DNA of 64,000 nucleotides from assembly GCF_023660105.1 (NCBI RefSeq), contig NZ_JAMHGA010000031.1:1-64000 (forward strand). Reading direction: 5' to 3'. Under the pieces are notes generated by a model. The model worked only from the letters and a program-made list of their open reading frames with translations. It was not told the DNA's origin and made no database searches. The first letter of the stretch is position 1. Every line of letters begins with the position of its first letter. Positions 1-64,000 of this stretch are shown in pieces. A program made the translations under genes and the position numbers. This stretch comes from Desulfovibrio aminophilus (GTDB taxonomy: Bacteria; Desulfobacterota; Desulfovibrionia; Desulfovibrionales; Desulfovibrionaceae).

Positions 1-654
1 GGCCTCGCGCACGCGGCAGATGTCCTCGCCCAGGGTCGTGGCGTAGGCCGAGAACTCCTGGCCCAGGGTCATGGGCACGGCGTCCTGGAGCTGGGTCCGG
101 CCCATCTTGAGCACGTCCGCGAACTCCGCGCCCTTGTCCGCGAAACCCTTCTGCAGGCGGCCCATGTCCCCGGTGAGGGCGGTGAGCTTGTTGTACAGGG
201 CCAGGCGGAAGGCCGTGGGATAGACGTCGTTGGTGGACTGGGAGCAGTTCACGTGGTTGTTCGGATGGCAGTGCTCGTACTGGCCCTTCTCGTGGCCCAT
301 GATCTCCAGGGCGCGGTTGGCGATGACCTCGTTGGCGTTCATGTTCGTGGAGGTGCCCGCGCCGCCCTGGATGCAGTCCACGGGGAACTGGTCGTGGTAC
401 TTGCCCGCGATGATCTCGTCGCAGGCGGCGCAGATGGCCTGGGCGACCTTGGCCGGAACCACGCCGAGCTCCATGTTGGCCATGGCCGCGGCCTTCTTCA
501 CCTGGGCCAGGGCGATGATCATCTCGGGCCACTGGGCCAGGGAACAGCAGGAAATGTTGAAGTTCTCCACGGCGCGCATGGTCTGGATGCCGTAGTAGAC
601 CCCGGAGGGAATCTCCCTCTCGCCGAGAAAGTCGTGTTCAGTGCGGGACTTCAT
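1..654 (-). CDS. aspA: Aspartate ammonia-lyase, N-terminal part (cut by window edge)
   Basis: Aspartase: reversible deamination of L-aspartate to fumarate plus ammonia, a cytosolic homotetramer of the fumarase/aspartase superfamily. The visible 218 residues begin MKSRTEHDFLGEREIPSGVY, the usual family start. They contain the GTSTNMNANEV substrate-binding stretch (about residues 98-110) and HVNCSQSTNDVYPTA (about 135-149). Full-length family members are near 465-470 residues, so the GSS loop and C-terminal half lie outside the window to the left. The start ATG at 654 is preceded by GGAG about 9 nt upstream. The TSTNMN and GRTQLQDAVP motifs favour aspartase over class II fumarase, but the latter cannot be fully excluded on half a protein. 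In a fumarate-using anaerobe this enzyme would feed fumarate reductase. A sigma-54-like promoter lies 80 bp upstream. Confidence 0.93.
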   Translation of the reverse strand, partial: MKSRTEHDFLGEREIPSGVYYGIQTMRAVENFNISCCSLAQWPEMIIALAQVKKAAAMANMELGVVPAKVAQAICAACDEIIAGKYHDQFPVDCIQGGAGTSTNMNANEVIANRALEIMGHEKGQYEHCHPNNHVNCSQSTNDVYPTAFRLALYNKLTALTGDMGRLQKGFADKGAEFADVLKMGRTQLQDAVPMTLGQEFSAYATTLGEDICRVREA

Positions 655-735
655 GTGGTCAACTCCGTCTGTGAATGGGTTTCTCACTGTCCGCCGGTCC
701 ACCGGTGGATGTCGTCAGCATTTGTTTCCGAAAGA

Positions 736-750
736 ACAAAATCGGTGCCA
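736..750 (-). promoter_or_regulatory. Candidate sigma-54 promoter of aspA
   Basis: On the minus strand the sequence is TGGCAC-N5-TTGT, so the -24 GG is followed by exactly 10 nt and then GT (consensus GC) at -12. It lies 80 bp upstream of the aspA ATG. It overlaps a small dyad TTTGTT-N8-AACAAA (721-740). A perfect 12-bp palindrome, TCCACCGGTGGA, sits at 698-709 in the leader. Only the -12 C is off consensus. Confidence 0.45.
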
Positions 751-903
751 GGAAGACCAATTCTGGCAACAGTCTAAAATAATTTATTTTTTATTAAGGC
801 GAGGCGGGAGTTGAAGAGGCAAGGCGAATGCAGCAGGTTATGGCCGTTGGTGGTGATGAGCGTGTATGAATAATAAAATCAAAGAGATAAAAAAATAATA
901 TCG

Positions 904-926
904 CCGGGGTTATGCCATAGCCCCGG
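904..926 (-). terminator. Orphan terminator-like hairpin
   Basis: A 9-bp stem (CCGGGG plus three more pairs, one G-T) with a TGCCA loop. On the minus strand it is followed after about 8 nt by a run of seven T. No gene is recognised immediately upstream of it on that strand. The aspA-gldA gap (655-1085) otherwise holds promoters and AT-rich DNA. Confidence 0.35.
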
Positions 927-969
927 TTATGCCCTTTCGCGGGGGGCGGAGAGTGGAAGGATGCTGTGC

Positions 970-998
970 TTGAATCTTTATCTTTTTCAGCATAATTA
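970..998 (+). promoter_or_regulatory. Candidate sigma-70 promoter of gldA
   Basis: -35 TTGAAT (970-975), 17-bp spacer, -10 TAATTA (993-998); a CATAAT at 991-996 with a 15-bp spacer is an alternative. It lies in the AT-rich part of the gap, about 90 bp upstream of the gldA start. Confidence 0.5.
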
Positions 999-1085
999 TT
1001 GGATAAATCATTCCGACCGCCTGTTTTCCCGACATGATGCATGAAAGGCGCGCCGCAACTTCATGCCCAACCAGAGGACGCACCC

Positions 1086-2192
1086 ATGATCAGCTCCACC
1101 GTTTTTCCCGGCCGCTACGTCCAAGGGGCCGGAGCCCTGTCCCGGCTGCCCGGCGAACTGGCCCGCCTGGGCCGCCGACACTTCCTCATCTGCTCCCCGA
1201 CCCCCCTGGAGCGCGTGCTGCCGCCCCTGCTGCCGGAACTTGAGGCCGCGGGCGCGGTCCGGGCCGAACGCTTCGGCCGCGAGTGCTCGGCCCAGGAGAT
1301 CGCGCGGTTGCTGGCCCTGGCCAAGGATTTCGGGGCCGGGACCGTCTGCGCCCTGGGCGGGGGCAAGACCCTGGACGCCGCGAAGATCGTGGCGGCCCGG
1401 CTCGGCGTGCCCGCGGCCATCGTCCCGACCATCGCCTCCACGGACGCGCCGTGCAGCTCGGTGAGCATCATCTATTCCCCCGAGGGCGTGTTCGAGCGGG
1501 TGGAGACGCTGCCCCGCAACCCCGACCTCGTGCTGGTGGACACCGCGCTCGTCGCCGCCGCCCCGGCCCGGTACCTCGTCGCGGGCATGGGCGACGCCCT
1601 GGCCACCTGGTTCGAGGCGGACGCCTGCCGGATCAGCCGCGCCACGACCATCGCGGGCGGCGTGGGCTCCATGAGCGCCCTGGCCCTGGCCCGGCTCTGC
1701 TACGAGACGGTCCGCGACTGGGGCCCGGCCGCGCGCACGGCCTGCGAGGCGGGCGTGGTCACCCCGGCGGTGGAGCGGGTGGTGGAGGCCAACACGCTGC
1801 TGAGCGGCCTGGGCTTCGAGAGCGGCGGCCTGGCGGCGGCCCATTCCGTGCACAACGGCCTGACCGCCCTGCCCGCCACGCACCGGCTGTTCCACGGCGA
1901 AAAGGTCGCCTTCGGCGTGCTCGCCTCCCTGCACCTGACCGGCAAGCCGCCGCTGCTGGTGGACGAGGTCTACGCCGTGTGCGGGGGGCTCGGGCTGCCG
2001 ACCACCCTCGCGGACCTGGGGCTGGACGGGGTCGCGGAGGAGGATCTGGCCCGAGTGGCGGAAAAGTCCTGCGCGCCCGGGGAGAGCATCCGCAACGAGC
2101 CCGTGGAGATCACGCCCGGGCTGGTCCTCGCGGCCATCAAGGCCGCCGACGCGGAAGGCCGCCGACGCAAGAAGGCCGCCGCCCGGGCGTGA
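1086..2192 (+). CDS. gldA: Glycerol dehydrogenase (NAD+), GldA family
   Basis: Iron/zinc-containing alcohol dehydrogenase family; oxidises glycerol to dihydroxyacetone with NAD+ in the cytosol. The 368 residues match the usual 360-370. The N-terminal Rossmann-like half carries the NAD-binding GGGKTLDAAK (about residues 90-99) and the IASTDAPCSS loop. Metal ligands are the Asp in FEADAC (about 176) and the His residues in AAAHSVHNG (about 251-257) and FHGEKVA (about 269). The frame is open 15 codons further upstream, but ATG 1086 is chosen because AGAGGACG lies just before it and homologues start at this point. It is a single gene, convergent with the autotransporter 36 bp downstream with no clear terminator between. 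Related enzymes acting on other small polyols are possible. Confidence 0.92.
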   Translation: MISSTVFPGRYVQGAGALSRLPGELARLGRRHFLICSPTPLERVLPPLLPELEAAGAVRAERFGRECSAQEIARLLALAKDFGAGTVCALGGGKTLDAAKIVAARLGVPAAIVPTIASTDAPCSSVSIIYSPEGVFERVETLPRNPDLVLVDTALVAAAPARYLVAGMGDALATWFEADACRISRATTIAGGVGSMSALALARLCYETVRDWGPAARTACEAGVVTPAVERVVEANTLLSGLGFESGGLAAAHSVHNGLTALPATHRLFHGEKVAFGVLASLHLTGKPPLLVDEVYAVCGGLGLPTTLADLGLDGVAEEDLARVAEKSCAPGESIRNEPVEITPGLVLAAIKAADAEGRRRKKAAARA

Positions 2193-2228
2193 TCCCGGGG
2201 GCGTTCCGCGCCGTCCCATCGCCGTGTC

Positions 2229-5200
2229 CTAGAACGTGAGGACCTTCTGCAGCAGCGCGCGCATGGTCTGCATCCGCGTGCTGGAGCCCTGGGTGTAGCG
2301 GTACTCCAGCCCCAGCTGCCAGCTGTCGCGGAAGAGCAGGTCCGCGCCGCCGCCGAGCACGAGGGTGTTCCGGTCCGTCGGGCTCAGGCTGTACTGGTAG
2401 GTCGCGCCGGAGGTCCCCTGGTCGGCGTAGGCCATGGTGGCCACCCCGCTGTCCGAGAAGTCGCGCTGGTACTCCACGCGCGCGAAGGGCTTGGCCGTCA
2501 GGCTCTCATAGGTGTAGAGCAGCGAGCCGCGCAGGCCCAGGGCGAGCCGGGTGGTCGAGAGGTCCTGCTTGAAGTAGACGAGGTCGTAGGCCCCCGCGCC
2601 GCTTTCCTCGCTGCGGTCCAGGTGCGTGGAGGCCAGGTCCAGCCGCCCGTATGGGGAGAGCATCAGGCTGCTGGTCTTGAATTCGTAGCCGCCGCTGATC
2701 GAGGTGAGCCACTGCGTGCCCTGCCGCTCCGAGGTGGCGTGGGTTCCGGCGGCGCCCACGTAGCGCCGGATGTCGAAGTCCAGGTGGTTCACCCCCACCA
2801 GCCCGTCCAGGAAGAAGCCCTCCAGGGGCAGGAAGCTGCCGTAGAACATGACCCCGTAGCTGTCCCCGGTGCTTTTGCTCCCGTCGTCCCCGATGGTCGC
2901 GTACTCGTGGCCGTAGCCCACGCCCATGCCCAGGAGCAGTTGGTCGTTGACGCGGAAGTCCATGCCCGCCGAGACGCCCGAGGTGGTGAAGCTCGTGTCG
3001 CTGTCCGTGCTGCTGCCGATGGAGATGGCGCCGCCGGTCCAGGCGGAGAGGCCGGTGCCCAGGAGGTCGTCGGTTTCGCTGTCCAGGTTCAGCGAGGGCA
3101 GGGGCGCGACGCGCGAGCCGGACCGCTCGGAGGACTTCGCCGCCGCCATGAGCAGGGAGCCGATGTCCCAGCCGCCGGACAGGCCGCCGAATCCCGAGAT
3201 CCCCAGGCCGGAGGCCAGGGCCGAGAGGGGCGGGGTTTCGCTGTTTCGGGCGGCCGCGCCGGGGCCCCAGGCCTTGGCGTCCCAGGTCCGGGGCGGGAAG
3301 GGCGTGGCCGGGCCGGTCTGGCCGTTGCCGGGGCTCCAGCCCGTGGAGCCGCTGGACCGGCCTCCGGTCCTGGCCTGCGGTGGCGGGGCCCCGTTCCGCG
3401 TGGGCTCGGGCCGGTCGTGCAGGTCTTCCAGACGTGACTGGAAGTTGCTGATCTGGGCCTTGGCGAAGCGGTTGGCGGCGGTCACCTGGGCGGAGACCAG
3501 CCCCTGCACGGTCGCGTCCTGGGCCGGGTTGGGCCGCGCCTGCACCGTGATGGTCACGGTGGCCGGGGCCGACGTCCCGCCGGAGTTGGTGGCGGTGTAG
3601 GCGAAGCTGTCCGCCCCGATGTAGCCCGTGGTGGGGGTGTAGGTGATGCTCGTGCCGCCGACCGTGGCCGTGCCGTGGCCCGGCGCGCTGGTTACGGCCA
3701 CGCTGGCGGGCGCGCCGCCGGTGACGTTCAGGGGGATGGCGTTGCCCGAGCTGTCGGCCAGTACGTTGACGCTCACCGCCCCGGCCACGGGAGCCAGGGC
3801 CGTGACGGTGACGGACACGACGGCCGGGGCCGAGGTGCCGCCCGCGTTGGTGGCGGTGTAGGTGAAGCTGTCCGCGCCGGAATAGCCCGAGACCGGAGTG
3901 TAGGTGATGCCCAGGCCGACGACCGCGGCCGCGCCGTGGCCGGGCGCGGCCGCCACGGCCACGCTGGCGGGCGCGCCGCCGGTGATGCTCAGGGGAACGG
4001 CGTTGCCCGCGCTGTTGTAGGCCACGCTGGTGCTCACGGCGTTGGCCACCGGGGCCAGGGGATTCACGGCCAGGGTATAGCCCTGGGAGCCGGTGAAGTG
4101 CGAGGCGCTGGCGTCCGTGGCCGTGACCGTGAAGGTGGAGGAGCCCTCGACGACGCAGGCGCCGGAGAGCACACCCGCCGCCGAGAGGCTCATGCCCGCG
4201 GGCAGGGCTCCGCTGGTGACGGCGAAGGTGTAGGGCGCGGTGGAGCCGCCGGCCGTCAGGGTCTGGCTGTAGGCCGCGCCGCTGATCGCGGCGGGCAGGC
4301 TGGTGGGCGAGATGGTCACGGTCGGCCCGGCCACGGTGAAGCTCTGGTTCACCTGGGGAGCGGGGAGGTAGGTGGCGTCGCCCGCCTGGTCGGCGTTGAT
4401 GGTGCAGGCGCCGGTGTTGACGAAGGTGAGCGCCCCGGCCCCGGTGATGGTGCACACGGCCGGGGTGGCCGAGCTGAAGCCGACCGTGAGCCCGGAGCTG
4501 GCCGTGGCCGAAAGCGTGGGCGACGTGCCGTAGGTCTGGGTGCCGGGGTTGGCGAAGCTGATGGTTTGGCCGGACTTGGGCGTCACTCCGGCGGACGCGG
4601 CCGAGGCCGGTCCGGTGCCCGCCGAGTTGGTGGCCGTGACGGTGAAGGTGTAGCTCGTGCCGTTGGTCAACCCGCTCACCGTGATGGGGCTGGCCGCGCC
4701 CGTGCCGGTGTTGCCTCCCGGGCTCGCGGTGACGGTGTAGGAGGTGATGGCCGCGCCGCCGGTGGAGGCCGGGGCGGTGAAGCTCACCGTCGCCTGGTGA
4801 TCCCCGGCGGTGGCCGCGCCGATGGTGGGCGCGCCGGGGGCCACCGGAGCCACGGTGAAGCTCTGGCTCACCTGGGGCGCGGGGGCGTATGTGGCGTCGC
4901 CCGCCTGGTCGGCGTTGATGGTGCAGGCGCCGGTGGCGACGAAGGTGAGCGCCCCGGCCCCGGTGGTGGTGCACACGGCCGGGGTGCCCGAGCTGAAGCT
5001 GACCGCGAGCGTGGAGCTGGCCGTGGCCGACAGGGTGGGCGACGTGCCGAAGTCCTGGACGCCGGGATTGGCGAAGGTGATGGTCTGCGGGGTCTTCACC
5101 GTCACGGTGATGGTGCGGGTGGCGGTGGCTTCGCCGTCGCCGACCTGCACGGTGAAGGTCTCCGTGCCCGTGTAGCCCCCGGCCGGGGTGTAGGTGATGC

Positions 5201-6353
5201 TGCCGCCGGGGGCGATGTCCGTGCCGCCGGAACTCGCGGTGGCCCCGGAAAAGCTCAGGGTCCCGCCGTGGTCCGGGGCCACGCTCTGGCTCCAGGTCAG
5301 GGTCTGGCCGGAGCTCGTGTCGCTCACGTGCAGCAGGTCCTTCACGTCCGTGGCGGCCGCGTCGCGCACCACGGAGAGGGTCGTGGTCGCGCCGACGAAG
5401 GCGGGCGCGATGTTGCAGGCGGAGGTGGCGAACGTCACGTCGTCGCCGTTGTAGGGCAGCCCGCCCATGGTCGCGGTCACCCGGTAGTGGTAGGTGGTGC
5501 CGCAGGTCAGGCCGGTGACGGCCGCGCTGACCGGGGTGTTGCTCGAACCCGTGACCGGGCTTTCAGCGGCGGTGGCCGTGCTTCCGTACGCGGTGGTCAG
5601 GCCGTAGCCGAAGGTGACGGCCGCGCTGCCGCCCTGGGGATTGACCACGCCGTTCAGGGTCGCCCCGGTGGAGGTGATGGCGCTGGCGGCGCTGGTGGTG
5701 GCGGAGGCGAAGTCGTAGCTGACGTTGTCCACGTAGGGGTCCAGCCGCTCGCTGGCGACGATCCGCACCTCGTCGAGGCCGATCCAGAGCGAGCCCGGGG
5801 TGTAGGACAGCCAGCCGTAGCCCACCTGCGGCATGGTCTGCGGGCCGCTGTCGTAGATCTTGGTCCCTCCGCTGTAACCCTGGATGGTGACGCTGACCGC
5901 CGCATGGATGCCGCCGCCATTGTCCGTGTAGTTGCAGAGCGCGACCCCGTTGAAGTTGAACTTCCCGCCCCCGGTCCGGGCGATGTCGATCTCCCGGACG
6001 GTTCCAAGGTCGCTCGGCCAATCCGTGATGAGGCAGCCGTCGCCCATCGGGTTCACGCTCGCATCGAAACCGCCGTCGACCGACCAGCGGCTCAGGCCGA
6101 CGACGGAGCGGGAGCCGTCGCGCAGGGTGTAGTCCAGGCCGCGGTAGCCGGCCGGGTTGGCGTCGAGCGGGCCGAGGTCGGTCTGGAAGTTTTCGGTGGT
6201 CAGGGCCAGGGCCGAGGTCGGCAGGAGCCAGAGCGCGAACAGGACCAGGGCGGCGAGGAGTCCCCGGCGCGAAGGCCGGGGCCCCCGCCCCCCGTGTCGC
6301 GGCGTCCTGGCCGCCGGGCCTCGCGGCCCCGTGATGCGTGCTCCGCGCTCCAT
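2229..6353 (-). CDS. Large Ig/Fn3-repeat autotransporter (type Va) adhesin-like protein
   Basis: 1374 residues. An N-terminal hydrophobic signal segment (about 30-51, LLAALVLFALWLLPTSALA) precedes a lectin-like globular region (about 52-215) and an Fn3-like module (about 224-307). Then come an Ig-like module (about 315-420), two near-identical ~80-residue modules (about 423-501 and 596-674) separated by another Fn3, a putative-Ig (He_PIG-like) module (about 678-762) and two 87-residue cadherin/Ig-like repeats (about 764-937). A helical linker and Pro/Gly-rich stretch lead into a C-terminal autotransporter beta-barrel (about 1105-1374) ending in Phe, the usual BAM recognition residue. The passenger should be displayed outside the cell, probably for adhesion. 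It is the last gene of an operon, 10 nt behind three tail-collar genes. The ligand is unknown. The first ATG lies about 30 codons before the hydrophobic core, so a shorter start is possible. Confidence 0.85.
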   Translation of the reverse strand: MERGARITGPRGPAARTPRHGGRGPRPSRRGLLAALVLFALWLLPTSALALTTENFQTDLGPLDANPAGYRGLDYTLRDGSRSVVGLSRWSVDGGFDASVNPMGDGCLITDWPSDLGTVREIDIARTGGGKFNFNGVALCNYTDNGGGIHAAVSVTIQGYSGGTKIYDSGPQTMPQVGYGWLSYTPGSLWIGLDEVRIVASERLDPYVDNVSYDFASATTSAASAITSTGATLNGVVNPQGGSAAVTFGYGLTTAYGSTATAAESPVTGSSNTPVSAAVTGLTCGTTYHYRVTATMGGLPYNGDDVTFATSACNIAPAFVGATTTLSVVRDAAATDVKDLLHVSDTSSGQTLTWSQSVAPDHGGTLSFSGATASSGGTDIAPGGSITYTPAGGYTGTETFTVQVGDGEATATRTITVTVKTPQTITFANPGVQDFGTSPTLSATASSTLAVSFSSGTPAVCTTTGAGALTFVATGACTINADQAGDATYAPAPQVSQSFTVAPVAPGAPTIGAATAGDHQATVSFTAPASTGGAAITSYTVTASPGGNTGTGAASPITVSGLTNGTSYTFTVTATNSAGTGPASAASAGVTPKSGQTISFANPGTQTYGTSPTLSATASSGLTVGFSSATPAVCTITGAGALTFVNTGACTINADQAGDATYLPAPQVNQSFTVAGPTVTISPTSLPAAISGAAYSQTLTAGGSTAPYTFAVTSGALPAGMSLSAAGVLSGACVVEGSSTFTVTATDASASHFTGSQGYTLAVNPLAPVANAVSTSVAYNSAGNAVPLSITGGAPASVAVAAAPGHGAAAVVGLGITYTPVSGYSGADSFTYTATNAGGTSAPAVVSVTVTALAPVAGAVSVNVLADSSGNAIPLNVTGGAPASVAVTSAPGHGTATVGGTSITYTPTTGYIGADSFAYTATNSGGTSAPATVTITVQARPNPAQDATVQGLVSAQVTAANRFAKAQISNFQSRLEDLHDRPEPTRNGAPPPQARTGGRSSGSTGWSPGNGQTGPATPFPPRTWDAKAWGPGAAARNSETPPLSALASGLGISGFGGLSGGWDIGSLLMAAAKSSERSGSRVAPLPSLNLDSETDDLLGTGLSAWTGGAISIGSSTDSDTSFTTSGVSAGMDFRVNDQLLLGMGVGYGHEYATIGDDGSKSTGDSYGVMFYGSFLPLEGFFLDGLVGVNHLDFDIRRYVGAAGTHATSERQGTQWLTSISGGYEFKTSSLMLSPYGRLDLASTHLDRSEESGAGAYDLVYFKQDLSTTRLALGLRGSLLYTYESLTAKPFARVEYQRDFSDSGVATMAYADQGTSGATYQYSLSPTDRNTLVLGGGADLLFRDSWQLGLEYRYTQGSSTRMQTMRALLQKVLTF
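3541..3801. repeat. Ig-like coding repeat, copy 1 of 2
   Basis: A 261-bp (87-codon) unit inside the autotransporter gene, tandem with the next unit and strongly similar to it at DNA and protein level (shared SGNA.PL, GGAPASVAV, APGHG, GADSF.YTATN). Such tandem copies commonly vary in number by recombination. Confidence 0.75.
3802..4062. repeat. Ig-like coding repeat, copy 2 of 2
   Basis: The second 87-codon unit of the tandem pair, in register with the copy at 3541-3801. Confidence 0.75.
4330..4568. repeat. Bacterial Ig-like coding repeat, distal copy A
   Basis: A 239-bp stretch nearly identical to 4849-5087; both encode a module with GACTINADQAGDATY. The copies are 519 bp apart and separated by an Fn3 module, so the duplication is dispersed rather than tandem. 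Confidence 0.75.
4849..5087. repeat. Bacterial Ig-like coding repeat, distal copy B
   Basis: Partner of 4330-4568, the same length and in the same reading frame within the autotransporter gene. Confidence 0.75.
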
Positions 6354-6363
6354 CCGGTCCCGG

Positions 6364-6921
6364 CTAGTCTCCCGGCCTTGGCGGGTAGACGCCCTGGAAG
6401 GCGATGCAGAACCGCAGGGCCAGGTGCGGCTGTTGGTTCTCGTGCTTCTCCATCCTGGGGTTGGTGAACGACGAGATCGCGCCCGCGCCCATTTCCTCGA
6501 TGTGCTCCGTCTCCGATGCGTAGGCCTTGAACTCGCTTGTCCGCCCCGCTAGGCAGCCTCTCCCGAGGGTATGCTGGGCCGCCACGGTATTGTTCGCCTT
6601 CACGGGGATGGAGCAGAGCTGATGCCTGTGCTGGGGGAAGTGCTCAACGGTCGCCATGCTCGCGGGAACGCCGATGGTCTGGCCCAGCTGCCGGGCGCTG
6701 AGCCCCTTGCCCTCTCCCGCGCCGCCGGGAATCCGGCCGTTCAGGTTGGGCAGGGCGAAGGTGGTCCTGCCGTCCCCGCCGTAGCGGTTGCCGATGAGCG
6801 CATGGAGCGCCGCCGTGTCCGGGGACGCGACCTGAAGCAGCTGCCCGTCGCAGCTCATCCAGCCCGCGGGCGTCGCGCCGTGGGCGAACAGGCGTATCTC
6901 GGCGATGAATTGGTCCGCCAT
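6364..6921 (-). CDS. Phage tail-collar domain protein (MdpB-like), third of three
   Basis: 185 residues. It opens with the tail-collar signature IRLFAHGATPAGWMSCDGQ (about 8-26), followed by the GGDGRTTFALPNLNGRIPGG segment (about 48-67), the core of the collar fold. The C-terminal part (FCIAFQG) is the usual beta end. These proteins are related to short tail-fibre collar domains and to the cyanobacterial microcystin-dependent protein MdpB. In bacteria they occur in triplets with no phage morphogenesis genes around. No signal peptide is seen and the function is not known. It lies 13 nt downstream of its neighbour and 10 nt upstream of the autotransporter, so it is co-transcribed with both. 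Confidence 0.85.
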   Translation of the reverse strand: MADQFIAEIRLFAHGATPAGWMSCDGQLLQVASPDTAALHALIGNRYGGDGRTTFALPNLNGRIPGGAGEGKGLSARQLGQTIGVPASMATVEHFPQHRHQLCSIPVKANNTVAAQHTLGRGCLAGRTSEFKAYASETEHIEEMGAGAISSFTNPRMEKHENQQPHLALRFCIAFQGVYPPRPGD

Positions 6922-6934
6922 CTCCGTTTCCTCC

Positions 6935-7462
6935 CTATTCCCGGCCGTCGGGCTGCGGGACGGTCCCCGTCAGGGCGATGCAGAAGTTGATCACCAGCGA
7001 AGGCTGCATGTTGTTGTGCTCCGCGCTGCCGCCCGCATTCGACACGCTGGCCTGATGCAGGCTGCCGGGGGTGGTTTTTTCCGGCTTGTTGGGCGAGTAT
7101 GGTTTCTTGTCGGCCGCGGGCATGGCGGCCAGCATGTGGCCCGCGGGAGAGGCATCTATTCCCTCGGAGCCTACGGCGAAGAGCTGGTGCGAGTGGGAGT
7201 AGAACTTGTCCGCCAGCGAGACGCGCTCCTGTCCGCCGGACACGCCGATGGGAGTGGCGCTGTTCTGCGCGCCGATGGCGGTCCTGCCCCGCAGGTCCGG
7301 GATGTTGAACGTGGTGTCCGTGGCGCCGAAGGCTCCGTTGAGCAGGTGCGCCAGCGCCGGGTATTGGGTGATGGGCAGCGACCGTCCGTCGCAGGGGGCC
7401 CATCCCTGGGGAACCGCCGGAGAGGCGAACAGGCGGATTTCTCCAAGATACGGCTGTTCCAT
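6935..7462 (-). CDS. Phage tail-collar domain protein (MdpB-like), second of three
   Basis: 175 residues with the same architecture as its neighbours: IRLFASPAVPQGWAPCDGR (about 9-27), then FNIPDLRGRTAIGAQ (about 52-66), and FCIALTG near the end. It is divergent enough from the other two copies that this is an old triplication. The start ATG at 7462 is 4 nt after the preceding gene's stop, which suggests translational coupling. There are no phage structural neighbours. It probably forms a surface or secreted trimeric structure with its paralogues, by analogy with collar domains, but that is inference. Confidence 0.85.
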   Translation of the reverse strand: MEQPYLGEIRLFASPAVPQGWAPCDGRSLPITQYPALAHLLNGAFGATDTTFNIPDLRGRTAIGAQNSATPIGVSGGQERVSLADKFYSHSHQLFAVGSEGIDASPAGHMLAAMPAADKKPYSPNKPEKTTPGSLHQASVSNAGGSAEHNNMQPSLVINFCIALTGTVPQPDGRE

Positions 7463-7466
7463 GGAA

Positions 7467-8021
7467 CTACTCCTTCCCTTCAGCGTCCGCTGTCCGGCCG
7501 TCGAGGGCGATGATGAAATTGATGAACATGGTCGGCATCATGTTCTCGTGCGTCATGGGCCTGGGCGCGCCGGTCTTGCCGATGGCCTCCGCGTGCATGG
7601 CGTGGGTGGATCCCTCCCTGCGGTACAGATTGAAGGCGATGCTGTCCGCCAGGTAGTTGCCCTTGGGCGTCGAGCTCGTTCCGTCGCGCTTTCCAGAGGC
7701 GTCGAGACCGGCTAGCAGGATGGAGTGCGAGTGGACCGGGATGTCGTTCTCGGTCAGCATCACCCGCTCCTCGCCGAGGGACTCTCCGCATCGACGCGGC
7801 GTCAGGCCCGGTCCGGTCCCGGCATGGACCGGGACGCGGCCCCGGAAGTCGGGCAGCAGGAATTTGTCCGCCGTGGGGCCCTGGCCGTAGGTGACGCCGA
7901 TGGCCGCATACAGCGCGGGATACTCGGCGATGGACAGACTGCTCCCGTCGCAGAGCGCCCAGCCCGTCGGGGCGTAGGTTCCCGCGATCATTCTGATTTC
8001 CCCGACATACTGGTCCGACAT
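7467..8021 (-). CDS. Phage tail-collar domain protein (MdpB-like), first of three
   Basis: 184 residues. Collar signature IRMIAGTYAPTGWALCDGS (about 8-26), then FLLPDFRGRVPVHAG (about 53-67), and a C-terminal FIIALDG. The start at 8021 is chosen over an in-frame ATG 105 nt upstream because CGGAGGGA lies 5 nt before it and the two paralogues begin at the same point (MxxxYxGEIR). It heads the operon: the promoter region with a CACGTG dyad lies 110-160 bp upstream. Function as for its paralogues: unknown, probably extracellular or structural. Confidence 0.85.
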   Translation of the reverse strand: MSDQYVGEIRMIAGTYAPTGWALCDGSSLSIAEYPALYAAIGVTYGQGPTADKFLLPDFRGRVPVHAGTGPGLTPRRCGESLGEERVMLTENDIPVHSHSILLAGLDASGKRDGTSSTPKGNYLADSIAFNLYRREGSTHAMHAEAIGKTGAPRPMTHENMMPTMFINFIIALDGRTADAEGKE

Positions 8022-8126
8022 GGCTTCCCTCCGGTGCGGGACTGGTCGTTTTTCCAGGCTTCGTCGTCCTCCGCCGGGCGGCCGCTGCGCGCGGACGGCG
8101 GAGTGCTCCGATGATTCTGGAATCAC

Positions 8127-8155
8127 TTCAATCGAATGTGGGAGGTGGAAGTCAA
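8127..8155 (-). promoter_or_regulatory. Candidate promoter of the collar-autotransporter operon
   Basis: Minus strand -35 TTGACT (8150-8155), 17-bp spacer, weak -10 ATTGAA (8127-8132). A good -35 with a poor -10 directly beside an upstream dyad suggests an activated promoter. Confidence 0.35.
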
Positions 8156-8160
8156 AGATA

Positions 8161-8182
8161 TTTCACGTGAATCCACGTGAAA
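8161..8182. promoter_or_regulatory. Perfect 9-bp inverted repeat, candidate operator
   Basis: TTTCACGTG-AATC-CACGTGAAA, a perfect dyad of two CACGTG cores. It sits 5 bp upstream of the -35 of the collar operon, the position of an activator site. The regulator is unknown. The rest of the 8022-8251 gap holds nothing else recognised. Confidence 0.55.
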
Positions 8183-8251
8183 GATGAGAAAACATACTGA
8201 AATAATTGAAAGAGTGGAGAGTTGTCCCTGGCGGGGGACGGTCCGTCCGGC

Positions 8252-11200
8252 CTACTGATGGAGCGGCCGCAGTCGGTCCAGCGCGCGCCGCAGTTCGTCG
8301 CGGCGGCCGGAGTCCGGGCAGGCGGAGAGCACGAACTCCGCCGTGGCCGCGACGCTGCGCCAGCGCGGCTTCTGGGGCAGGGTTTCGGGGCTCAGGTACT
8401 TGTCCAGGGTCTGCGTGCGCAGGTAGCCGTCGCGCTCCATGTAGGCGTTCCACAAGCCGGACTGCGCGGCCAGTTCGCCCTTGCCCAGGCCCGTGGCCTC
8501 GGTCCAGCAGTCCAGGGCCGCGCGCATCACCCGCACCGCCAGCAGACGGGCGTCCGGCTCCGCGCCGCCGCTGAGCCGGTCGTGGATGCTCTCCAGCAGG
8601 GCGTCGACGGCGTTCAGGTCTTCCAGCACGGCGGCCTGCGCGTCGCCATTCTCCGTGGCCGGCAGGGTTTCGGCGATGCGCTGCAGGCGCAGCCGGTTGC
8701 CCTCCACCCGGCGCAGCATGGCCGCTGAATCGGCCAGCCCTCCGCCGTCGCCGTCCGTTCCGGCCGGGCCGAGGCTCAACAGCAACAGGGACTCCTCCTC
8801 CAGGTCCAGCCGGACGGCGTGCACACGGCAGACGCGAGGGGCCTCGCCGTCCGAGGCGATGTCCACGGCCTCGAAGCTCGCGGCCGCGTCCCCGCCGTCC
8901 AGGAGCCGGTCCAGACCCTCCGCGAGGCGGCGGGCGGCGGGCGAGTCCGGCGCGGCCAGGAGCCGGGCCAGGGGTTGGCCGAGGATGTCCTCCGCGCGCC
9001 TGTTGGCCAGGGCCTCGAAGGCCTGGTTGCAGAAGGCGATCTCCCGGCTCTGGTTCAGAGCGAACACCGCCTCGCCGACGGCGTCGAGCATGCGCGAGAG
9101 CCGGATTTGGCGGAGCCGCAAGTCCTGCTCGGTCTTGCGGCGCATGGCCACCTCGCGCCGCAGGTCGGCGTTCTCCTCCAGCACGCGGTGGGCCCGTCGC
9201 AGTTCCAACTGCGTGCCCACCCGGGCCACCAGCTCTTCCCGGGAGAAGGGCTTGGTCACGTAGTCGTTGGCCCCGGCGGCGAAACCCTCCAACACGTCCT
9301 CCACGCGGCCCCGGCAGGTGAGCATGACCACGGGCAGGGAGGCCGCGCCGCGCGAGCGGCGGATTTCCCGGCATACGGCATAGCCGTCCTGGCCGGGCAT
9401 CATCACGTCCAGGAGCACCATTCCGGGCTGGTCGCCCGCGCCCAGGAGGGCCAGGGCCTCCGGGCCGCTCCGGGCGGTCTTGAAGGTGATCTCCGCCAGC
9501 GCGAGGCAGGTGGCCACCACGTGCAGGTTCACGGGCTCGTCGTCCACGACCAGCACCTGGTAGTCCCGGCCTGTGGTTCCCTGTGGCGAGGGGCCGTCGT
9601 CCAGTCCGAAGGGCGGGTCGACATCCTCGCCGCGGTCCGTCGCGGGCGGCGGCGCGGCTTCCGTCGCGGGGCAGAGCGGCAGGGTGAAGTTGAACACGCT
9701 GCCCTGGCCGGGACCGGAGGCGACCGTGAGCTCCCCGCCGTGCAGCTCCACCAGCCGCCTGGCGATGGCCAGCCCCAGGCCCGCGCCGCCGGTGCCCCCG
9801 GAATCGTCGGCCGCCAGCTGCGAGTAGGACTCGAAGATGCGCTCCCGGTCGCCGGGGGCGATGCCCGCGCCCGAGTCGGCCACGGAGACCTCCAGACGCT
9901 GGCCCAGGACCCGGGCGGAGAGCTCCACCCAGCCGTGCTCCGTGTATTTGATGCCGTTGCCCACGAGGTTGAACAGGATCTGCTCCAGGCGGCCGGGGTC
10001 GGCCAGGACCGGCGGCAGATTCTGGGGCAGGCGGTCGCGCAGTTCCAGGCCCTTGTCCGCCGCGAGCCCACGCGTCAGGGCCAGCACGCGCCTGACGGCG
10101 GCCTCCAGGCGCACCGGCTCCGGCGCGAGCTTCACGTCCATGTGTTCCAGCCGGGCGTGCTCCAGCACGTCGTCCACCAGGCGGGACAGGCGCTTGCCGC
10201 TGTGGGAGAGCATGCGCAGATGCCCCCTGGCGGCCTCGGACATCCCGCCCCCGGCCCCGGCCAGGAGCGAATCCGAGATGCCCACCATGCCCGCCAGCGG
10301 GGTCTTCAGTTCGTGGGTGGCGTTGGCCAGGAACTCGTCCTTGAGCCGGTTCAGGCGCAGCAGGCGCTCGTTGGCGGTCTCCAGCTCGCCGGAGAGCCGC
10401 TCCACCTTGAGGAAGGCCTGGGAGTAGCGCACGGACATGAACAGCGAGTGCGAGAGGATGAAGACCGGCATGCCGTAGGGCGCGAAGCCCGCCGAGGGGG
10501 CCAGGTGCAGGTCGAAGAGGACCTTGCTCAGCTCCGCCCAGGCCAGGGCCAGGTAGCCCGGAGCCAGCAGAAGCGCCCCGCGCTCGCGGCGGAGGAGGTC
10601 CGTGGCGAAGGCCGCGAAGAGATAGAGAAAGGCCGTGCGCGTGGCCACGTAGTAGAGCAGGGGAATGCGGCCGAAGGCGCTGGGCCCGCTGACCAGCAGG
10701 AAGGCGACGTACGCGCCGCCGAGCAGGATGTAGAAGGCGTTGACCTGGCGGCCGAAGCGCTTGGGGAACAGCGAATGGTAGAGCACCACCATGAGCGGGA
10801 TGGTGAACCCGTAGGGCAGCAGCGCCAGGTCGATGTGCAGCCGCCAGGGCAGCCGCGTCAGCGCGTTTATGACGAAGCCGCTGGTCGGGCTGAACAGGGT
10901 GGCCACGCTCCAGGCCAGGGCGAAGAGGCCGAAGTAGAGGTTGCTCTTGTCGGACCGGCGCATGGCGAAGACCACGAGGTGGTACCCGCCCATGGCCAGC
11001 AGGATTCCGGCGATGAGCGCGGCGGTCATCCAGCGCGCGCCGGTCATGCGGCTGATCTGCTCCCGCGCGCCCAGGAGGATGGGGGCGTTCAGGCCGCCCT
11101 GGGCGTTGGCGTGGTTCGAGATCACGAGCACGATTTCGCTCTCCGGCCCGAGAGGGCCGAGGTCGGGCATGATGAGGTGCGTGCGCGGAGTCTCGCGGCC

Positions 11201-11671
11201 GGCGTCCGAGTCGATGTCCCCGCTGGAGCCGACGAGGCGGCCGTCCACCCAGACCCGGCAGACCGAGAGCGGTCCGGAGATGTGCAGGGCGTTCGCCGCC
11301 GCGCCGGGCGCGAGGCGCAGCCGCAGCCGGTAGGCGGCCAGGCCGTGGGGCGAGACGGCGGCGCCCAGGGCCGAGGGTCCGCCCCAGAGGGACGGGAGCG
11401 GGTAGTGGTCGGCCGGTCCTCCGGGGTTCAGGGGGCCGCGATGGCCGGAGGGCCCGGCGCTCCCCCACAGGAACTCCCACTGCCCGTTCAGCGCGACGTT
11501 GCCGTCCCGCTGGAAGTCCCAGCCCGTGAGGTCGATGACCCCGGCCTCGGCCCTCGGCGCGGGACGCGTCCGTTCGCAGCCAGCGAACAGCAGGAGCAGG
11601 ACGAACAGCCCCAGCACGAGCGGTATTCGCCTGGCGGGAGTCCTGTTCCGGCGGTGGGAGCGGAGGAGCAT
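8252..11671 (-). CDS. 7TMR-DISM hybrid sensor histidine kinase (HisKA-HATPase-REC-PAS)
   Basis: 1139 residues from the chosen start. A lipoprotein-type signal (LLLLFAGC, Cys about residue 32) leads to a periplasmic jelly-roll 7TMR-DISMED2-like sensor (about 45-190) and a seven-helix membrane block (about 205-420). Then come HisKA with the phospho-acceptor H in NATHELKTPLAG (about 450-460), an HATPase (GTGGAGLGLAIARRL), a receiver starting VLVVDDEP (about 704) with LLDVMMPGQDGY and the KPF lysine, and a PAS-like region (about 860-970). The C-terminal ~170 residues are not recognised. It likely senses a carbohydrate-type or other ligand and feeds a phosphorelay. There is no HPt in the protein; a REC-HPt gene exists at 37843-38616. 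In-frame starts exist at 11716 and 11818; 11671 gives a normal-length lipoprotein signal. Confidence 0.87.
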   Translation of the reverse strand: MLLRSHRRNRTPARRIPLVLGLFVLLLLFAGCERTRPAPRAEAGVIDLTGWDFQRDGNVALNGQWEFLWGSAGPSGHRGPLNPGGPADHYPLPSLWGGPSALGAAVSPHGLAAYRLRLRLAPGAAANALHISGPLSVCRVWVDGRLVGSSGDIDSDAGRETPRTHLIMPDLGPLGPESEIVLVISNHANAQGGLNAPILLGAREQISRMTGARWMTAALIAGILLAMGGYHLVVFAMRRSDKSNLYFGLFALAWSVATLFSPTSGFVINALTRLPWRLHIDLALLPYGFTIPLMVVLYHSLFPKRFGRQVNAFYILLGGAYVAFLLVSGPSAFGRIPLLYYVATRTAFLYLFAAFATDLLRRERGALLLAPGYLALAWAELSKVLFDLHLAPSAGFAPYGMPVFILSHSLFMSVRYSQAFLKVERLSGELETANERLLRLNRLKDEFLANATHELKTPLAGMVGISDSLLAGAGGGMSEAARGHLRMLSHSGKRLSRLVDDVLEHARLEHMDVKLAPEPVRLEAAVRRVLALTRGLAADKGLELRDRLPQNLPPVLADPGRLEQILFNLVGNGIKYTEHGWVELSARVLGQRLEVSVADSGAGIAPGDRERIFESYSQLAADDSGGTGGAGLGLAIARRLVELHGGELTVASGPGQGSVFNFTLPLCPATEAAPPPATDRGEDVDPPFGLDDGPSPQGTTGRDYQVLVVDDEPVNLHVVATCLALAEITFKTARSGPEALALLGAGDQPGMVLLDVMMPGQDGYAVCREIRRSRGAASLPVVMLTCRGRVEDVLEGFAAGANDYVTKPFSREELVARVGTQLELRRAHRVLEENADLRREVAMRRKTEQDLRLRQIRLSRMLDAVGEAVFALNQSREIAFCNQAFEALANRRAEDILGQPLARLLAAPDSPAARRLAEGLDRLLDGGDAAASFEAVDIASDGEAPRVCRVHAVRLDLEEESLLLLSLGPAGTDGDGGGLADSAAMLRRVEGNRLRLQRIAETLPATENGDAQAAVLEDLNAVDALLESIHDRLSGGAEPDARLLAVRVMRAALDCWTEATGLGKGELAAQSGLWNAYMERDGYLRTQTLDKYLSPETLPQKPRWRSVAATAEFVLSACPDSGRRDELRRALDRLRPLHQ

Positions 11672-11892
11672 GGGCAAGCGATAGCGGAGGAAGGATAATA
11701 CCGCAAGAGAATGCATAGTCCGATGGGCATGTTCGGTGGGGGCGGGACGAGGAGCGCCCGCCGTTCGGATGTGCCCTCCGGGGCGGCCCGGCCGACTGTT
11801 TCCTTCCCGCCGCCGCATGTGTTAGTCCTGCGCGTACCCGGTTGGCTCGCTCAGCCGTCGTTTGCCCCGGGGCTCACAATAGTGGAGGGCGG

Positions 11893-12921
11893 ATGCGTTC
11901 CCGAGCTGAAAACCTGGCCGCCCTTCGCGCGGCGTTCCGTGAGATCGAGCCGGGCCAGAAGTTCGTGGTGGACGACTTCCGGCCCGAGGACGCCCTGGGC
12001 GTGGCCCTGCTCTACCATGCCGTCCACGGCGACGGCTTCGCCGTGGATTCGGTGTATGACCCCGATGCGATCCGCGCCGACGCGCGGGGGGGCGACCTGC
12101 ACATGGTGGTGGGCCGCACCGAACGCGGAGAGATCGTCGGCCTCTACTGCCTGTTCCGCAATCCCCCGGGACCGCGCATCATGGAGGCCGGAGGCTGGGC
12201 GGTGCTTCCCTCCTACCGCAACACCTCGCTGGCCATGCGCCTGGCCCAGCGCATCCACACCCGCCCCCCGGAACGCCTCGGCCTGGACGCGATCTTCGGC
12301 CAAAGCGTCTGCGACCACGTGATCACCCAGAAGATGAGCGACAAGTACGGGGCGGTCTCCTGCGCGCTGGAGCTGGACGCCATGCCGCCGCGGCCGGACG
12401 CCGGAGGGCCGCCCGCGCGGGTCACGCTTCTGGACGGCGTCATCGTCTTCCGGGACACGCCCCACGCCGTGCATTTGCCGGAGCCGTATGCGCCGGTCCT
12501 GCGCGGCATGTACTCCGCCTGGGGCCTGCCCCGCGACCTGCTTCCGGATGAGGGCCCTGCCGGGGCGTCGCGCCTCGCCGCGCAACGCGTGGACGGAGCC
12601 TCCCTGGTCCGGTTCAGCGCGGAGGGCTGCGGCCCCGACTTCGCCGACCGGCTGGCGGAACTGGAGCGGGAGAACGCGGATCGCCATGTCCGCCATCTCG
12701 TGCTGCCCCTGGACCGGCCGGGAGTGACGCAGGCGGTCCGGGCCGCGCGGCGCGCCGGGTTTTTCCTGGGCGGGCTGCTCCCGCTCTGGACCGGCCACGA
12801 CGCCCTTCTCCTGCAGAAGCTCGCATTTGCCCCGGACTTTTCCCGGGTGCAGGTGTATACGGACGAGGCCAAGCGCCTTTTGGACGCCGTGCGGAGCGAC
12901 TGGAGCGCCCCGCGCGCCTGA
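11893..12921 (+). CDS. GNAT-like protein, paralogue of the middle domain of the next gene
   Basis: 342 residues, cytosolic, no signal. The N-terminal half looks like a GNAT fold (VDDFRPEDALGVALLYHAVHG, then EIVGLYCLF and VLPSYRNTSLAMRLAQRI). The C-terminal half ends in FLGGLLPLWTGHDALLLQKL and VYTDEAKRLLDAVRSDW. The same landmarks in the same order occur in the middle of the downstream fusion (FLGGLLPRWFDDDGLLLQKV, LYSQRAHRILDLIRRD), so the two are paralogues. The usual acetyl-CoA loop (R/Q-x-x-G-x-G/A) is absent at the expected place, so acetyl transfer is doubtful. The start 11893 has GGAGG close upstream. It is probably in one operon with the fusion gene, 54 bp away. The substrate is unknown. 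Confidence 0.7.
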   Translation: MRSRAENLAALRAAFREIEPGQKFVVDDFRPEDALGVALLYHAVHGDGFAVDSVYDPDAIRADARGGDLHMVVGRTERGEIVGLYCLFRNPPGPRIMEAGGWAVLPSYRNTSLAMRLAQRIHTRPPERLGLDAIFGQSVCDHVITQKMSDKYGAVSCALELDAMPPRPDAGGPPARVTLLDGVIVFRDTPHAVHLPEPYAPVLRGMYSAWGLPRDLLPDEGPAGASRLAAQRVDGASLVRFSAEGCGPDFADRLAELERENADRHVRHLVLPLDRPGVTQAVRAARRAGFFLGGLLPLWTGHDALLLQKLAFAPDFSRVQVYTDEAKRLLDAVRSDWSAPRA

Positions 12922-12975
12922 CCGCGACGGCCCGGCCGCGCGGCCGGAACACGACTCATGCCCGAGGAGCCCGCC

Positions 12976-15900
12976 ATGCAAAGCCTTCGCCTGAACGCCG
13001 AGGATTACTTCCTGCTGGTCCGCGGACTGGCCTTCGCCGAGATCAAGGCCGCCCGCAACGTCTCCGACGTGTTCGGGGACGAACTGCAACTCGTCCCGGA
13101 CAGCGCCTTCCAGGACGAGCCGCTGAGCGCCACGCGGGAGGAACTCGTCCGCATGGCCGAGGGCGTGCGCGGCTTCTTCGGGCTGGGCGAACAATCGGTC
13201 GCGGAACTCGTGGCGACGCCGACCCCGGGGGGCTGGGCGGAACTGGTGGAGCGCGCCGCGGGGCCGCGCCCGGAGGTGGTGACGTTCTTCACTTCCGGCA
13301 GCACGGGCAAGCCCAAGCCCATTCTCCGCAAGTTCTTCCATCTGGAGCAGGACGCCCACCATCTGGGCCGCATGCTCGGCGGGGCCAGGCGGGTGGTCGC
13401 CCTGGTTCCTCCCCACCACATCTATGGGTTCATCTACACCATCCTCATCCCCAAGGTGCTGGGCGCGCCCTGCGTGATCAAGCGTTTCCAGCGCCCCGCC
13501 GCCATCGTCCGGAGCCTTGAGCCCTTCGACGCCGTGGTGGGCATCCCCCTGCTCTGGAAGCTCTGCTCCGAAACCAAGGAACGCTTCCCGGCCTCGGTCG
13601 TCGGCGTCACCTCCACCGGCCCCTGCCCGGCGGAGGTCATCCACGCCCTGCGCCGCCAGGGCCTGTCCGTGATGAACGAGATCTACGGCTCGTCCGAGAG
13701 CGGGGCCATGGGCCACCGGCAAAGTCCGGAGGCGCCGCTGACCCTCATGGCCACCTGGAAGCGGCTGGGCGGGAACCGCTTCGCCCGGGAGATGGAGGAC
13801 GGCTCCCTGTCCGAGCCCTTCGAGTTCCAGGACCAGCTGGAATGGCTGGACGAGACGCGCTTCACCGTCCAGAAGCGCCTGGACAGCGCGGTGCAGGTGG
13901 CGGGCATCAACATCTATCCGGCGCGCGTGCGCGAGGCCCTGCTGGAGCACCCGGAGGTGGAGGACTGCGCCGTGCGGCTCATGCGGCCGGAGGAGGGCGA
14001 CCGGCTCAAGGCCTTCGTGGTGCCCAAGGCGGGCCGCGAGAGCGGAGCGGAGCTTTCCGACGCGCTCCTGCGGCATCTCGCCTCCCGCGTCGGCCCCCTG
14101 GAGCAGCCCCGGTCGATCCTGTTCGGGCCGGAACTGCCGCGCAACGAGATGGGCAAGCTGGCCGACTGGACCATCGAGACGCGGCGGCTGGGCCAGACCC
14201 TGGACCAGGCGCTCCAGCGCCTGGAGCGCGAGCACGTCCCGGTCCAGCCGGGGCAGGAGTTCGCCGTGGACGCCTTCCAGCCCGGCGACGCCTGGGGCGT
14301 GGCGCGCCTGTTCTACGCCGAGCACGGCCGGTCCTTTCCCTTCGAGGCGTACTACATTCCCGAGCGGCTGCGGGAGGAGCATCGGCTGGGCCTGCTGCAC
14401 AGCGCCGTGGCCCGCACGCCCACGGGCGACATCGTGGGCTTCGGCAGCTGCTTCCGCAGCTCCGCGCCGTATCACGGGGTGTACGAGATCGGCGCCCACC
14501 AGGTGCTCGCGGACTACCGCGCCGCCCGCGTGGGATTCGCCCTCCAGGAGTACATCAAGGACGTGCTCCTGCCGGGCCGCCGGGTGGAGGTCTTTTTCAG
14601 CGAGGCGCCCTGCCACCAGGTGGTGACCCAGAAATTCGCCGCCATGAGCGGGTTCCGCGAGACGGCCCTGGAGATCGGGCTGATGCCCGCCGACGCCTAT
14701 GGCCCCACCGAGCACCCGGAGGACCGCGTCTCGGCCCTGCTGCTCTTCGGCGGCCGCGAGGACGCGCCGCGCGATATCCACTGTCCGGAGCGCCACATGG
14801 AGGCGGCGGCCTATTTCCTGGAGGGGACCGGAGTTCGGCGCACCCTGCTGGCCGCCCAGGGCACGCCCCCGGACGGGCATTGCACCCGGGCCTCCACCGA
14901 GCACTTCACCTTCGCCCAGGTGGCCCGCATGCACGTGCAGACCCTGGGACAGGACTTCGAGGCCACCCTGGACGGCTTCGAAACCCAGGCGGGCAGCCGC
15001 GGGGCCAGGGTGCTCCAGGTCTTCCTCAACCTGGGCGAGGCCTGGTGCCACACGGGCCTGGAGGCCTTGCGCCCGCGCGGCTACTTCCTGGGCGGGCTCC
15101 TGCCGCGCTGGTTCGACGACGACGGCCTGCTGCTCCAGAAGGTGCTGGACATGCCCGCCTTCGACTCCATCAAGCTCTATTCCCAGCGGGCCCACCGCAT
15201 CCTGGACCTCATCCGCCGCGACATCGAGTCCAACCCGGCCTGCCGCGCCCCGCGCCGGGCCAAGGCCCCGGCCCTGGCGGAAACCGCTGGATTCCGCGCC
15301 TCGGAGATCGCCGAGGTGAGCATCGCGGGCGAAGGCCTGACCGTGGAGGAGGTGGTGGCCGTGGCCCGCCACGGAGCCGCCGCCCGGCTGACGCGGGACG
15401 AGGGCGCGCTGGCCCGCGTCGAATCCTCGGCCGCGTTCATCGAGTGGGCCGTGCGCACCGGCGAGCCCATCTACGGGGTGAACACGGGCTTCGGCGGCAT
15501 GGCCAACATCGCCATCAAGGAGCAGGACCTCTGCGACCTGCAGAACAACCTGCTGCGTTTCCTCAACGTCTGCGCGGGCGACCACCTGCCCCAGGAGGAC
15601 GTGCGCGCGGGCATGCTGCTGCGGGCCAACTCCCACATGCGGGGCGTCTCCGGCGTCCGCCGGGAGCTCATCGAGCGGCTGCTGCTCTTCCTGAACAACG
15701 GCGTGACGCCCCTGGTGCGCGACATGGGCTCCATCGGCGCCAGCGGCGACCTGGCCCCCCTGGCCTCGATCACCGGAGCGCTCGTGGGCGCGGACGCCTG
15801 CTTCCGGGTCTCCATGGGCGGGGAGGAGGTGAGCTGCCTGGAGGCGCTGGAGCGCCTCGGGCTGAAGCCCCTGCCCCTGGGCCCCAAGGAGGGCCTGGGC

Positions 15901-16944
15901 ATGGTCAACGGCACCTCGGTGATGACCGGCATCGCCGCCAACTGCCTGTACGACGCGCGCAAGCTGGTCGCCCTGTCCCTGGGCTTCCACGCCCTGGCCG
16001 TCCAGGCGCTCGTGGGCTCCAACCAGTCCTTCCACCCCTTCATCCACCAGCACAAGCCGCACCCGGGCCAGGTCCTGGCGGCGGAGATCATGCTGGGCCA
16101 GCTGCGGGGTTCGTCCATGTGCCGCGACGAGCTGGACGGCCATCACGGCATCGTGGACGGCCAGCCCGCCCAGGACCGCTACTCGCTGCGCTGCCTGCCC
16201 CAGTTCCTCGGCCCGGTGCTGGAGGCGGTGGCCCGGACGCGGCGCACCCTGGAGACGGAGATCAACTCCGCCAACGACAACCCGCTCATCGACGGCGAGG
16301 GCTGCCTGAGCCTGCACAGCGGCAACTTCCTGGGGCAGTACGTGGCCGTGTCCATGGACCACCTGCGCTACTGCCTGGGCCTCATGACCAAGCACATGGA
16401 CGCCCAGATCGCCCTCATGGTGGCCCCGGAGTTCAACGGCGGCCTGCCCGCGTCCCTGGTGGGCAATCCCGCGCGGACGGTGAACATGGGCCTCAAGGGC
16501 CTGCAGATCGCCGCCAACTCCATCATGCCCCTGGTCTCGTTCTACGGCGCGCCCATCGCGGACCGCTTCCCGACCCACGCCGAGCAGTTCAACCAGAACA
16601 TCAACAGCCAGGGCTTCAACGCCGCCACCCTGGCCCGCAAGTCCCTGCGGGCGCTGGAGGCCTACGTGGCCATGTCGCTCATCTTCGGGGTCCAGGCCGT
16701 GTCGCTGCGGGCCTTCCGCATGACCGGGACATACGACCCGACCCCGTTGCTCTCCCCGGCCTCGGGGGCCCTGTACGAGGCGACGCTGGCCGCCCTCGGC
16801 CGCGCGCCCGGCGCGGAGCGCCCGCTCGTCTGGAACGACGACGAGCAGTCCCTGGAACAGCTGGTCCTGGCCCTGCGGGCCGACATCGCGGCGGACGGCG
16901 GCGTGGTCCGGGCCGTGGGCGACGCGGTGGTCAAACTGGGCTAG
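12976..16944 (+). CDS. Fusion: aryl/acyl-AMP ligase + GNAT-like + MIO aromatic ammonia-lyase
   Basis: 1322 residues in three parts. Residues 1 to about 415 are an ANL adenylating enzyme: [12 protein letters not shown] (about 104-115), HHIYG, EIYGSSESG and a C-terminal K394 in NEMGKLADW, the A10 lysine. About 420-760 is a GNAT-like module paralogous to the preceding gene. About 770-1322 is a PAL/TAL/HAL lyase: Y833 in IYGVNTGFGG, MIO triad A922-S923-G924, INSANDNPL, and E1203/Q1207 in AEQFNQNINS. The lyase would release cinnamate-type acid from an aromatic amino acid and the ligase would activate it as AMP or CoA ester. F862-L863 in LLRFLN resembles phenylalanine-type selectivity. The start 12976 is favoured over 12958 by a GGAG 6 nt upstream. 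The final product is unknown; an aminomutase is an alternative for the lyase part. No stop or frameshift is seen at the joints. Confidence 0.85.
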   Translation: MQSLRLNAEDYFLLVRGLAFAEIKAARNVSDVFGDELQLVPDSAFQDEPLSATREELVRMAEGVRGFFGLGEQSVAELVATPTPGGWAELVERAAGPRPEVVTFFTSGSTGKPKPILRKFFHLEQDAHHLGRMLGGARRVVALVPPHHIYGFIYTILIPKVLGAPCVIKRFQRPAAIVRSLEPFDAVVGIPLLWKLCSETKERFPASVVGVTSTGPCPAEVIHALRRQGLSVMNEIYGSSESGAMGHRQSPEAPLTLMATWKRLGGNRFAREMEDGSLSEPFEFQDQLEWLDETRFTVQKRLDSAVQVAGINIYPARVREALLEHPEVEDCAVRLMRPEEGDRLKAFVVPKAGRESGAELSDALLRHLASRVGPLEQPRSILFGPELPRNEMGKLADWTIETRRLGQTLDQALQRLEREHVPVQPGQEFAVDAFQPGDAWGVARLFYAEHGRSFPFEAYYIPERLREEHRLGLLHSAVARTPTGDIVGFGSCFRSSAPYHGVYEIGAHQVLADYRAARVGFALQEYIKDVLLPGRRVEVFFSEAPCHQVVTQKFAAMSGFRETALEIGLMPADAYGPTEHPEDRVSALLLFGGREDAPRDIHCPERHMEAAAYFLEGTGVRRTLLAAQGTPPDGHCTRASTEHFTFAQVARMHVQTLGQDFEATLDGFETQAGSRGARVLQVFLNLGEAWCHTGLEALRPRGYFLGGLLPRWFDDDGLLLQKVLDMPAFDSIKLYSQRAHRILDLIRRDIESNPACRAPRRAKAPALAETAGFRASEIAEVSIAGEGLTVEEVVAVARHGAAARLTRDEGALARVESSAAFIEWAVRTGEPIYGVNTGFGGMANIAIKEQDLCDLQNNLLRFLNVCAGDHLPQEDVRAGMLLRANSHMRGVSGVRRELIERLLLFLNNGVTPLVRDMGSIGASGDLAPLASITGALVGADACFRVSMGGEEVSCLEALERLGLKPLPLGPKEGLGMVNGTSVMTGIAANCLYDARKLVALSLGFHALAVQALVGSNQSFHPFIHQHKPHPGQVLAAEIMLGQLRGSSMCRDELDGHHGIVDGQPAQDRYSLRCLPQFLGPVLEAVARTRRTLETEINSANDNPLIDGEGCLSLHSGNFLGQYVAVSMDHLRYCLGLMTKHMDAQIALMVAPEFNGGLPASLVGNPARTVNMGLKGLQIAANSIMPLVSFYGAPIADRFPTHAEQFNQNINSQGFNAATLARKSLRALEAYVAMSLIFGVQAVSLRAFRMTGTYDPTPLLSPASGALYEATLAALGRAPGAERPLVWNDDEQSLEQLVLALRADIAADGGVVRAVGDAVVKLG

Positions 16945-17033
16945 CGCCGACGGCCCGCGGCAAGACGCGGAGCCCAGCCCCGGCGATGGCGGGCGACGCC
17001 TCCACGGGAGGAGGGGACCCGCCAGCAGCAACG

Positions 17034-17066
17034 AAAAAGGGCTTGCGGATTTCTCCGCAAGCCCTT
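17034..17066 (-). terminator. Rho-independent terminator of tRNA-Phe
   Basis: A perfect 13-bp stem (17037-17049 with 17054-17066) and 4-nt loop, followed on the minus strand by TTT after the closing TT. It starts 8 bp beyond the tRNA 3' end. Confidence 0.85.
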
Positions 17067-17074
17067 GTCGTCCG

Positions 17075-17150
17075 TGGTGCCGAGGGACAGAATCGAACTG
17101 CCCACACGGGGATTTTCAGTCCCCTGCTCTACCAACTGAGCTACCTCGGC
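17075..17150 (-). tRNA. tRNA-Phe (GAA)
   Basis: 76 nt including an encoded CCA. Acceptor GCCGAGG/CCTCGGC, D stem GCTC/GAGC, anticodon stem GGGGA/TCCCC with loop CTGAAAA (anticodon GAA), variable loop GTGTG, T arm GGCAG-TTCGATT-CTGTC with one G-U pair. All helices close. It has its own promoter and terminator and sits between the PAL fusion and the AOR operon. Confidence 0.97.
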
Positions 17151-17165
17151 ACGGGTGAGAAGCGG

Positions 17166-17194
17166 TTATTAACGAATCCGGCGGTCCTTTGCAA
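17166..17194 (-). promoter_or_regulatory. Promoter of tRNA-Phe
   Basis: -35 TTGCAA (17189-17194), 17-bp spacer, -10 TAATAA (17166-17171) on the minus strand. The predicted start is about 9 nt before the mature tRNA 5' end. Confidence 0.7.
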
Positions 17195-17220
17195 CCCCTT
17201 TGTGGCGGGGCGGCGTGGAA

Positions 17221-19008
17221 TCAGGCCGGAGTCTCGTCCTCCAGGGGTTTGCCCAGTTCGCGCAGGCGCTTGGCATAGGCCAGGCGCAGGGCCTCCATGT
17301 AGGCCGGGTCCACCGGCCCCTTCCAGGTGCTCACCTCGGTGAAGCGCTTGGGAATGCGCACGGCCTCGGGATTGAAGCCCGTGGCGAAGCGGGTGCGCCA
17401 GCGCAGCCGCCGGATGTGCTCCCCGACCTCGGCCATGTTCCGGGCCAGCGTCGTATAGCCCACGCTCTCCAGGGCCTGGGCCAGGAGCTCGTCCTTGTAC
17501 ACGCCCCGGGCGAAGAGGCAGGAGACCATGGAGGTCAGGAAGGACCGGCCGGACTCGTCGGCCACCAGGAACTCCACGCCCTTGTCTACGTCCTTCTCGT
17601 CGTGCTTCTGGTCCCAGGAATAGGCCGCCGAGTCCAGGTGCGAGTGCCGGAAGCCCAGGGCCTGGGCCACGAAGTAGAGTTCGCCCGTGGCGTAGCCCGC
17701 CATCTCCTGGCCCAGGACGCAGGCGAAGTCCGCGCCGCCGTACTTGTCCGCCGCCACCAGCGCGCCCCGGCCCAGGTCGCGGTAGAACTCGTTGGCCGCC
17801 CGGCCCAGATGCTCCACGGCCCGGGCGTAGGCGTCGGCGTCGCCGAAGGCCAGGGGCTCCAGGGCCTGCTCCGGCGTGACCAGGCCCTTTTCCAGGGCCT
17901 CGGTGGCCCAGGCCAGGGCCACGCCCGCGCCCATGACGTCCAGGCCCTGCTTCTCCACCGCGTCCACGATGCGCAGCACGTCGAAGGCGCTGGTCACGCC
18001 GAGCATGGAGCCCACGGCGAAGATGAGCTCGTAGTCGTAGGACACCTGGCGGTAGAGCCAGCGGTTGTCGGCCATGAACTTCTCGCGCACGAAGCCGATG
18101 TGCACGCAGCCCACGGGGCAGCCCGCGCAGGCCGCGTTGCGCAGCAGGGTCTCCTCGGCGAAGCGTTCGCCGGAGATGCCCTCCACCTTCGGGTCCGCGG
18201 TCTGCTGGAGGTTGCGCCAGGGCAGGGACTTCAGCTCGTTGAGCGCGGCCACGTTCCCGGCGGTGCCGAGGTTGTGGTACTTGCTCATCATCTGGGTGTC
18301 CGTGAGCTGGCGGTGGATCTCCTTGAAGAGCTTGGGGTAGTCCTTGGACACCGCGCCGCCGCAGGCCGCGCCGCCCTGGTCGAAGGGGAAGTCCGCGTCG
18401 CCCCGGATGGCCACGGCCTTGACGTTCTTGGCTCCCAGCACCGCGCCCGAGCCCAGGCGGCCGAAGTGGCGGTAGGTGTCCACGTTGATGCAGGCCAGGG
18501 CCGACCGGTTTTCGCCCGCCGGGCCGATGCGCAGGATGCTCCGGTGGCCCGAGCCGCCGGACATCTGGCGCAGCCGCTTGGCCACGCCCAGGGCGTCCAT
18601 GCCCCAGAGGAACTGGGCGTCCCTGAGCTCCACCCGGCGCGAGCCCACCACGAGCACCGCCGGCCGCGCGGCGCGGCCCACCAGCACCAGGGCGTCGTAG
18701 TCCGCGAAGCGCAGGGCCAGGGCCGAACGGCCCCCGGCGTGGCTCTCGGCGTATTGGTCGTGGTAGGGCGACTTGAAGGCCGCCACGGTCTTGCTCATGA
18801 GCGGGAAGTAGCCGGTGAGCGGGCCGATGGCCAAAATGAAGGGCTGCGCCGGGTCGTCCCAGGGCCGGTCCGGGCGGCCGTAGAGGTTGAAGAGCAGGGC
18901 GGCCAGGCCCGAGCCTCCGGCCACCTCGTCGCGGCCGTCGATCTTGGCCACCTTGCCCTTGCCCGCCGCCAGGTCCATGACGAGCACGCGGAAGTGGTCG
19001 CGGATCAT
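17221..19008 (-). CDS. Aldehyde:ferredoxin oxidoreductase (tungstopterin AOR family)
   Basis: 595 residues, the usual size (about 580-620). It oxidises aldehydes to carboxylates with ferredoxin-type acceptors and uses a W/Mo bis-pterin plus one 4Fe-4S cluster. The N-terminal pterin-binding domain shows GGSGLAALLF, IGPLTG and YAESHAGGRSALALRFADYD. RIGPAGEN.A...N and GRLGSGAVLGAKNVKAVAIRG follow, as in all AORs. The cluster motif CAGCPVGCVH is at about 290-300 and a later Cys in SCLFARG is the fourth ligand. The ATG overlaps the ferredoxin stop (ATGA), so the two are translationally coupled. The substrate aldehyde cannot be read from sequence. Confidence 0.9.
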   Translation of the reverse strand: MIRDHFRVLVMDLAAGKGKVAKIDGRDEVAGGSGLAALLFNLYGRPDRPWDDPAQPFILAIGPLTGYFPLMSKTVAAFKSPYHDQYAESHAGGRSALALRFADYDALVLVGRAARPAVLVVGSRRVELRDAQFLWGMDALGVAKRLRQMSGGSGHRSILRIGPAGENRSALACINVDTYRHFGRLGSGAVLGAKNVKAVAIRGDADFPFDQGGAACGGAVSKDYPKLFKEIHRQLTDTQMMSKYHNLGTAGNVAALNELKSLPWRNLQQTADPKVEGISGERFAEETLLRNAACAGCPVGCVHIGFVREKFMADNRWLYRQVSYDYELIFAVGSMLGVTSAFDVLRIVDAVEKQGLDVMGAGVALAWATEALEKGLVTPEQALEPLAFGDADAYARAVEHLGRAANEFYRDLGRGALVAADKYGGADFACVLGQEMAGYATGELYFVAQALGFRHSHLDSAAYSWDQKHDEKDVDKGVEFLVADESGRSFLTSMVSCLFARGVYKDELLAQALESVGYTTLARNMAEVGEHIRRLRWRTRFATGFNPEAVRIPKRFTEVSTWKGPVDPAYMEALRLAYAKRLRELGKPLEDETPA

Positions 19009-19439
19009 GCGGGCACCTCCTTGTCGCCGGAGCGCAGCGCCTCCGTCTCGACCATCTCCAGGCAGTCGTGGGGGCAGTACTCCACGCAGCGGCCGCAGTG
19101 GATGCAGACGTAGGGCGCGCCCTCGAAGTCCACGGCGATGGCGTCCACCGGGCAGGCCTCCACGCAGGCCCCGCAGCGGATGCAGAGGTCCTTCTTGACC
19201 ACCACGCCGCCGCCCTTGCGTGGGGAGTAGGCCCCGGTGGGGCAGGCCGCGGCGCAGGGCGGCGGATCGCAGGCCAGGCAGGTCAGGGCCTGGAAGCCCG
19301 TGGAGATGCCGCCCGAGGAGTGGATGCGGATGCCCGCCGAGGACCAGGACAGGCGCTTGTGCACGAGCCTGGCGCAGGCCAGGGAGCAGGAATTGCAGCC
19401 GATGCAGCGCTCCATGCGCGCGGCCGAGAGGATCTTCAT
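19005..19439 (-). CDS. Four-cluster 4Fe-4S ferredoxin subunit partnered with AOR
   Basis: 144 residues with four cysteine motifs: CIGCNSCSLAC (about 12), CLACDPPPCAAACP (about 54), CIRCGACVEACP (about 84) and CIHCGRCVEYCP (about 108). It is an electron-transfer subunit like those encoded with AOR in other anaerobes, taking electrons from the tungstoenzyme. The stop overlaps the AOR start by 4 nt. ATG 19439 has GGAG upstream. A TATAAC at 19533-19538 on this strand may be the -10 of the operon, but no good -35 is seen. Confidence 0.9.
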   Translation of the reverse strand: MKILSAARMERCIGCNSCSLACARLVHKRLSWSSAGIRIHSSGGISTGFQALTCLACDPPPCAAACPTGAYSPRKGGGVVVKKDLCIRCGACVEACPVDAIAVDFEGAPYVCIHCGRCVEYCPHDCLEMVETEALRSGDKEVPA

Positions 19440-19555
19440 GTCGCGGCTCCGGGACGAGGTGCTTGCGGCGGGCCGCACGGACTGGTCCCGCCTCTTTTCA
19501 GGCTGACACGGAAGCGGCCCGGAGGCAAGGGCGTTATAACCAATGCGGCGCGGGA

Positions 19556-22246
19556 TCAGGCCGGGCGCGGCTCCAGGTCCAGGACCATGTCCACCATGCT
19601 CTCGTCGTGCGGGTCCGGGTGGATGGCGAAGCCGAACTTGCGGGCCAGGCCCTGCATGGCCTTGTTCTCCACCAGGGTCTGGCCGGTGATGTTCCGCGTG
19701 CCGCGCGACGCCGTGTAGTGGATCATCTTCTGGAACAGCAGGCTGCCCAGGCCCGAGCCCTTGAGGTCCGAGCGGATGACGATGGCGAATTCGGCCTCGG
19801 AGTTGTCCGGCCGGGTCGACGTGCGCACCACGCCCAGGGTCTCGGGCCGCCCGCGCTCGTCCTGGGCCGTGGCGATGAAGGCCATCTCGCGGTCGTAGTC
19901 GATCTGGGTGAAGCGGGCCATGTCCTTGTGGTCGAAGTCGCGGCGCACCACGCCGAAGAAGCGCAGACGCAGGTCCTCGTCGCTGAGCCGGGAGATGAAC
20001 TCCAGGTGGGCCGGTTCGTCCTCGGGCCGGATGGGGCGCAGGGTGACCTTGCGGCCCTGCTTGGTGACCACGCATTCCTCCAGCTCGCGGGGATAGGGCC
20101 GGATGGCCAGGCGGCCCTGGCCGTCGCCCGCGTAGGGCGTGAGCCGGATGCGCGCGCCCAGGGCCAGCACGCCCAGGTCGTCGGCGTAGAGCGGATTGAT
20201 GTCCAACTCGGCGATCTGGGGCACGTCGATGAGCAGCTGGGAGACCTGGATGAGGGTCAGGCTGACGTCGTCCAGGTCGGCGGCCGGATGGTCCGGGGTG
20301 CCGGAGAGCAGGCGCGAGATGCGCGTGCGCGAGACGAGCTCGCGGGCCAGGCTCATGGACAGGGGCGGCATGGCCAGGGCGCTGTCCTGGATGAGTTCGC
20401 GGGCCATGCCGCCGTGGCCGAAGCGGATCACCGGGCCGAAGGTCGGGTCCACGGCCGCGGAAATGAACAGTTCGTGGGCCCCGGGGCGGCGACCCATCTT
20501 CTGCACGGTGAAGCCCTCGATGTAGGCGTCGGGCCGCTCGCGGGAGACGCGGGCGAGCATGCCCGCGCAGGCCTCCCAGACCTTTTCCGCGCTCTCCAGG
20601 TCGAGGATCACCCCGCCCACGTCGAAGGGCTGGGAGATTTGCGGGGAGCGGAGCTTCACGGCCACGGGGTAGCCCAGCTCGTCGGCGGCGATGACCGCCT
20701 CGCGGGCCGAGACCGCGATGCGCGTCTCCACCACCGGGATGCCGTAGGCCGCCAGCACGTCCTTGGCCTCGGGCTCGGTGAGCCCGTCGCGGCCTGCCCG
20801 CATGGCCTTGAGCACGGCCTCGCGGGCCGTGGTGGTGTCCGGGAAGAAGTCCGTGGGCAGGGAGTCCGGCGTCTCGATGAGCAGTTCCTGGTTCTTCTGG
20901 TACTCGACCATGTAGAGGAAGGCGCGGATGGCCGTGTCCGGCGTCTCGTAGGTGGGGATGCCCGCGTCCGAGAGCCGGGCCCGGGCGCGCCCGGCCGAGC
21001 CCGACCCGAGCCAGGAGGCCAGGACCATGCGCTTGACCCGCTTGAGGGTCTCGGCCACGGCCTGGGCCACCTCCTCGTCGGCCAGCCCGGCGAAGGGCAC
21101 GTGCATCACGAGCACCGCGTCCACGCCCGGGTCCTTGACCAGGACCTTGAGGGCCTCGGAGTATTCCTTGCCGCCCGCGTTGTAGGGGACGCCCACCGGA
21201 TTGGCGTGGGCCCAGGAGCCGCCGAGGGCCTTGTCCAGGGCCTCGCGGGTGTCGGCGGAGAGTTCGGCCAGCCGCCCGCCGCCGCGCAGCAGGGCGTCGG
21301 CGGCCTGGACCCCGGCGCTGCCGCCGTTGGTCAGGATGGCCAGGCGGTCGCCGCGCACGGCCTTGGGCTGGGCCAGGGTCTGGGCCGCGTCGAACAGGCC
21401 GTCGATGCTGTCCACGCGGAGCATGCCCGCGCGGCGGAAGGCCACGTCGTAGACGTCGTCCGAGCCCAGCTCGGCCTGGGCCAGGGCGGCCTGGACCTCG
21501 CGCAGGGCCAGGCCCGGGCGCATGACCACCACGGGCTTGTTGCGCGAGGCCGCGCGGGCCGCGGACATGAAGGCCCGGGCGTCGTGGGTGGACTCCACGT
21601 AGAGCAGGATGGAGCGGGTCAGCGGGTCCGAGGCCAGGTAGTCGAGGATGTCCGAGAAGCCGACGTCCAGGCGGCTGCCCAGGGAGACGATGTGCGAGAA
21701 GCCGATGCCCTGGGACATGGCCCAGTCGAGGACCGCCGTGTACAGGGAGTCGGACTGGGAGATGAAGGCGATGCGGCCGGGCAGGGCCTTGGCGTGGGCG
21801 ATGCTGGCGTAGAGGTTCACGGCCGGAACCATGAAGCCCAGGCACTTGGGCCCGAGCACGCGGATGTCCGGCGGGTTGGCCACGGAGCGTATGGTGTGGG
21901 CCACGTCGGCCCGCTCCTCGGCGTCCATGCCCGCGTATCCGGCGGCCAGCAGGACCACGGCCTTGGTGCCGAACTCCTTGAGCCGCATGAGGATTTCCGG
22001 GACCTCGGGCAGGGGGTTGCAGACGATGGCCAGGTCCGGGGTCTTGGGCAGCTTCTGCACCCCGGGGTAGGTGAGCACGCCGGCGATGGCCTCGGCCTCG
22101 TCGGACACGGGCATGACCGGGCCCAGGAACCCGCCGGTCATGATGTTGCGCATGACGATGTTGCCCGGATTCTGGGGCTCGTTGGTGGCCCCGATGACGG
22201 CCACGGACTTGGGATTGAACATGTGTTCGAGGTTGCTGATGCCCAT
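19556..22246 (-). CDS. Pat-type protein lysine acetyltransferase (NDP-acyl-CoA synthetase-like + GNAT)
   Basis: 896 residues. The N-terminal part is CoA-binding and ligase-like (MFNPKSVAVIGATNEPQNPG, LGPKCLGF, FISQSDSL), then an ATP-grasp region (about 495-720, YPVAVKLRSPQISQPFDVGG) and a C-terminal GNAT (about 735-896) with SDLKGSGLGSLLF as acetyl-CoA loop and VENKAMQGLARKFGF. This is the layout of Salmonella Pat / E. coli PatZ, which acetylate acetyl-CoA synthetase. Where ADP-forming synthetases have the phospho-His (SHTGSL), this protein reads LAQAELGSD (about 257-265), so the His appears lost, as in Pat. ATG 22246 with GAGGGG upstream is preferred to an in-frame ATG 72 nt earlier. acsA, the likely target, lies 0.8 kb away. 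Confidence 0.85.
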   Translation of the reverse strand: MGISNLEHMFNPKSVAVIGATNEPQNPGNIVMRNIMTGGFLGPVMPVSDEAEAIAGVLTYPGVQKLPKTPDLAIVCNPLPEVPEILMRLKEFGTKAVVLLAAGYAGMDAEERADVAHTIRSVANPPDIRVLGPKCLGFMVPAVNLYASIAHAKALPGRIAFISQSDSLYTAVLDWAMSQGIGFSHIVSLGSRLDVGFSDILDYLASDPLTRSILLYVESTHDARAFMSAARAASRNKPVVVMRPGLALREVQAALAQAELGSDDVYDVAFRRAGMLRVDSIDGLFDAAQTLAQPKAVRGDRLAILTNGGSAGVQAADALLRGGGRLAELSADTREALDKALGGSWAHANPVGVPYNAGGKEYSEALKVLVKDPGVDAVLVMHVPFAGLADEEVAQAVAETLKRVKRMVLASWLGSGSAGRARARLSDAGIPTYETPDTAIRAFLYMVEYQKNQELLIETPDSLPTDFFPDTTTAREAVLKAMRAGRDGLTEPEAKDVLAAYGIPVVETRIAVSAREAVIAADELGYPVAVKLRSPQISQPFDVGGVILDLESAEKVWEACAGMLARVSRERPDAYIEGFTVQKMGRRPGAHELFISAAVDPTFGPVIRFGHGGMARELIQDSALAMPPLSMSLARELVSRTRISRLLSGTPDHPAADLDDVSLTLIQVSQLLIDVPQIAELDINPLYADDLGVLALGARIRLTPYAGDGQGRLAIRPYPRELEECVVTKQGRKVTLRPIRPEDEPAHLEFISRLSDEDLRLRFFGVVRRDFDHKDMARFTQIDYDREMAFIATAQDERGRPETLGVVRTSTRPDNSEAEFAIVIRSDLKGSGLGSLLFQKMIHYTASRGTRNITGQTLVENKAMQGLARKFGFAIHPDPHDESMVDMVLDLEPRPA

Positions 22247-22328
22247 GCGCCCCTCGCGGTCGGCGGTTTGCTCCGGGATGTCCGGGGCAGGATAGCCCGA
22301 AGGCGGCGGCCGAGGCAACCGAAGAACC

Positions 22329-22356
22329 TAAAGATATCTTAACGGCCGGTCGATAA
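22329..22356 (+). promoter_or_regulatory. Candidate sigma-28 (FliA) promoter of the FlxA-like gene
   Basis: TAAA (22329-22332), 16-nt gap, GTCGATAA (22349-22356), against consensus TAAA-N15-GCCGATAA. It lies 25 bp upstream of the ATG at 22381. Confidence 0.6.
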
Positions 22357-22380
22357 AAGGGGAAAGCAAGGAGCGAGAGC

Positions 22381-22803
22381 ATGGCCATCAACGCGATCGG
22401 CGCCGGGTTGGTGCAGGGAACCAGCGTGTTCCAGCTGGCCGGTTCCGGGGACGCCTCGGACGATACGACCAAGACCACGGCCTCCGGCGATACGGTGAGC
22501 ATCTCCGAGCAGGGCAAGTCCCTGGCCCTGGCCGCCCAGACGGGCTCGGCCGACAAGACGGAGGACTCCAAGTCCGCCGACGAGCAGGCCAAGGACAACA
22601 TCCAGAAGCGGATCAAGGAGGTCCAGAAGGAGATACAGGAACTCCAGGGCCGCACCGACCTGTCCGAGGAGCAGAAGGAGAGCCGCCTGCAGGCCCTGCA
22701 GACCGAACTCATGAGCCTGTTGAGCGAGCTGCAGAAGTACTCCGGCGGCAACCGCAACCCCGGCGGCACCCGGGCCGAGGGCTTCGCCAACAGCCTGACC
22801 TAG
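22381..22803 (+). CDS. FlxA-like small coiled-coil protein
   Basis: 140 residues. A low-complexity Ser/Thr-rich N-terminal half carries DTVSISEQGKSLA, a stretch often seen in flagellar or FlxA-like proteins. A charged coiled coil (about 70-120, heptads through KEVQKEIQELQGRTDLSEEQ and ALQTELMSLLSELQK) is followed by a Gly/Asn tail. There is no signal peptide and no enzyme motif. AAGGAG precedes the ATG. A sigma-28-like promoter makes a flagellar-regulon role likely, as for E. coli flxA; the molecular function is unknown. Two terminators follow directly. Confidence 0.65.
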   Translation: MAINAIGAGLVQGTSVFQLAGSGDASDDTTKTTASGDTVSISEQGKSLALAAQTGSADKTEDSKSADEQAKDNIQKRIKEVQKEIQELQGRTDLSEEQKESRLQALQTELMSLLSELQKYSGGNRNPGGTRAEGFANSLT

Positions 22804-22829
22804 GGCGCTCCGCCAACGAAAAGCAATGT

Positions 22830-22862
22830 GGAAGGACGGCGCGGCCGTCCTTCCGCTTTTTT
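22830..22862 (+). terminator. Terminator after the FlxA-like gene
   Basis: A perfect 11-bp stem GGAAGGACGGC/GCCGTCCTTCC, 3-nt loop, then GC and six T. Confidence 0.9.
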
Positions 22863-22865
22863 GGG

Positions 22866-22892
22866 GACCGCCCTTTCGGGCGGTCTCTTTTT
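22866..22892 (+). terminator. Second, tandem terminator
   Basis: An 8-bp stem GACCGCCC/GGGCGGTC with a TTTC loop and TCTTTTT tail, 4 bp after the first terminator. It insulates acsA from upstream transcription. Confidence 0.8.
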
Positions 22893-22900
22893 CGCCGTCC

Positions 22901-22930
22901 GCCGTTCACCCCCGCATTTCGCCGTTCACC
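22901..22930. promoter_or_regulatory. Direct repeat in the acsA upstream region
   Basis: GCCGTTCACC at 22901-22910 and again at 22921-22930, exactly 20 bp (two helical turns) apart and about 115-145 bp before acsA. It is a candidate activator or repressor site. No convincing -35/-10 pair was found beside it. Confidence 0.4.
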
Positions 22931-23044
22931 GGAAAATATCTGGACCGGAAATGAAAATGGGGTAGAGCGGGTCCGTGGCCGCGCGGTTCCCCGGGCGACC
23001 CCTGGAGGCAGTCTTTCCTCGCAACACAGCAGGAGTGTGTCCAC

Positions 23045-25033
<1,989 letters not shown>

Positions 25034-25057
25034 GCCGCGCCGCTTCCGAGGAAAGAC

Positions 25058-25096
25058 GGCGGGCCTCCGCGCATCCGGCGCGGGGGCCCGCCTTTT
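25058..25096 (+). terminator. Terminator after acsA
   Basis: An outer stem GGCGGGCC/GGCCCGCC with a GC-rich inner helix, followed by TTTT. Confidence 0.8.
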
Positions 25097-25122
25097 CGTG
25101 GCGCGGGCGAAGGCCGCCATGG

Positions 25123-25151
25123 TTGAAGTCTCGCTGTGGTGCTGGTAGTTT
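25123..25151 (+). promoter_or_regulatory. Candidate promoter of the DUF4390-ntrYX operon
   Basis: -35 TTGAAG (25123-25128), 17-bp spacer, -10 TAGTTT (25146-25151), 67 bp before the first gene. Confidence 0.35.
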
Positions 25152-25217
25152 CCCCTCGGGGCGGCCGGATCGTCCGGCGGCTTCGAGCCCGGCGCGGCCG
25201 GGTGCGGGAATTCCTGA

Positions 25218-25790
25218 ATGGCGCATCCCCTGCGGGGTCTGGTCCGTTTCGCGGCCCTGGGCCTCGTCCTTCTCCTCTTCCTGGCTGGCCCGGCCCGGGC
25301 CCAGAGCCTGTCCCTGAACAACCTGGTGGTGGACAACCAGGCGGGCAGCTTCATGGCCCGCTTCGGCGTGGTCGTGGAGGGCATCGAGGACGTGGCCCTG
25401 AACCTGGACAACGGCGTGGTCCTCGGGCTCACCTGCGACGCCAGGCTTTCGCGCAGGCGCAGCCTCTGGTCCAACAAGACCGTGAACGAGGTCCAGTGGG
25501 TGAGCCGGCTCCAGCAGGACGCGCTCACCGGCGAGTACGTGCTCGTGCTGCCCGGCCGCGAAACCCCCTATCGCGAAAAAGACCTGCCCCGGCTCCTGAC
25601 CCGGGCCTGGTCCACCATCGCCGTGGACCTGGGGCCCTGGAACAAGCTCGAACGCGGCGAGGACTACGTCCTCGACCTGTCCATCAAGCTGAACCAGGTG
25701 GACATCCCCGGTTGGTTCCGGCGCACGCTCTTCTTCTGGTCCTGGGACGTGGTCCCGGCCACCACCTACCAGCTGGAATTCCGGTACTGA
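25218..25790 (+). CDS. DUF4390 exported protein
   Basis: 190 residues with a clear signal peptide (LGLVLLLFLAGPARAQS, cleavage about residue 29). The mature part is beta-rich with WVSRLQQDALTGEYVL and a C-terminal FFWSWDVVPATTYQLEFRY, typical of DUF4390 proteins, which are regularly encoded directly upstream of NtrY-like kinases. The stop is 1 nt from the ntrY start. The role is unknown; a periplasmic accessory to the kinase is a reasonable guess. There is no strong ribosome-binding site before the ATG. Confidence 0.8.
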   Translation: MAHPLRGLVRFAALGLVLLLFLAGPARAQSLSLNNLVVDNQAGSFMARFGVVVEGIEDVALNLDNGVVLGLTCDARLSRRRSLWSNKTVNEVQWVSRLQQDALTGEYVLVLPGRETPYREKDLPRLLTRAWSTIAVDLGPWNKLERGEDYVLDLSIKLNQVDIPGWFRRTLFFWSWDVVPATTYQLEFRY

Positions 25791-25791
25791 G

Positions 25792-27987
25792 ATGAGCCCG
25801 GACACCATCAACGTGAGCGCCACGGACCTGCGGGAGCGGAAGCGGCGGAGGCGGGAGCTGACCCTGGCCCTGGTCTGCTTCCTGGCCGTGATCGTGCTCA
25901 CCTGGGTGGAGCTGCGCTTCCTGGGGGTCAACTCCTACCTCTTCCTGGGCCTCTTCAACCTGAACTTCATCCTCCTGCTCCTGGTGCTCTTCATCGTCAC
26001 CCGCAACGGCGTGAAGCTCCTCCTGGAGCGCCGCCGCAAGGTGCTCGGCTCCCGATTGCGCACCCGCCTGGTCCTGGCCTTCATCTCGCTCTCACTCATC
26101 CCCACGGTGCTCATGTTCCTGGTTTCGCTGAAGTTCGTGCAGACCTCGGTGGACTATTGGTTCAAGGGCCAGGTGGAGGACTCCATGCAGCAGGCCCTGG
26201 AGCTGGGCCGGTCCTTCTACGCCTCGGCCCAGGACCGCCTGGAGCGCCGGGGCCGGACCATGCTGCGCGAGATCAAGGCCCGGAACTACGCCTGGGGCGG
26301 GCGGGCCATGGACAAGTACCTGGACGAGAAGTTCGTGGACTTCGACCTGAGCCTGCTGGGCCTCATCGGGCCGGACGCCAAGGACCTCAACCGGCACCCG
26401 GACCCCGGCTGGGAGACGCTCTGGCCGGAGATCAAGGAGCGCGTGGACTGGGAGGGGCTGCGCTCCACCCCGCGCTACTGGTCCACGATCATGCCCACGG
26501 CCGGGCAGGACCTCATCGTGGGCCTGCTGCCCGTGGACGAGGGCCGCGCGGGCTACCTCCTGGTGGGCGAGAACATCGGCCAGGGCCTGCTCTTCCGCCT
26601 GGACCAGGTGGTCCGGGGTCTGGACGAGTACAAGAAGCTGAAGACCCTCAAGTCGCCCTGGAAGATGACCCTCTACCTGACCCTCGGGGTCATGACCATG
26701 CTCATCCTCCTGGGGGCCATCTGGTTCGGCTTCCGGCTGGCCAAGGAGATTTCCGCGCCGGTGCAGGCCCTGGCCGCGGGCACCGAGCGCGTGGCCCGGG
26801 GCGACCTCTCCGTGCGCCTGGAGGATCCCTCGGACGACGAACTGGGCTTCCTGGTCCAGTCCTTCAACCGCATGACCGAGGACCTCTCCGAGAGCCAGAT
26901 GAGCCTGACCGAGGCCAACGAACGCCTGGCCCAGCAGAACAAGGAGCTGGAACGCCGGGGCCGCTACATCGAGGCCGTGCTGGACAACATCACCTCGGGG
27001 GTCATCTCCATGGACGTCCAGGGCTTCATCGGCACGGTGAACCAGGCCGCCCAGCACATCCTCGGGGTGGACGCGCGCTTCCTCATCGGACGCCGTCCCA
27101 TGGACCTGCTCTACGGCGAGTTCGCGGAGCTCATGAACGACGCCTTCCTGGCCGTGACCGGCAACCCGACGGTCTCCTGGCAGCGCGCCTTCGACCTGCC
27201 CCTGCCCAGCCGGCAGCTGAAGGTCCTGGCCAGCGTGGTGGCCCTGCGCGGCGGGGACGGCCGCGCGACGGGCCTGGTGGCCGTGTTCGAGGACATCACC
27301 GAGCTGGAGAAGATCCAGCGCCTGGCGGCCTGGCGCGAGGTGGCCCGGCGCATCGCCCACGAGATCAAGAACCCGCTCACGCCCATCAAGCTCTCGGCCC
27401 AGCGCCTGCAGCGCCGCTTCGGCCAGTTCGCGGACGACACGGTCTTCGAGGAGTGCACCGGGATCATCATCAAGCAGGTGGAGCGCATGCAGCAGATGGT
27501 CACGGAGTTCTCCTCCTACGCCAAGCTGCCCGAGGTCACGCCCCGGCCCGGCTCCCCGGCCCCGCTCCTGGAGGAGGCCGTGGGCATGTTCTCCGTGACC
27601 CACCGCGAGATCGACTGGAGCCTGGACATCCAGGGAGCCATCCCGGAAATTCCCCTGGACCACGAGGCCATGCGCCGGGTGCTCATCAACCTCCTGACCA
27701 ACGCGGCCGAGGCCCTGGAGGGCCAGGAGGGCGGCGCGGTGGCGGTCACGGCCCGCCACGACCCCGCGCGCGGGGTCGTGGATCTGCGCGTCCGGGACAA
27801 CGGGCCGGGATTCTCCGCCGAGGAGCGCTCGCGCATGTTCGAGCCCTACTTCTCGCGCAAGAAGACCGGCACGGGCCTGGGCCTGACCATCGTGCGCTCG
27901 ATCATCACCGACCACCACGGCCAGGTGCGGGTGGAGCCCAACTCCCCCCAGGGCTCCGTGTTCATCGTCGAGCTGCCGGACCGCTGA
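25792..27987 (+). CDS. ntrY: NtrY-type membrane sensor histidine kinase
   Basis: 731 residues. Two to three N-terminal membrane helices (about 22-72 and 85-110), a periplasmic sensor (about 110-290), a transmembrane helix (about 293-315), HAMP (about 316-370, VQALAAGTERVARGDLSVRL) and PAS (about 390-490). HisKA has H in ARRIAHEIKNPLTPIKLSAQ (about 520) and HATPase has NLLTNAAEAL, DNGPGF and GTGLGLTIVRSI. The IAHEIKNPLTPI H-box is the NtrY/NtrB type. Its partner should be the NtrX-type regulator two genes downstream. In other proteobacteria NtrYX controls nitrogen, redox or envelope genes; the signal here is unknown. Confidence 0.9.
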   Translation: MSPDTINVSATDLRERKRRRRELTLALVCFLAVIVLTWVELRFLGVNSYLFLGLFNLNFILLLLVLFIVTRNGVKLLLERRRKVLGSRLRTRLVLAFISLSLIPTVLMFLVSLKFVQTSVDYWFKGQVEDSMQQALELGRSFYASAQDRLERRGRTMLREIKARNYAWGGRAMDKYLDEKFVDFDLSLLGLIGPDAKDLNRHPDPGWETLWPEIKERVDWEGLRSTPRYWSTIMPTAGQDLIVGLLPVDEGRAGYLLVGENIGQGLLFRLDQVVRGLDEYKKLKTLKSPWKMTLYLTLGVMTMLILLGAIWFGFRLAKEISAPVQALAAGTERVARGDLSVRLEDPSDDELGFLVQSFNRMTEDLSESQMSLTEANERLAQQNKELERRGRYIEAVLDNITSGVISMDVQGFIGTVNQAAQHILGVDARFLIGRRPMDLLYGEFAELMNDAFLAVTGNPTVSWQRAFDLPLPSRQLKVLASVVALRGGDGRATGLVAVFEDITELEKIQRLAAWREVARRIAHEIKNPLTPIKLSAQRLQRRFGQFADDTVFEECTGIIIKQVERMQQMVTEFSSYAKLPEVTPRPGSPAPLLEEAVGMFSVTHREIDWSLDIQGAIPEIPLDHEAMRRVLINLLTNAAEALEGQEGGAVAVTARHDPARGVVDLRVRDNGPGFSAEERSRMFEPYFSRKKTGTGLGLTIVRSIITDHHGQVRVEPNSPQGSVFIVELPDR

Positions 27988-28052
27988 ACCGTCCTGTTAG
28001 AATCTGCCCCGCCGTTCTTGAGTTTCCCGGCGAGAGCCCGTATCAGAACTCT

Positions 28053-28973
28053 ATGCGGGTCTTCATCGCCGGAGGCAGCGGGTTCATCGGAACCGCGCTC
28101 TGCCGGGCCCTGGTCCGGGCCGGGCACGCGCCCGTGGTGCTCACACGGGGGACGCCCCGCGCCCTGCCGCCGGGAGTCTCGGCCGTGGGCTGGAACGGCC
28201 GCGACGGCGAGGGCTGGGCCCATCTCCTGGAGCGCGATTCGGCCGTGGTGAACCTGGCCGGGGAGAACATCGCCGCCGGACGCTGGACGCCCGAGCGCAA
28301 GGAACGCATTCTCCAAAGCCGTCTGGACGCCGGACGGGCCGTGGCCGACGCCGTGTCCCGGGCCCCGGAGGCCCCGCGCGTGCTCGTGCAGGCCTCGGCC
28401 GTGGGCTGGTACGGCCCGCGCGGGCCCGAACTGCTGGACGAAAGCGCGGCTCCGGGACAGGGCTTCCTGGCCGAGGTCTGCCGCCGCTGGGAAGAGTCCT
28501 CGGCCGCCGTGGAGGCCCTGGGCACGCGGCGCTGCGTCATCCGCACCGGCCTCGTGCTCGGCCCCGGCGGGGCGCTCGCGCGCATGCTCCCGGCCTTCCG
28601 TTTCTTCCTCGGCGGCCCCCTCGGCGACGGCCGCCAGGGCGTGTCCTGGATTCACCTGGACGACGAGGCCCAGGCCATCCGCTTCCTCATCGAGACCGAG
28701 GACTGCTCCGGCCCCTACAACCTCACCGCCCCGGACCCCGTGGACTCGCGGGCCTTCGCCAAGGCCCTGGGCCGGGCCCTGGGGCGTCCCTCTCGGCTGC
28801 CCGCCCCGGCGTTCGCCCTGCGCCTTCTGCTGGGGGAGATGGCCTCCGAGGTCCTGCTTTCCGGCCAGTTCGTGCGGCCCACGCGGCTCCTGTCGGCGGG
28901 CTACCGCTTCCAGCGCCCCGACATCGACGGGGCCCTGCGCGCGTCCCTGCATCCGGTCCGGGAGGCCGCGTGA
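28053..28973 (+). CDS. SDR39U1/YfcH-family NAD(P)-dependent epimerase-like protein
   Basis: 306 residues, TIGR01777-type. The N-terminal nucleotide loop is GGSGFIGTALCRAL (about 7-20). NLAGENIAAGRWT, SAVGWYGPRG (active-site Tyr region), R.GLVLGPGGAL and SWIHLDDEA follow, and the C-terminal part PAFALRLLLGEMASEVLLSGQFV is diagnostic of the family. The substrate is unknown; E. coli YfcH is the relative. It sits inside the ntrYX operon between the kinase and an HD-GYP regulator, and its TGA overlaps the next gene's GTG. Confidence 0.87.
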   Translation: MRVFIAGGSGFIGTALCRALVRAGHAPVVLTRGTPRALPPGVSAVGWNGRDGEGWAHLLERDSAVVNLAGENIAAGRWTPERKERILQSRLDAGRAVADAVSRAPEAPRVLVQASAVGWYGPRGPELLDESAAPGQGFLAEVCRRWEESSAAVEALGTRRCVIRTGLVLGPGGALARMLPAFRFFLGGPLGDGRQGVSWIHLDDEAQAIRFLIETEDCSGPYNLTAPDPVDSRAFAKALGRALGRPSRLPAPAFALRLLLGEMASEVLLSGQFVRPTRLLSAGYRFQRPDIDGALRASLHPVREAA

Positions 28974-30382
28974 TCTGTCCCAAGGACCTTCTGCCCGGCT
29001 CCGGGGCGCGTCGGGAGCGAATCCTCGTGGTCGAGGACGAGCGCATGGTGGCCCTGGACATCGAGCGGCTCGTGCGCAGCATGGGCTACGACGTGGCCGG
29101 GATCAGCGACTCGGGCGAGGAGGCCGTGGAGATGGCCCGCGCCCTGCGGCCGGGACTGGTGCTCATGGACATCCGGCTCAAGGGGCCCATGGACGGCATC
29201 GAGGCCGCCGCGCGCATCCAGGAGATCCGCGACACCCCGGTGATCTATCTCACGGCCTACGCCGACGACGCCACCCTGGAGCGGGCCCGGCTCACCGGCC
29301 CCTTCGGCTACCTCATCAAGCCCTTCGAGGACCGCGAGCTGCGCCTGACCATCGAAATGGCGCTCTACAAGCACCGGCTGGACGCCAAGCTCCTGGACAA
29401 CCGCATCTGGCTGGCCACCACCCTGAAGAGCATCGGCGACGCCGTGCTGACCACGGACCCCGACGGCATGGTGCGCTTCCTGAACCCGGCGGCCGAGGTC
29501 CTGCTGGAGCGCTCCGAGGACCAGGCGCGGGGCATGCCCGTGTCCGCGGTCTTCCAGGTCCTGGACGAGGAGAGCCTGGCCCCGCTGGCCCTGCCGCTGC
29601 CGGACCCCGCCTCGGCCGCGGCGAGCCGGGACATGCTCCTGGTCACCTCCTCGGGCGAGAAGCTGCCCATCGCCAGCAGCGTGGCGCCCATCGCCAACGA
29701 CCAGGGCGAACTCCTGGGCGGGGTCTTCGTCTTCCGCGACATCGCGGAGAAGAAGAAGGCCGAGGAGTCGCTGCGCCGGAGCGTGGCCCAGTTGCGCCAG
29801 ACCCTGGAGGAGACGGTCAGCGCCCTGGCGGCCATGTCCGAGAAGCGCGACCTCTACACCGCCGGGCACCAGCAGCGCGTGGCCCAGCTGGCCTGCGCCA
29901 TGGCCGAGGAGATGGGGCTCGGGGGCGACCGGCTGGACGGCCTGCGCGTGGCCGGGAAGCTCCACGACATCGGCAAGATTTCCGTGCCCGCCGAAATCCT
30001 GGCCAAACCCTCGCGGCTCACGCCCATCGAGATGGGCATCATGAAGACCCACAGCGAGTCGGGCTTCGAAATCCTGAAGCGGGTCTCCTTCCCCTGGCCC
30101 GTGGCGCGCATGGTCCTCCAGCACCACGAGCGGCTGGACGGCTCGGGCTACCCCAACGGCCTGCGCGGGGACGAGATCATGCTCGAGGCCCGCATCCTGG
30201 CCGTGGCCGACGTGGTGGAGGCCATGAGCTCCCACCGCCCCTACCGGGCCACCCTGGGCCTGGAGCGGGCCCTGGACGAGATCGCCGTGCACAAGGGCGG
30301 CCTCTACGACCCCGAGGCCGTGGCCGCCTGCCTGCGCCTGTTCCAGCACAAGAACTTTACATTCGACGTCGAGAACCCGTAG
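28970..30382 (+). CDS. REC-PAS-HD-GYP response regulator, probable c-di-GMP phosphodiesterase
   Basis: 470 residues. The receiver (about 15-135) has VVEDE and the phospho-Asp in LVLMDIRLKGPMDG (about 66). PAS (about 145-262) ends in GGVFVFRDIAEKKK. The HD-GYP domain (about 280-465) has LHDIGKISVP (about 331-340) and HHERLDGSGYPNGLRG (about 384-399), all metal ligands intact, so it should be an active c-di-GMP hydrolase. The GTG start at 28970 overlaps the preceding stop (GTGA). Its place in an NtrYX operon suggests that the kinase, or a partner, also drives c-di-GMP turnover. Confidence 0.9.
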   Translation: MICPKDLLPGSGARRERILVVEDERMVALDIERLVRSMGYDVAGISDSGEEAVEMARALRPGLVLMDIRLKGPMDGIEAAARIQEIRDTPVIYLTAYADDATLERARLTGPFGYLIKPFEDRELRLTIEMALYKHRLDAKLLDNRIWLATTLKSIGDAVLTTDPDGMVRFLNPAAEVLLERSEDQARGMPVSAVFQVLDEESLAPLALPLPDPASAAASRDMLLVTSSGEKLPIASSVAPIANDQGELLGGVFVFRDIAEKKKAEESLRRSVAQLRQTLEETVSALAAMSEKRDLYTAGHQQRVAQLACAMAEEMGLGGDRLDGLRVAGKLHDIGKISVPAEILAKPSRLTPIEMGIMKTHSESGFEILKRVSFPWPVARMVLQHHERLDGSGYPNGLRGDEIMLEARILAVADVVEAMSSHRPYRATLGLERALDEIAVHKGGLYDPEAVAACLRLFQHKNFTFDVENP

Positions 30383-30416
30383 ACTGCGCCCAGCGGACCA
30401 CCGCCGGAGAACAGTC

Positions 30417-31841
<1,425 letters not shown>

Positions 31842-31934
31842 CCCGGGAGGCGGCCGGAGCTTCCGCCGGGTCTCTCCGGCGGCGGTTTCCGCGCGCCCCG
31901 GGTGCGCCGGAACGGGATTCGCCTGGAGCCGCGC

Positions 31935-32600
31935 ATGACGATGCACGCGATCGACATGGACCGCTGGGAGCGGAGGGAGCACTTCCACTTCTTCCAGTCC
32001 GTGGCCCGTCCGCAGGTGGAGGTGACCGCGCCCCTGGACGTGACCGGCCTGCTGGCCTACCGGAGCGCCCTGGACCCCGCGAACAGGCCGCGCCTGTCGG
32101 ACATGCTCTACTTCCTGGCCGCCCGCGCGGCCAACGGCATCGAGGAGTTCCGCCAGCGCCTCGTGGAGCGGACGCCGGTGGCCTTCGACAGGGTGGACAT
32201 CGCCTTCACCTATGTGCCCAAGGGGCGGCTGCTGCACGCCAACTGCCTGGCCGCGTACTCCGAACGCTTCGGCGAGGCCGCGGCGGCCATCGACGCCGCG
32301 CGGGCCGGGGCCGACGCGAACCCGACCCTGACCCCTGCGGGCGCGGAGGGGCAGGGCATGCTCTACTTCAGCATCGTGCGCGGGCTGCGCTTCACGTCCA
32401 TGAACAATCCCTGGGGCGATCCCTGGCTGGACAGCGTGCCGCGCGTCATCTTCGGCGCGGTCCACGAGACCCCGGGCGGCGGCTGGGCGGCGCCGGTGTC
32501 CGTGGAGGCCCTGCACAGCTTCATCGACGGACGGCACATCGAGGCGTTCTTCGAGTCCATGCGGGCGGCCTCGGACGACGCCGAACGGACCTTCGCCTGA
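31935..32600 (+). CDS. CAT-family (chloramphenicol acetyltransferase-like) acyltransferase
   Basis: 221 residues, close to CAT (about 215). RREHFHFFQS near the N-terminus, F.YVPKGRLL, an internal LYFSIVRGLRFTSMNNP, and the C-terminal LHSFIDGRHIEAFFE correspond to the CAT fold. The catalytic His of HHxxxDG is kept (H in LHSFIDG), but the first His is Leu. A trimeric acetyl- or acyl-CoA dependent enzyme is likely. Chloramphenicol resistance is not implied, since chromosomal CAT-like proteins often have other acceptors. The start at 31935 has GGAG upstream; ATG 31941 is an alternative. It converges on the glycosyltransferase gene 20 bp downstream. Confidence 0.78.
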   Translation: MTMHAIDMDRWERREHFHFFQSVARPQVEVTAPLDVTGLLAYRSALDPANRPRLSDMLYFLAARAANGIEEFRQRLVERTPVAFDRVDIAFTYVPKGRLLHANCLAAYSERFGEAAAAIDAARAGADANPTLTPAGAEGQGMLYFSIVRGLRFTSMNNPWGDPWLDSVPRVIFGAVHETPGGGWAAPVSVEALHSFIDGRHIEAFFESMRAASDDAERTFA

Positions 32601-32620
32601 TCGTTCCGGCGGGTTGAGCC

Positions 32621-33400
32621 TCAGAAGGGGGCCTTGGCCCACTCCCAGCCCGCCACCTCGGCGCGCAGCCGGTCCGGGCTCATGGCCTCGATGCGCCGCA
32701 GCTCGGCCAGATTGGCTTGGTGGCGGGGGCTCTCCGGGCCGATGAGCCCGACGGGCCGGGGGTGGGCCAGATGGAAGATGGGCCCCGGGATGCGCGCGAT
32801 CCGGCAGCCCAGGATGGACAGCCGCCGCACCCGCTCGTCGTCCTCGCAACCCCAGCCGTACATCCGCTCGTTCTCCAGCCCGGCCTCGAAGTAGGCCTCG
32901 CGGCGCAGGAAGGCCGCCCCGCCGTAGACGTCCGGGTGGCGCAGGGGGCAGTTCTCCTCCGAGAGCCCGTCCAGGGAGAGCGTGGCGTGGATGCGTCCGA
33001 TCTCCGGCTCCTCCACGTTCAGGCAGCGGCCGTCGAAGGGCAGGACCATGTGGCAGCCCCGGGCGGCCAGGTCGCGGGCGGCAAGATACTTGAGCGGAGG
33101 CAGGAGCACGTCCGTGTCGTGGGCCAGGACCAGCTCGGTGCGGGCCTCGCGGGCCAGGACGTTCAGGCAGCGGGTCTTGTGGAAGTGCTCGGAGCGGGCC
33201 TGGAGGAAGACGTGGTCCACCAGTCCCTTGAACTCGGGCAGGAAGTCCTTGGCCAGGGGCCGCTCGCCTTCCTCGCCGAGGAGCACGCGCACGCGGAAAT
33301 GGTGCAGCAGATAGTGCAGCACCACCTTGAGGTTGCGGACCCGGCCCGTGGAGTCGAAGCGGGCCGGGATGAGCACGGTGACGTCCGGCAGGACGGTCAT
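32621..33400 (-). CDS. GT-A-fold glycosyltransferase
   Basis: 259 residues, no membrane segment. The N-terminal VTVLIPARFDSTGRVRNL is a nucleotide-sugar fold start, LVLAHDTDVLLP (about 90-101) contains a DxD-like metal site, and YGWGCEDDERVRR (about 195-207) is the GT7/GT27-like acceptor and catalytic segment. The sugar and acceptor are unknown; LPS or exopolysaccharide is plausible. It is the last gene of the HK-RR-HK-RR operon, 8 nt after the second regulator. Confidence 0.8.
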   Translation of the reverse strand: MTVLPDVTVLIPARFDSTGRVRNLKVVLHYLLHHFRVRVLLGEEGERPLAKDFLPEFKGLVDHVFLQARSEHFHKTRCLNVLAREARTELVLAHDTDVLLPPLKYLAARDLAARGCHMVLPFDGRCLNVEEPEIGRIHATLSLDGLSEENCPLRHPDVYGGAAFLRREAYFEAGLENERMYGWGCEDDERVRRLSILGCRIARIPGPIFHLAHPRPVGLIGPESPRHQANLAELRRIEAMSPDRLRAEVAGWEWAKAPF

Positions 33401-33408
33401 GGGGCGGG

Positions 33409-33807
33409 TCAGCCCAGGTCGCGCTGCTCCACCTGGCGCAGTTCGAAGGCCAGGCTGATCATGCGCAGCAGCTCGTCGGTCTTGCAGGGCTTGAGCAGAT
33501 AGTCGTAGGCGCCCATGTTGATGAGCTCCACGGCGTCGTCCACCGAGGCGTGGCCGGTGAGGACCACGACCTTGGCCGGGTTCTTGGCCTCGCGCAGCCG
33601 CCGCAGCACCTCCTTGCCCGAGATCCCGGCCATCTTCATGTCCAGGAGAACCACGTCATAGGGCTTGCGGCCGGCCTCGGCCAGGGCCTCCTCGCCGCTC
33701 ATGGCGTGGCGGGCCTTGAGGCCGTTGGCCTCCAAAATCTTGACCATGTTCTGGCCGAAGCGCTCCTCGTCGTCCACCACGAGCACCTTGGCGCTGGTCG
33801 CGGTCAT
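33409..33807 (-). CDS. Single-domain response regulator
   Basis: 132 residues, receiver only: VLVVDDEE, phospho-Asp in VVLLDMKMAGISG (about 57), T in VVLTGHAS, and the conserved Lys in LLKPCKTDE. There is no output domain, so it acts by protein interaction or as a phosphorelay intermediate. ATG 33807 is preceded by AAAGGAGG. It is the fourth gene of the tandem two-component operon and probably the target of the kinase just upstream. Confidence 0.9.
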   Translation of the reverse strand: MTATSAKVLVVDDEERFGQNMVKILEANGLKARHAMSGEEALAEAGRKPYDVVLLDMKMAGISGKEVLRRLREAKNPAKVVVLTGHASVDDAVELINMGAYDYLLKPCKTDELLRMISLAFELRQVEQRDLG

Positions 33808-33824
33808 GGGTTCCTCCTTTTCGT

Positions 33825-34754
33825 TCAGGCCGCCTCGCGCCGCAGGGGCAGGACGACCTCGAAGCGGGCCCCCTGTCCGGGCGGGCTGGCGGCCTGGATG
33901 GTGCCGCCCAGCCGCTCCATGATGGTCATGCACATGGAGAGCCCGAGGCCCGTGCCCTGTCCGGGCGGCTTGGTGGTGAAGAACGGGTTGAAGATCTTGG
34001 AGAGGTTGTCCGGGGAGATGCCCGGGCCGGTGTCGTCCACGGTGATGCGCACCCGGTCGCGGGCGGTCATGTCCGTGCTCACGGTCACGCTGCCCTGGCA
34101 GCCGACGGCCTGCATGGCGTTGTTCAGCAGGTTCAGGATCACCTGGCGCAGCAGGGCCGGGTCCGTGGCCACCGGGGGCAGGGACGCGGCGTAGTTGCGG
34201 CGGATGACGATGGACTTGAGCCGGGCCTCCTTCTCCACCAGCATGGCCATGTCCTCGGCCAGGGCGCTCACGTCCGTGTCCTGGACGATGGCCTCCAGCT
34301 TGCGGGAGAGCGAGAGGAGCTTGTGGGTGATCTCCCGGCAGCGCTCCACCTGGAGGCTGATCTGGCGCACGCCCTCGCGCGTGGCGTCCAGCTCCGCGCG
34401 GTCCTTGAGGGCCTCGGCGTCGAGCCCCATGAGCAGGAGCTCGGCCTCCTGGCCGATGACCGCCAGGGGGGTGTTGATCTCATGGGCGATGCCCGAGGAG
34501 AGCTGGCCCACGGCGGCCATCTTCTGGGACTGGAGGAGCTCCTCGCCCAGGCGGGTCTCCTCCTCGCGGGAGCGCACGGTCTGTCCGGCCAGCCAGGACA
34601 CGGCCCAGTATACGGCTCCGGCCGTGGCCAGGCCCAGGATGAGCCGGCCCCATTCGGGCAGGACAGGGGCCAGGAAGGCCGAGGTGAGCACCAGCAGCGC
34701 CGGGCCCAGCCGCAGCAGCTTGCGGCCCGGCTCCGAATGCAGCAGGGGCTCCAT
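33825..34754 (-). CDS. Membrane histidine kinase (short, no large sensor)
   Basis: 309 residues. Two closely spaced hydrophobic helices (about 14-60) are followed by HisKA with H in LSSGIAHEINTPLAVIGQEA (about 91) and an HATPase (ILNLLNNAMQAV, DDTGPGI, GTGLGLSMCMTIMERLGG). The lack of a periplasmic sensor domain suggests cytoplasmic or protein-mediated input. It starts 3 nt after the preceding regulator gene and is followed closely by a single-domain regulator. Confidence 0.9.
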   Translation of the reverse strand: MEPLLHSEPGRKLLRLGPALLVLTSAFLAPVLPEWGRLILGLATAGAVYWAVSWLAGQTVRSREEETRLGEELLQSQKMAAVGQLSSGIAHEINTPLAVIGQEAELLLMGLDAEALKDRAELDATREGVRQISLQVERCREITHKLLSLSRKLEAIVQDTDVSALAEDMAMLVEKEARLKSIVIRRNYAASLPPVATDPALLRQVILNLLNNAMQAVGCQGSVTVSTDMTARDRVRITVDDTGPGISPDNLSKIFNPFFTTKPPGQGTGLGLSMCMTIMERLGGTIQAASPPGQGARFEVVLPLRREAA

Positions 34755-34757
34755 GGC

Positions 34758-35150
34758 CTACGCCTGCCGCTTTTCGTTCAGGGCCTTGCGCTCGCGGGCC
34801 TTGTTGATGCGCACGAGCAGGTCCTCGATGTTGAAGGGCTTCATGATGAAGTCGTAGGCCCCGTGACCCATGCCCTGGAGCCCGGCCTCCACGGAGCCGT
34901 GGCCGGTGAGCATGATGACCTCCACCAGGGGATGGCGCTTCTTGATCTCCTTGAGCGTCTCGATGCCGTCCATGCCGGGCATCTTGAGGTCCAGGACGAC
35001 CACGTCCACGGGCTCGGTCTGGAGCGTCTTCAGGGCCTCCGGGCCGCTGCCAGCGCCCAGGGCCAGGACGTTGCGCTTGTTGAAGCGGTTGACGAAAAGG
35101 TCCACGAACTCCTTTTCATCGTCCACGACGAGCACCCGCGCCTTTTCCAT
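34758..35150 (-). CDS. Single-domain response regulator
   Basis: 130 residues, receiver only: VLVVDDEKEF, phospho-Asp in VVVLDLKMPGMDG (about 53), VIMLTGHGS and FIMKPFNIEDLL with the switch Lys. It is similar to, but clearly distinct from, the second regulator of the operon. It lies between two kinases and is probably phosphorylated by the upstream dCACHE kinase. Confidence 0.9.
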   Translation of the reverse strand: MEKARVLVVDDEKEFVDLFVNRFNKRNVLALGAGSGPEALKTLQTEPVDVVVLDLKMPGMDGIETLKEIKKRHPLVEVIMLTGHGSVEAGLQGMGHGAYDFIMKPFNIEDLLVRINKARERKALNEKRQA

Positions 35151-35165
35151 GTCATGCTCCCTTGC

Positions 35166-36830
35166 TCAGACCACTGGTAAGAAAATCGTGAAGGTGGAGC
35201 CCTTGCCTTCCTCGCTCTGGACCTCGACGCGGCCGCCCAGCTTTTCCAGGATGCCGTAGCAGATGGCCAGCCCCAGGCCCGTGCCCTCGCCCACCTTCTT
35301 GGTGGTGAAGAAGGGGTCGAAGATCGTGTTCAGCTTTTCCTTGGGAATGCCGCAGCCGGTGTCCGCGATGGCCACATATATCTCGCGGCCGTCCTCGGCC
35401 TTGCCGGTGGACACGGTGATGGCGCCGTTCGAGCCCACGGCGTCGATGGCGTTGTCCAGGATGTTCAGGATCACCTGCTGGATCTGGGCCATGTCCGTGG
35501 TGGTGTTGGGGATGCTCTCGTCCAGGCGCTTGATGATCTCGATGTTGCGGTGCAGGGCCTCGCTCTCCAGGAACTTCAGGGTCTGGTCCGTGAGCAGGTT
35601 CAGGGAGACGTTCTCCTGCATGGGCTCCATGCGCCGCCCGAAGCCGAGCATGCGGTGGGTCACGGCCTTGGCCCGGTCCACGTGCATCTCGATCTTGTTG
35701 GCCGCGACGTCGATCTCCTCCAGGTGGAGCATTTTCTCCGGGTCCTCGTCCACGAGCAGATCCTTGATCCAGCCCGCGCTCTCGCGGATGAGGGTGAGCG
35801 GGTTGTTCACCTCGTGGGCCACGCCCGCGGCCAGCTTGCCCAGGGCGGCCATCTTGCTGGACTGCATGAGCGAGGCGTCCAGGGCGGCCTTCTCGCGGTC
35901 GGCCTTGATGAGCTTGTTGATGATCGAGCGGGCGGTCAGGGCCGCGCCGGTGATGATGAGCAGGATGCCCCCGGCCACCATGGCGGCCGCGATGGACTGG
36001 GCCCGCACCAGGGCCGAGAGCTCCTCCTTGGGGTCCTCCATGATGACCAGAAGCCAGGGCACGCGCTGGAGCCAGGCCATGCCCACGATCATGGTCCGGT
36101 CCTTGACCGGCCGTTCCTCGATGACCGTGCCGTCCTTGTTCCCGGCCGTGGCCGGGCTGGGCAGGGGCATGGAGAGCTTGGTCATCACCGGCCCGGCCAG
36201 CCGGGACGGGGTCTGGAGCACGCCCTCGGTGTTGACCAGGTAGGCGTCGCCCAGTTCGCCGGTGTGGATGCCCCGGACCAGGGAGCTGAAGGCCTCGGAG
36301 TCGATGGTGGCCCGCAGGATCCAGGTCCGGTCGCCCTCGCGGCGCATGACCGCGATGATGAAGTGCGGGAACTTGCGGAAGCCCATGAACACGTCCGAGA
36401 CGTACTGGCCCTTGAGCATGGTTTCGTGGAACCAGGGCTCGTCCTTGTAGTTCACGCGCTTGAGGGAGAAGGGGCCGACATAGGCCACGTGCTCGCCGTT
36501 CTGGTCGATGACGCCCATGTCCACGTAGGACTTGGAATTGGTCTGGACCACGTTGAAGATGGCGTTCAGCTGGGCCGGGTCGGAGAGCTGCTGGTAGGAG
36601 TGGGTGTAGGCCAGGCTCTTGAGCTGGGAGACCCGCTCGTCGAGGAAGATGTCCAGCGCCTTCTGGCGGTTGTCCACCGCCCGCTCCAGGTTGCGGATGA
36701 TCTTCTCGTGGTAGGTCTTGGAGAACTGCAGATGGACGAAGAATCCCAGCGCGAAGAGCGGCACCAGGGAGAAGACCAGGGTTACGGTCATGATCTTGCG
36801 GCGCAGGCGCCCGTATCCTTGGGTATCCAT
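35166..36830 (-). CDS. dCACHE-type membrane histidine kinase
   Basis: 554 residues. A transmembrane helix (about 12-33), a large periplasmic double-CACHE-like sensor (about 34-275, DMGVIDQNGEHVAYVGPF, DEPWFHETMLKGQYVSDVFMG), a second helix (about 277-300), HisKA with H in LAAGVAHEVNNPLTLIRESA (about 341) and an HATPase with GTGLGLAICYGILEKLGG. It likely binds a small extracellular ligand. Start 36830 is chosen over an in-frame ATG 42 nt upstream because GGAGGGAGGG lies directly before it. It is the first gene of a five-gene operon. Confidence 0.9.
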   Translation of the reverse strand: MDTQGYGRLRRKIMTVTLVFSLVPLFALGFFVHLQFSKTYHEKIIRNLERAVDNRQKALDIFLDERVSQLKSLAYTHSYQQLSDPAQLNAIFNVVQTNSKSYVDMGVIDQNGEHVAYVGPFSLKRVNYKDEPWFHETMLKGQYVSDVFMGFRKFPHFIIAVMRREGDRTWILRATIDSEAFSSLVRGIHTGELGDAYLVNTEGVLQTPSRLAGPVMTKLSMPLPSPATAGNKDGTVIEERPVKDRTMIVGMAWLQRVPWLLVIMEDPKEELSALVRAQSIAAAMVAGGILLIITGAALTARSIINKLIKADREKAALDASLMQSSKMAALGKLAAGVAHEVNNPLTLIRESAGWIKDLLVDEDPEKMLHLEEIDVAANKIEMHVDRAKAVTHRMLGFGRRMEPMQENVSLNLLTDQTLKFLESEALHRNIEIIKRLDESIPNTTTDMAQIQQVILNILDNAIDAVGSNGAITVSTGKAEDGREIYVAIADTGCGIPKEKLNTIFDPFFTTKKVGEGTGLGLAICYGILEKLGGRVEVQSEEGKGSTFTIFLPVV

Positions 36831-36852
36831 CCCTCCCTCCGAGTCTGTCCGT

Positions 36853-36882
36853 TTTTTAGCAGACAGTTGCATGGGTTGCCAA
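36853..36882 (-). promoter_or_regulatory. Promoter of the tandem two-component operon
   Basis: -35 TTGGCA (36877-36882), 18-bp spacer, -10 TAAAAA (36853-36858) on the minus strand, 23 bp before the kinase start. Confidence 0.5.
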
Positions 36883-36901
36883 TCTTTTCTCCCGTCGGAG
36901 G

Positions 36902-36930
36902 TTGGCAGGACGGCCCTCGGCGTTTATAGG
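36902..36930 (+). promoter_or_regulatory. Promoter of the LuxR-type regulator gene
   Basis: -35 TTGGCA (36902-36907), 17-bp spacer, -10 TATAGG (36925-36930). It is back to back with the divergent promoter; the two -35 boxes are 19 bp apart and identical, so a shared regulator could act on both. Confidence 0.55.
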
Positions 36931-36965
36931 GAAGATGCCCCCTGACCTGGAACCGGAGGATCGGC

Positions 36966-37886
36966 ATGAGGGACACGCAGGCGGCGGCCCGGGCGCGCAT
37001 CCTGGTCGTGGACGACGACCCCGTCTTCCGCGTCTACTTCGCGGGCATCCTCGAGGACATGGGCCACGAGGCCCTGGAGGCGGCCGACGGCGAGGAGGGC
37101 TTGCGGCGTTTCCGCGAGTCCGCGCCGGACATGGTCCTGCTCGACCTGCGCATGCCCCGGCTGGACGGCCTGGCCGTGCTCGACGCCATGGCCGCCGAGG
37201 CCCCGGGCACGCCCGTGGTGGTGGTCTCGGCCACCACCGAGATCCGCAACGCCGTGGGCGCGCTGCGGCGCGGGGCCTGGGACTACGTGGTCAAGCCCAT
37301 CCAGGACCCGGACCTGCTGCGCCACGTGTTGGACAAGGCCCTGGCCCACGCCCGGGTGCTGCGCGAGAACTGGCGCTACCACGAGCGCCTGGCCGAGGAG
37401 GTCCGGGTCAAGACCCTTGAGCTCACCGAGGCCAACGAGCGCCTGGCCCAGGAAAAGGCCCAGGTGGAGGGCATGAACGTCACCCTGCGCAACGTGCTCG
37501 GCGCGGTGGAGCGGGAGAAGCGGGCCATCGTGGAGGAGCTGGGCGCGGACATCGAGAGCCGCGTCCTGCCCGTGGCCGAGCGCATGGCCCGGGAGTCCTC
37601 TCCCGAACTCCGGGCAAGCTTTCTGGCCGTGCTGCGGGACGAGCTGTCCCGGCTCTGCGGGGAGGGCGGCGGCCCGGTTCCGGCCCTGTTCGGCCTGACC
37701 CCCACGGAGCTGGAGGTCTGCCGCTACCTGGAGCTGGGCAGGGGGAGCAAGGAGATCGCCGACCTTCTGAACTGCTCCATGGAGACCGTGCAGACCCACC
37801 GCAAGAACATCCGGGCCAAGCTCGGGATCAAGGGCGAGAAGGTCAACCTGAGCGCGTTTCTGCGCACCCGGACCCTGGCCCGCTGA
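36966..37886 (+). CDS. Response regulator with coiled coil and LuxR-type HTH
   Basis: 306 residues. The receiver (about 12-125) has VVDDDPVF, phospho-Asp in MVLLDLRMPRLDG (about 60) and VVKPIQDPDLL. A long helical segment (about 135-190, VKTLELTEANERLAQEKAQVEGM) links to a C-terminal LuxR/GerE helix-turn-helix (about 237-290, LTPTELEVCRYLELGRGSKEIADLLN and VQTHRKNIRAKL). It is a DNA-binding regulator. The last 44 nt overlap the 3' end of the convergent REC-HPt gene. Confidence 0.88.
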   Translation: MRDTQAAARARILVVDDDPVFRVYFAGILEDMGHEALEAADGEEGLRRFRESAPDMVLLDLRMPRLDGLAVLDAMAAEAPGTPVVVVSATTEIRNAVGALRRGAWDYVVKPIQDPDLLRHVLDKALAHARVLRENWRYHERLAEEVRVKTLELTEANERLAQEKAQVEGMNVTLRNVLGAVEREKRAIVEELGADIESRVLPVAERMARESSPELRASFLAVLRDELSRLCGEGGGPVPALFGLTPTELEVCRYLELGRGSKEIADLLNCSMETVQTHRKNIRAKLGIKGEKVNLSAFLRTRTLAR

Positions 37887-38616
37887 GCGGCCCTTCCCGG
37901 CGCGAACGCAGCGCGCGCTCCAGCGAATCCAGGGAGAGGAGCAGGCCGTCCAGGCAGCGGCCCACCTCGCCGCCGTCCCGGGCGCAGGCTTCCAGGGCCC
38001 GCGCCGCCTCCTGCAACCCCAGCGCCCCCACCAGCCCGGCCGAGCCCTTGAGGGAGTGGGCCTGATGCGCCAGGGCCTCGTTGTCTCCGGCGTCGCGGCC
38101 TTGGATCAGGGCCAGCCGACGGGGCGGGATGTCGTCCAGGAACGTGGCGCAGATGCGTTCGAACAGCTCCCGCTTGCCGTTCAGGTTGATCAGCCCCCGG
38201 CGCTCGTCCAGCACCGGCCGCTCGAAGAAGTCCGGGCAGAGGCCCTGGATCGTCTCCATCAGGGTCTCCAGCCGCACGGGCTTGGCCGTGAAGGCGTCCA
38301 TGCCGGTCTCCTGGCAGCGGCGTCGGAACTCGGGCAGGGAGTGGGCCGTGACGGCCACGATGGGCACGCCCCGCACGGTCTCCCCGGCCTCGCCGAGGCG
38401 GATGCGCCGGGTGGTTTCGAAGCCGTCCATGACCGGCATCTCCAGGTCCATGAGCACGATGTCGCAGGGGTTCTCGGCCAGGGCGGCCAGGGCCTCCACG
38501 CCGTTGGCGGCGGTGCGCGCGGCGTGGCCCAGGTCCGCGAGGAAGCAGACCACCACCTCCCGGTTCACGGGGTTGTCCTCCACCACCAGGACGGTCAGGG
38601 GATGATCTGGGCTCAT
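37843..38616 (-). CDS. REC-HPt phosphorelay protein
   Basis: 257 residues. The receiver (about 8-125) has VVEDNPVNREV, phospho-Asp in IVLMDLEMPVMDGFETTRRI (about 57) and FTAKPVRLETL. A C-terminal histidine phosphotransfer domain (about 140-240) carries the phospho-His in HQAHSLKGSAGLVGA (about 187). This is a phosphorelay module for a hybrid kinase encoded elsewhere. The 7TM hybrid kinase at 8252-11671 has a receiver but no HPt and could be a partner. It has no close operon neighbour. Confidence 0.87.
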   Translation of the reverse strand: MSPDHPLTVLVVEDNPVNREVVVCFLADLGHAARTAANGVEALAALAENPCDIVLMDLEMPVMDGFETTRRIRLGEAGETVRGVPIVAVTAHSLPEFRRRCQETGMDAFTAKPVRLETLMETIQGLCPDFFERPVLDERRGLINLNGKRELFERICATFLDDIPPRRLALIQGRDAGDNEALAHQAHSLKGSAGLVGALGLQEAARALEACARDGGEVGRCLDGLLLSLDSLERALRSRREGPLSGPGSGCAETRSG

Positions 38617-38727
38617 GGGACGGGGTGCTCCAGGGGACGGACATCAGGTATGCGCCGGGCGATACCTTTCTGATCGTATGCCTCAAGGCGGAAGGGAAGG
38701 CAAGGTGGAAGCGTGTGAAAAAGTGTC

Positions 38728-40134
38728 TCACTCACCCCGGCCGGAACGCCCGGCCCCGTGCTTGCGCATGAGCTGATAGAGCCGCGCGGGCTTGAGCCCC
38801 GAAAGCCGGCAGGCGAGGAGCATGTCGCCCCGGCAGTGGGCGGCCAGATCGCGGAAGTAGAGCCGCTCGATGACGTCCAGGGCCTTGTCCCGGTATTCCC
38901 GCCAGGGCTGCAGCCCGGGCATGGGCATGCCCTCCCGGCCGTCGCCCGGCGGGGGCGGGGCGGGGTGGGAGGCGTCGCGGACGAGCTTCACCCGCAGCTC
39001 CACGGGCAGATGCTGGGGGTAGAGGATGGGTTCGGCCTGGGCCGAGACCAGGCTCGTCTCCAGGACCTGGAAGAGTTCGCGGACGTTGCCGGGCCAGTGG
39101 TGCCGCCAGAGGGCCTGCACGAAGTCCGGGGAGAGGCCCTTGATGCCGCCCTGAAAGCGGCCGCCCGTGCGGGCCAGATAGTGGTGCACCAGGTCCTTGA
39201 TGTCGTCCTTGCGCTCCCGCAGGGGCGGCAGGGCGATGACGAAGGCCCGCAGCCGAAACATGAGGTCCGGCCGGAAGGCCCGCTCCTCGGCCATGGCCGC
39301 GATGTCCCGGTTGGTGGCCGCCACGAGGCGGAAGCGGCTCTCCACCTCGCGGGTGGAGCCCACGGGCCGGAAGCGGCGCTCCTGGAGCACGCGCAGGAAC
39401 TTGGCCTGCATGTCCAGGGGCAACTCGCCGACCTCGTCCAGGAAGAGGGTGCCGCCGTGGGCCTCGCGCACCAGGCCGTCGCGGGCCGTGTCCGCGCCGG
39501 TGAAGGCCCCCCGGGCGTGGCCGAAGAGGATGCTCTCGGCCAGGGTGGCGGGCAGGGCCGTGCAGTCCACGACCACGAATGGTTCCTGGCGTCGTCGGCT
39601 GTTCTCGTGGATGGCCCGGGCGAAGAGTTCCTTGCCCGTGCCGGTCTCGCCGGTGATGAGCACGTCCACCTCGCAGGAAGCGGCCTGGGCCAGGCGGTCC
39701 AGGCTGGCGCGCAGGCGGGGGCTCTCGCCGATGATCTCCTCGCGTTGGAGGATGCGCGGTTCGTGGTCCGCGCGCAGGGCCCGCGAGCGCAGGGCGCGGA
39801 GCAGCGAGGCCAGGGCGGATTCCGGCGGGCAGGGGGCGTCCAGGCACTCCCAGGCCCCGTTGCGCAGGGCCTCCTCCTGGACGGCCGGGTCGTTCCCCGG
39901 GGCCAGGGCGATGACCTCCGGCGGGTCCGGGAGGGTCCGCAAACGGGCCAGCAGGTCGTTCCCTCCGGACAGGGCCAGGTTCAGGCAGACGGCGTCGCGG
40001 GCCTGGGCGCGCGCCAGGGCCAGGGCGGTCTCGGCGTCCCCGGCATGGTCCGCGTCATGCCCGGCCTCGCGCAGGGTCTCGGCCAATTCGGCCCGCCACT
40101 GTTCGTCCCTGTCCGCGATGAGAATCCGCGCCAT
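38728..40134 (-). CDS. Sigma-54 activator with degenerate receiver
   Basis: 468 residues. The N-terminal receiver-like domain begins ILIADRDEQW, but the phospho-acceptor position reads CLNLALSGG (Asn for Asp) and the switch Lys position reads CLDAPCPPE, so it is probably not phosphorylated. The AAA+ domain has ITGETGTGKELFARAI, GHARGAFTGAD (the sigma-54 loop, intact) and GGTLFLDEVGEL. The C-terminal Fis-like helix-turn-helix is LACRLSGLKPARLYQLMRKH. ATG 40134 with a GGAGGCGGAG upstream is preferred to one 51 nt earlier. It may be controlled by ligand, by another protein or constitutively. Confidence 0.87.
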   Translation of the reverse strand: MARILIADRDEQWRAELAETLREAGHDADHAGDAETALALARAQARDAVCLNLALSGGNDLLARLRTLPDPPEVIALAPGNDPAVQEEALRNGAWECLDAPCPPESALASLLRALRSRALRADHEPRILQREEIIGESPRLRASLDRLAQAASCEVDVLITGETGTGKELFARAIHENSRRRQEPFVVVDCTALPATLAESILFGHARGAFTGADTARDGLVREAHGGTLFLDEVGELPLDMQAKFLRVLQERRFRPVGSTREVESRFRLVAATNRDIAAMAEERAFRPDLMFRLRAFVIALPPLRERKDDIKDLVHHYLARTGGRFQGGIKGLSPDFVQALWRHHWPGNVRELFQVLETSLVSAQAEPILYPQHLPVELRVKLVRDASHPAPPPPGDGREGMPMPGLQPWREYRDKALDVIERLYFRDLAAHCRGDMLLACRLSGLKPARLYQLMRKHGAGRSGRGE

Positions 40135-40183
40135 CTCCGCCTCCCCGCATGTCCCTCGTCCGCAACGGATATGATTGTCAAAC

Positions 40184-40213
40184 ATTATCGCATGATTGCC
40201 ACAAAAAAAACAA
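40184..40213 (-). promoter_or_regulatory. Candidate promoter of the sigma-54 activator gene
   Basis: -35 TTGTTT (40208-40213), 18-bp spacer, -10 GATAAT (40184-40189) on the minus strand, about 50 bp before the gene. Confidence 0.45.
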
Positions 40214-40263
40214 GAAAAACCAGCGGGCCGGGATGCTGCGGCGGTCTTTCCGGCCGGAGAATC

Positions 40264-40293
40264 TTGCCCGTGAAGACGGATATGGTGTATAGT
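40264..40293 (+). promoter_or_regulatory. Candidate promoter of the CII-like gene
   Basis: -35 TTGCCC (40264-40269), 18-bp spacer, -10 TATAGT (40288-40293), 69 bp before the CII-like ATG. Confidence 0.5.
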
Positions 40294-40361
40294 GTAATGG
40301 AATTGTCATCTTCGGGTGGGGCCGCCGCGCCGCCCGAACCCAGGAGAAAAAGGGGGGCCGC

Positions 40362-40676
40362 ATGAAAGGCGAGATCGTCAGGTTGGCGCAGCAGGCCGTG
40401 CTGGAGGGGGGAAGATCGGCCCGGGAGGTGGCCGAGGCCATCGGCAAGCCGTATTCCACGCTGCTTCGGGAGCTCAATCCCTTCGACATCCAAGCCAAGC
40501 TCGGCGCGGAGACCCTGCTGGAGATCATGCGGGTGACGCGCAACGTGGACCCCTTGCGGACCATGGCCAAGGCCCTGGGCTTCGAGCTGGTGGGCGTCTG
40601 TCTGCCCGCGCGCGGGGCCCGGAACCGCCGCCGGGATGGAAGCCGAGCGCCGGGGCGCGCCCTGCCGCCCGGCTGA
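40362..40676 (+). CDS. Phage regulatory CII (CP76)-like protein
   Basis: 104 residues. Residues about 18-75 (SAREVAEAIGKPYSTLLREL, LGAETLLEIMRVT, LRTMAKALGFELV) match the CP76/phage CII-like family: a helix-turn-helix-like N-terminus and a helical body. The C-terminal 25 residues are Arg/Pro/Gly-rich and look disordered. There are no phage genes nearby, so it is an orphan, probably domesticated. It has AGGAG before the ATG and is divergent from the degenerate-receiver sigma-54 activator. Two hairpins follow the stop. Confidence 0.72.
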   Translation: MKGEIVRLAQQAVLEGGRSAREVAEAIGKPYSTLLRELNPFDIQAKLGAETLLEIMRVTRNVDPLRTMAKALGFELVGVCLPARGARNRRRDGSRAPGRALPPG

Positions 40677-40709
40677 AGGCCGAGGCTTTCGCCCCGCTCG
40701 GCCACGGGA

Positions 40710-40736
40710 AAGGGCCGGGAGGAGATCCCGGCCCTT
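40710..40736 (+). terminator. Hairpin after the CII-like gene
   Basis: A perfect 11-bp stem AAGGGCCGGGA/TCCCGGCCCTT with a 5-nt loop between two convergent genes. There is no T run, so intrinsic termination is uncertain. Confidence 0.45.
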
Positions 40737-40768
40737 GAGGGAAGGAGGAGGTTGGGAAGCCTCCCGGG

Positions 40769-40793
40769 GAGCCCGAGGGTTCCGTCCGGGCTC
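40769..40793. terminator. Second hairpin between convergent genes
   Basis: A 7-bp stem GAGCCCG/CGGGCTC with an 11-nt loop, no T run. It may help end transcription of the HDOD gene from the right or the CII-like gene from the left. Confidence 0.3.
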
Positions 40794-40861
40794 ATGGCGC
40801 CCGGCCATGACTTCTTATATCAGAAAAGCATTTCCACGGGGCATGATAATCTCGCCCGGCC

Positions 40862-41707
40862 TCAGGCGGTGAACAGGGCTCGGACCTCGTCCAGGGCCGT
40901 GACCACCGAGGCCAGAATCCGCTCCAGTGCCGCCGCGTCCAAGCCCAGGCGTTCGGCCACGACCGGCGACGGCCGGTAGTTGAGGCCGTCCACCCCCACC
41001 CCGAGTCCGGTCATGAGCGCCAGGGCGCTGCCCATGTGCACGAGGTCCAGGGCCAAGTCGCGCCGCGGGGCCTGTTCGGGCTTCAGCCGCCAGCGCACCG
41101 CGAAGACGATGGGTTCGGGCAGATGCCAGTGCTCCAGCAGGGCCGCGCCCACCTCGTCGTGGCTGATGCCGAGCACGGCCTCTTCGGCGGCCTCGAAGGT
41201 CAGGCCGTGGCGCGTGGCGATCTCCAGGATGGGGCCCGCGTCCACCTCCAGGAAGGTGCCGAGCACGATCTTGCCGATGTTGGACAGGAGCGCGGCCGTG
41301 AAGGTGTGGTCCGGCGCGGTCAGGCCCAGTTCGCGGGCCACGGTCCGCGCGGCCACGGCCGCGACCACGGAGTGTTCCAGGAGCATGCCCGGGGACAGAC
41401 CGTAGCCCTTGATCTCCGCGCGCATGCAGGGGATCACGCCGCAGGCGATGAGCAGTTGGAAGACCTGGCCCGCGCCGAGCCGGACCACGGCCTCGCGCAG
41501 GGAGGTGATGGTCCGCAGGCCGCCGAAGTAGGGCGAGTTCACCAGCCGCAGGACGTTGCTGGTCAGGCCGGGGTCGAACTCGATGATCCGGGCCAGTTCG
41601 CCCATGTCCGCGTCCGCGTCCCCCAACAGGTCGATGGCCTGCTGGATGGCCGAAGGCAGGGCCTCCACGGTCTTGACGCGGGCCAGTATCTCCTCGCGTC
41701 GGCTCAT
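40862..41707 (-). CDS. HDOD-domain signalling protein
   Basis: 281 residues. The HDOD domain spans about 10-215: LPSAIQQAIDLL, IIEFDPGLTSNVLRLVNSPYFG (the family signature) and SLREAVVRLGAGQVFQLLIACG, then HSVVAAVAARTVAREL and FTAALLSNIGKIVLG (HD-like but without the catalytic HD pair). HDOD proteins have no shown hydrolase activity and act as signalling scaffolds. Its ATG overlaps the cheD stop (ATGA), so the two are coupled. A link to chemotaxis or motility signalling is likely. Confidence 0.88.
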   Translation of the reverse strand: MSRREEILARVKTVEALPSAIQQAIDLLGDADADMGELARIIEFDPGLTSNVLRLVNSPYFGGLRTITSLREAVVRLGAGQVFQLLIACGVIPCMRAEIKGYGLSPGMLLEHSVVAAVAARTVARELGLTAPDHTFTAALLSNIGKIVLGTFLEVDAGPILEIATRHGLTFEAAEEAVLGISHDEVGAALLEHWHLPEPIVFAVRWRLKPEQAPRRDLALDLVHMGSALALMTGLGVGVDGLNYRPSPVVAERLGLDAAALERILASVVTALDEVRALFTA

Positions 41708-42183
41708 AGGTCGTGCTCCTTGCCGAAAGTCTTGACCGTCACCCGGCCCGTGTCGGTGCACAGGGTCAGGCCGCGCGGGATGGAGCCGCCGAATTCGCCG
41801 GCGGCCAGGGTGAAGCCGTGGCGGGTGAGCAGCTCCCGCAGCACCTCGGTGTTGCGGGCGCCGGTGTGGAAGAGGTCGTCGCCGCGCATATTGGCCCCGC
41901 CGGCGGCCTTGATCACGACGGTTTCACGGGTGGCGCCCATGCGGAACAGGGTCTTGAGCATGGTTCCCACGCCGGTGTTCACGAACATGTAGGGGTTTTC
42001 CCTGGCCCGCTCGGGCGAGGAGGTGGACAGCGGCAGGAGGCAGTGGATGAGCCCGCCCACCAGGGCCTTGGGGTCCCAGGCGGCCACGCCCACGCACGAG
42101 CCCAGGGAGTAGGTCGTGAGAACGTCCCCGTGCTTCCTGGAGACCTTCATGTCCGAGATGTTGACCACGATGACCTGCTGCAT
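41704..42183 (-). CDS. cheD: CheD chemoreceptor glutamine deamidase
   Basis: 159 residues. It deamidates specific Gln of chemoreceptors and may bind CheC. The catalytic triad is visible: Thr and Cys in LTTYSLGSCVGVAAWD (about 22-37) and His in GLIHCLLP (about 45-52). PYMFVNTGVGTML and IKAAGGANM follow as in the family. ATG 42183 with GGGAGG upstream is chosen, although the frame is open about 39 codons more. It is co-transcribed with the HDOD gene. No other che genes are in the window. A weak -35/-10 pair (TTGCCA, 19 bp, TATCAT) lies at 42215-42245. Confidence 0.92.
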   Translation of the reverse strand: MQQVIVVNISDMKVSRKHGDVLTTYSLGSCVGVAAWDPKALVGGLIHCLLPLSTSSPERARENPYMFVNTGVGTMLKTLFRMGATRETVVIKAAGGANMRGDDLFHTGARNTEVLRELLTRHGFTLAAGEFGGSIPRGLTLCTDTGRVTVKTFGKEHDL

Positions 42184-42239
42184 GGGCCTCCCGTGAAAAA
42201 CGCGGCCTTTCCTAATGATATGCAGGCTTTTCGAGCGGA

Positions 42240-42255
42240 TGGCAACGATTTTGCG
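42240..42255 (+). promoter_or_regulatory. Sigma-54-type promoter motif upstream of the amidase gene
   Basis: TGGCAA-N5-TTGC: GG, exactly 10 nt, then GC, on the plus strand in the cheD-amidase gap. The amidase ATG is 230 bp downstream. A seven-T run at 42325-42331 lies about 65 bp after the predicted start site. The rest of the 42184-42484 gap shows only a GC-rich stretch. Confidence 0.35.
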
Positions 42256-42484
42256 GAAATAATCAAATATGCTTCTTCCGGTCGGGGCGGGCCGCCTCAC
42301 GGGATTGCGCCCGGTTGATCTGGACTTTTTTTAGATTTTCACGGAATATGCTCTCGCCAGCAGGGGAGCGACCGGCGTTCCCCGCATCGCCAAGTCGCCA
42401 CGCGAACCGGACCGCCCGCGCGGCCCACGCCGACGCTTGGCCCCGCCGCGTTCCGGCGGCGGGGCGTGAGCCTGGAACCGGAAC

Positions 42485-44368
42485 ATGCGCCTGATTTCGA
42501 CGTCGTCTTTCCTCTCCTTTCTCCTCCGGGGGCTGGTCCCGGCCCTGCTCCTCTGCGCCCTCGTCCTGGCGGCGGCCCCCGTCCGCGCGGCCACGGCCGC
42601 CGAGCAGTTCTCCCTGGCCTACAAGGACTTCCACGCCCTGGCCAAGGACTCCAAGCGCGCCAAGTTCCGGCATGAATGGGACAAGGTGGCCGACACCTTC
42701 GACGAGATTCTCAAGAAGAATCCCAAGAGCGGCGTGGCCCCCAAGTGCCTGTTCTATCTCGGCCGCGTGCAGGAGGAGCTGGGCGACCGCAGCGGCAACG
42801 ACAAGGACTACGCCAAGGCCCTGGACTACTACGCCCAGTTCGTCAAACGCTACCCCCGCCACGGCTGGGCCGACGACTGCCTGTACCGCTCGGCCGAACT
42901 GCGCATCAATCGCCTGGACCAGACGGCCCAGGGCCGCGAGGACCTGGAAACCCTGCTCAAGCGCCATCCCAAGGGCGACCAGGCGGCCAAGGCCCGCAAG
43001 CTCCTGGCCCAGACCCCGGCGCCCAAGGCCGCTCCGGCGGCGCCCAAGGCCCAGGCCTCGGCCTCCAAGGCTCCGGCCCCGGCCAAGCCCGCGCCCCGTC
43101 CGGCCCCGGCTCCAGCCGCGGCCGAGCCCGAGACCCCGGCCCACGAGTCCCCGGCCGCCATCAAGGGCCGCCCGGCGGGTTCGGGCCGCGCCGTGCTCGG
43201 CGAAGTCCGCTACACGAGCAGCGACGACTACACCCGCGTCATCCTGGACGTCTCCGGGGAGGTCAAGTACCGCTACCAGCTCCTGCCCCCGGCCCCGGAA
43301 GTGGGCAGGCCCCACCGGCTCTACGTGGACCTGGCCGAGACCGCCGTGGGCAAGGGCGTGCCGCCGCAGGTCAAGGTGTCCGACGGCATCCTGCGCAGCA
43401 TCCGCAGCGGCCAGAAGGACCCGGACACCACCCGGGTGGTCATCGATTTCCAGGAACTTCAGGAATACAAGGTCTTTCCGCTCTCCGACCCCTACCGCCT
43501 GGTGATCGACGTCTACGCCTCGGCCAAGGAGGAGAAGCCCGTCCGCGCGACGCTCAAGCCCGAGCCCGAGGACGAGCCCGAACCGGCCCCGGCGAAGAAA
43601 TCCCGCAAGGGCAGCCCGATCAAGCCGCTCAAGCTCAAGGGCAGCAAGAGCATGGCCAACAACCTGATCGAGCAGCTGGGCTTGACCATCGACACGATCA
43701 TGATCGATCCGGGCCACGGCGGAAAGGACGGCGGCGCGGTGGCCAACGGCCTGCGCGAGAAGGACGTCAATCTCCAGTTCGCCAAGATCCTGGGCCGCAA
43801 GCTCAAGGACCAGGGCTTCAACGTCCTCTACACCCGCACCACGGACATCTTCATTCCCCTGGAGAAGCGCACGGCCATGGCCAACGCCCGCAAGGCCGAC
43901 ATCTTCATCTCCATCCACTGCAACGCCAACACCGACAGCCGGGTGAACGGGCTGGAGACCTACACCCTGAACCTGGCCCGCACCGAGGACGCCGTGCGCG
44001 TGGCCGCCCGCGAGAACGCGGTGGACGCCAAGCGCATCAGCGACCTCCAGTTCATCCTCACCGACCTCATGCTCAACTCCAAGATGAAGGAGAGCACGGA
44101 CCTGGCCAAGGGCGTGCAGCGCGAGGTGGTCAAGTCCGTGCGCTCCAATTGGGAGCTGCGCGACCACGGCGTGCGCGAGGCCCCGTTCTACGTGCTCATG
44201 GGCGCGAAGATGCCCGCCGTGCTCGTGGAGCTGGGCTACGTCACCAACAAGGCCGAGGCTTCCCGCCTCAAGTCCGACTACTACCTGAAGTATCTCGCCG
44301 ACGGCATCGTCGAGGGCGTGCTGGCCTACAAGCACCAGATCGAACGCTACGCCATGAGCAAATTCTAG
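42485..44368 (+). CDS. N-acetylmuramoyl-L-alanine amidase (AMIN + Amidase_3)
   Basis: 627 residues, exported (signal about 1-36, LLLCALVLAAAPVRAATA). A TPR-like N-terminal region (about 40-170), an Ala/Pro/Lys-rich linker (about 177-235), an AMIN domain (about 238-340) and Amidase_3 (about 395-620). The Zn and catalytic residues are in MIDPGHGGKDGGA (His, about 417), REKDVNLQFA (Glu), SIHCNANTD (His) and LVELGYVTN (Glu). It cleaves stem peptides from peptidoglycan in the periplasm, probably at division, with AMIN for septal targeting. AmiA/B/C relatives need EnvC/NlpD-type activators. The TPR-like extension is unusual for E. coli-type AmiC. The patatin gene follows 20 bp later. Confidence 0.92.
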   Translation: MRLISTSSFLSFLLRGLVPALLLCALVLAAAPVRAATAAEQFSLAYKDFHALAKDSKRAKFRHEWDKVADTFDEILKKNPKSGVAPKCLFYLGRVQEELGDRSGNDKDYAKALDYYAQFVKRYPRHGWADDCLYRSAELRINRLDQTAQGREDLETLLKRHPKGDQAAKARKLLAQTPAPKAAPAAPKAQASASKAPAPAKPAPRPAPAPAAAEPETPAHESPAAIKGRPAGSGRAVLGEVRYTSSDDYTRVILDVSGEVKYRYQLLPPAPEVGRPHRLYVDLAETAVGKGVPPQVKVSDGILRSIRSGQKDPDTTRVVIDFQELQEYKVFPLSDPYRLVIDVYASAKEEKPVRATLKPEPEDEPEPAPAKKSRKGSPIKPLKLKGSKSMANNLIEQLGLTIDTIMIDPGHGGKDGGAVANGLREKDVNLQFAKILGRKLKDQGFNVLYTRTTDIFIPLEKRTAMANARKADIFISIHCNANTDSRVNGLETYTLNLARTEDAVRVAARENAVDAKRISDLQFILTDLMLNSKMKESTDLAKGVQREVVKSVRSNWELRDHGVREAPFYVLMGAKMPAVLVELGYVTNKAEASRLKSDYYLKYLADGIVEGVLAYKHQIERYAMSKF

Positions 44369-44388
44369 CTCCACGGAGGACTCCCGCC

Positions 44389-45303
44389 ATGGACTTCGGA
44401 TTGGCCCTGGGCGCGGGCGGCGCGCGGGGGCTGGCCCACGCGGGACTGCTGCGCGGGCTGTCCCGGGCCGGGGCGCGGCCGGGCCGCGTGGCCGGATCGA
44501 GCATCGGGGCCCTGGTGGGCGCGGTGTTCTGCGGCGGCGACCTGGAGGGGTTCTGCCGTTGGGCCGCGAGCCTGTCCCGGCTGGAGGCCCTGCGTCTGGC
44601 CGATCCGGTCTTTCCCCGCGCCGGGCTTCTGGAGGGCGGCCGGCTCATGGAGGCCCTGGGCGGATTCCTGCGCGTCCGGCGGCTGGAGGACTGTTCCCCG
44701 TCCCTGGCCGTGGTGGCCGTGCGCGCCCGCGACGGCGCGCCACTGGTCCTGACCCGGGGGCCGCTCCTGGACGCCGTGCGGGCTTCCATCGCGGTGCCGG
44801 GCGTGCTCACCCCGGGGCTCTGGGACGGGCAGCCCATGCTCGACGGCGCGCTGGCCGAGCCCCTGCCCGTTGGACCGTGCCGCCGCCTGGGGCCCGGGGC
44901 CGTGGTGGCCGTGGACGTGAGCCGCGACCTGCTGGAGCCCCAGGAGGAGCGCGGCGGGGACGCCTCGCCCCTGGCCGGTTTTCTCAAGGACAACGCCGCG
45001 CGCCTGCTGTCGAGCCTGGGGCCGCGCCTGGGCGGCGGCGGGGTCGTGGCCGCCGAGCTGCTGGGCCGCTGGCTGGAGGAGGACGCGGCCGACCCGTTGC
45101 CGAACATCGTGGAGACCATCATCGGGGCCCTGGGCATCGCCCAACGGACGATCAAGGCCGAGCGGCTGCGCGCCGAGCCGCCGGAACACGTCTTGGCCCC
45201 GGCCGTGGGCCACATCCGCTTCCTGGATTTTCATCGCGGGGCCGAGGCCCTGGAGGCCGGGGAGCGGGCCGCGCTGGACCTGCTGAACGTCCTGCCCCGC
45301 TAG
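44389..45303 (+). CDS. Patatin-like phospholipase (RssA family)
   Basis: 304 residues, no signal. Oxyanion loop GAGGARGLAHAGLL (about 8-21), nucleophile Ser in AGSSIGALVGA (GxSxG, about 36-46) and catalytic Asp in MLDGALAEPLPV (DG-A, about 148). This completes the Ser-Asp dyad of patatin-like acyl hydrolases, so it is probably active on lipids or thioesters. The start 44389 has CGGAGG upstream. It is likely an operon with the amidase. A strong bidirectional terminator follows. Confidence 0.88.
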   Translation: MDFGLALGAGGARGLAHAGLLRGLSRAGARPGRVAGSSIGALVGAVFCGGDLEGFCRWAASLSRLEALRLADPVFPRAGLLEGGRLMEALGGFLRVRRLEDCSPSLAVVAVRARDGAPLVLTRGPLLDAVRASIAVPGVLTPGLWDGQPMLDGALAEPLPVGPCRRLGPGAVVAVDVSRDLLEPQEERGGDASPLAGFLKDNAARLLSSLGPRLGGGGVVAAELLGRWLEEDAADPLPNIVETIIGALGIAQRTIKAERLRAEPPEHVLAPAVGHIRFLDFHRGAEALEAGERAALDLLNVLPR

Positions 45304-45324
45304 GCCGCCGCGCGAACCGCGTGA

Positions 45325-45362
45325 AAAAAAGACGGCCCCGGAGCGCGCTCCGGGGCCGTTTT
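45325..45362. terminator. Bidirectional terminator
   Basis: A perfect 13-bp stem (45332-45344 with 45347-45359) with a 2-nt apex, preceded by seven A and followed by TTTT. It serves the patatin gene (+) and the symporter gene (-). Confidence 0.9.
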
Positions 45363-45384
45363 CGTGTCTGCGTTCGGCGTGGCG

Positions 45385-46983
45385 CTAGTAGTTGCGCCAG
45401 CACCACTCCACGTGTTCGGCCGCGTATTTCTCGCTCGCCAAGCTCACCGCCAGGGCCAGGATGAAGGACACCGGCAGGGCCATGACATTGGGGTCCACGA
45501 ACTGGAGCAGGAAGGGCCAGGACCCGGGCGCGGCCCCGGCCAGGAGCGTGGCCTGGCCGGTCAGGGCCGAGCAGATTCCGAAGGTCTCGGCCAGCTGCTT
45601 GTTGACGAAGAACATCCAGAACATGGAGGCGAAGAAGCCGCCGAAGAGCGAGGCCAGGGCTCCGGCCTTGGTCATGCCCTTCCAGTAGAGCCCGAGCAGG
45701 AACGCGGGCAGGAAGGAGGCCAGGCAGAGGCCGAAGAAGAAGGCCGTGGCCCGGGCGATGATGGACCCCGGCAGGATCCAGGCCCAGAGCAGGGTGATGA
45801 AGACCGTGGCCGTGACGGCCGCGCGGGCCACCGGGCCGGGCTTGGCCTTGGCCGCCGCCGAGAACTGCTCGCAGACGTCGCGGCCCAGGGCCGTGCCGCC
45901 CACGTGGTACTGGGAGGCCAGGGTGGACATGGCCGCCGCGAACATGGCCAGGAGGAAGAGGGCCGAGTACCAGGACGGCATGATGGTTTCGATGAAGGTG
46001 GGGATGATCTTGTCCACGTTGCCCTGGGCCATGTCGATGGAGATCTTGCCGAACTGCTGGAGGAAGATGGCGTTGGACAGCGCGCCCACCACGTAGGCCA
46101 CGCCGGGGATGAGCAGGATGAACAGGCCGCCGTAGATCACGCCCCGGTTCAGCTCCCGGTCGCTGGGCACGGTCATGAAGCGCACGATGAGCTGGGGCTG
46201 GGCCAGGACGCCGAAGCCCACGCCGTAGATGAGCGAGGTGTACATGATCATCCACAGCGGGGAGGGGAAGGCGATGCCCTGGGTCCAGCCCAGGAGGCCC
46301 ATCTTCTGGAGCTTCTCGGGCACGAGCGGGGCCATGTCCGTGAGGGTCTGGTGGGCCTGGACCATGCCGCCGAGCTTGGAGTAGGCCACCACCAGGAGCA
46401 TGAGCATCATGCCCACCATGATGGCCCCCTGGAAGGCCTCGGTGTACATCACCGCCTTCAGGCCGCCGGTGATGACGTAGACCGCCAGGATGAGGGTCAT
46501 GAGCACCAGGGCGAAGTGGAAGTCCAGGCCCAGGGAGACCTCCATCATCCGGCAGATGCCGATGAGCACGGCCGCCGCGTAGAGCGGGATGAAGACGAAG
46601 ATGACCGCGCCGGAGAAGGACTGCATGAACTTGGAGCGGTAGCGCCGCCCGAGGAGTTCCGGGAAGGTGTGCGAATCCAGGGCCAGGCCCATGCGGCGGG
46701 TGCGCTTGCCGAAGACCGCGAAGGCCACGAAGATGCCTACGAAGATGTTCAGGAACACGAGCCACATGATGCTGAAGCCGAAGTTGGCCGCCACGCCGCC
46801 GAAGCCGATGATGGCGCTGGTGGAGATGAAGGTGGCGCCGTAGGACATGGCCATGACGAAGGGGCCCATGCGCCGCCCGGCCAGGAGGTAGTCCGCGTGG
46901 CTCTTGGTCTCCTTCCAGCCCTTGTAGCCCAGGTAGAAGACCACGGCGAAGTAGATGATCGAGACGATCAGTTTGCTGACCAT
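45385..46983 (-). CDS. Sodium:solute symporter (SSS family)
   Basis: 532 residues with about 13 hydrophobic helices. SSS hallmarks are ADYLLAGRRMGPFVMAMSYGATFISTSAIIGF, split here between about 30-60, then TFPELLGRRY, YVITGGLKAVMYTEAFQG (about 175-192) and MFAAAMSTLASQY (the Na-site helix 8). It imports an organic solute (acetate, proline, pantothenate or similar) with Na+. The substrate is not readable, but acetate-type carriers are possible given acsA in the same region. ATG 46983 is chosen with GGGGGAA upstream. It is a single gene. Confidence 0.88.
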   Translation of the reverse strand: MVSKLIVSIIYFAVVFYLGYKGWKETKSHADYLLAGRRMGPFVMAMSYGATFISTSAIIGFGGVAANFGFSIMWLVFLNIFVGIFVAFAVFGKRTRRMGLALDSHTFPELLGRRYRSKFMQSFSGAVIFVFIPLYAAAVLIGICRMMEVSLGLDFHFALVLMTLILAVYVITGGLKAVMYTEAFQGAIMVGMMLMLLVVAYSKLGGMVQAHQTLTDMAPLVPEKLQKMGLLGWTQGIAFPSPLWMIMYTSLIYGVGFGVLAQPQLIVRFMTVPSDRELNRGVIYGGLFILLIPGVAYVVGALSNAIFLQQFGKISIDMAQGNVDKIIPTFIETIMPSWYSALFLLAMFAAAMSTLASQYHVGGTALGRDVCEQFSAAAKAKPGPVARAAVTATVFITLLWAWILPGSIIARATAFFFGLCLASFLPAFLLGLYWKGMTKAGALASLFGGFFASMFWMFFVNKQLAETFGICSALTGQATLLAGAAPGSWPFLLQFVDPNVMALPVSFILALAVSLASEKYAAEHVEWCWRNY

Positions 46984-47126
46984 TGCGTTCCCCCGCTGTG
47001 TGGCGATGCGATCGAAAATCGAAGGGTTAGAAACCTTATGAGCGTGAGTGCCCCGTGTCAAGGAGCCCAGCCCCCTGGCGCGGCGGCTCGGGATGAAGCA
47101 TAATGGGCGTGCGCGAGGAGGGCGGC

Positions 47127-47597
47127 ATGATTCAACTCAGCATACCCGGCTTCAAGGACCTGGAGGTCGAGCATCTCGTCCTGGACTACAACGGCACCCT
47201 GGCCCTGGACGGCGCGCTGCTCCCCGGCGTGGCCGAGGCCCTGCGCGAGCTGGCCGCCGGGGTGCGGGTGCACGTGCTCACGGCGGACACCCGGGGCAAC
47301 TGCGGCGAACGCCTGGCCGGGCTGCCGGTGACGGTGAGCGTGGTGGAGGGGCGTCCCGAGGACCAGGCCAAGCTGGCCTACATCATGGACCTGGGGCCCC
47401 GGGCCTGCGCCTGCGTGGGCAACGGCACCAACGACCGGCTCATGTTCGAGCGCTGCGGCCTGGCCGTGGCCGTGCTCGGGCCCGAGGGACTGGCCGTGAA
47501 GGCGCTGGAGGAGGCCGACCTGCTGGTGGCGGACGTGCTTTCGGCCTTGGACCTGTTCCGTAATCCCTTGCGGCTCATGGCCGGATTGCGGCGCTGA
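47127..47597 (+). CDS. HAD-family protein, soluble P-type-ATPase-like (COG4087 type)
   Basis: 156 residues. Motif I is LVLDYNGTLALDG (about 17-29), with Asn at the usual second Asp. VHVLTADTRGN (motif II) and CVGNGTNDRLMFERCGLAVAVLG (motif III/IV, GNGxND) follow. The layout matches the soluble domain of P-type ATPases without membrane parts. Phosphoryl chemistry on the first Asp is possible, but the substrate is unknown. ATG 47127 with GAGGAGGG upstream is preferred to one 24 nt earlier. It is convergent with nhaB across a GC-rich hairpin. Confidence 0.82.
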   Translation: MIQLSIPGFKDLEVEHLVLDYNGTLALDGALLPGVAEALRELAAGVRVHVLTADTRGNCGERLAGLPVTVSVVEGRPEDQAKLAYIMDLGPRACACVGNGTNDRLMFERCGLAVAVLGPEGLAVKALEEADLLVADVLSALDLFRNPLRLMAGLRR

Positions 47598-47621
47598 AGG
47601 GCCGCGCGGAATGTCGAAAAG

Positions 47622-47658
47622 GCGCGGGGCCGCGCGGCGTTTCGCCGCGCGCCCCCGC
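47622..47658. terminator. GC-rich hairpin between convergent genes
   Basis: A 9-bp core CGCGCGGCG/CGCCGCGCG with a TTT loop, extended by GGGG/CCCC pairs across a bulge, between the HAD gene (+) and nhaB (-). There is no clear T run. Confidence 0.45.
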
Positions 47659-47675
47659 TTCGTCTGCATCGGCGG

Positions 47676-49208
47676 TCAGGAGAACAGGCCCAGGAGCCAG
47701 TGCTCCACCTCGGGCATGTACCAGGTGGCCGCCAGACCCGTGATGCTCATGACCACGGTGTAGGGCAGGGCCAGCAGGACCATGCGGCCGTATGACAGCC
47801 GGATGACCGGGGCCAGGGCCGAGGTGAGCAGGAAGAGGAACGCGGCCTGGCCGTTGGGCGTGGCCACGCTGGGGATGTTCGTGCCGGTGTTGATGGCCAC
47901 GGCCAGCATGTCGAACTGTTCCTGGCTCATGGCTCCGGCCGCGGCCAGGAAGGCCTTCTTGGTCTCGGTGATGTAGACCGTGGCCACGAAGACGTTGTCG
48001 CTGATCATCGAGAGCAGGCCGTTGGCCATGTAGTAGGCCGCCAGCTGGGCCCGGCCCTCCAGGGCGAGCACGGCCTTGATCACCGGGGCGAAGAGGTGCT
48101 GGTCGTGGATCACGGCCACCACGGCGAAGAAGACCACCAGCAGGGCGGTGAACGGCAGGGCCTCCTGGAAGGCGTGGCCGATGCGGTGCTCGTCGGTGAT
48201 GCCGTTGAGGGCCGTGAGGCCGACGATGACCGAGAGGCCGATGATGCCCACCTCGGCCAGGTGGAAGGCCAGGGCGATGATGAGCCAGACGCCCGCGCAG
48301 GCCTGGATCAGGAGCTGGGCCTGCTCGCGCTTGCCGCGCGCGGCGTCGCGCCGGGCCGCCTCCTCGCCGAGGATGGAGCGCACGTTGCCCGGGATGGTGG
48401 CGCCGTAGCCGAAGAGCTTGAAGCGCTCCACCAGGGCGCAGGTCGCGAGGCCCATGATGAGCACGGGCAGGGAGACCGGGGCCACCTTGATGAAGAAGTC
48501 CGCGAAGCTCCAGCCCATCTCGTGGCCGATGAGCAGGTTCTGGGGCTCGCCCACCAGGGTGGTCACGCCGCCCAGGGCCGTGCCCACCGCGCCGTGCATC
48601 ATGAGGTTGCGCAGGAAGCCTCGGAATTCCTTCAGGTCAGCGCGGTCCATCTCCTTGACCGCCTCGTCGTCGCGCAGGTCGCCGCCGTCGCGGCCGGAGA
48701 CCGAGCGGTGGTAGACGCCGTAGAAGCCGTAGGCCACGGCGATGATCACCGCCGTCACGGTCAGGGCGTCCAGGAAGGCCGAGAGGAAGGCTCCGGCGAA
48801 GCAGAACAGCAGGGAGAGCAGGATCTTGGAGCGCACCCGCACGAGGATCTTGGTGAAGGTGAACTGGAGCAGGTCCTTCATGAAGTAGATGCCCGCGACC
48901 ATGAACATGAGCAGGAGGATCACGGGGAAGTTGTGCAGGGTCTCGTCGTACACGGTCTGGGGGCTGGTCATGCCCAGGACGACCGCCTCCATGGCCAGCA
49001 GGCCGCCCGCCGGGAGCGGGTAGCACTTGAGGGCCATGGCCAGGGTGAAGATGAATTCCCCGATGAGCAGCCAGCCCGTGACGAAGGGGCCGGCCGTGTG
49101 CAGGAGCACGGGGTTCAGGATGAGGAACCCGAGAATGGTCAGCTTGTACCAGTCCGGGGCGTTGCCGAGGAGGTTTTTGTTCAGGGCTTGGGCAATGGTC
49201 CGGGCCAA
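47676..49208 (-). CDS. nhaB: Na+/H+ antiporter NhaB
   Basis: 510 residues, 12 or so hydrophobic helices, inner membrane; exports Na+ in exchange for H+. The N-terminus aligns with E. coli NhaB ([20 protein letters not shown] beside LGQSPDWYKL). [16 protein letters not shown] (about 230-245) is the ion-transporter signature and [21 protein letters not shown] (about 455) is also typical. The start is taken as TTG at 49208: no in-frame ATG fits, AAGGAGA lies 6 nt upstream, and this matches the E. coli N-terminus. An unusual three-way-junction leader lies 29 nt upstream of the start. Confidence 0.92.
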
Positions 49209-49236
49209 GATCGTTCTCCTTATCAGTGGTTCAGTT

Positions 49237-49293
49237 CCGATTTGGCCGACGCTCGCGGCCGAAAGATTACATGTCCGTAATATTTCAAATCGG
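49237..49293 (-). ncRNA. Candidate structured leader RNA (three-way junction) of nhaB
   Basis: On the nhaB strand three helices close with no unpaired junction bases. P1 is CCGATTT/AAATCGG (7 bp, 49293-49287 with 49243-49237). P2 is GAAATATTAC/GTAATCTTTC with one mismatch and loop GGACAT. P3 is GGCCG/CGGCC with loop CGAGCGT. The ribosome-binding site AAGGAGA starts about 15 nt after P1. The 3' strand of P2 (TCTTT) could pair with AAGGA, giving a possible switch. It may be a cation-responsive riboswitch or a protein-binding leader. Confidence 0.55.
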
Positions 49294-49461
49294 GCTTCGC
49301 AAGGGTTTCTGGTCGTTTCTCCTTCGGCGGGACGCGAGTCGCCGGTTTTTTCGTCCCCGGGAGCAATCGTCACGCGGACGTCACCGGACCGGAACCATCG
49401 CCGGGCCGTCCGGGGCTATGGTGCGCTCGTTGATTCCTTCCTCCTCTCTCCTGGTTTCTCC

Positions 49462-49495
49462 GGGACGCGGCGGACCCGCGACGCCGCCGCGTCCC
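49462..49495 (+). other. Strong hairpin upstream of the glycosyltransferase gene
   Basis: A perfect 12-bp stem GGGACGCGGCGG/CCGCCGCGTCCC with a 10-nt loop, 62 nt before the ATG, between divergent genes, so it is unlikely to be a terminator. A second small hairpin GGGG-AAA-CCCC (49537-49547) abuts the ribosome-binding site. The rest of 49294-49557 shows nothing recognised. Confidence 0.45.
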
Positions 49496-49557
49496 CCCTC
49501 CCCCAACTTGCCAAACCCGGCGCTTTGTGGTTTCGAGGGGAAACCCCGGAGGCCCGC

Positions 49558-50544
49558 ATGCGCACCTTTCTCTTCCTGCCGCCGGTCAAGCGCCCCACGG
49601 GCGGCGTGGCCGTCATCCGCCGTCTGGCCGAGGTCCTGCACCGCTCGGGCCGCGAGGCCTTCCTGGTGCTCCGCGACCGTTCGGGCTGGACCCCGGAGGA
49701 GACCGAGGGCTGCGCGCCTCTGCTCTGGTGGGAAGACCTGCGTCTGGCCCCGGAGGACCTCTGGGTGGCGCCCGAGGGCTGGGTGAACGCCCTGGCGCCC
49801 GGCCTGGAGGCCGGAGCCCGCTGTCTGGTCTACTGCCAAAACTGGGCCTATCTCTTCTCCTCCCTGCCGCCCGGGACGTGGTGGCCGCAGCTCCCGGTGG
49901 AGTTCCTGGCCGTGTCCGACCCCGTGGCCTGGTTCATGGAGACCTCCCTGGGCAAGCGTCCGCTCGTGCTGCGGCCGGGCATCGACCTGGAGCGCTTCCG
50001 TCCCGGCGTGCGCTCCGGTCCGCTCAGCGTGGCCTTCATGCCGCGCAAGAACCGGGCCCTGGCCCAGCAGATCCGGGCCCTGTTCGAGACGCGCAACGGC
50101 GCGGGCCGCGTGAGCTGGCTGGAGATCGACGGCCTGAACGCCCAGGGCGTGGCCGAGGCCCTGGGCCGGGCGCACATCTTCCTGGCCACGGGCTTTCCCG
50201 AGGGCTGCCCCCTGCCGCCGTTGGAGGCCCTGGCCTGCGGCTGCCTCTGCGTGGGCTTCAGCGGTTTCGGCGGCTGGGACTACATGCGCCAGGCCCAGGA
50301 GAATCCGCGTTTTCGTCCCTGGTGGCCGCTGCGCGAGACGCCCTGGGGCGGCAACGGCTTCTGGTGCGCGGACGGGGATGTGCTGGACGCGGCCCTCTGT
50401 CTGGAGCAGGCCGTGCTCCTGCTGGAGGAGGGCGGTCCGGCCCTGGATTCGGTCCTCGCCGCCGGACGGGCCACGGCCGCGGCCTATGGCCTGGATTCCT
50501 TCCGCCGGGGCGTGCTGGACACCTGGGCCGCCTTGGAGGCATAA
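49558..50544 (+). CDS. GT-B-fold glycosyltransferase (GT1/GT4-like)
   Basis: 328 residues, soluble. The N-terminal FLFLPPVKRPTGGVAVIRRLAEVL is typical of GT-B donors and acceptors (GG near the start). The C-terminal GFPEGCPLPPLEALACGCLCVGFSGFGG (about 220-247) carries the E-x(7)-E-like donor site (EGCPLPPLEA). It probably adds a sugar to a cell-surface glycan; sugar and acceptor are unknown. CCCCGGAGG precedes ATG 49558. The frame is open far upstream, but homologous sequence begins here. TatD follows 93 bp later. Confidence 0.83.
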   Translation: MRTFLFLPPVKRPTGGVAVIRRLAEVLHRSGREAFLVLRDRSGWTPEETEGCAPLLWWEDLRLAPEDLWVAPEGWVNALAPGLEAGARCLVYCQNWAYLFSSLPPGTWWPQLPVEFLAVSDPVAWFMETSLGKRPLVLRPGIDLERFRPGVRSGPLSVAFMPRKNRALAQQIRALFETRNGAGRVSWLEIDGLNAQGVAEALGRAHIFLATGFPEGCPLPPLEALACGCLCVGFSGFGGWDYMRQAQENPRFRPWWPLRETPWGGNGFWCADGDVLDAALCLEQAVLLLEEGGPALDSVLAAGRATAAAYGLDSFRRGVLDTWAALEA

Positions 50545-50637
50545 GCCGTTTCGGCGGGAGACGGTCCCGCCCCCTTCGCGCCGCCGCCGCTTCCTTTCGG
50601 GAAGGCGCGGCGGTTCACGTTCACGAGGACCATCGAG

Positions 50638-51459
50638 ATGTCGAAGAAGCACAAGGCGCGGCCCGAGCCCGAAAGCTTGGGCCTGCCGCAAGGGGGCGTC
50701 GACACCCACGCCCACCTGGACATGCAGGCCTACGAGATGGGCCTGGAAACCGTGCTGGACCGCGCCCGGGCCTCGGGCCTGAGCCGCATCGGCAACGTCT
50801 TTCTCGGGCCGGACGCCTATCTGGAGCACCGGAGCCTGTTCGCGGCCCGGCCGGAGGTCTTCTTCCTCCTGGCCGAGCATCCCAACGACACGGCCGGGTT
50901 CGACGAGTCCCGGGCCCAGCGCCTGCTCGACTGCCTGCGCGGCGATCCGCGCATCCGGGCCGTGGGCGAGACCGGGCTGGATTTCTATTGGAAGGACGTG
51001 GCCCCGGAGGAGCAGGAGCGGGCCTTCCGCCTGCACCTGGATTTGGCCCGGCAGACGGACCTGCCGCCGGTGATCCACTGCCGCGACGCCGAGGAGCGGA
51101 CCCTGGCCGTGCTGGACGACATGGGCTTCCGGGATCGGCCGCTGCTCTGGCACTGTTTCGGCGGGAACGCGGACCTGGCCCGGGAGATCGTCGCGCGCGG
51201 CTGGCACGTGAGCGTGCCCGGCACCGTGACCTATGCCCGCAACGAGGCGCTGCGCGCGGCCGTGCCCGGCATTCCCTCCGACCGGCTCGTGCTGGAGACG
51301 GACTGTCCCTACCTCACGCCCGAGCCCTGGCGCGGCAAGCAGAACCATCCGGCCCTGGTGGGCTTTACGGCCGTGGCCGTGGCCGGGTTGCGGGGCGTTC
51401 CGGCCGGGGAGCTGTGGACCATGTGCGCGGACAACGCGCGGCGTTTTTTCGGGCTTTGA
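50638..51459 (+). CDS. TatD-family metal-dependent hydrolase
   Basis: 273 residues. Metal ligands and family motifs are all present: DTHAHLDM (about 22-29), VGETGLDFYW (about 109-118), PVIHCRDAEE (about 142), LLWHCFGG (about 169) and LETDCPYLTPEPWRG (about 219-233). TatD proteins are Mg2+-dependent 3'-5' DNA exonucleases or deoxyribonucleases, with roles in DNA repair and RNA turnover suggested. A strong terminator follows. Confidence 0.93.
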   Translation: MSKKHKARPEPESLGLPQGGVDTHAHLDMQAYEMGLETVLDRARASGLSRIGNVFLGPDAYLEHRSLFAARPEVFFLLAEHPNDTAGFDESRAQRLLDCLRGDPRIRAVGETGLDFYWKDVAPEEQERAFRLHLDLARQTDLPPVIHCRDAEERTLAVLDDMGFRDRPLLWHCFGGNADLAREIVARGWHVSVPGTVTYARNEALRAAVPGIPSDRLVLETDCPYLTPEPWRGKQNHPALVGFTAVAVAGLRGVPAGELWTMCADNARRFFGL

Positions 51460-51477
51460 GCCCGGACGGCGGACCAA

Positions 51478-51514
51478 AAGAAGACGGGCCGGCTTTTGCC
51501 GGCCCGTCTGTTTT
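51478..51514. terminator. Bidirectional terminator between tatD and atpC
   Basis: A perfect 12-bp stem AGACGGGCCGGC/GCCGGCCCGTCT with a TTTT loop, a GTTTTC tail on the plus strand and CTTTTGG on the minus strand. Confidence 0.88.
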
Positions 51515-51535
51515 CAGGCGTATGGATCAACCCGC

Positions 51536-51958
51536 TCAGCAGGTGCCGGCGCGGTGGGCCGCCTCGGTGCAGCTGATGCGGGCCAGGGCCTTGCGCAGGG
51601 AAGCCTGGGCCCGGGCGTAGTTGATCTTTTCCTGTTGCTGGGCGAGCCGCGCCTGAGCCCGTTCCTGGGCCCGGCGGGCACGCTCGATGTCGATCTCGGC
51701 AGCGGTCTCGGCCACCTCGGCGAGCACGGTGACCTTGTCCCCGCTCACCTCGCAGAAGCCGCCGGCCACGAAGACGTAGTGCGCCTTCCCGGAATCCTTG
51801 AAGTAGAGGTTTCCGATGCCCAGGGCCGACAGGAAGGGGATGTGGCTCGGCAGCACGCCGAACTCGCCGAGCGCGCCGGGCGCGCCCACATACTCCACTT
51901 CCTGAGAGAGGACCTTGCGGTCGGGCGTGACGATCTCGAGCAGCAGCTTTTTAGCCAT
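51536..51958 (-). CDS. atpC: ATP synthase F1 epsilon subunit
   Basis: 140 residues. The N-terminal beta-sandwich has [19 protein letters not shown] and [16 protein letters not shown] (the family signature, about 32-47). The C-terminal helical hairpin is [17 protein letters not shown]. It is part of the F1 central stalk and regulates ATP hydrolysis. It is the last gene of the atp operon, 9 nt after atpD, with a terminator after it. The C-terminus ends in a short Cys/His-containing tail, [13 protein letters not shown]. Confidence 0.96.
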
Positions 51959-51967
51959 GTCCCTATC

Positions 51968-53371
<1,404 letters not shown>

Positions 53372-53383
53372 TTAGGCCCCCTT

Positions 53384-54265
53384 TTACCCTTTCAGCGCTT
53401 CCGCGCCGCCGACGATGTCCATCAGCTCCCTGGTGATCGAAGTCTGACGGGTCTTGTTATAGAGCAGTGTCAAGGCCTTGGTCAGGTCGTCGCAGGCCTT
53501 GGTTGCATTGTCCATGGCCGCCATGCGCGCGGCGTGCTCGCTGGCGGAGGTGTCCAGAAGTCCGCGGTACAGTTGCACCTTGATGAAGCGGGGCAGCAGT
53601 TCCGCGAGCAGACCCTCCACCGACGGTTCGTAGAGGTACTCGGCCTTGGCCTCTTCCGTGGCCTCCCCGCCCTCGGCCGCGTGGGACACGATGGGCAGGA
53701 TGTCCAGGGTCACGGCGGGCTGGCGGGCCATGCTCACGAACTCGCCGTAGATCAGATGCACTTCGTCCAGGTCGCCGGCCAGGTAGCTGGCGATGATCTC
53801 CATGCCGATCTCGTTGGCCAGGGTGAAGTCGAAGGAGCCCATGGCGTCGGGGTACTGCAGGCCGATCTCGTACTCCAGCTTGCGCACCGCGTCGCGGCCC
53901 TTCTTGCCTACGCAGTAGAACTTCACCGACTTTCCGGCGGCCTTCTTCTCGGCCGCCAGCTTGGTCGCCATCTTGATGAGGTTGGTGTTGAAGCTGCCGC
54001 ACAGGCCGCGGTCGGAGGTGACCAGGACGACGCCCACGGTCTTGACCTCCTCACGGACTTCCAGCAGCGGATGCACGCTCCCATCGGCGCCCGAAGCCAG
54101 ATCACCCAGCATTTCATAGAACTTGGAGGCGTAGGGCCGGAAACGCTCAATGCGCGCCTGCGCATTGCGCATCTTGGCCGAGGCCACCATGTTCATGGCC
54201 TTGGTGATCTGTTTCGTCTTCTTGACGCCGGTGATCTTCGTCTTGACGTCTCTCAGAGATGCCAT
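53384..54265 (-). CDS. atpG: ATP synthase F1 gamma subunit
   Basis: 293 residues. N-terminal helix ITGVKKTKQITKAMNMVAS (about 12-30), central TSDRGLCGSFNTNLIK (about 82-97) and C-terminal signature ITRELMDIVGGAEAL. It is the rotor shaft linking F1 to the c-ring. 15 nt separate it from atpD. Confidence 0.97.
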   Translation of the reverse strand: MASLRDVKTKITGVKKTKQITKAMNMVASAKMRNAQARIERFRPYASKFYEMLGDLASGADGSVHPLLEVREEVKTVGVVLVTSDRGLCGSFNTNLIKMATKLAAEKKAAGKSVKFYCVGKKGRDAVRKLEYEIGLQYPDAMGSFDFTLANEIGMEIIASYLAGDLDEVHLIYGEFVSMARQPAVTLDILPIVSHAAEGGEATEEAKAEYLYEPSVEGLLAELLPRFIKVQLYRGLLDTSASEHAARMAAMDNATKACDDLTKALTLLYNKTRQTSITRELMDIVGGAEALKG

Positions 54266-54284
54266 CGCCTATCCCCCCGCCGCC

Positions 54285-55793
<1,509 letters not shown>

Positions 55794-55797
55794 GGCC

Positions 55798-56349
55798 CTA
55801 CTCACCCCTCTTGATGGTTTCTTTCAAAATGTCGAGCTGCGCCCGCAGGCTGGCATCGAGGACCCTGTCCCCGACCTTGAGCACGATGCCGCCGAGGATG
55901 CCCTTATCCACGGCGTAATCCAGCTCAAGCTTCTTGCCCGCCTGCTGCTCCAGCTTGTTCTTGATATCGGTCCGCCGGGCCTCGGGCAGCTCCACGGCCG
56001 TGACCAGGCGGCCACGCACCACGCCGTTCACGGCGTCCAGCAGCTTTCCGAAGGCTCCCGCGATGTCGGGAAGGAAGGGCAACCTGTTCTTGTCGGCCAA
56101 CAGGTCGCAGAAGTTCTTCATGGCGGGGCTCACGGCCGCCGCCTCCAGGACCTTGCCCAGGACCGCCTTCTTCTCGTCCCGGTTGAACACCGGGCTGCGG
56201 AAGAAGCGCACGGTCTCGGGCGAACCCCCCAGGACCTCAGCCAGTCGCGACAGTTCCTCGCCGTACTTCTGAAGCTCGGCCGCGCCCTGCTTCTCGCCGA
56301 AGGCGAAGAGGGCCTTGGCGTAACGGCGTGCTACAACGTTGCCGGTCAA
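55798..56349 (-). CDS. atpH: ATP synthase F1 delta subunit
   Basis: 183 residues. [13 protein letters not shown] near the N-terminus and [23 protein letters not shown] at the C-terminus (the family signature, about 150-172). It is the stator component joining F1 to the b subunits. Its ATG overlaps the atpF stop by 4 nt. Confidence 0.95.
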
Positions 56350-56918
56350 TTGAGCACCACCTTTGTTAAGTATTCATCCACGAGGCGCTCGTGGTCCTGG
56401 GCCGAGAGCTTCTCGCTCACGATCTTGGTCGCGGCCTCGACGATCAGGTCGGCCATCTGGGCGCGGACGGCCTCGACGGCGGCCTTGGATTCGTTCTCGG
56501 CGGACATCTTGGCCTGGGCCTTGATCTGCTCGGCGTCCTTCTTGGCCTTCTCGATGATCGAGGCCTTCAGGGCCTCGCCCTGAGCCCGGGCCTCGTCCAG
56601 CAGGGCCTTGCGCTCGGCGTCCAGGTTGGCGATGCTCTGCTCCACGTCCTTGAGACGCTTGGCGGCCTCGTTCTGGCGGATCTCGAGGTCGTCGAGGTCC
56701 TTCTTGATCTGGTTGCGGCGACCGCTGAAGAAGGCGGCGATCTTCTTGCCGGCCAGATACCAGATGATGCCCACGAAGATCGCGAAGTTGACGACCCTCA
56801 GCAGGTAGTTGCCCCAGGGCAGCTCGTGGTGCTCACCGGCGTCGCCCGAGGCGTACGCCAGCCCGGCCAGCGCCAGGACGAACAGAGCCGCCGCGCAAAT
56901 GTTGATGAAACGTTTCAA
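56346..56918 (-). CDS. atpF: ATP synthase F0 b subunit
   Basis: 190 residues. An N-terminal signal-like hydrophobic stretch (LFVLALAGLAYASGDAGEHH) precedes the membrane helix VVNFAIFVGIIWYLAGKKIAAFF (about 37-59), followed by a long charged coiled coil to the end. It is the stator stalk and forms a heterodimer with b' encoded just upstream. A leader before the membrane helix is common in Desulfovibrio-type b subunits. Confidence 0.93.
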   Translation of the reverse strand: MKRFINICAAALFVLALAGLAYASGDAGEHHELPWGNYLLRVVNFAIFVGIIWYLAGKKIAAFFSGRRNQIKKDLDDLEIRQNEAAKRLKDVEQSIANLDAERKALLDEARAQGEALKASIIEKAKKDAEQIKAQAKMSAENESKAAVEAVRAQMADLIVEAATKIVSEKLSAQDHERLVDEYLTKVVLN

Positions 56919-56936
56919 GCCCTCTCCTCCTTCCCT

Positions 56937-57359
56937 CTACGCCCGGCCCAGGATCTTTTCCGTGGCCTTCTGGGCGTACTGTTCCACGTCCTTCTTGAGC
57001 TGCGCCAGGGCGTCCCGGGCCTGGCCCGAGATGTCGGCGCGGGCGGCCTTCAGGGTGGACGCGGCCTCCTGGCCGGCGGCGGCCAGAATGCCCTGCTCCT
57101 CCTTGACACCCTCGGCCTTGAGGCCGTTGCGGATGTCCACCGCGTCCTTGCGGGCGCCGGTCAGGGCGGCCTGGTAGTCACGCAGCTTGCCGTCGGACTG
57201 GGCGGTGAACTGCTCCACCTTGCCCAGCTTTTCGGCCATCAGCTCGCCGCGCTTCTTGATGATCGCGCGGATGGGGCTGAAGAGGAGGATGTTCAGAACC
57301 AGCAGGGTGATGATGAAATTCACAAGCTGAATGAAAAAGGAAAAATCCAGATCAATCAT
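56937..57359 (-). CDS. ATP synthase F0 b' subunit
   Basis: 140 residues. Membrane helix FSFFIQLVNFIITLLVLNILLF (about 6-27), then a coiled-coil stator helix (IRAIIKKRGELMAEKLGKVEQF onward). It is a paralogue of the next gene, so the enzyme has a b/b' stalk as in other Deltaproteobacteria, phototrophs and cyanobacteria. ATG 57359 is taken as the start. It is the first gene of the operon behind a sigma-70-like promoter; atpB and atpE are not here. Confidence 0.92.
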   Translation of the reverse strand: MIDLDFSFFIQLVNFIITLLVLNILLFSPIRAIIKKRGELMAEKLGKVEQFTAQSDGKLRDYQAALTGARKDAVDIRNGLKAEGVKEEQGILAAAGQEAASTLKAARADISGQARDALAQLKKDVEQYAQKATEKILGRA

Positions 57360-57404
57360 ACCCGCCCCCAAGGAAATTGTGAATTTTGAGACAAAGTCAC
57401 AGGC

Positions 57405-57433
57405 CCTTTATCCAATTTCAGCCGGTGTGTCAA
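57405..57433 (-). promoter_or_regulatory. Candidate promoter of the atp operon
   Basis: Perfect -35 TTGACA (57428-57433), 17-bp spacer, -10 TAAAGG (57405-57410), or GATAAA with 15 bp, on the minus strand, 46 bp before the b' start. A GGCGGC/GCCGCC hairpin (57451-57471) just upstream may end bactofilin transcription. Confidence 0.55.
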
Positions 57434-57500
57434 AGCCTTTTTGCCGGAAAGGCGGCTGCTTTCGGGCCGCCGGACCACGGCCCACGGCCGCTTGTGCCGG

Positions 57501-57875
57501 TTAGAACAAGTTGTCGCCGGAGGTCCCGGCCGGGGTCGTGGAGCCGTCGGGCTGGACCATGGCCAGGCGGCCCTCCAGGACCGCGCCCTCCTCGACCACG
57601 AGCACCGGCGTCCTGATGTCGCCCTGGAGGTTGGCGGTCTTGTGCAGGACCACCCGCCCCCCGGCCTCCACCTCGCCGCGCAGGTTGCCGGAGAGCACGA
57701 GCTGGCCCACCCGGACGGTTCCCTCGACCACGGCCTCCTGGCCGATGACCAGGGTGCCGTCGGACTCCACCTCGCCCTGGAAATTGCCGTCGATGCGCAC
57801 GGCCCCGTGGAAGTGAAGCTTGCCGTGGTAGCTGGTCCCGGCGCCGAGAAAGGCGTTGATTTCGTCCTTGGCCAT
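57501..57875 (-). CDS. Bactofilin
   Basis: 124 residues, a single right-handed beta-helix: GAGTSYHGKLHFHGAVRIDG, GEVESDGTLVIGQEAVVEGTVRV split over about 10-60, and GEVEAGGRVVLHKTANLQGDI. Short polar tails flank the core. Bactofilins polymerise without nucleotide into membrane-associated filaments and help localise cell-wall or polar machinery. It lies 61 bp after rodA on the same strand and probably belongs to the rod-shape operon. Confidence 0.93.
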   Translation of the reverse strand: MAKDEINAFLGAGTSYHGKLHFHGAVRIDGNFQGEVESDGTLVIGQEAVVEGTVRVGQLVLSGNLRGEVEAGGRVVLHKTANLQGDIRTPVLVVEEGAVLEGRLAMVQPDGSTTPAGTSGDNLF

Positions 57876-57936
57876 GCTGCCTTGCTCCTTGATGCCGGTG
57901 AAAGGCGGACAGGCCGGGCGCGTCGCTCCCCCGCCC

Positions 57937-59052
57937 CTAGCCCTGCTTGAACAGGAACCGGCGCATGGAGACGTTGAGCGCGAGGCCGATGAGACAGAAG
58001 TTCACCAGGGTGGCGCTGCCCCCATAACTGATGAAGGGCAAGGGAATGCCGACCACTGGCATGAGCCCCAGGACCATACCCATGTTTATGAGGATTTGCC
58101 AGAAGAAATAGAAGAAGATTCCGGCGGCCAGGTAGCTGCCGAAGAGATCCCGGGGATCCCGGGCGATGACCATCAGCTGGTAGAGGAAGACGCAGAAGGT
58201 GGTCAGGAGGAGCATCATGCCCAGGAAGCCCCATTCCTCGCCGAACACGGCCACCGCGAAGTCGGTGTGCTTTTCCGGCAGGAAGCGGAGCTGGCTCTGG
58301 GTCCCGGCCAGGAAGCCCTTGCCCCAGAACTGGCCCGAGCCGATGGCGATTTCGGACTGGATGATGTGGTAGCCCGCGCCCAGGGGGTCGGTGGCGGGGT
58401 CCAGGAAGGAGAGGATGCGCCGCTTCTGATAGTCGTGCAGGCCGAACCAGGCCAGGGGCAGCAGGCTCGGAATGGCCACCAGCGCGGTCTTGAAGACCCG
58501 GGGGGTGAGGCCTCTGTAAAGGATGAGGCCGCCCAGGAGCATGAGGATGGACAGGCCCGAACCCAGGTCCGGCTGGAGGATGACCATGCCGGCGGGCACC
58601 AGGCCCACGGCCAGGATGCAGAAGAGCTTGAGGAATCCCAGGCGTTCCTTCTCCATGGAGAGGATGCGCGCGCCGATGATCAGGATGCAGATCTTGGCCA
58701 TCTCGCTGGGCTGGAAGCTCATGAAGCCCAGGTCCAGCCAGCGCCGCGCGCCGTAGATGGTCTTGCCCGCGAAGGGCACGGCGGCCAAGAGCGCCACCGT
58801 GATCCAGAACAGGGGCCAGGCCGCCGTGCGCAGGTGCTTGTAGTCGAAGAAGGTCATGCAGGTCATGCCGCACAGGCCCATGAGGCCCCAGACGAGCTGC
58901 TTCTGATAGAAGCTGTCCACGCTCATGCCCTCGCCCAGGCGGAAGCCGCTGGCCGAGTAGAGGTTCATGACCCCGCAGAGGAAGAGCAGCATGGTCAGGC
59001 CCAGCAGGGGCCAGTTGACGTGGAAGAGCAGGCGTCTGTCGATGGGCGACAT
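57937..59052 (-). CDS. rodA: RodA peptidoglycan glycosyltransferase (SEDS)
   Basis: 371 residues, about 10 membrane helices. SEDS motifs are GARRWLDLGFMSFQPSEMAKI (about 92-112), ILQPDLGSGLSILML (Asp of the active site region, about 159) and the C-terminal GIPLPFISYGGSATLVNFCLIGL (about 331-353). It polymerises lipid II for cell elongation with PBP2. It starts 10 nt after mrdA. Confidence 0.96.
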   Translation of the reverse strand: MSPIDRRLLFHVNWPLLGLTMLLFLCGVMNLYSASGFRLGEGMSVDSFYQKQLVWGLMGLCGMTCMTFFDYKHLRTAAWPLFWITVALLAAVPFAGKTIYGARRWLDLGFMSFQPSEMAKICILIIGARILSMEKERLGFLKLFCILAVGLVPAGMVILQPDLGSGLSILMLLGGLILYRGLTPRVFKTALVAIPSLLPLAWFGLHDYQKRRILSFLDPATDPLGAGYHIIQSEIAIGSGQFWGKGFLAGTQSQLRFLPEKHTDFAVAVFGEEWGFLGMMLLLTTFCVFLYQLMVIARDPRDLFGSYLAAGIFFYFFWQILINMGMVLGLMPVVGIPLPFISYGGSATLVNFCLIGLALNVSMRRFLFKQG

Positions 59053-59062
59053 GGGCGGCTCC

Positions 59063-60898
59063 TTATTCGTTGTTGTCCGGGGCTTCCGGGACTTCGGGCA
59101 CCGGACCCACCCCCTTGCCCAGGAAGACGTAGTCGAAGACGGTCTTCACCGAGGGGCCCGCGCCCGATCCGCCGTGCAGGCCGTGCTCGACCATGGCCAC
59201 CACCACCACGCGGCGGTCGCCCCGCTCGGCGAAGCCCGCCATCCAGGCGTGGTCGCGCATGTGGTAGGGAATCTTGTCCTCGGGCATGGCCTTGAGTTCG
59301 TCGGTGAGGCGCACCACCTGGGCCGTGCCGGTCTTGGCCCCGGCCGTGACCCCGGGGGTCTGGACGCGGCGGCAGGTGCCGCGCGGATCCTCCACGGTGG
59401 CCACCATGTCCTTCTTGATGATCGCCCGCTGGGCGTCGGTGAGCGGCAGGCGGCCCTGGAGCACGGGCGGGTCGCCGTGGATCAGGTTCGGCTTGAGCAG
59501 GCGGCCGCCGTTGATGAGCGCGGCGATGTAGCGGGCCACCTGCAGGGGCGAGACCTGGGTGTAGCCCTGGCCGATGGCGAAGTTCAGGTCCTCGCCCTTG
59601 GTCCATTTCTGGCCGAAGCGCTTGAGCTTCCATTCCCGGGTGGGGATGTTGCCGCCCTTTTCGTGGGGCAGGTCGATGCCGGTGGGTTTGCCGAACCCGG
59701 CGGCGAAGGCGAACTCGCTGATGCGGTCCACGCCGAGCTTCATGCCGAGCTTGTAGAAGTACACGTCGCAGGACTGGACCAGGGCCTGCTCCAGGTCCAC
59801 GGAGCCGTGTCCGCCCCGGCGCCAGCAGCGGAACACGTGGTTGCCCAGGGCCAGGGAGCCCTGGCAGAAGGCCGTCTCGCGCGGATCGAGCATGTTGGCC
59901 ATGAAGCCCGCCCCGGCCATGACCAGCTTGAACACCGAGCCCGGCGGGTAGACGCTCTGGGTGGCCCGGTTCTGCAGGGGGTGCATGGGGTCGTCGCGCA
60001 AGGCCTTCCACTGCTCCGGGGTGAGCCCGGCGGTGAAGGCGTTGGAGTCGAAGGACGGCGCGCTGACCAGGGCCAGAAGCTCGCCGGTGTCCGGGTCCAT
60101 GGCCACCACGCTGCCCGCCTTGCCCTCCATCTGGCGGGCGATGGTGGCCTGCAGGCCGAGGTCGATGGACAGGACGATGTCCTCGCCGCTCTTGGGCTTC
60201 TTGATCAGGGACTCGGAGAGCCTGCGGCCCGTGGCGTCCACCTCCATCTGGCGCACGCCCTTGGTCCCGCGCAGCCGCCGTTCGAGCATCTGCTCCAGGC
60301 CGTTCTTGCCCACATAGTCGCCCAGGGCCAGGCTGGAGTCCTTCTCCAGGTCGTCCTCGCTGGCGTCGCCCACGTAGCCGAGCACGTGCGCCAGGAGGTG
60401 GCCGAACTTGTAGTAGCGCCGGGAGCGGACCACGATCTCCAGCCCGGGCCAGCGCAGATGGTTGGCCTCCACGGCGGCCACCTGCTCGAAGTCCAGGTCC
60501 GGCACGATGAGCATGGGTTCGAAGGGTTTCACCCGCTTGCGGCCCCGGCGGTAGGTGTCCTGGAGCTTGTCCATGGGCGTGCCGGTGATGCGCGAAATCT
60601 CGGCCAGGGTGGCGTCCAGGCTCTTCACGTCCTCGCGCACGAGGCCCAGGGCGTAGGCCGGCTCGTTGACGGCCACCATGGTCCCGCCCCGGTCCAGGAC
60701 CAGCCCGCGCGGGGCGAACACCGGCTCCTGGCGCAGCTGGTTCTCCTTGGCCTTCTCGGCGTATTCCTCGCCCTTGTGCACCTGGAGGTACCAGAGGCGC
60801 AGGGCGAAGACGCAGAACAGCCCGAGGATGCAGGCCTGGAGCAGGAGCAGGCCGGAGCGGGGCGGCTGCTGCTCGCGGGAGTCATACAGGTTGGCCAT
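59063..60898 (-). CDS. mrdA: Penicillin-binding protein 2 (class B transpeptidase)
   Basis: 611 residues. N-terminal membrane anchor (about 14-36), dimerisation/pedestal domain and transpeptidase domain with nucleophile Ser in SVYPPGSVFKLV (SxxK), SCDVYFYKLG (SxN-like position) and KTGTAQVV (KTG). YVGKNGLEQMLERRLRGTKG in the pedestal is diagnostic of PBP2. It cross-links peptidoglycan in the elongasome with RodA. Its start overlaps mreD by 17 nt. Confidence 0.96.
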   Translation of the reverse strand: MANLYDSREQQPPRSGLLLLQACILGLFCVFALRLWYLQVHKGEEYAEKAKENQLRQEPVFAPRGLVLDRGGTMVAVNEPAYALGLVREDVKSLDATLAEISRITGTPMDKLQDTYRRGRKRVKPFEPMLIVPDLDFEQVAAVEANHLRWPGLEIVVRSRRYYKFGHLLAHVLGYVGDASEDDLEKDSSLALGDYVGKNGLEQMLERRLRGTKGVRQMEVDATGRRLSESLIKKPKSGEDIVLSIDLGLQATIARQMEGKAGSVVAMDPDTGELLALVSAPSFDSNAFTAGLTPEQWKALRDDPMHPLQNRATQSVYPPGSVFKLVMAGAGFMANMLDPRETAFCQGSLALGNHVFRCWRRGGHGSVDLEQALVQSCDVYFYKLGMKLGVDRISEFAFAAGFGKPTGIDLPHEKGGNIPTREWKLKRFGQKWTKGEDLNFAIGQGYTQVSPLQVARYIAALINGGRLLKPNLIHGDPPVLQGRLPLTDAQRAIIKKDMVATVEDPRGTCRRVQTPGVTAGAKTGTAQVVRLTDELKAMPEDKIPYHMRDHAWMAGFAERGDRRVVVVAMVEHGLHGGSGAGPSVKTVFDYVFLGKGVGPVPEVPEAPDNNE

Positions 60899-61349
60899 CG
60901 TCCCTCAGCCGCGCAGGATAGAACCGGTCCACGAGGAACCAGATCGAGGGGAAGACCACGACCTGGATCATGGATTCCCAGATCACCCGGTCCAGGGGCA
61001 CGCCCTTCACCGAGAGGGTGGCCATGGCGTAGGTCTGGAGGAAATGCAGCAGGCCCATGACGAGCCCCAGCAGGGTCATGAACGGGAGGCTGCGGGGCTG
61101 GAAATAGTCCTGGCCCAGGGAGACGAGCAGGTAGAGGGCCCAGTACCAGATGACCGAGGCCCCGAAGTGCTGGCTGCCCAGGCCCTCCTGCAGGAGCACC
61201 CAGGCCAGGGCCAGGACCAGGGCCCGCGCCCGTCCCTCGACCTGGAGGCTGAAGACCAGCCCCGGGGCCAGGAAGTCCACGCCGGGCACGAGGGCCTCGG
61301 CCCAGACTCCGGCCGCCGCGAAGCCCGCCCACCAGAGGGCGCGCAACAT
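60882..61349 (-). CDS. mreD: Rod-shape determining protein MreD
   Basis: 155 residues, five to six predicted membrane helices (LVFSLQVEGRARALVLALAW, VIWYWALYLLVSLG, FMTLLGLVMGLLHF, LDRVIWESMIQVVVFPSIWF). Sequence is weakly conserved, as is normal for MreD; position between mreC and mrdA supports the call. It is an integral membrane member of the elongasome. 1 nt separates it from mreC. Confidence 0.9.
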   Translation of the reverse strand: MLRALWWAGFAAAGVWAEALVPGVDFLAPGLVFSLQVEGRARALVLALAWVLLQEGLGSQHFGASVIWYWALYLLVSLGQDYFQPRSLPFMTLLGLVMGLLHFLQTYAMATLSVKGVPLDRVIWESMIQVVVFPSIWFLVDRFYPARLRDDGQPV

Positions 61350-61350
61350 G

Positions 61351-62193
61351 TCAGATTCCCCCGCCGGCGGCCGGGGGGGCGTCCCGCCGCCGCAGGACCA
61401 GAACCTCTTCCAGGGCCTCGAAATCCATGAGCGGCTCGGCCGTGATGTCCAGGAACAGGGAGAGGTCCGAGCGCTCCACCTTGAGCACCCGGGCCACGGG
61501 CAGGCCCTTGGGGAAGGAGTCGGAGAGCCCGGAGGTCACCAGCAGTTCGCCGGGCTCGATGGGCGCGTTCAGGTTCACGTACTTGAGCTCCATCTCCCGC
61601 CCCGGCCCGCGTCCGGCCAGCACCCCGGCCGCCCGGTTGTTCTGGCCGATGACCGCGATGCGGCTGTTCACGTCGTGCAGGAGCAGGACCGTGGAGGCGC
61701 TCAGGCCCGCGCGCAGGATGCGGCCCACCACGCCGCGGGGCGTGACCACGGGCTGGTCCGCGCCCGCGCCCTGGAGCGTGCCCCGGTCCAGGACCAGGGT
61801 CTCCAGCAGGGCGTTGGGCCCCAGCCGGTGGGCGATGACCCGGGCGCCCTCGGCCACCCAGTCCGGCGCGGGGGTGAAGCCCAGGAGCTGCTCCATGCGC
61901 GCGCTGGCCCGGGCCTGCTCGCGCAGGGAGGTGTTGTCCATGAGCAGCCGGTCCACCTCGTCGCGCAGGCGGTCGTTCTCCTCCCGCAGGCCGATGAGGT
62001 GGATGTACCGGCGCCAGAACGACACGGCCTGGTCCGCCACCCACGTGCCCGGCTTGAGCACGAGTCTCGCGGCGTCCAGGCCGGTGTTTTCGGCGAGTCG
62101 GTCCAGATGCCCGGTCCGAATGTTCCAGGTGTACAGGCTCAGATAGACGAACAGGCCCGTGAGGACGATGACTGCGATGCGCTTGAGCTTCAC
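61351..62193 (-). CDS. mreC: Rod-shape determining protein MreC
   Basis: 280 residues. N-terminal membrane helix (about 5-22), a coiled coil (about 65-95, LREENDRLRDEVDRLLMDN) and the beta-barrel MreC core (RGTLQGAGADQPVVTPRGVVGRI, then VNSRIAVIGQNNRAAGVLAG, LLVTSGLSDSFPKGLPVARV). It is a periplasmic scaffold that activates PBP2-RodA. The C-terminal tail is short. Confidence 0.95.
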   Translation of the reverse strand: MKLKRIAVIVLTGLFVYLSLYTWNIRTGHLDRLAENTGLDAARLVLKPGTWVADQAVSFWRRYIHLIGLREENDRLRDEVDRLLMDNTSLREQARASARMEQLLGFTPAPDWVAEGARVIAHRLGPNALLETLVLDRGTLQGAGADQPVVTPRGVVGRILRAGLSASTVLLLHDVNSRIAVIGQNNRAAGVLAGRGPGREMELKYVNLNAPIEPGELLVTSGLSDSFPKGLPVARVLKVERSDLSLFLDITAEPLMDFEALEEVLVLRRRDAPPAAGGGI

Positions 62194-62194
62194 A

Positions 62195-63343
<1,149 letters not shown>

Positions 63344-63386
63344 TCAAGCAAGCGCGGCCCACGAATCGCGCAAAGGCGGACCGAGC

Positions 63387-64000
63387 ATGCGGCCTTTTCC
63401 CTCCCTTTCCGAAGCCCTGCGCCGCGCCTTCGGCCGGAAGGTCTGGAAGATTCCCCTGGACGCGGGCTTCTCCTGCCCCAACCGGGACGGCGCGCTCTCG
63501 CGACGGGGTTGCGCCTTCTGCAACGAGCGGGGCTCGGGCACGGGCCTGGCCGCCTCCGGGCTCTCGCTGCGGGAGCAGTGGGATCTCTGGCGCGATCGTC
63601 TGGCCAGATCGCGCGGGGCCGACCGCTTCCTGGCCTACCTGCAATCCTATTCCAATACCTACGGGCCGCCGGAACGGCTGGCCGCCGTGCTGGACGAACT
63701 GCGCGGCCTGCCCGGGCTGGCCGGGGTCTGCATCGGCACCCGGCCGGACTGCCTGGACGGCGGGAAGATCGCCCTGCTGGCCGGTCTGAAACTGCCCTGG
63801 GTGCAGCTGGACCTGGGCCTGCAGTCCGCCGATCCGGCCACGCTCACGCGGATCAACCGGGGCCACGACCCGGCCTGCTTCGCCCGGGCGGCGGAGGAGG
63901 CGGCCTCGGCCGGACTCCTGGTCTGCGCCCACCTCATGGCCGGGTTGCCCGGCGAGGGCCGGGAGGCCTTCCTGGCCGGCGTGGACTTCATCAACGACCT
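63387..64000 (+). CDS. YhcC-like radical SAM protein, N-terminal part (cut by window edge)
   Basis: 204 residues visible. It starts RRAFGRKVWKIPLDAGFSCPNRDG; the radical-SAM cysteines are in FSCPNRDGALSRRGCAFCNE (Cys at about 32, 43 and 46, the TIGR01212/YhcC spacing). LAYLQSYSNTYGP and GTRPDCLD follow as in the family, then WVQLDLGLQSADPATLTRINRGH (SAM and substrate barrel). The function of YhcC is not established; it resembles Elp3-type enzymes in the core. It is divergent from mreB, and the C-terminal third or so is outside the window. Confidence 0.9.
   Translation, partial: MRPFPSLSEALRRAFGRKVWKIPLDAGFSCPNRDGALSRRGCAFCNERGSGTGLAASGLSLREQWDLWRDRLARSRGADRFLAYLQSYSNTYGPPERLAAVLDELRGLPGLAGVCIGTRPDCLDGGKIALLAGLKLPWVQLDLGLQSADPATLTRINRGHDPACFARAAEEAASAGLLVCAHLMAGLPGEGREAFLAGVDFIND

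Follow-up and report, generated by a model that had tools for sequence, protein, structure and literature searches.

The 64,000-nucleotide stretch of Desulfovibrio aminophilus DNA analysed here (the window) contains a two-gene unit in which a stand-alone tandem-GNAT protein precedes a trifunctional fusion protein. On balance, the fusion is more likely than not a self-contained cinnamoyl-conjugating enzyme, which would convert Phe to cinnamate, cinnamate to cinnamoyl-AMP or cinnamoyl-CoA, and the latter to an N-cinnamoyl conjugate. If this is true, the deamination, activation, and transfer reactions of a phenylpropanoid-amide pathway are all carried by one chain, a chemistry that is unexpected in anaerobic bacteria. 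Being a single protein, the fusion lends itself to expression and a one-pot assay.

The first gene of the unit (11,893-12,921, + strand) encodes the stand-alone paralogue of 342 aa. It is separated by 54 bp from the fusion gene (12,976-16,944, + strand), which lies in an open reading frame of 1328 open codons (12,958-16,944, + strand). The start of the fusion is placed at the in-frame ATG at 12,976, which follows a GAGGAG stretch and aligns with the starts in relatives, giving a protein of 1322 aa. From the N- to the C-terminus, it consists of an ANL acyl-activating ligase resembling the p-coumarate-CoA ligase of photoactive yellow protein (PYP) operons (12,976-14,187), a tandem-GNAT middle domain (14,188-15,252), and an aromatic ammonia-lyase of the phenylalanine ammonia-lyase (PAL) type (15,310-16,941), all on the + strand. 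The first-pass annotation had described a single 1322-residue frame joining a ligase, a GNAT-like domain, and a lyase, and the open reading frame, motif positions, and Pfam matches confirm it, together with its landmarks: a ten-residue motif from residue 106, the A10 lysine K394, and the MIO triad A922-S923-G924. A terminator-like G+C-rich inverted repeat (17,039-17,066, + strand), read by eye with no program score, lies between the fusion and a tRNA-Phe gene. An aldehyde ferredoxin oxidoreductase gene adjoins the unit, and an acetyl-CoA-synthetase-like gene, recognized by eye, is found farther on.

The lyase domain matches Lyase_aromatic (PF00221) with 475.4 bits (cut-off 27.3), and 304 of 533 residues are identical to the cyanobacterial PAL 3czo over its full length. 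The selectivity and MIO residues of 3czo are conserved in this domain. The solved chains of cyanobacterial PALs (3czo, 2nyn, 5ltm, and 2nyf, the first three being AvPAL) have 537-567 residues and consist of the lyase alone, whereas the present lyase occupies the C-terminal end of a protein of 1322 aa. The pair F-L is typical of Phe-selective lyases and H-L of Tyr-selective ones. The fusion carries F-L (LLRFL), as do 3czo and 2nyn, and H-L (LIYHL) is present in the lyase of the PYP operon of Indioceanicola. Because of this pair, Phe rather than Tyr is the expected substrate, so that the earlier reading of deamination of either amino acid is borne out as to a PAL-type lyase and narrowed to Phe. 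The domain should therefore be of the phenylalanine and not of the Tyr type, its activity being predicted from sequence. Against the NCBIfam model TIGR01226 it scores 392.8 bits (cut-off 519.15; model positions 30-504 of 680), and this model may fit PALs of eukaryotic length.

The N-terminal domain was claimed to be an ANL ligase, and this claim holds on the A3, YGSSES, and A10 motifs and on matches over cut-off to AMP-binding (PF00501, 48.1 bits against 29.9) and AMP-binding_C (PF13193, 48.4 bits against 24.5). It aligns with positions 3-386 of the 386 of TIGR02372 (4-coumarate--CoA ligase) at 261.6 bits; since this is under the cut-off of 334.7, the domain is termed pCL-like and not a member of TIGR02372. 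Its identity to Pcl of Indioceanicola is 39.5% over 354 aligned residues, and its nearest resemblance, though sub-cut-off, is to the p-coumarate ligases of PYP operons. The scores of both lyase and ligase below their nearest NCBIfam cut-offs count against the cinnamoyl-conjugating reading.

The middle domain itself gives no match in Pfam. Its stand-alone paralogue upstream, noted at first reading and now substantiated by 34% identity over 329 residues, matches Acetyltransf_1 (23.7 bits, cut-off 20.7). The middle domain is part of a large, widespread family of anaerobes, which was collected without three stretches containing stops or N and profiled from 41 of 42 members, one partial stretch (L019) being left out. 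It is regarded as GNAT-like on three grounds. Acetyltransf_1 is matched at E ≤ 0.1 by 20 of the 41 members. The family profile retrieves from the PDB mostly acetyltransferases, all weakly, with 4zm6, named a glucosaminidase, as the best row (E 1.3e-4) and 1s3z as the best row named an acetyltransferase (E 0.019). Lastly, the predicted structure (pLDDT 90) shows a GNAT fold in its first half (model residues 38-209; Z 13.2, rmsd 2.8, 162 residues aligned to 2j8m), with amino-acid-type N-acetyltransferases among the other GNATs matched. Of the known tandem-GNAT N-acyltransferases, the bleomycin N-acetyltransferase (2zw4/2zw6) aligns loosely with the middle-domain model (2zw6, 305 columns, Foldseek E 1.9e-8, rmsd 11), and ORF14 (2wpw/2wpx), presumably the tandem GNAT of the clavulanate cluster, matches the family profile weakly (E 0.38). 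The present family differs from them in its low identity (14% to 2zw6), in its own conserved C-terminal motif GYFxGGxxPRWFDDDG, and in being fused to a ligase and a lyase. Following the YEIG strand, which is conserved, the loop reads YR-AARVG, partly non-canonical by eye, and its departure from the textbook GNAT loop pattern counts against the predicted acyl-transfer role.

A hand-over of the acyl group to an acceptor, suggested as a possibility in the first-pass annotation, gains support from the stand-alone proteins nearest to the middle domain, four in number (a clade with support 0.90 in a tree of 44 hand-picked sequences). An ANL ligase lies within 1.1 kb of three of these four, namely C23 in the same genome, L097, and L099, and in L099 an acyl carrier protein (ACP) is encoded between ligase and GNAT; such a transfer is still a prediction from sequence. 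Around L041 (= L098), which within this clade is nearest to the middle domain, no ligase match occurs within 6 kb; this counts against acyl transfer, and the contig of L041 starts only 1.2 kb away. The neighbour table comprises loci of at least 8 kb (6 of 25 loci, all under 8 kb, were excluded). Genes in the neighbourhoods were called with a basic ORF-picking routine; because this selected frames on the wrong strand in G+C-rich loci such as the window, the neighbourhood positions are based on tblastn.

A search for the three-domain order showed that the architecture recurs. The two-gene unit is found in five genomes, and its presence in all of these excludes chance or mis-assembly. The fusions are 66-89% identical, and their checked catalytic motifs are conserved: TSGSTG (A3 loop), YGSSESG, the GKLxDW lysine (K394 region), GSIGASGD with its MIO-forming Ala-Ser-Gly, and LLRFL occur in all five, and the final Pro of TSGSTGxPKP is altered in two. 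The GNAT domain is likewise retained in every fusion, and the orthologue of the stand-alone GNAT is in each genome the next family gene upstream; in G694 an IS200-type transposase ORF lies between them. In the tree of 44 sequences, the five genomes fall into the same groups by their stand-alone GNAT as by their middle domain. The hosts are of Desulfovibrio and Desulfobulbaceae type, and the distribution is sporadic (2 of 288 family genomes).

Beyond the fusion, the genes that repeatedly accompany the GNAT family encode a HisC-like aminotransferase, a xanthine-dehydrogenase-like Mo enzyme, exporters, and a protein designated c2. In a phylum sample of 395 genomes, c2 is present in 47, the GNAT family in 49, and both in 44 (p = 5e-49, with kinship of genomes ignored and no control family; the listing of best-scoring candidates per genome was excluded from this count). 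All five fusion genomes contain c2 and the Mo enzyme. The Mo-enzyme gene is 321 bp from the unit in L016 and away from it in the other four, and the aminotransferase gene is away in all five; the tie of the fusion to this set is therefore mostly one of co-occurrence. NCBIfam and Pfam scans of the two enzymes named no pathway: hisC scored over cut-off in both aminotransferases scanned, and xanthine dehydrogenase and related models matched the Mo enzyme, every one under cut-off. This gene set is widespread, and neither it nor the fusion nor c2 is described in the titles and abstract openings of the open-licence PMC literature among the matches listed. The predicted cinnamoyl group would be a first chemical handle on this gene set.

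In the proposed mechanism, the C-terminal MIO domain would, as is strongly suggested, convert L-Phe to trans-cinnamate. The pCL-like domain would then form cinnamoyl-AMP and probably cinnamoyl-CoA, and the tandem-GNAT would transfer the cinnamoyl group to an amine, most likely small and amino-acid-like, yielding an N-cinnamoyl amide. The stand-alone GNAT may be a second acyltransferase or a partner acting on the same molecule, and the co-resident system of aminotransferase, Mo enzyme, and exporter probably makes or modifies the acceptor. The fusion would be a Phe-fed counterpart, an acyl-donor variant, of an arrangement found elsewhere, in which ligase, carrier protein, and GNAT are separate. 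The cinnamate-conjugate idea of the earlier annotation is supported in part, by sequence, as to lyase, ligase, and GNAT fold, and membership in a widespread gene set was unforeseen by it. More tentatively, with less than even confidence, the fusion may be the Phe-fed acyl-donor arm of a small-molecule system that makes and senses its own product. The aminotransferase, the Mo enzyme, and the tandem-GNATs would assemble an N-acylated signal or effector, whose acyl group in these lineages would be cinnamoyl. MFS/MATE proteins would carry it out of the cell, and its read-out would fall to an NMT1-type binding protein, a Cache-HAMP-SpoIIE phosphatase, and c2.

It is rather unlikely that the tandem-GNAT instead acts as a sensor or regulator, through binding of (cinnamoyl-)CoA or modification of the lysine of the ligase, and that the product is simply cinnamoyl-CoA. 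The argument for it comes from c2, a predicted hybrid whose SpoIIAB part resembles SpoIIAB/RsbW anti-sigma kinases (model against 1til_E, E 1.2e-7, TM 0.74 of target, 141 columns; a sub-threshold HATPase_c_2 match at residues 11-129 of one member) and which, unlike them, also carries a half similar to the tandem-GNAT family (hhalign over 283 columns with probability 94.8, E 5.4e-8, and identity of 13%). This joining suggests that the fold can serve in ligand sensing, and in c2 it may sense rather than catalyse, which counts against the conjugating reading. GNAT acetyltransferases also control ANL ligases by modifying the ligase lysine, but those known to us are all single domains. Moreover, the family recurs with biosynthetic-type genes, including the ligase and ACP of L099, and the stand-alone GNAT accompanies every fusion.

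A catabolic role, with Phe converted to cinnamoyl-CoA that is reduced or oxidised for energy and the GNAT parts incidental, is improbable. Anaerobes do use cinnamoyl-CoA routes, and the adjoining oxidoreductase and the acetyl-CoA-synthetase-like gene would fit; however, the sporadic distribution and the conservation of the GNAT domain in all five fusions argue against it.

The pyp-pcl-tal operons of Halorhodospira halophila and Indioceanicola profundi resemble the fusion in having a pCL-type ligase upstream of a MIO ammonia-lyase; they differ in their separate genes and Tyr-type lyase, whereas the fusion has an intervening GNAT domain and a Phe-type lyase. Despite this shared ligase type and gene order, a protein acceptor, cinnamoylated at a lysine or N-terminus or receiving a chromophore as in PYP, is the least probable reading, as the PYP chromophore is p-coumarate, the lyase carries the Phe-type pair, and the genome (99.99% complete) has no PYP match over cut-off (TIGR02373, best 19.8 bits against 143.05). 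The absence of a PYP gene reported for the window holds, at this cut-off, for the genome as well, and PYP chromophore synthesis was rejected on the same grounds. Matches to TIGR02373 at E ≤ 1 also turn up among the controls, in 11 of the 14 genomes, and all of these stay below cut-off.

An aryl-polyene or flexirubin route was rejected on the score of the lyase domain against FlxA (271.5 bits, cut-off 700) and on five Pseudoalteromonas plasmid matches, which lie with acyltransferase and dehydrase genes and align, in two pieces, with only 56-59% of the query. A mobile island at tRNA-Phe was likewise discarded, since the window contains no second copy of the final 22 tRNA bases, even when up to 3 substitutions are allowed. 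Foreign composition of the unit was rejected on its GC3, which is 0.954 in the fusion and 0.886 in the stand-alone GNAT, as compared to 0.929-0.977 in four neighbouring genes.

The fusion is a single open frame of 1322 aa (12976-16944, +) and the second gene of a two-gene unit, the first of which encodes a stand-alone GNAT-like protein of 342 aa (11893-12921, +) and ends 54 bp upstream. The motif positions given for the fusion in the first-pass annotation are exact when checked against the sequence, and the order of ligase, GNAT, and lyase described there recurs beyond the window, in five distinct genomes in all, with 66.6-89.4% identity across the fusion. A scan of genome contigs with the middle domain yielded 25 loci, two of which carry the fusion: L015 (Desulfovibrio sp.) and L016 (Desulfobulbaceae). 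By whole-genome search, two genomes out of 288 in the D. aminophilus family have it (the species' own and G003, which is judged by coordinates to be the genome of L015), as do three out of 93 in the family to which L016's genome belongs (G667, G694, and G726); in a phylum-wide sample of 395 genomes, a full-length match was found solely in the own genome. In 5/5 genomes, a stand-alone GNAT closely precedes the fusion; in G694, the two are separated by an IS200-type transposase ORF. In a single tree, the five genomes fall into the same groups by their stand-alone GNATs as by their middle domains, so the two genes seem to move as a pair.

The surroundings of the unit vary among these genomes. In the window, a divergent 7TM-DISM histidine kinase lies on the 5′ side, and a terminator-like repeat, a tRNA-Phe (17075-17150, -), and an aldehyde ferredoxin oxidoreductase follow on the 3′ side. 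Besides the window, L089 has a tRNA directly 3′ of the fusion, a tRNA-Leu (1982-2068, -), which makes two loci out of five; L015 and L088 have none there, and L016 covers less than 0.8 kb downstream. A search of the window for further copies of the 3′ end of the tRNA-Phe found none. Three small adjoining proteins with alike starts, of phage-tail-collar/microcystin-dependent type by eye, occupy window positions 6364-8126 (-). In the Desulfovibrio MAG, an MCPsignal (chemotaxis-type) protein with a hemerythrin domain lies 3′ of the fusion (L015 13196-14893). The first 900 positions of L090 (G667:C49, Desulfobulbaceae) hold a second ligase N-terminal part, 54-55% identical and cut by the contig end, perhaps a second ligase or a second fusion.

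Domain content, motifs, recurrence, and co-occurrence are direct observations, on which a three-step route is proposed. The first step, very probably, would be conversion of Phe to cinnamate by the lyase domain. Among solved structures, cyanobacterial PALs match it best (674 bits), and 304 of 533 residues are identical to 3czo. The residue pair that governs the choice between Phe and Tyr is F-L in the fusion lyase and in the cyanobacterial PAL chains, and H-L in the comparison PYP-operon lyase. The TIGR01226 score, 392.8 with a cut-off of 519.15, counts against the PAL assignment. Because the remaining lyase matches at E<=1e-60 in the 395-genome sample show 34-39% identity, and the 12 listed out of 850 plasmid matches 33-38%, this PAL type is, as judged from these alignments, unusual within its phylum.

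In the second step, the ligase domain would activate the cinnamoyl group, which is likely. Of the families that span the full domain, TIGR02372 (4-coumarate--CoA ligase) scores best; as its 261.6 bits are below the cut-off of 334.7, the domain is named pCL-like. On an Indioceanicola plasmid, the gene order is pyp, pcl, lyase, and PMC12826048 describes Halorhodospira likewise. In both fusion and cassette the ligase precedes the lyase, whereas a GNAT is placed between them only in the fusion, whose lyase is not of the cassette's Tyr type. The fusion may descend from a pcl-lyase cassette of the PYP-operon kind; no PYP match at or above the family cut-off was found in the own genome.

In the third step, the GNAT part would transfer the cinnamoyl group to an amine, a role somewhat favored. 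The middle domain belongs to a family of ~345-aa proteins with a conserved C-terminal motif around GYFxGGxxPRWFDDDG (alignment of 41 members). In its AlphaFold model (pLDDT 90, pTM 0.87), the first half is a clear GNAT fold (Z 13.2 to 2j8m), with mixed top matches among phosphinothricin-type, ribosomal-protein, and N-terminal acetyltransferases and unnamed GNATs. The second half looks like a second GNAT-like unit from its strand-helix order by eye; the two-domain GNAT 2zw6 aligns with the model across 305 columns, loosely (rmsd 11). The middle domains form a clade of the GNAT tree (support 0.90) with the GNATs of L041 (also L098), L042 (the second GNAT of L099), contig C23 of the own genome, and L097. 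An ANL ligase lies within 1.1 kb of three of these four stand-alone relatives, with an ACP in between for one, so GNATs of this type seem as a rule to be supplied by a ligase, and the fusion additionally carries its own source of the acid. Ketosynthase- and dehydratase-like genes (by eye) occur at L098 2610-7242, near the GNAT closest to the middle domain.

The main rival explanation, that the GNAT part senses rather than transfers, owes its standing to the c2 family, in which this fold accompanies a domain of signalling type. These proteins (for example, L024 376-1692) are predicted to combine a SpoIIAB/RsbW-like domain with a half that resembles a tandem GNAT. Two members scanned gave no Pfam match at E<=0.01 and a third gave a sub-threshold HATPase_c_2 match, the Pfam cut-off being reached in none of the three. 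The c2 model (pLDDT 88) matches SpoIIAB/RsbW chains and, less strongly, single GNATs, and profile positions 150-435 align with the tandem-GNAT family (probability 94.8, E 5.4e-8, 13% identity). As raw counts over 395 genomes, with kinship ignored and no control family, c2 occurs in 47 and the GNAT family in 49 (both in 44, c2 alone in 3, GNAT alone in 5); of the 44 genomes with both, 23 have them on a single contig, at most 15 kb apart.

For cinnamoyl transfer, the acceptor amine might come from a system of a HisC-like aminotransferase and a xanthine-dehydrogenase-like Mo enzyme, an assignment held tentatively. Across the 17 fusion-free loci of at least 8 kb among the 25 from the scan, HisC, c2, or the Mo-enzyme large subunit lies within 6 kb of 20 of 24 GNAT genes; the exceptions are the GNATs of L027, L028, and L029 and one of L030's three. 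Among the fullest sets, L095 combines c2, HisC, Mo-enzyme large/FeS/FAD subunits, MFS, GNAT, an RsbW-like ATPase, an NMT1-type protein, and Cache-HAMP-SpoIIE, and L099 combines c2, HisC, Mo-enzyme subunits, MFS, and GNAT, followed past other ORFs by ligase, ACP, and fusion-clade GNAT. Among the open-licence papers listed in literature searches, none describes either the three-domain protein or this wider set; each single domain is already known, the protein would be a new combination, and the wider system might amount to more than that.

All five fusion genomes contain c2, the Mo enzyme, and a HisC-like gene adjoining c2. In L016, Mo-enzyme subunits and an MFS gene are divergent, 0.3-4 kb from the unit, and in L088 an MFS gene is 0.5 kb away; neither kind was found within 6 kb of the unit in the stretches covered of L015, L089, and the window. 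The own genome has the set scattered over separate places. On C23, c2 and HisC lie at ~20-25 kb together with a SpoIIE protein that has an RsbW-like domain, and ligase, GNAT, and Mo enzyme at ~78-85 kb; a further family GNAT stands at 126 kb, where no member of the set occurs within 6 kb. At L095 1456-4821 and L080 10369-13727, an NMT1-type binding protein, an RsbW-like ATPase domain, and a Cache-HAMP-SpoIIE phosphatase are consecutive, and their position beside c2/HisC or GNAT genes suggests a ligand-sensing branch. The Sporomusa version of the cluster includes a ThiF-family protein (L032 7645-8433).
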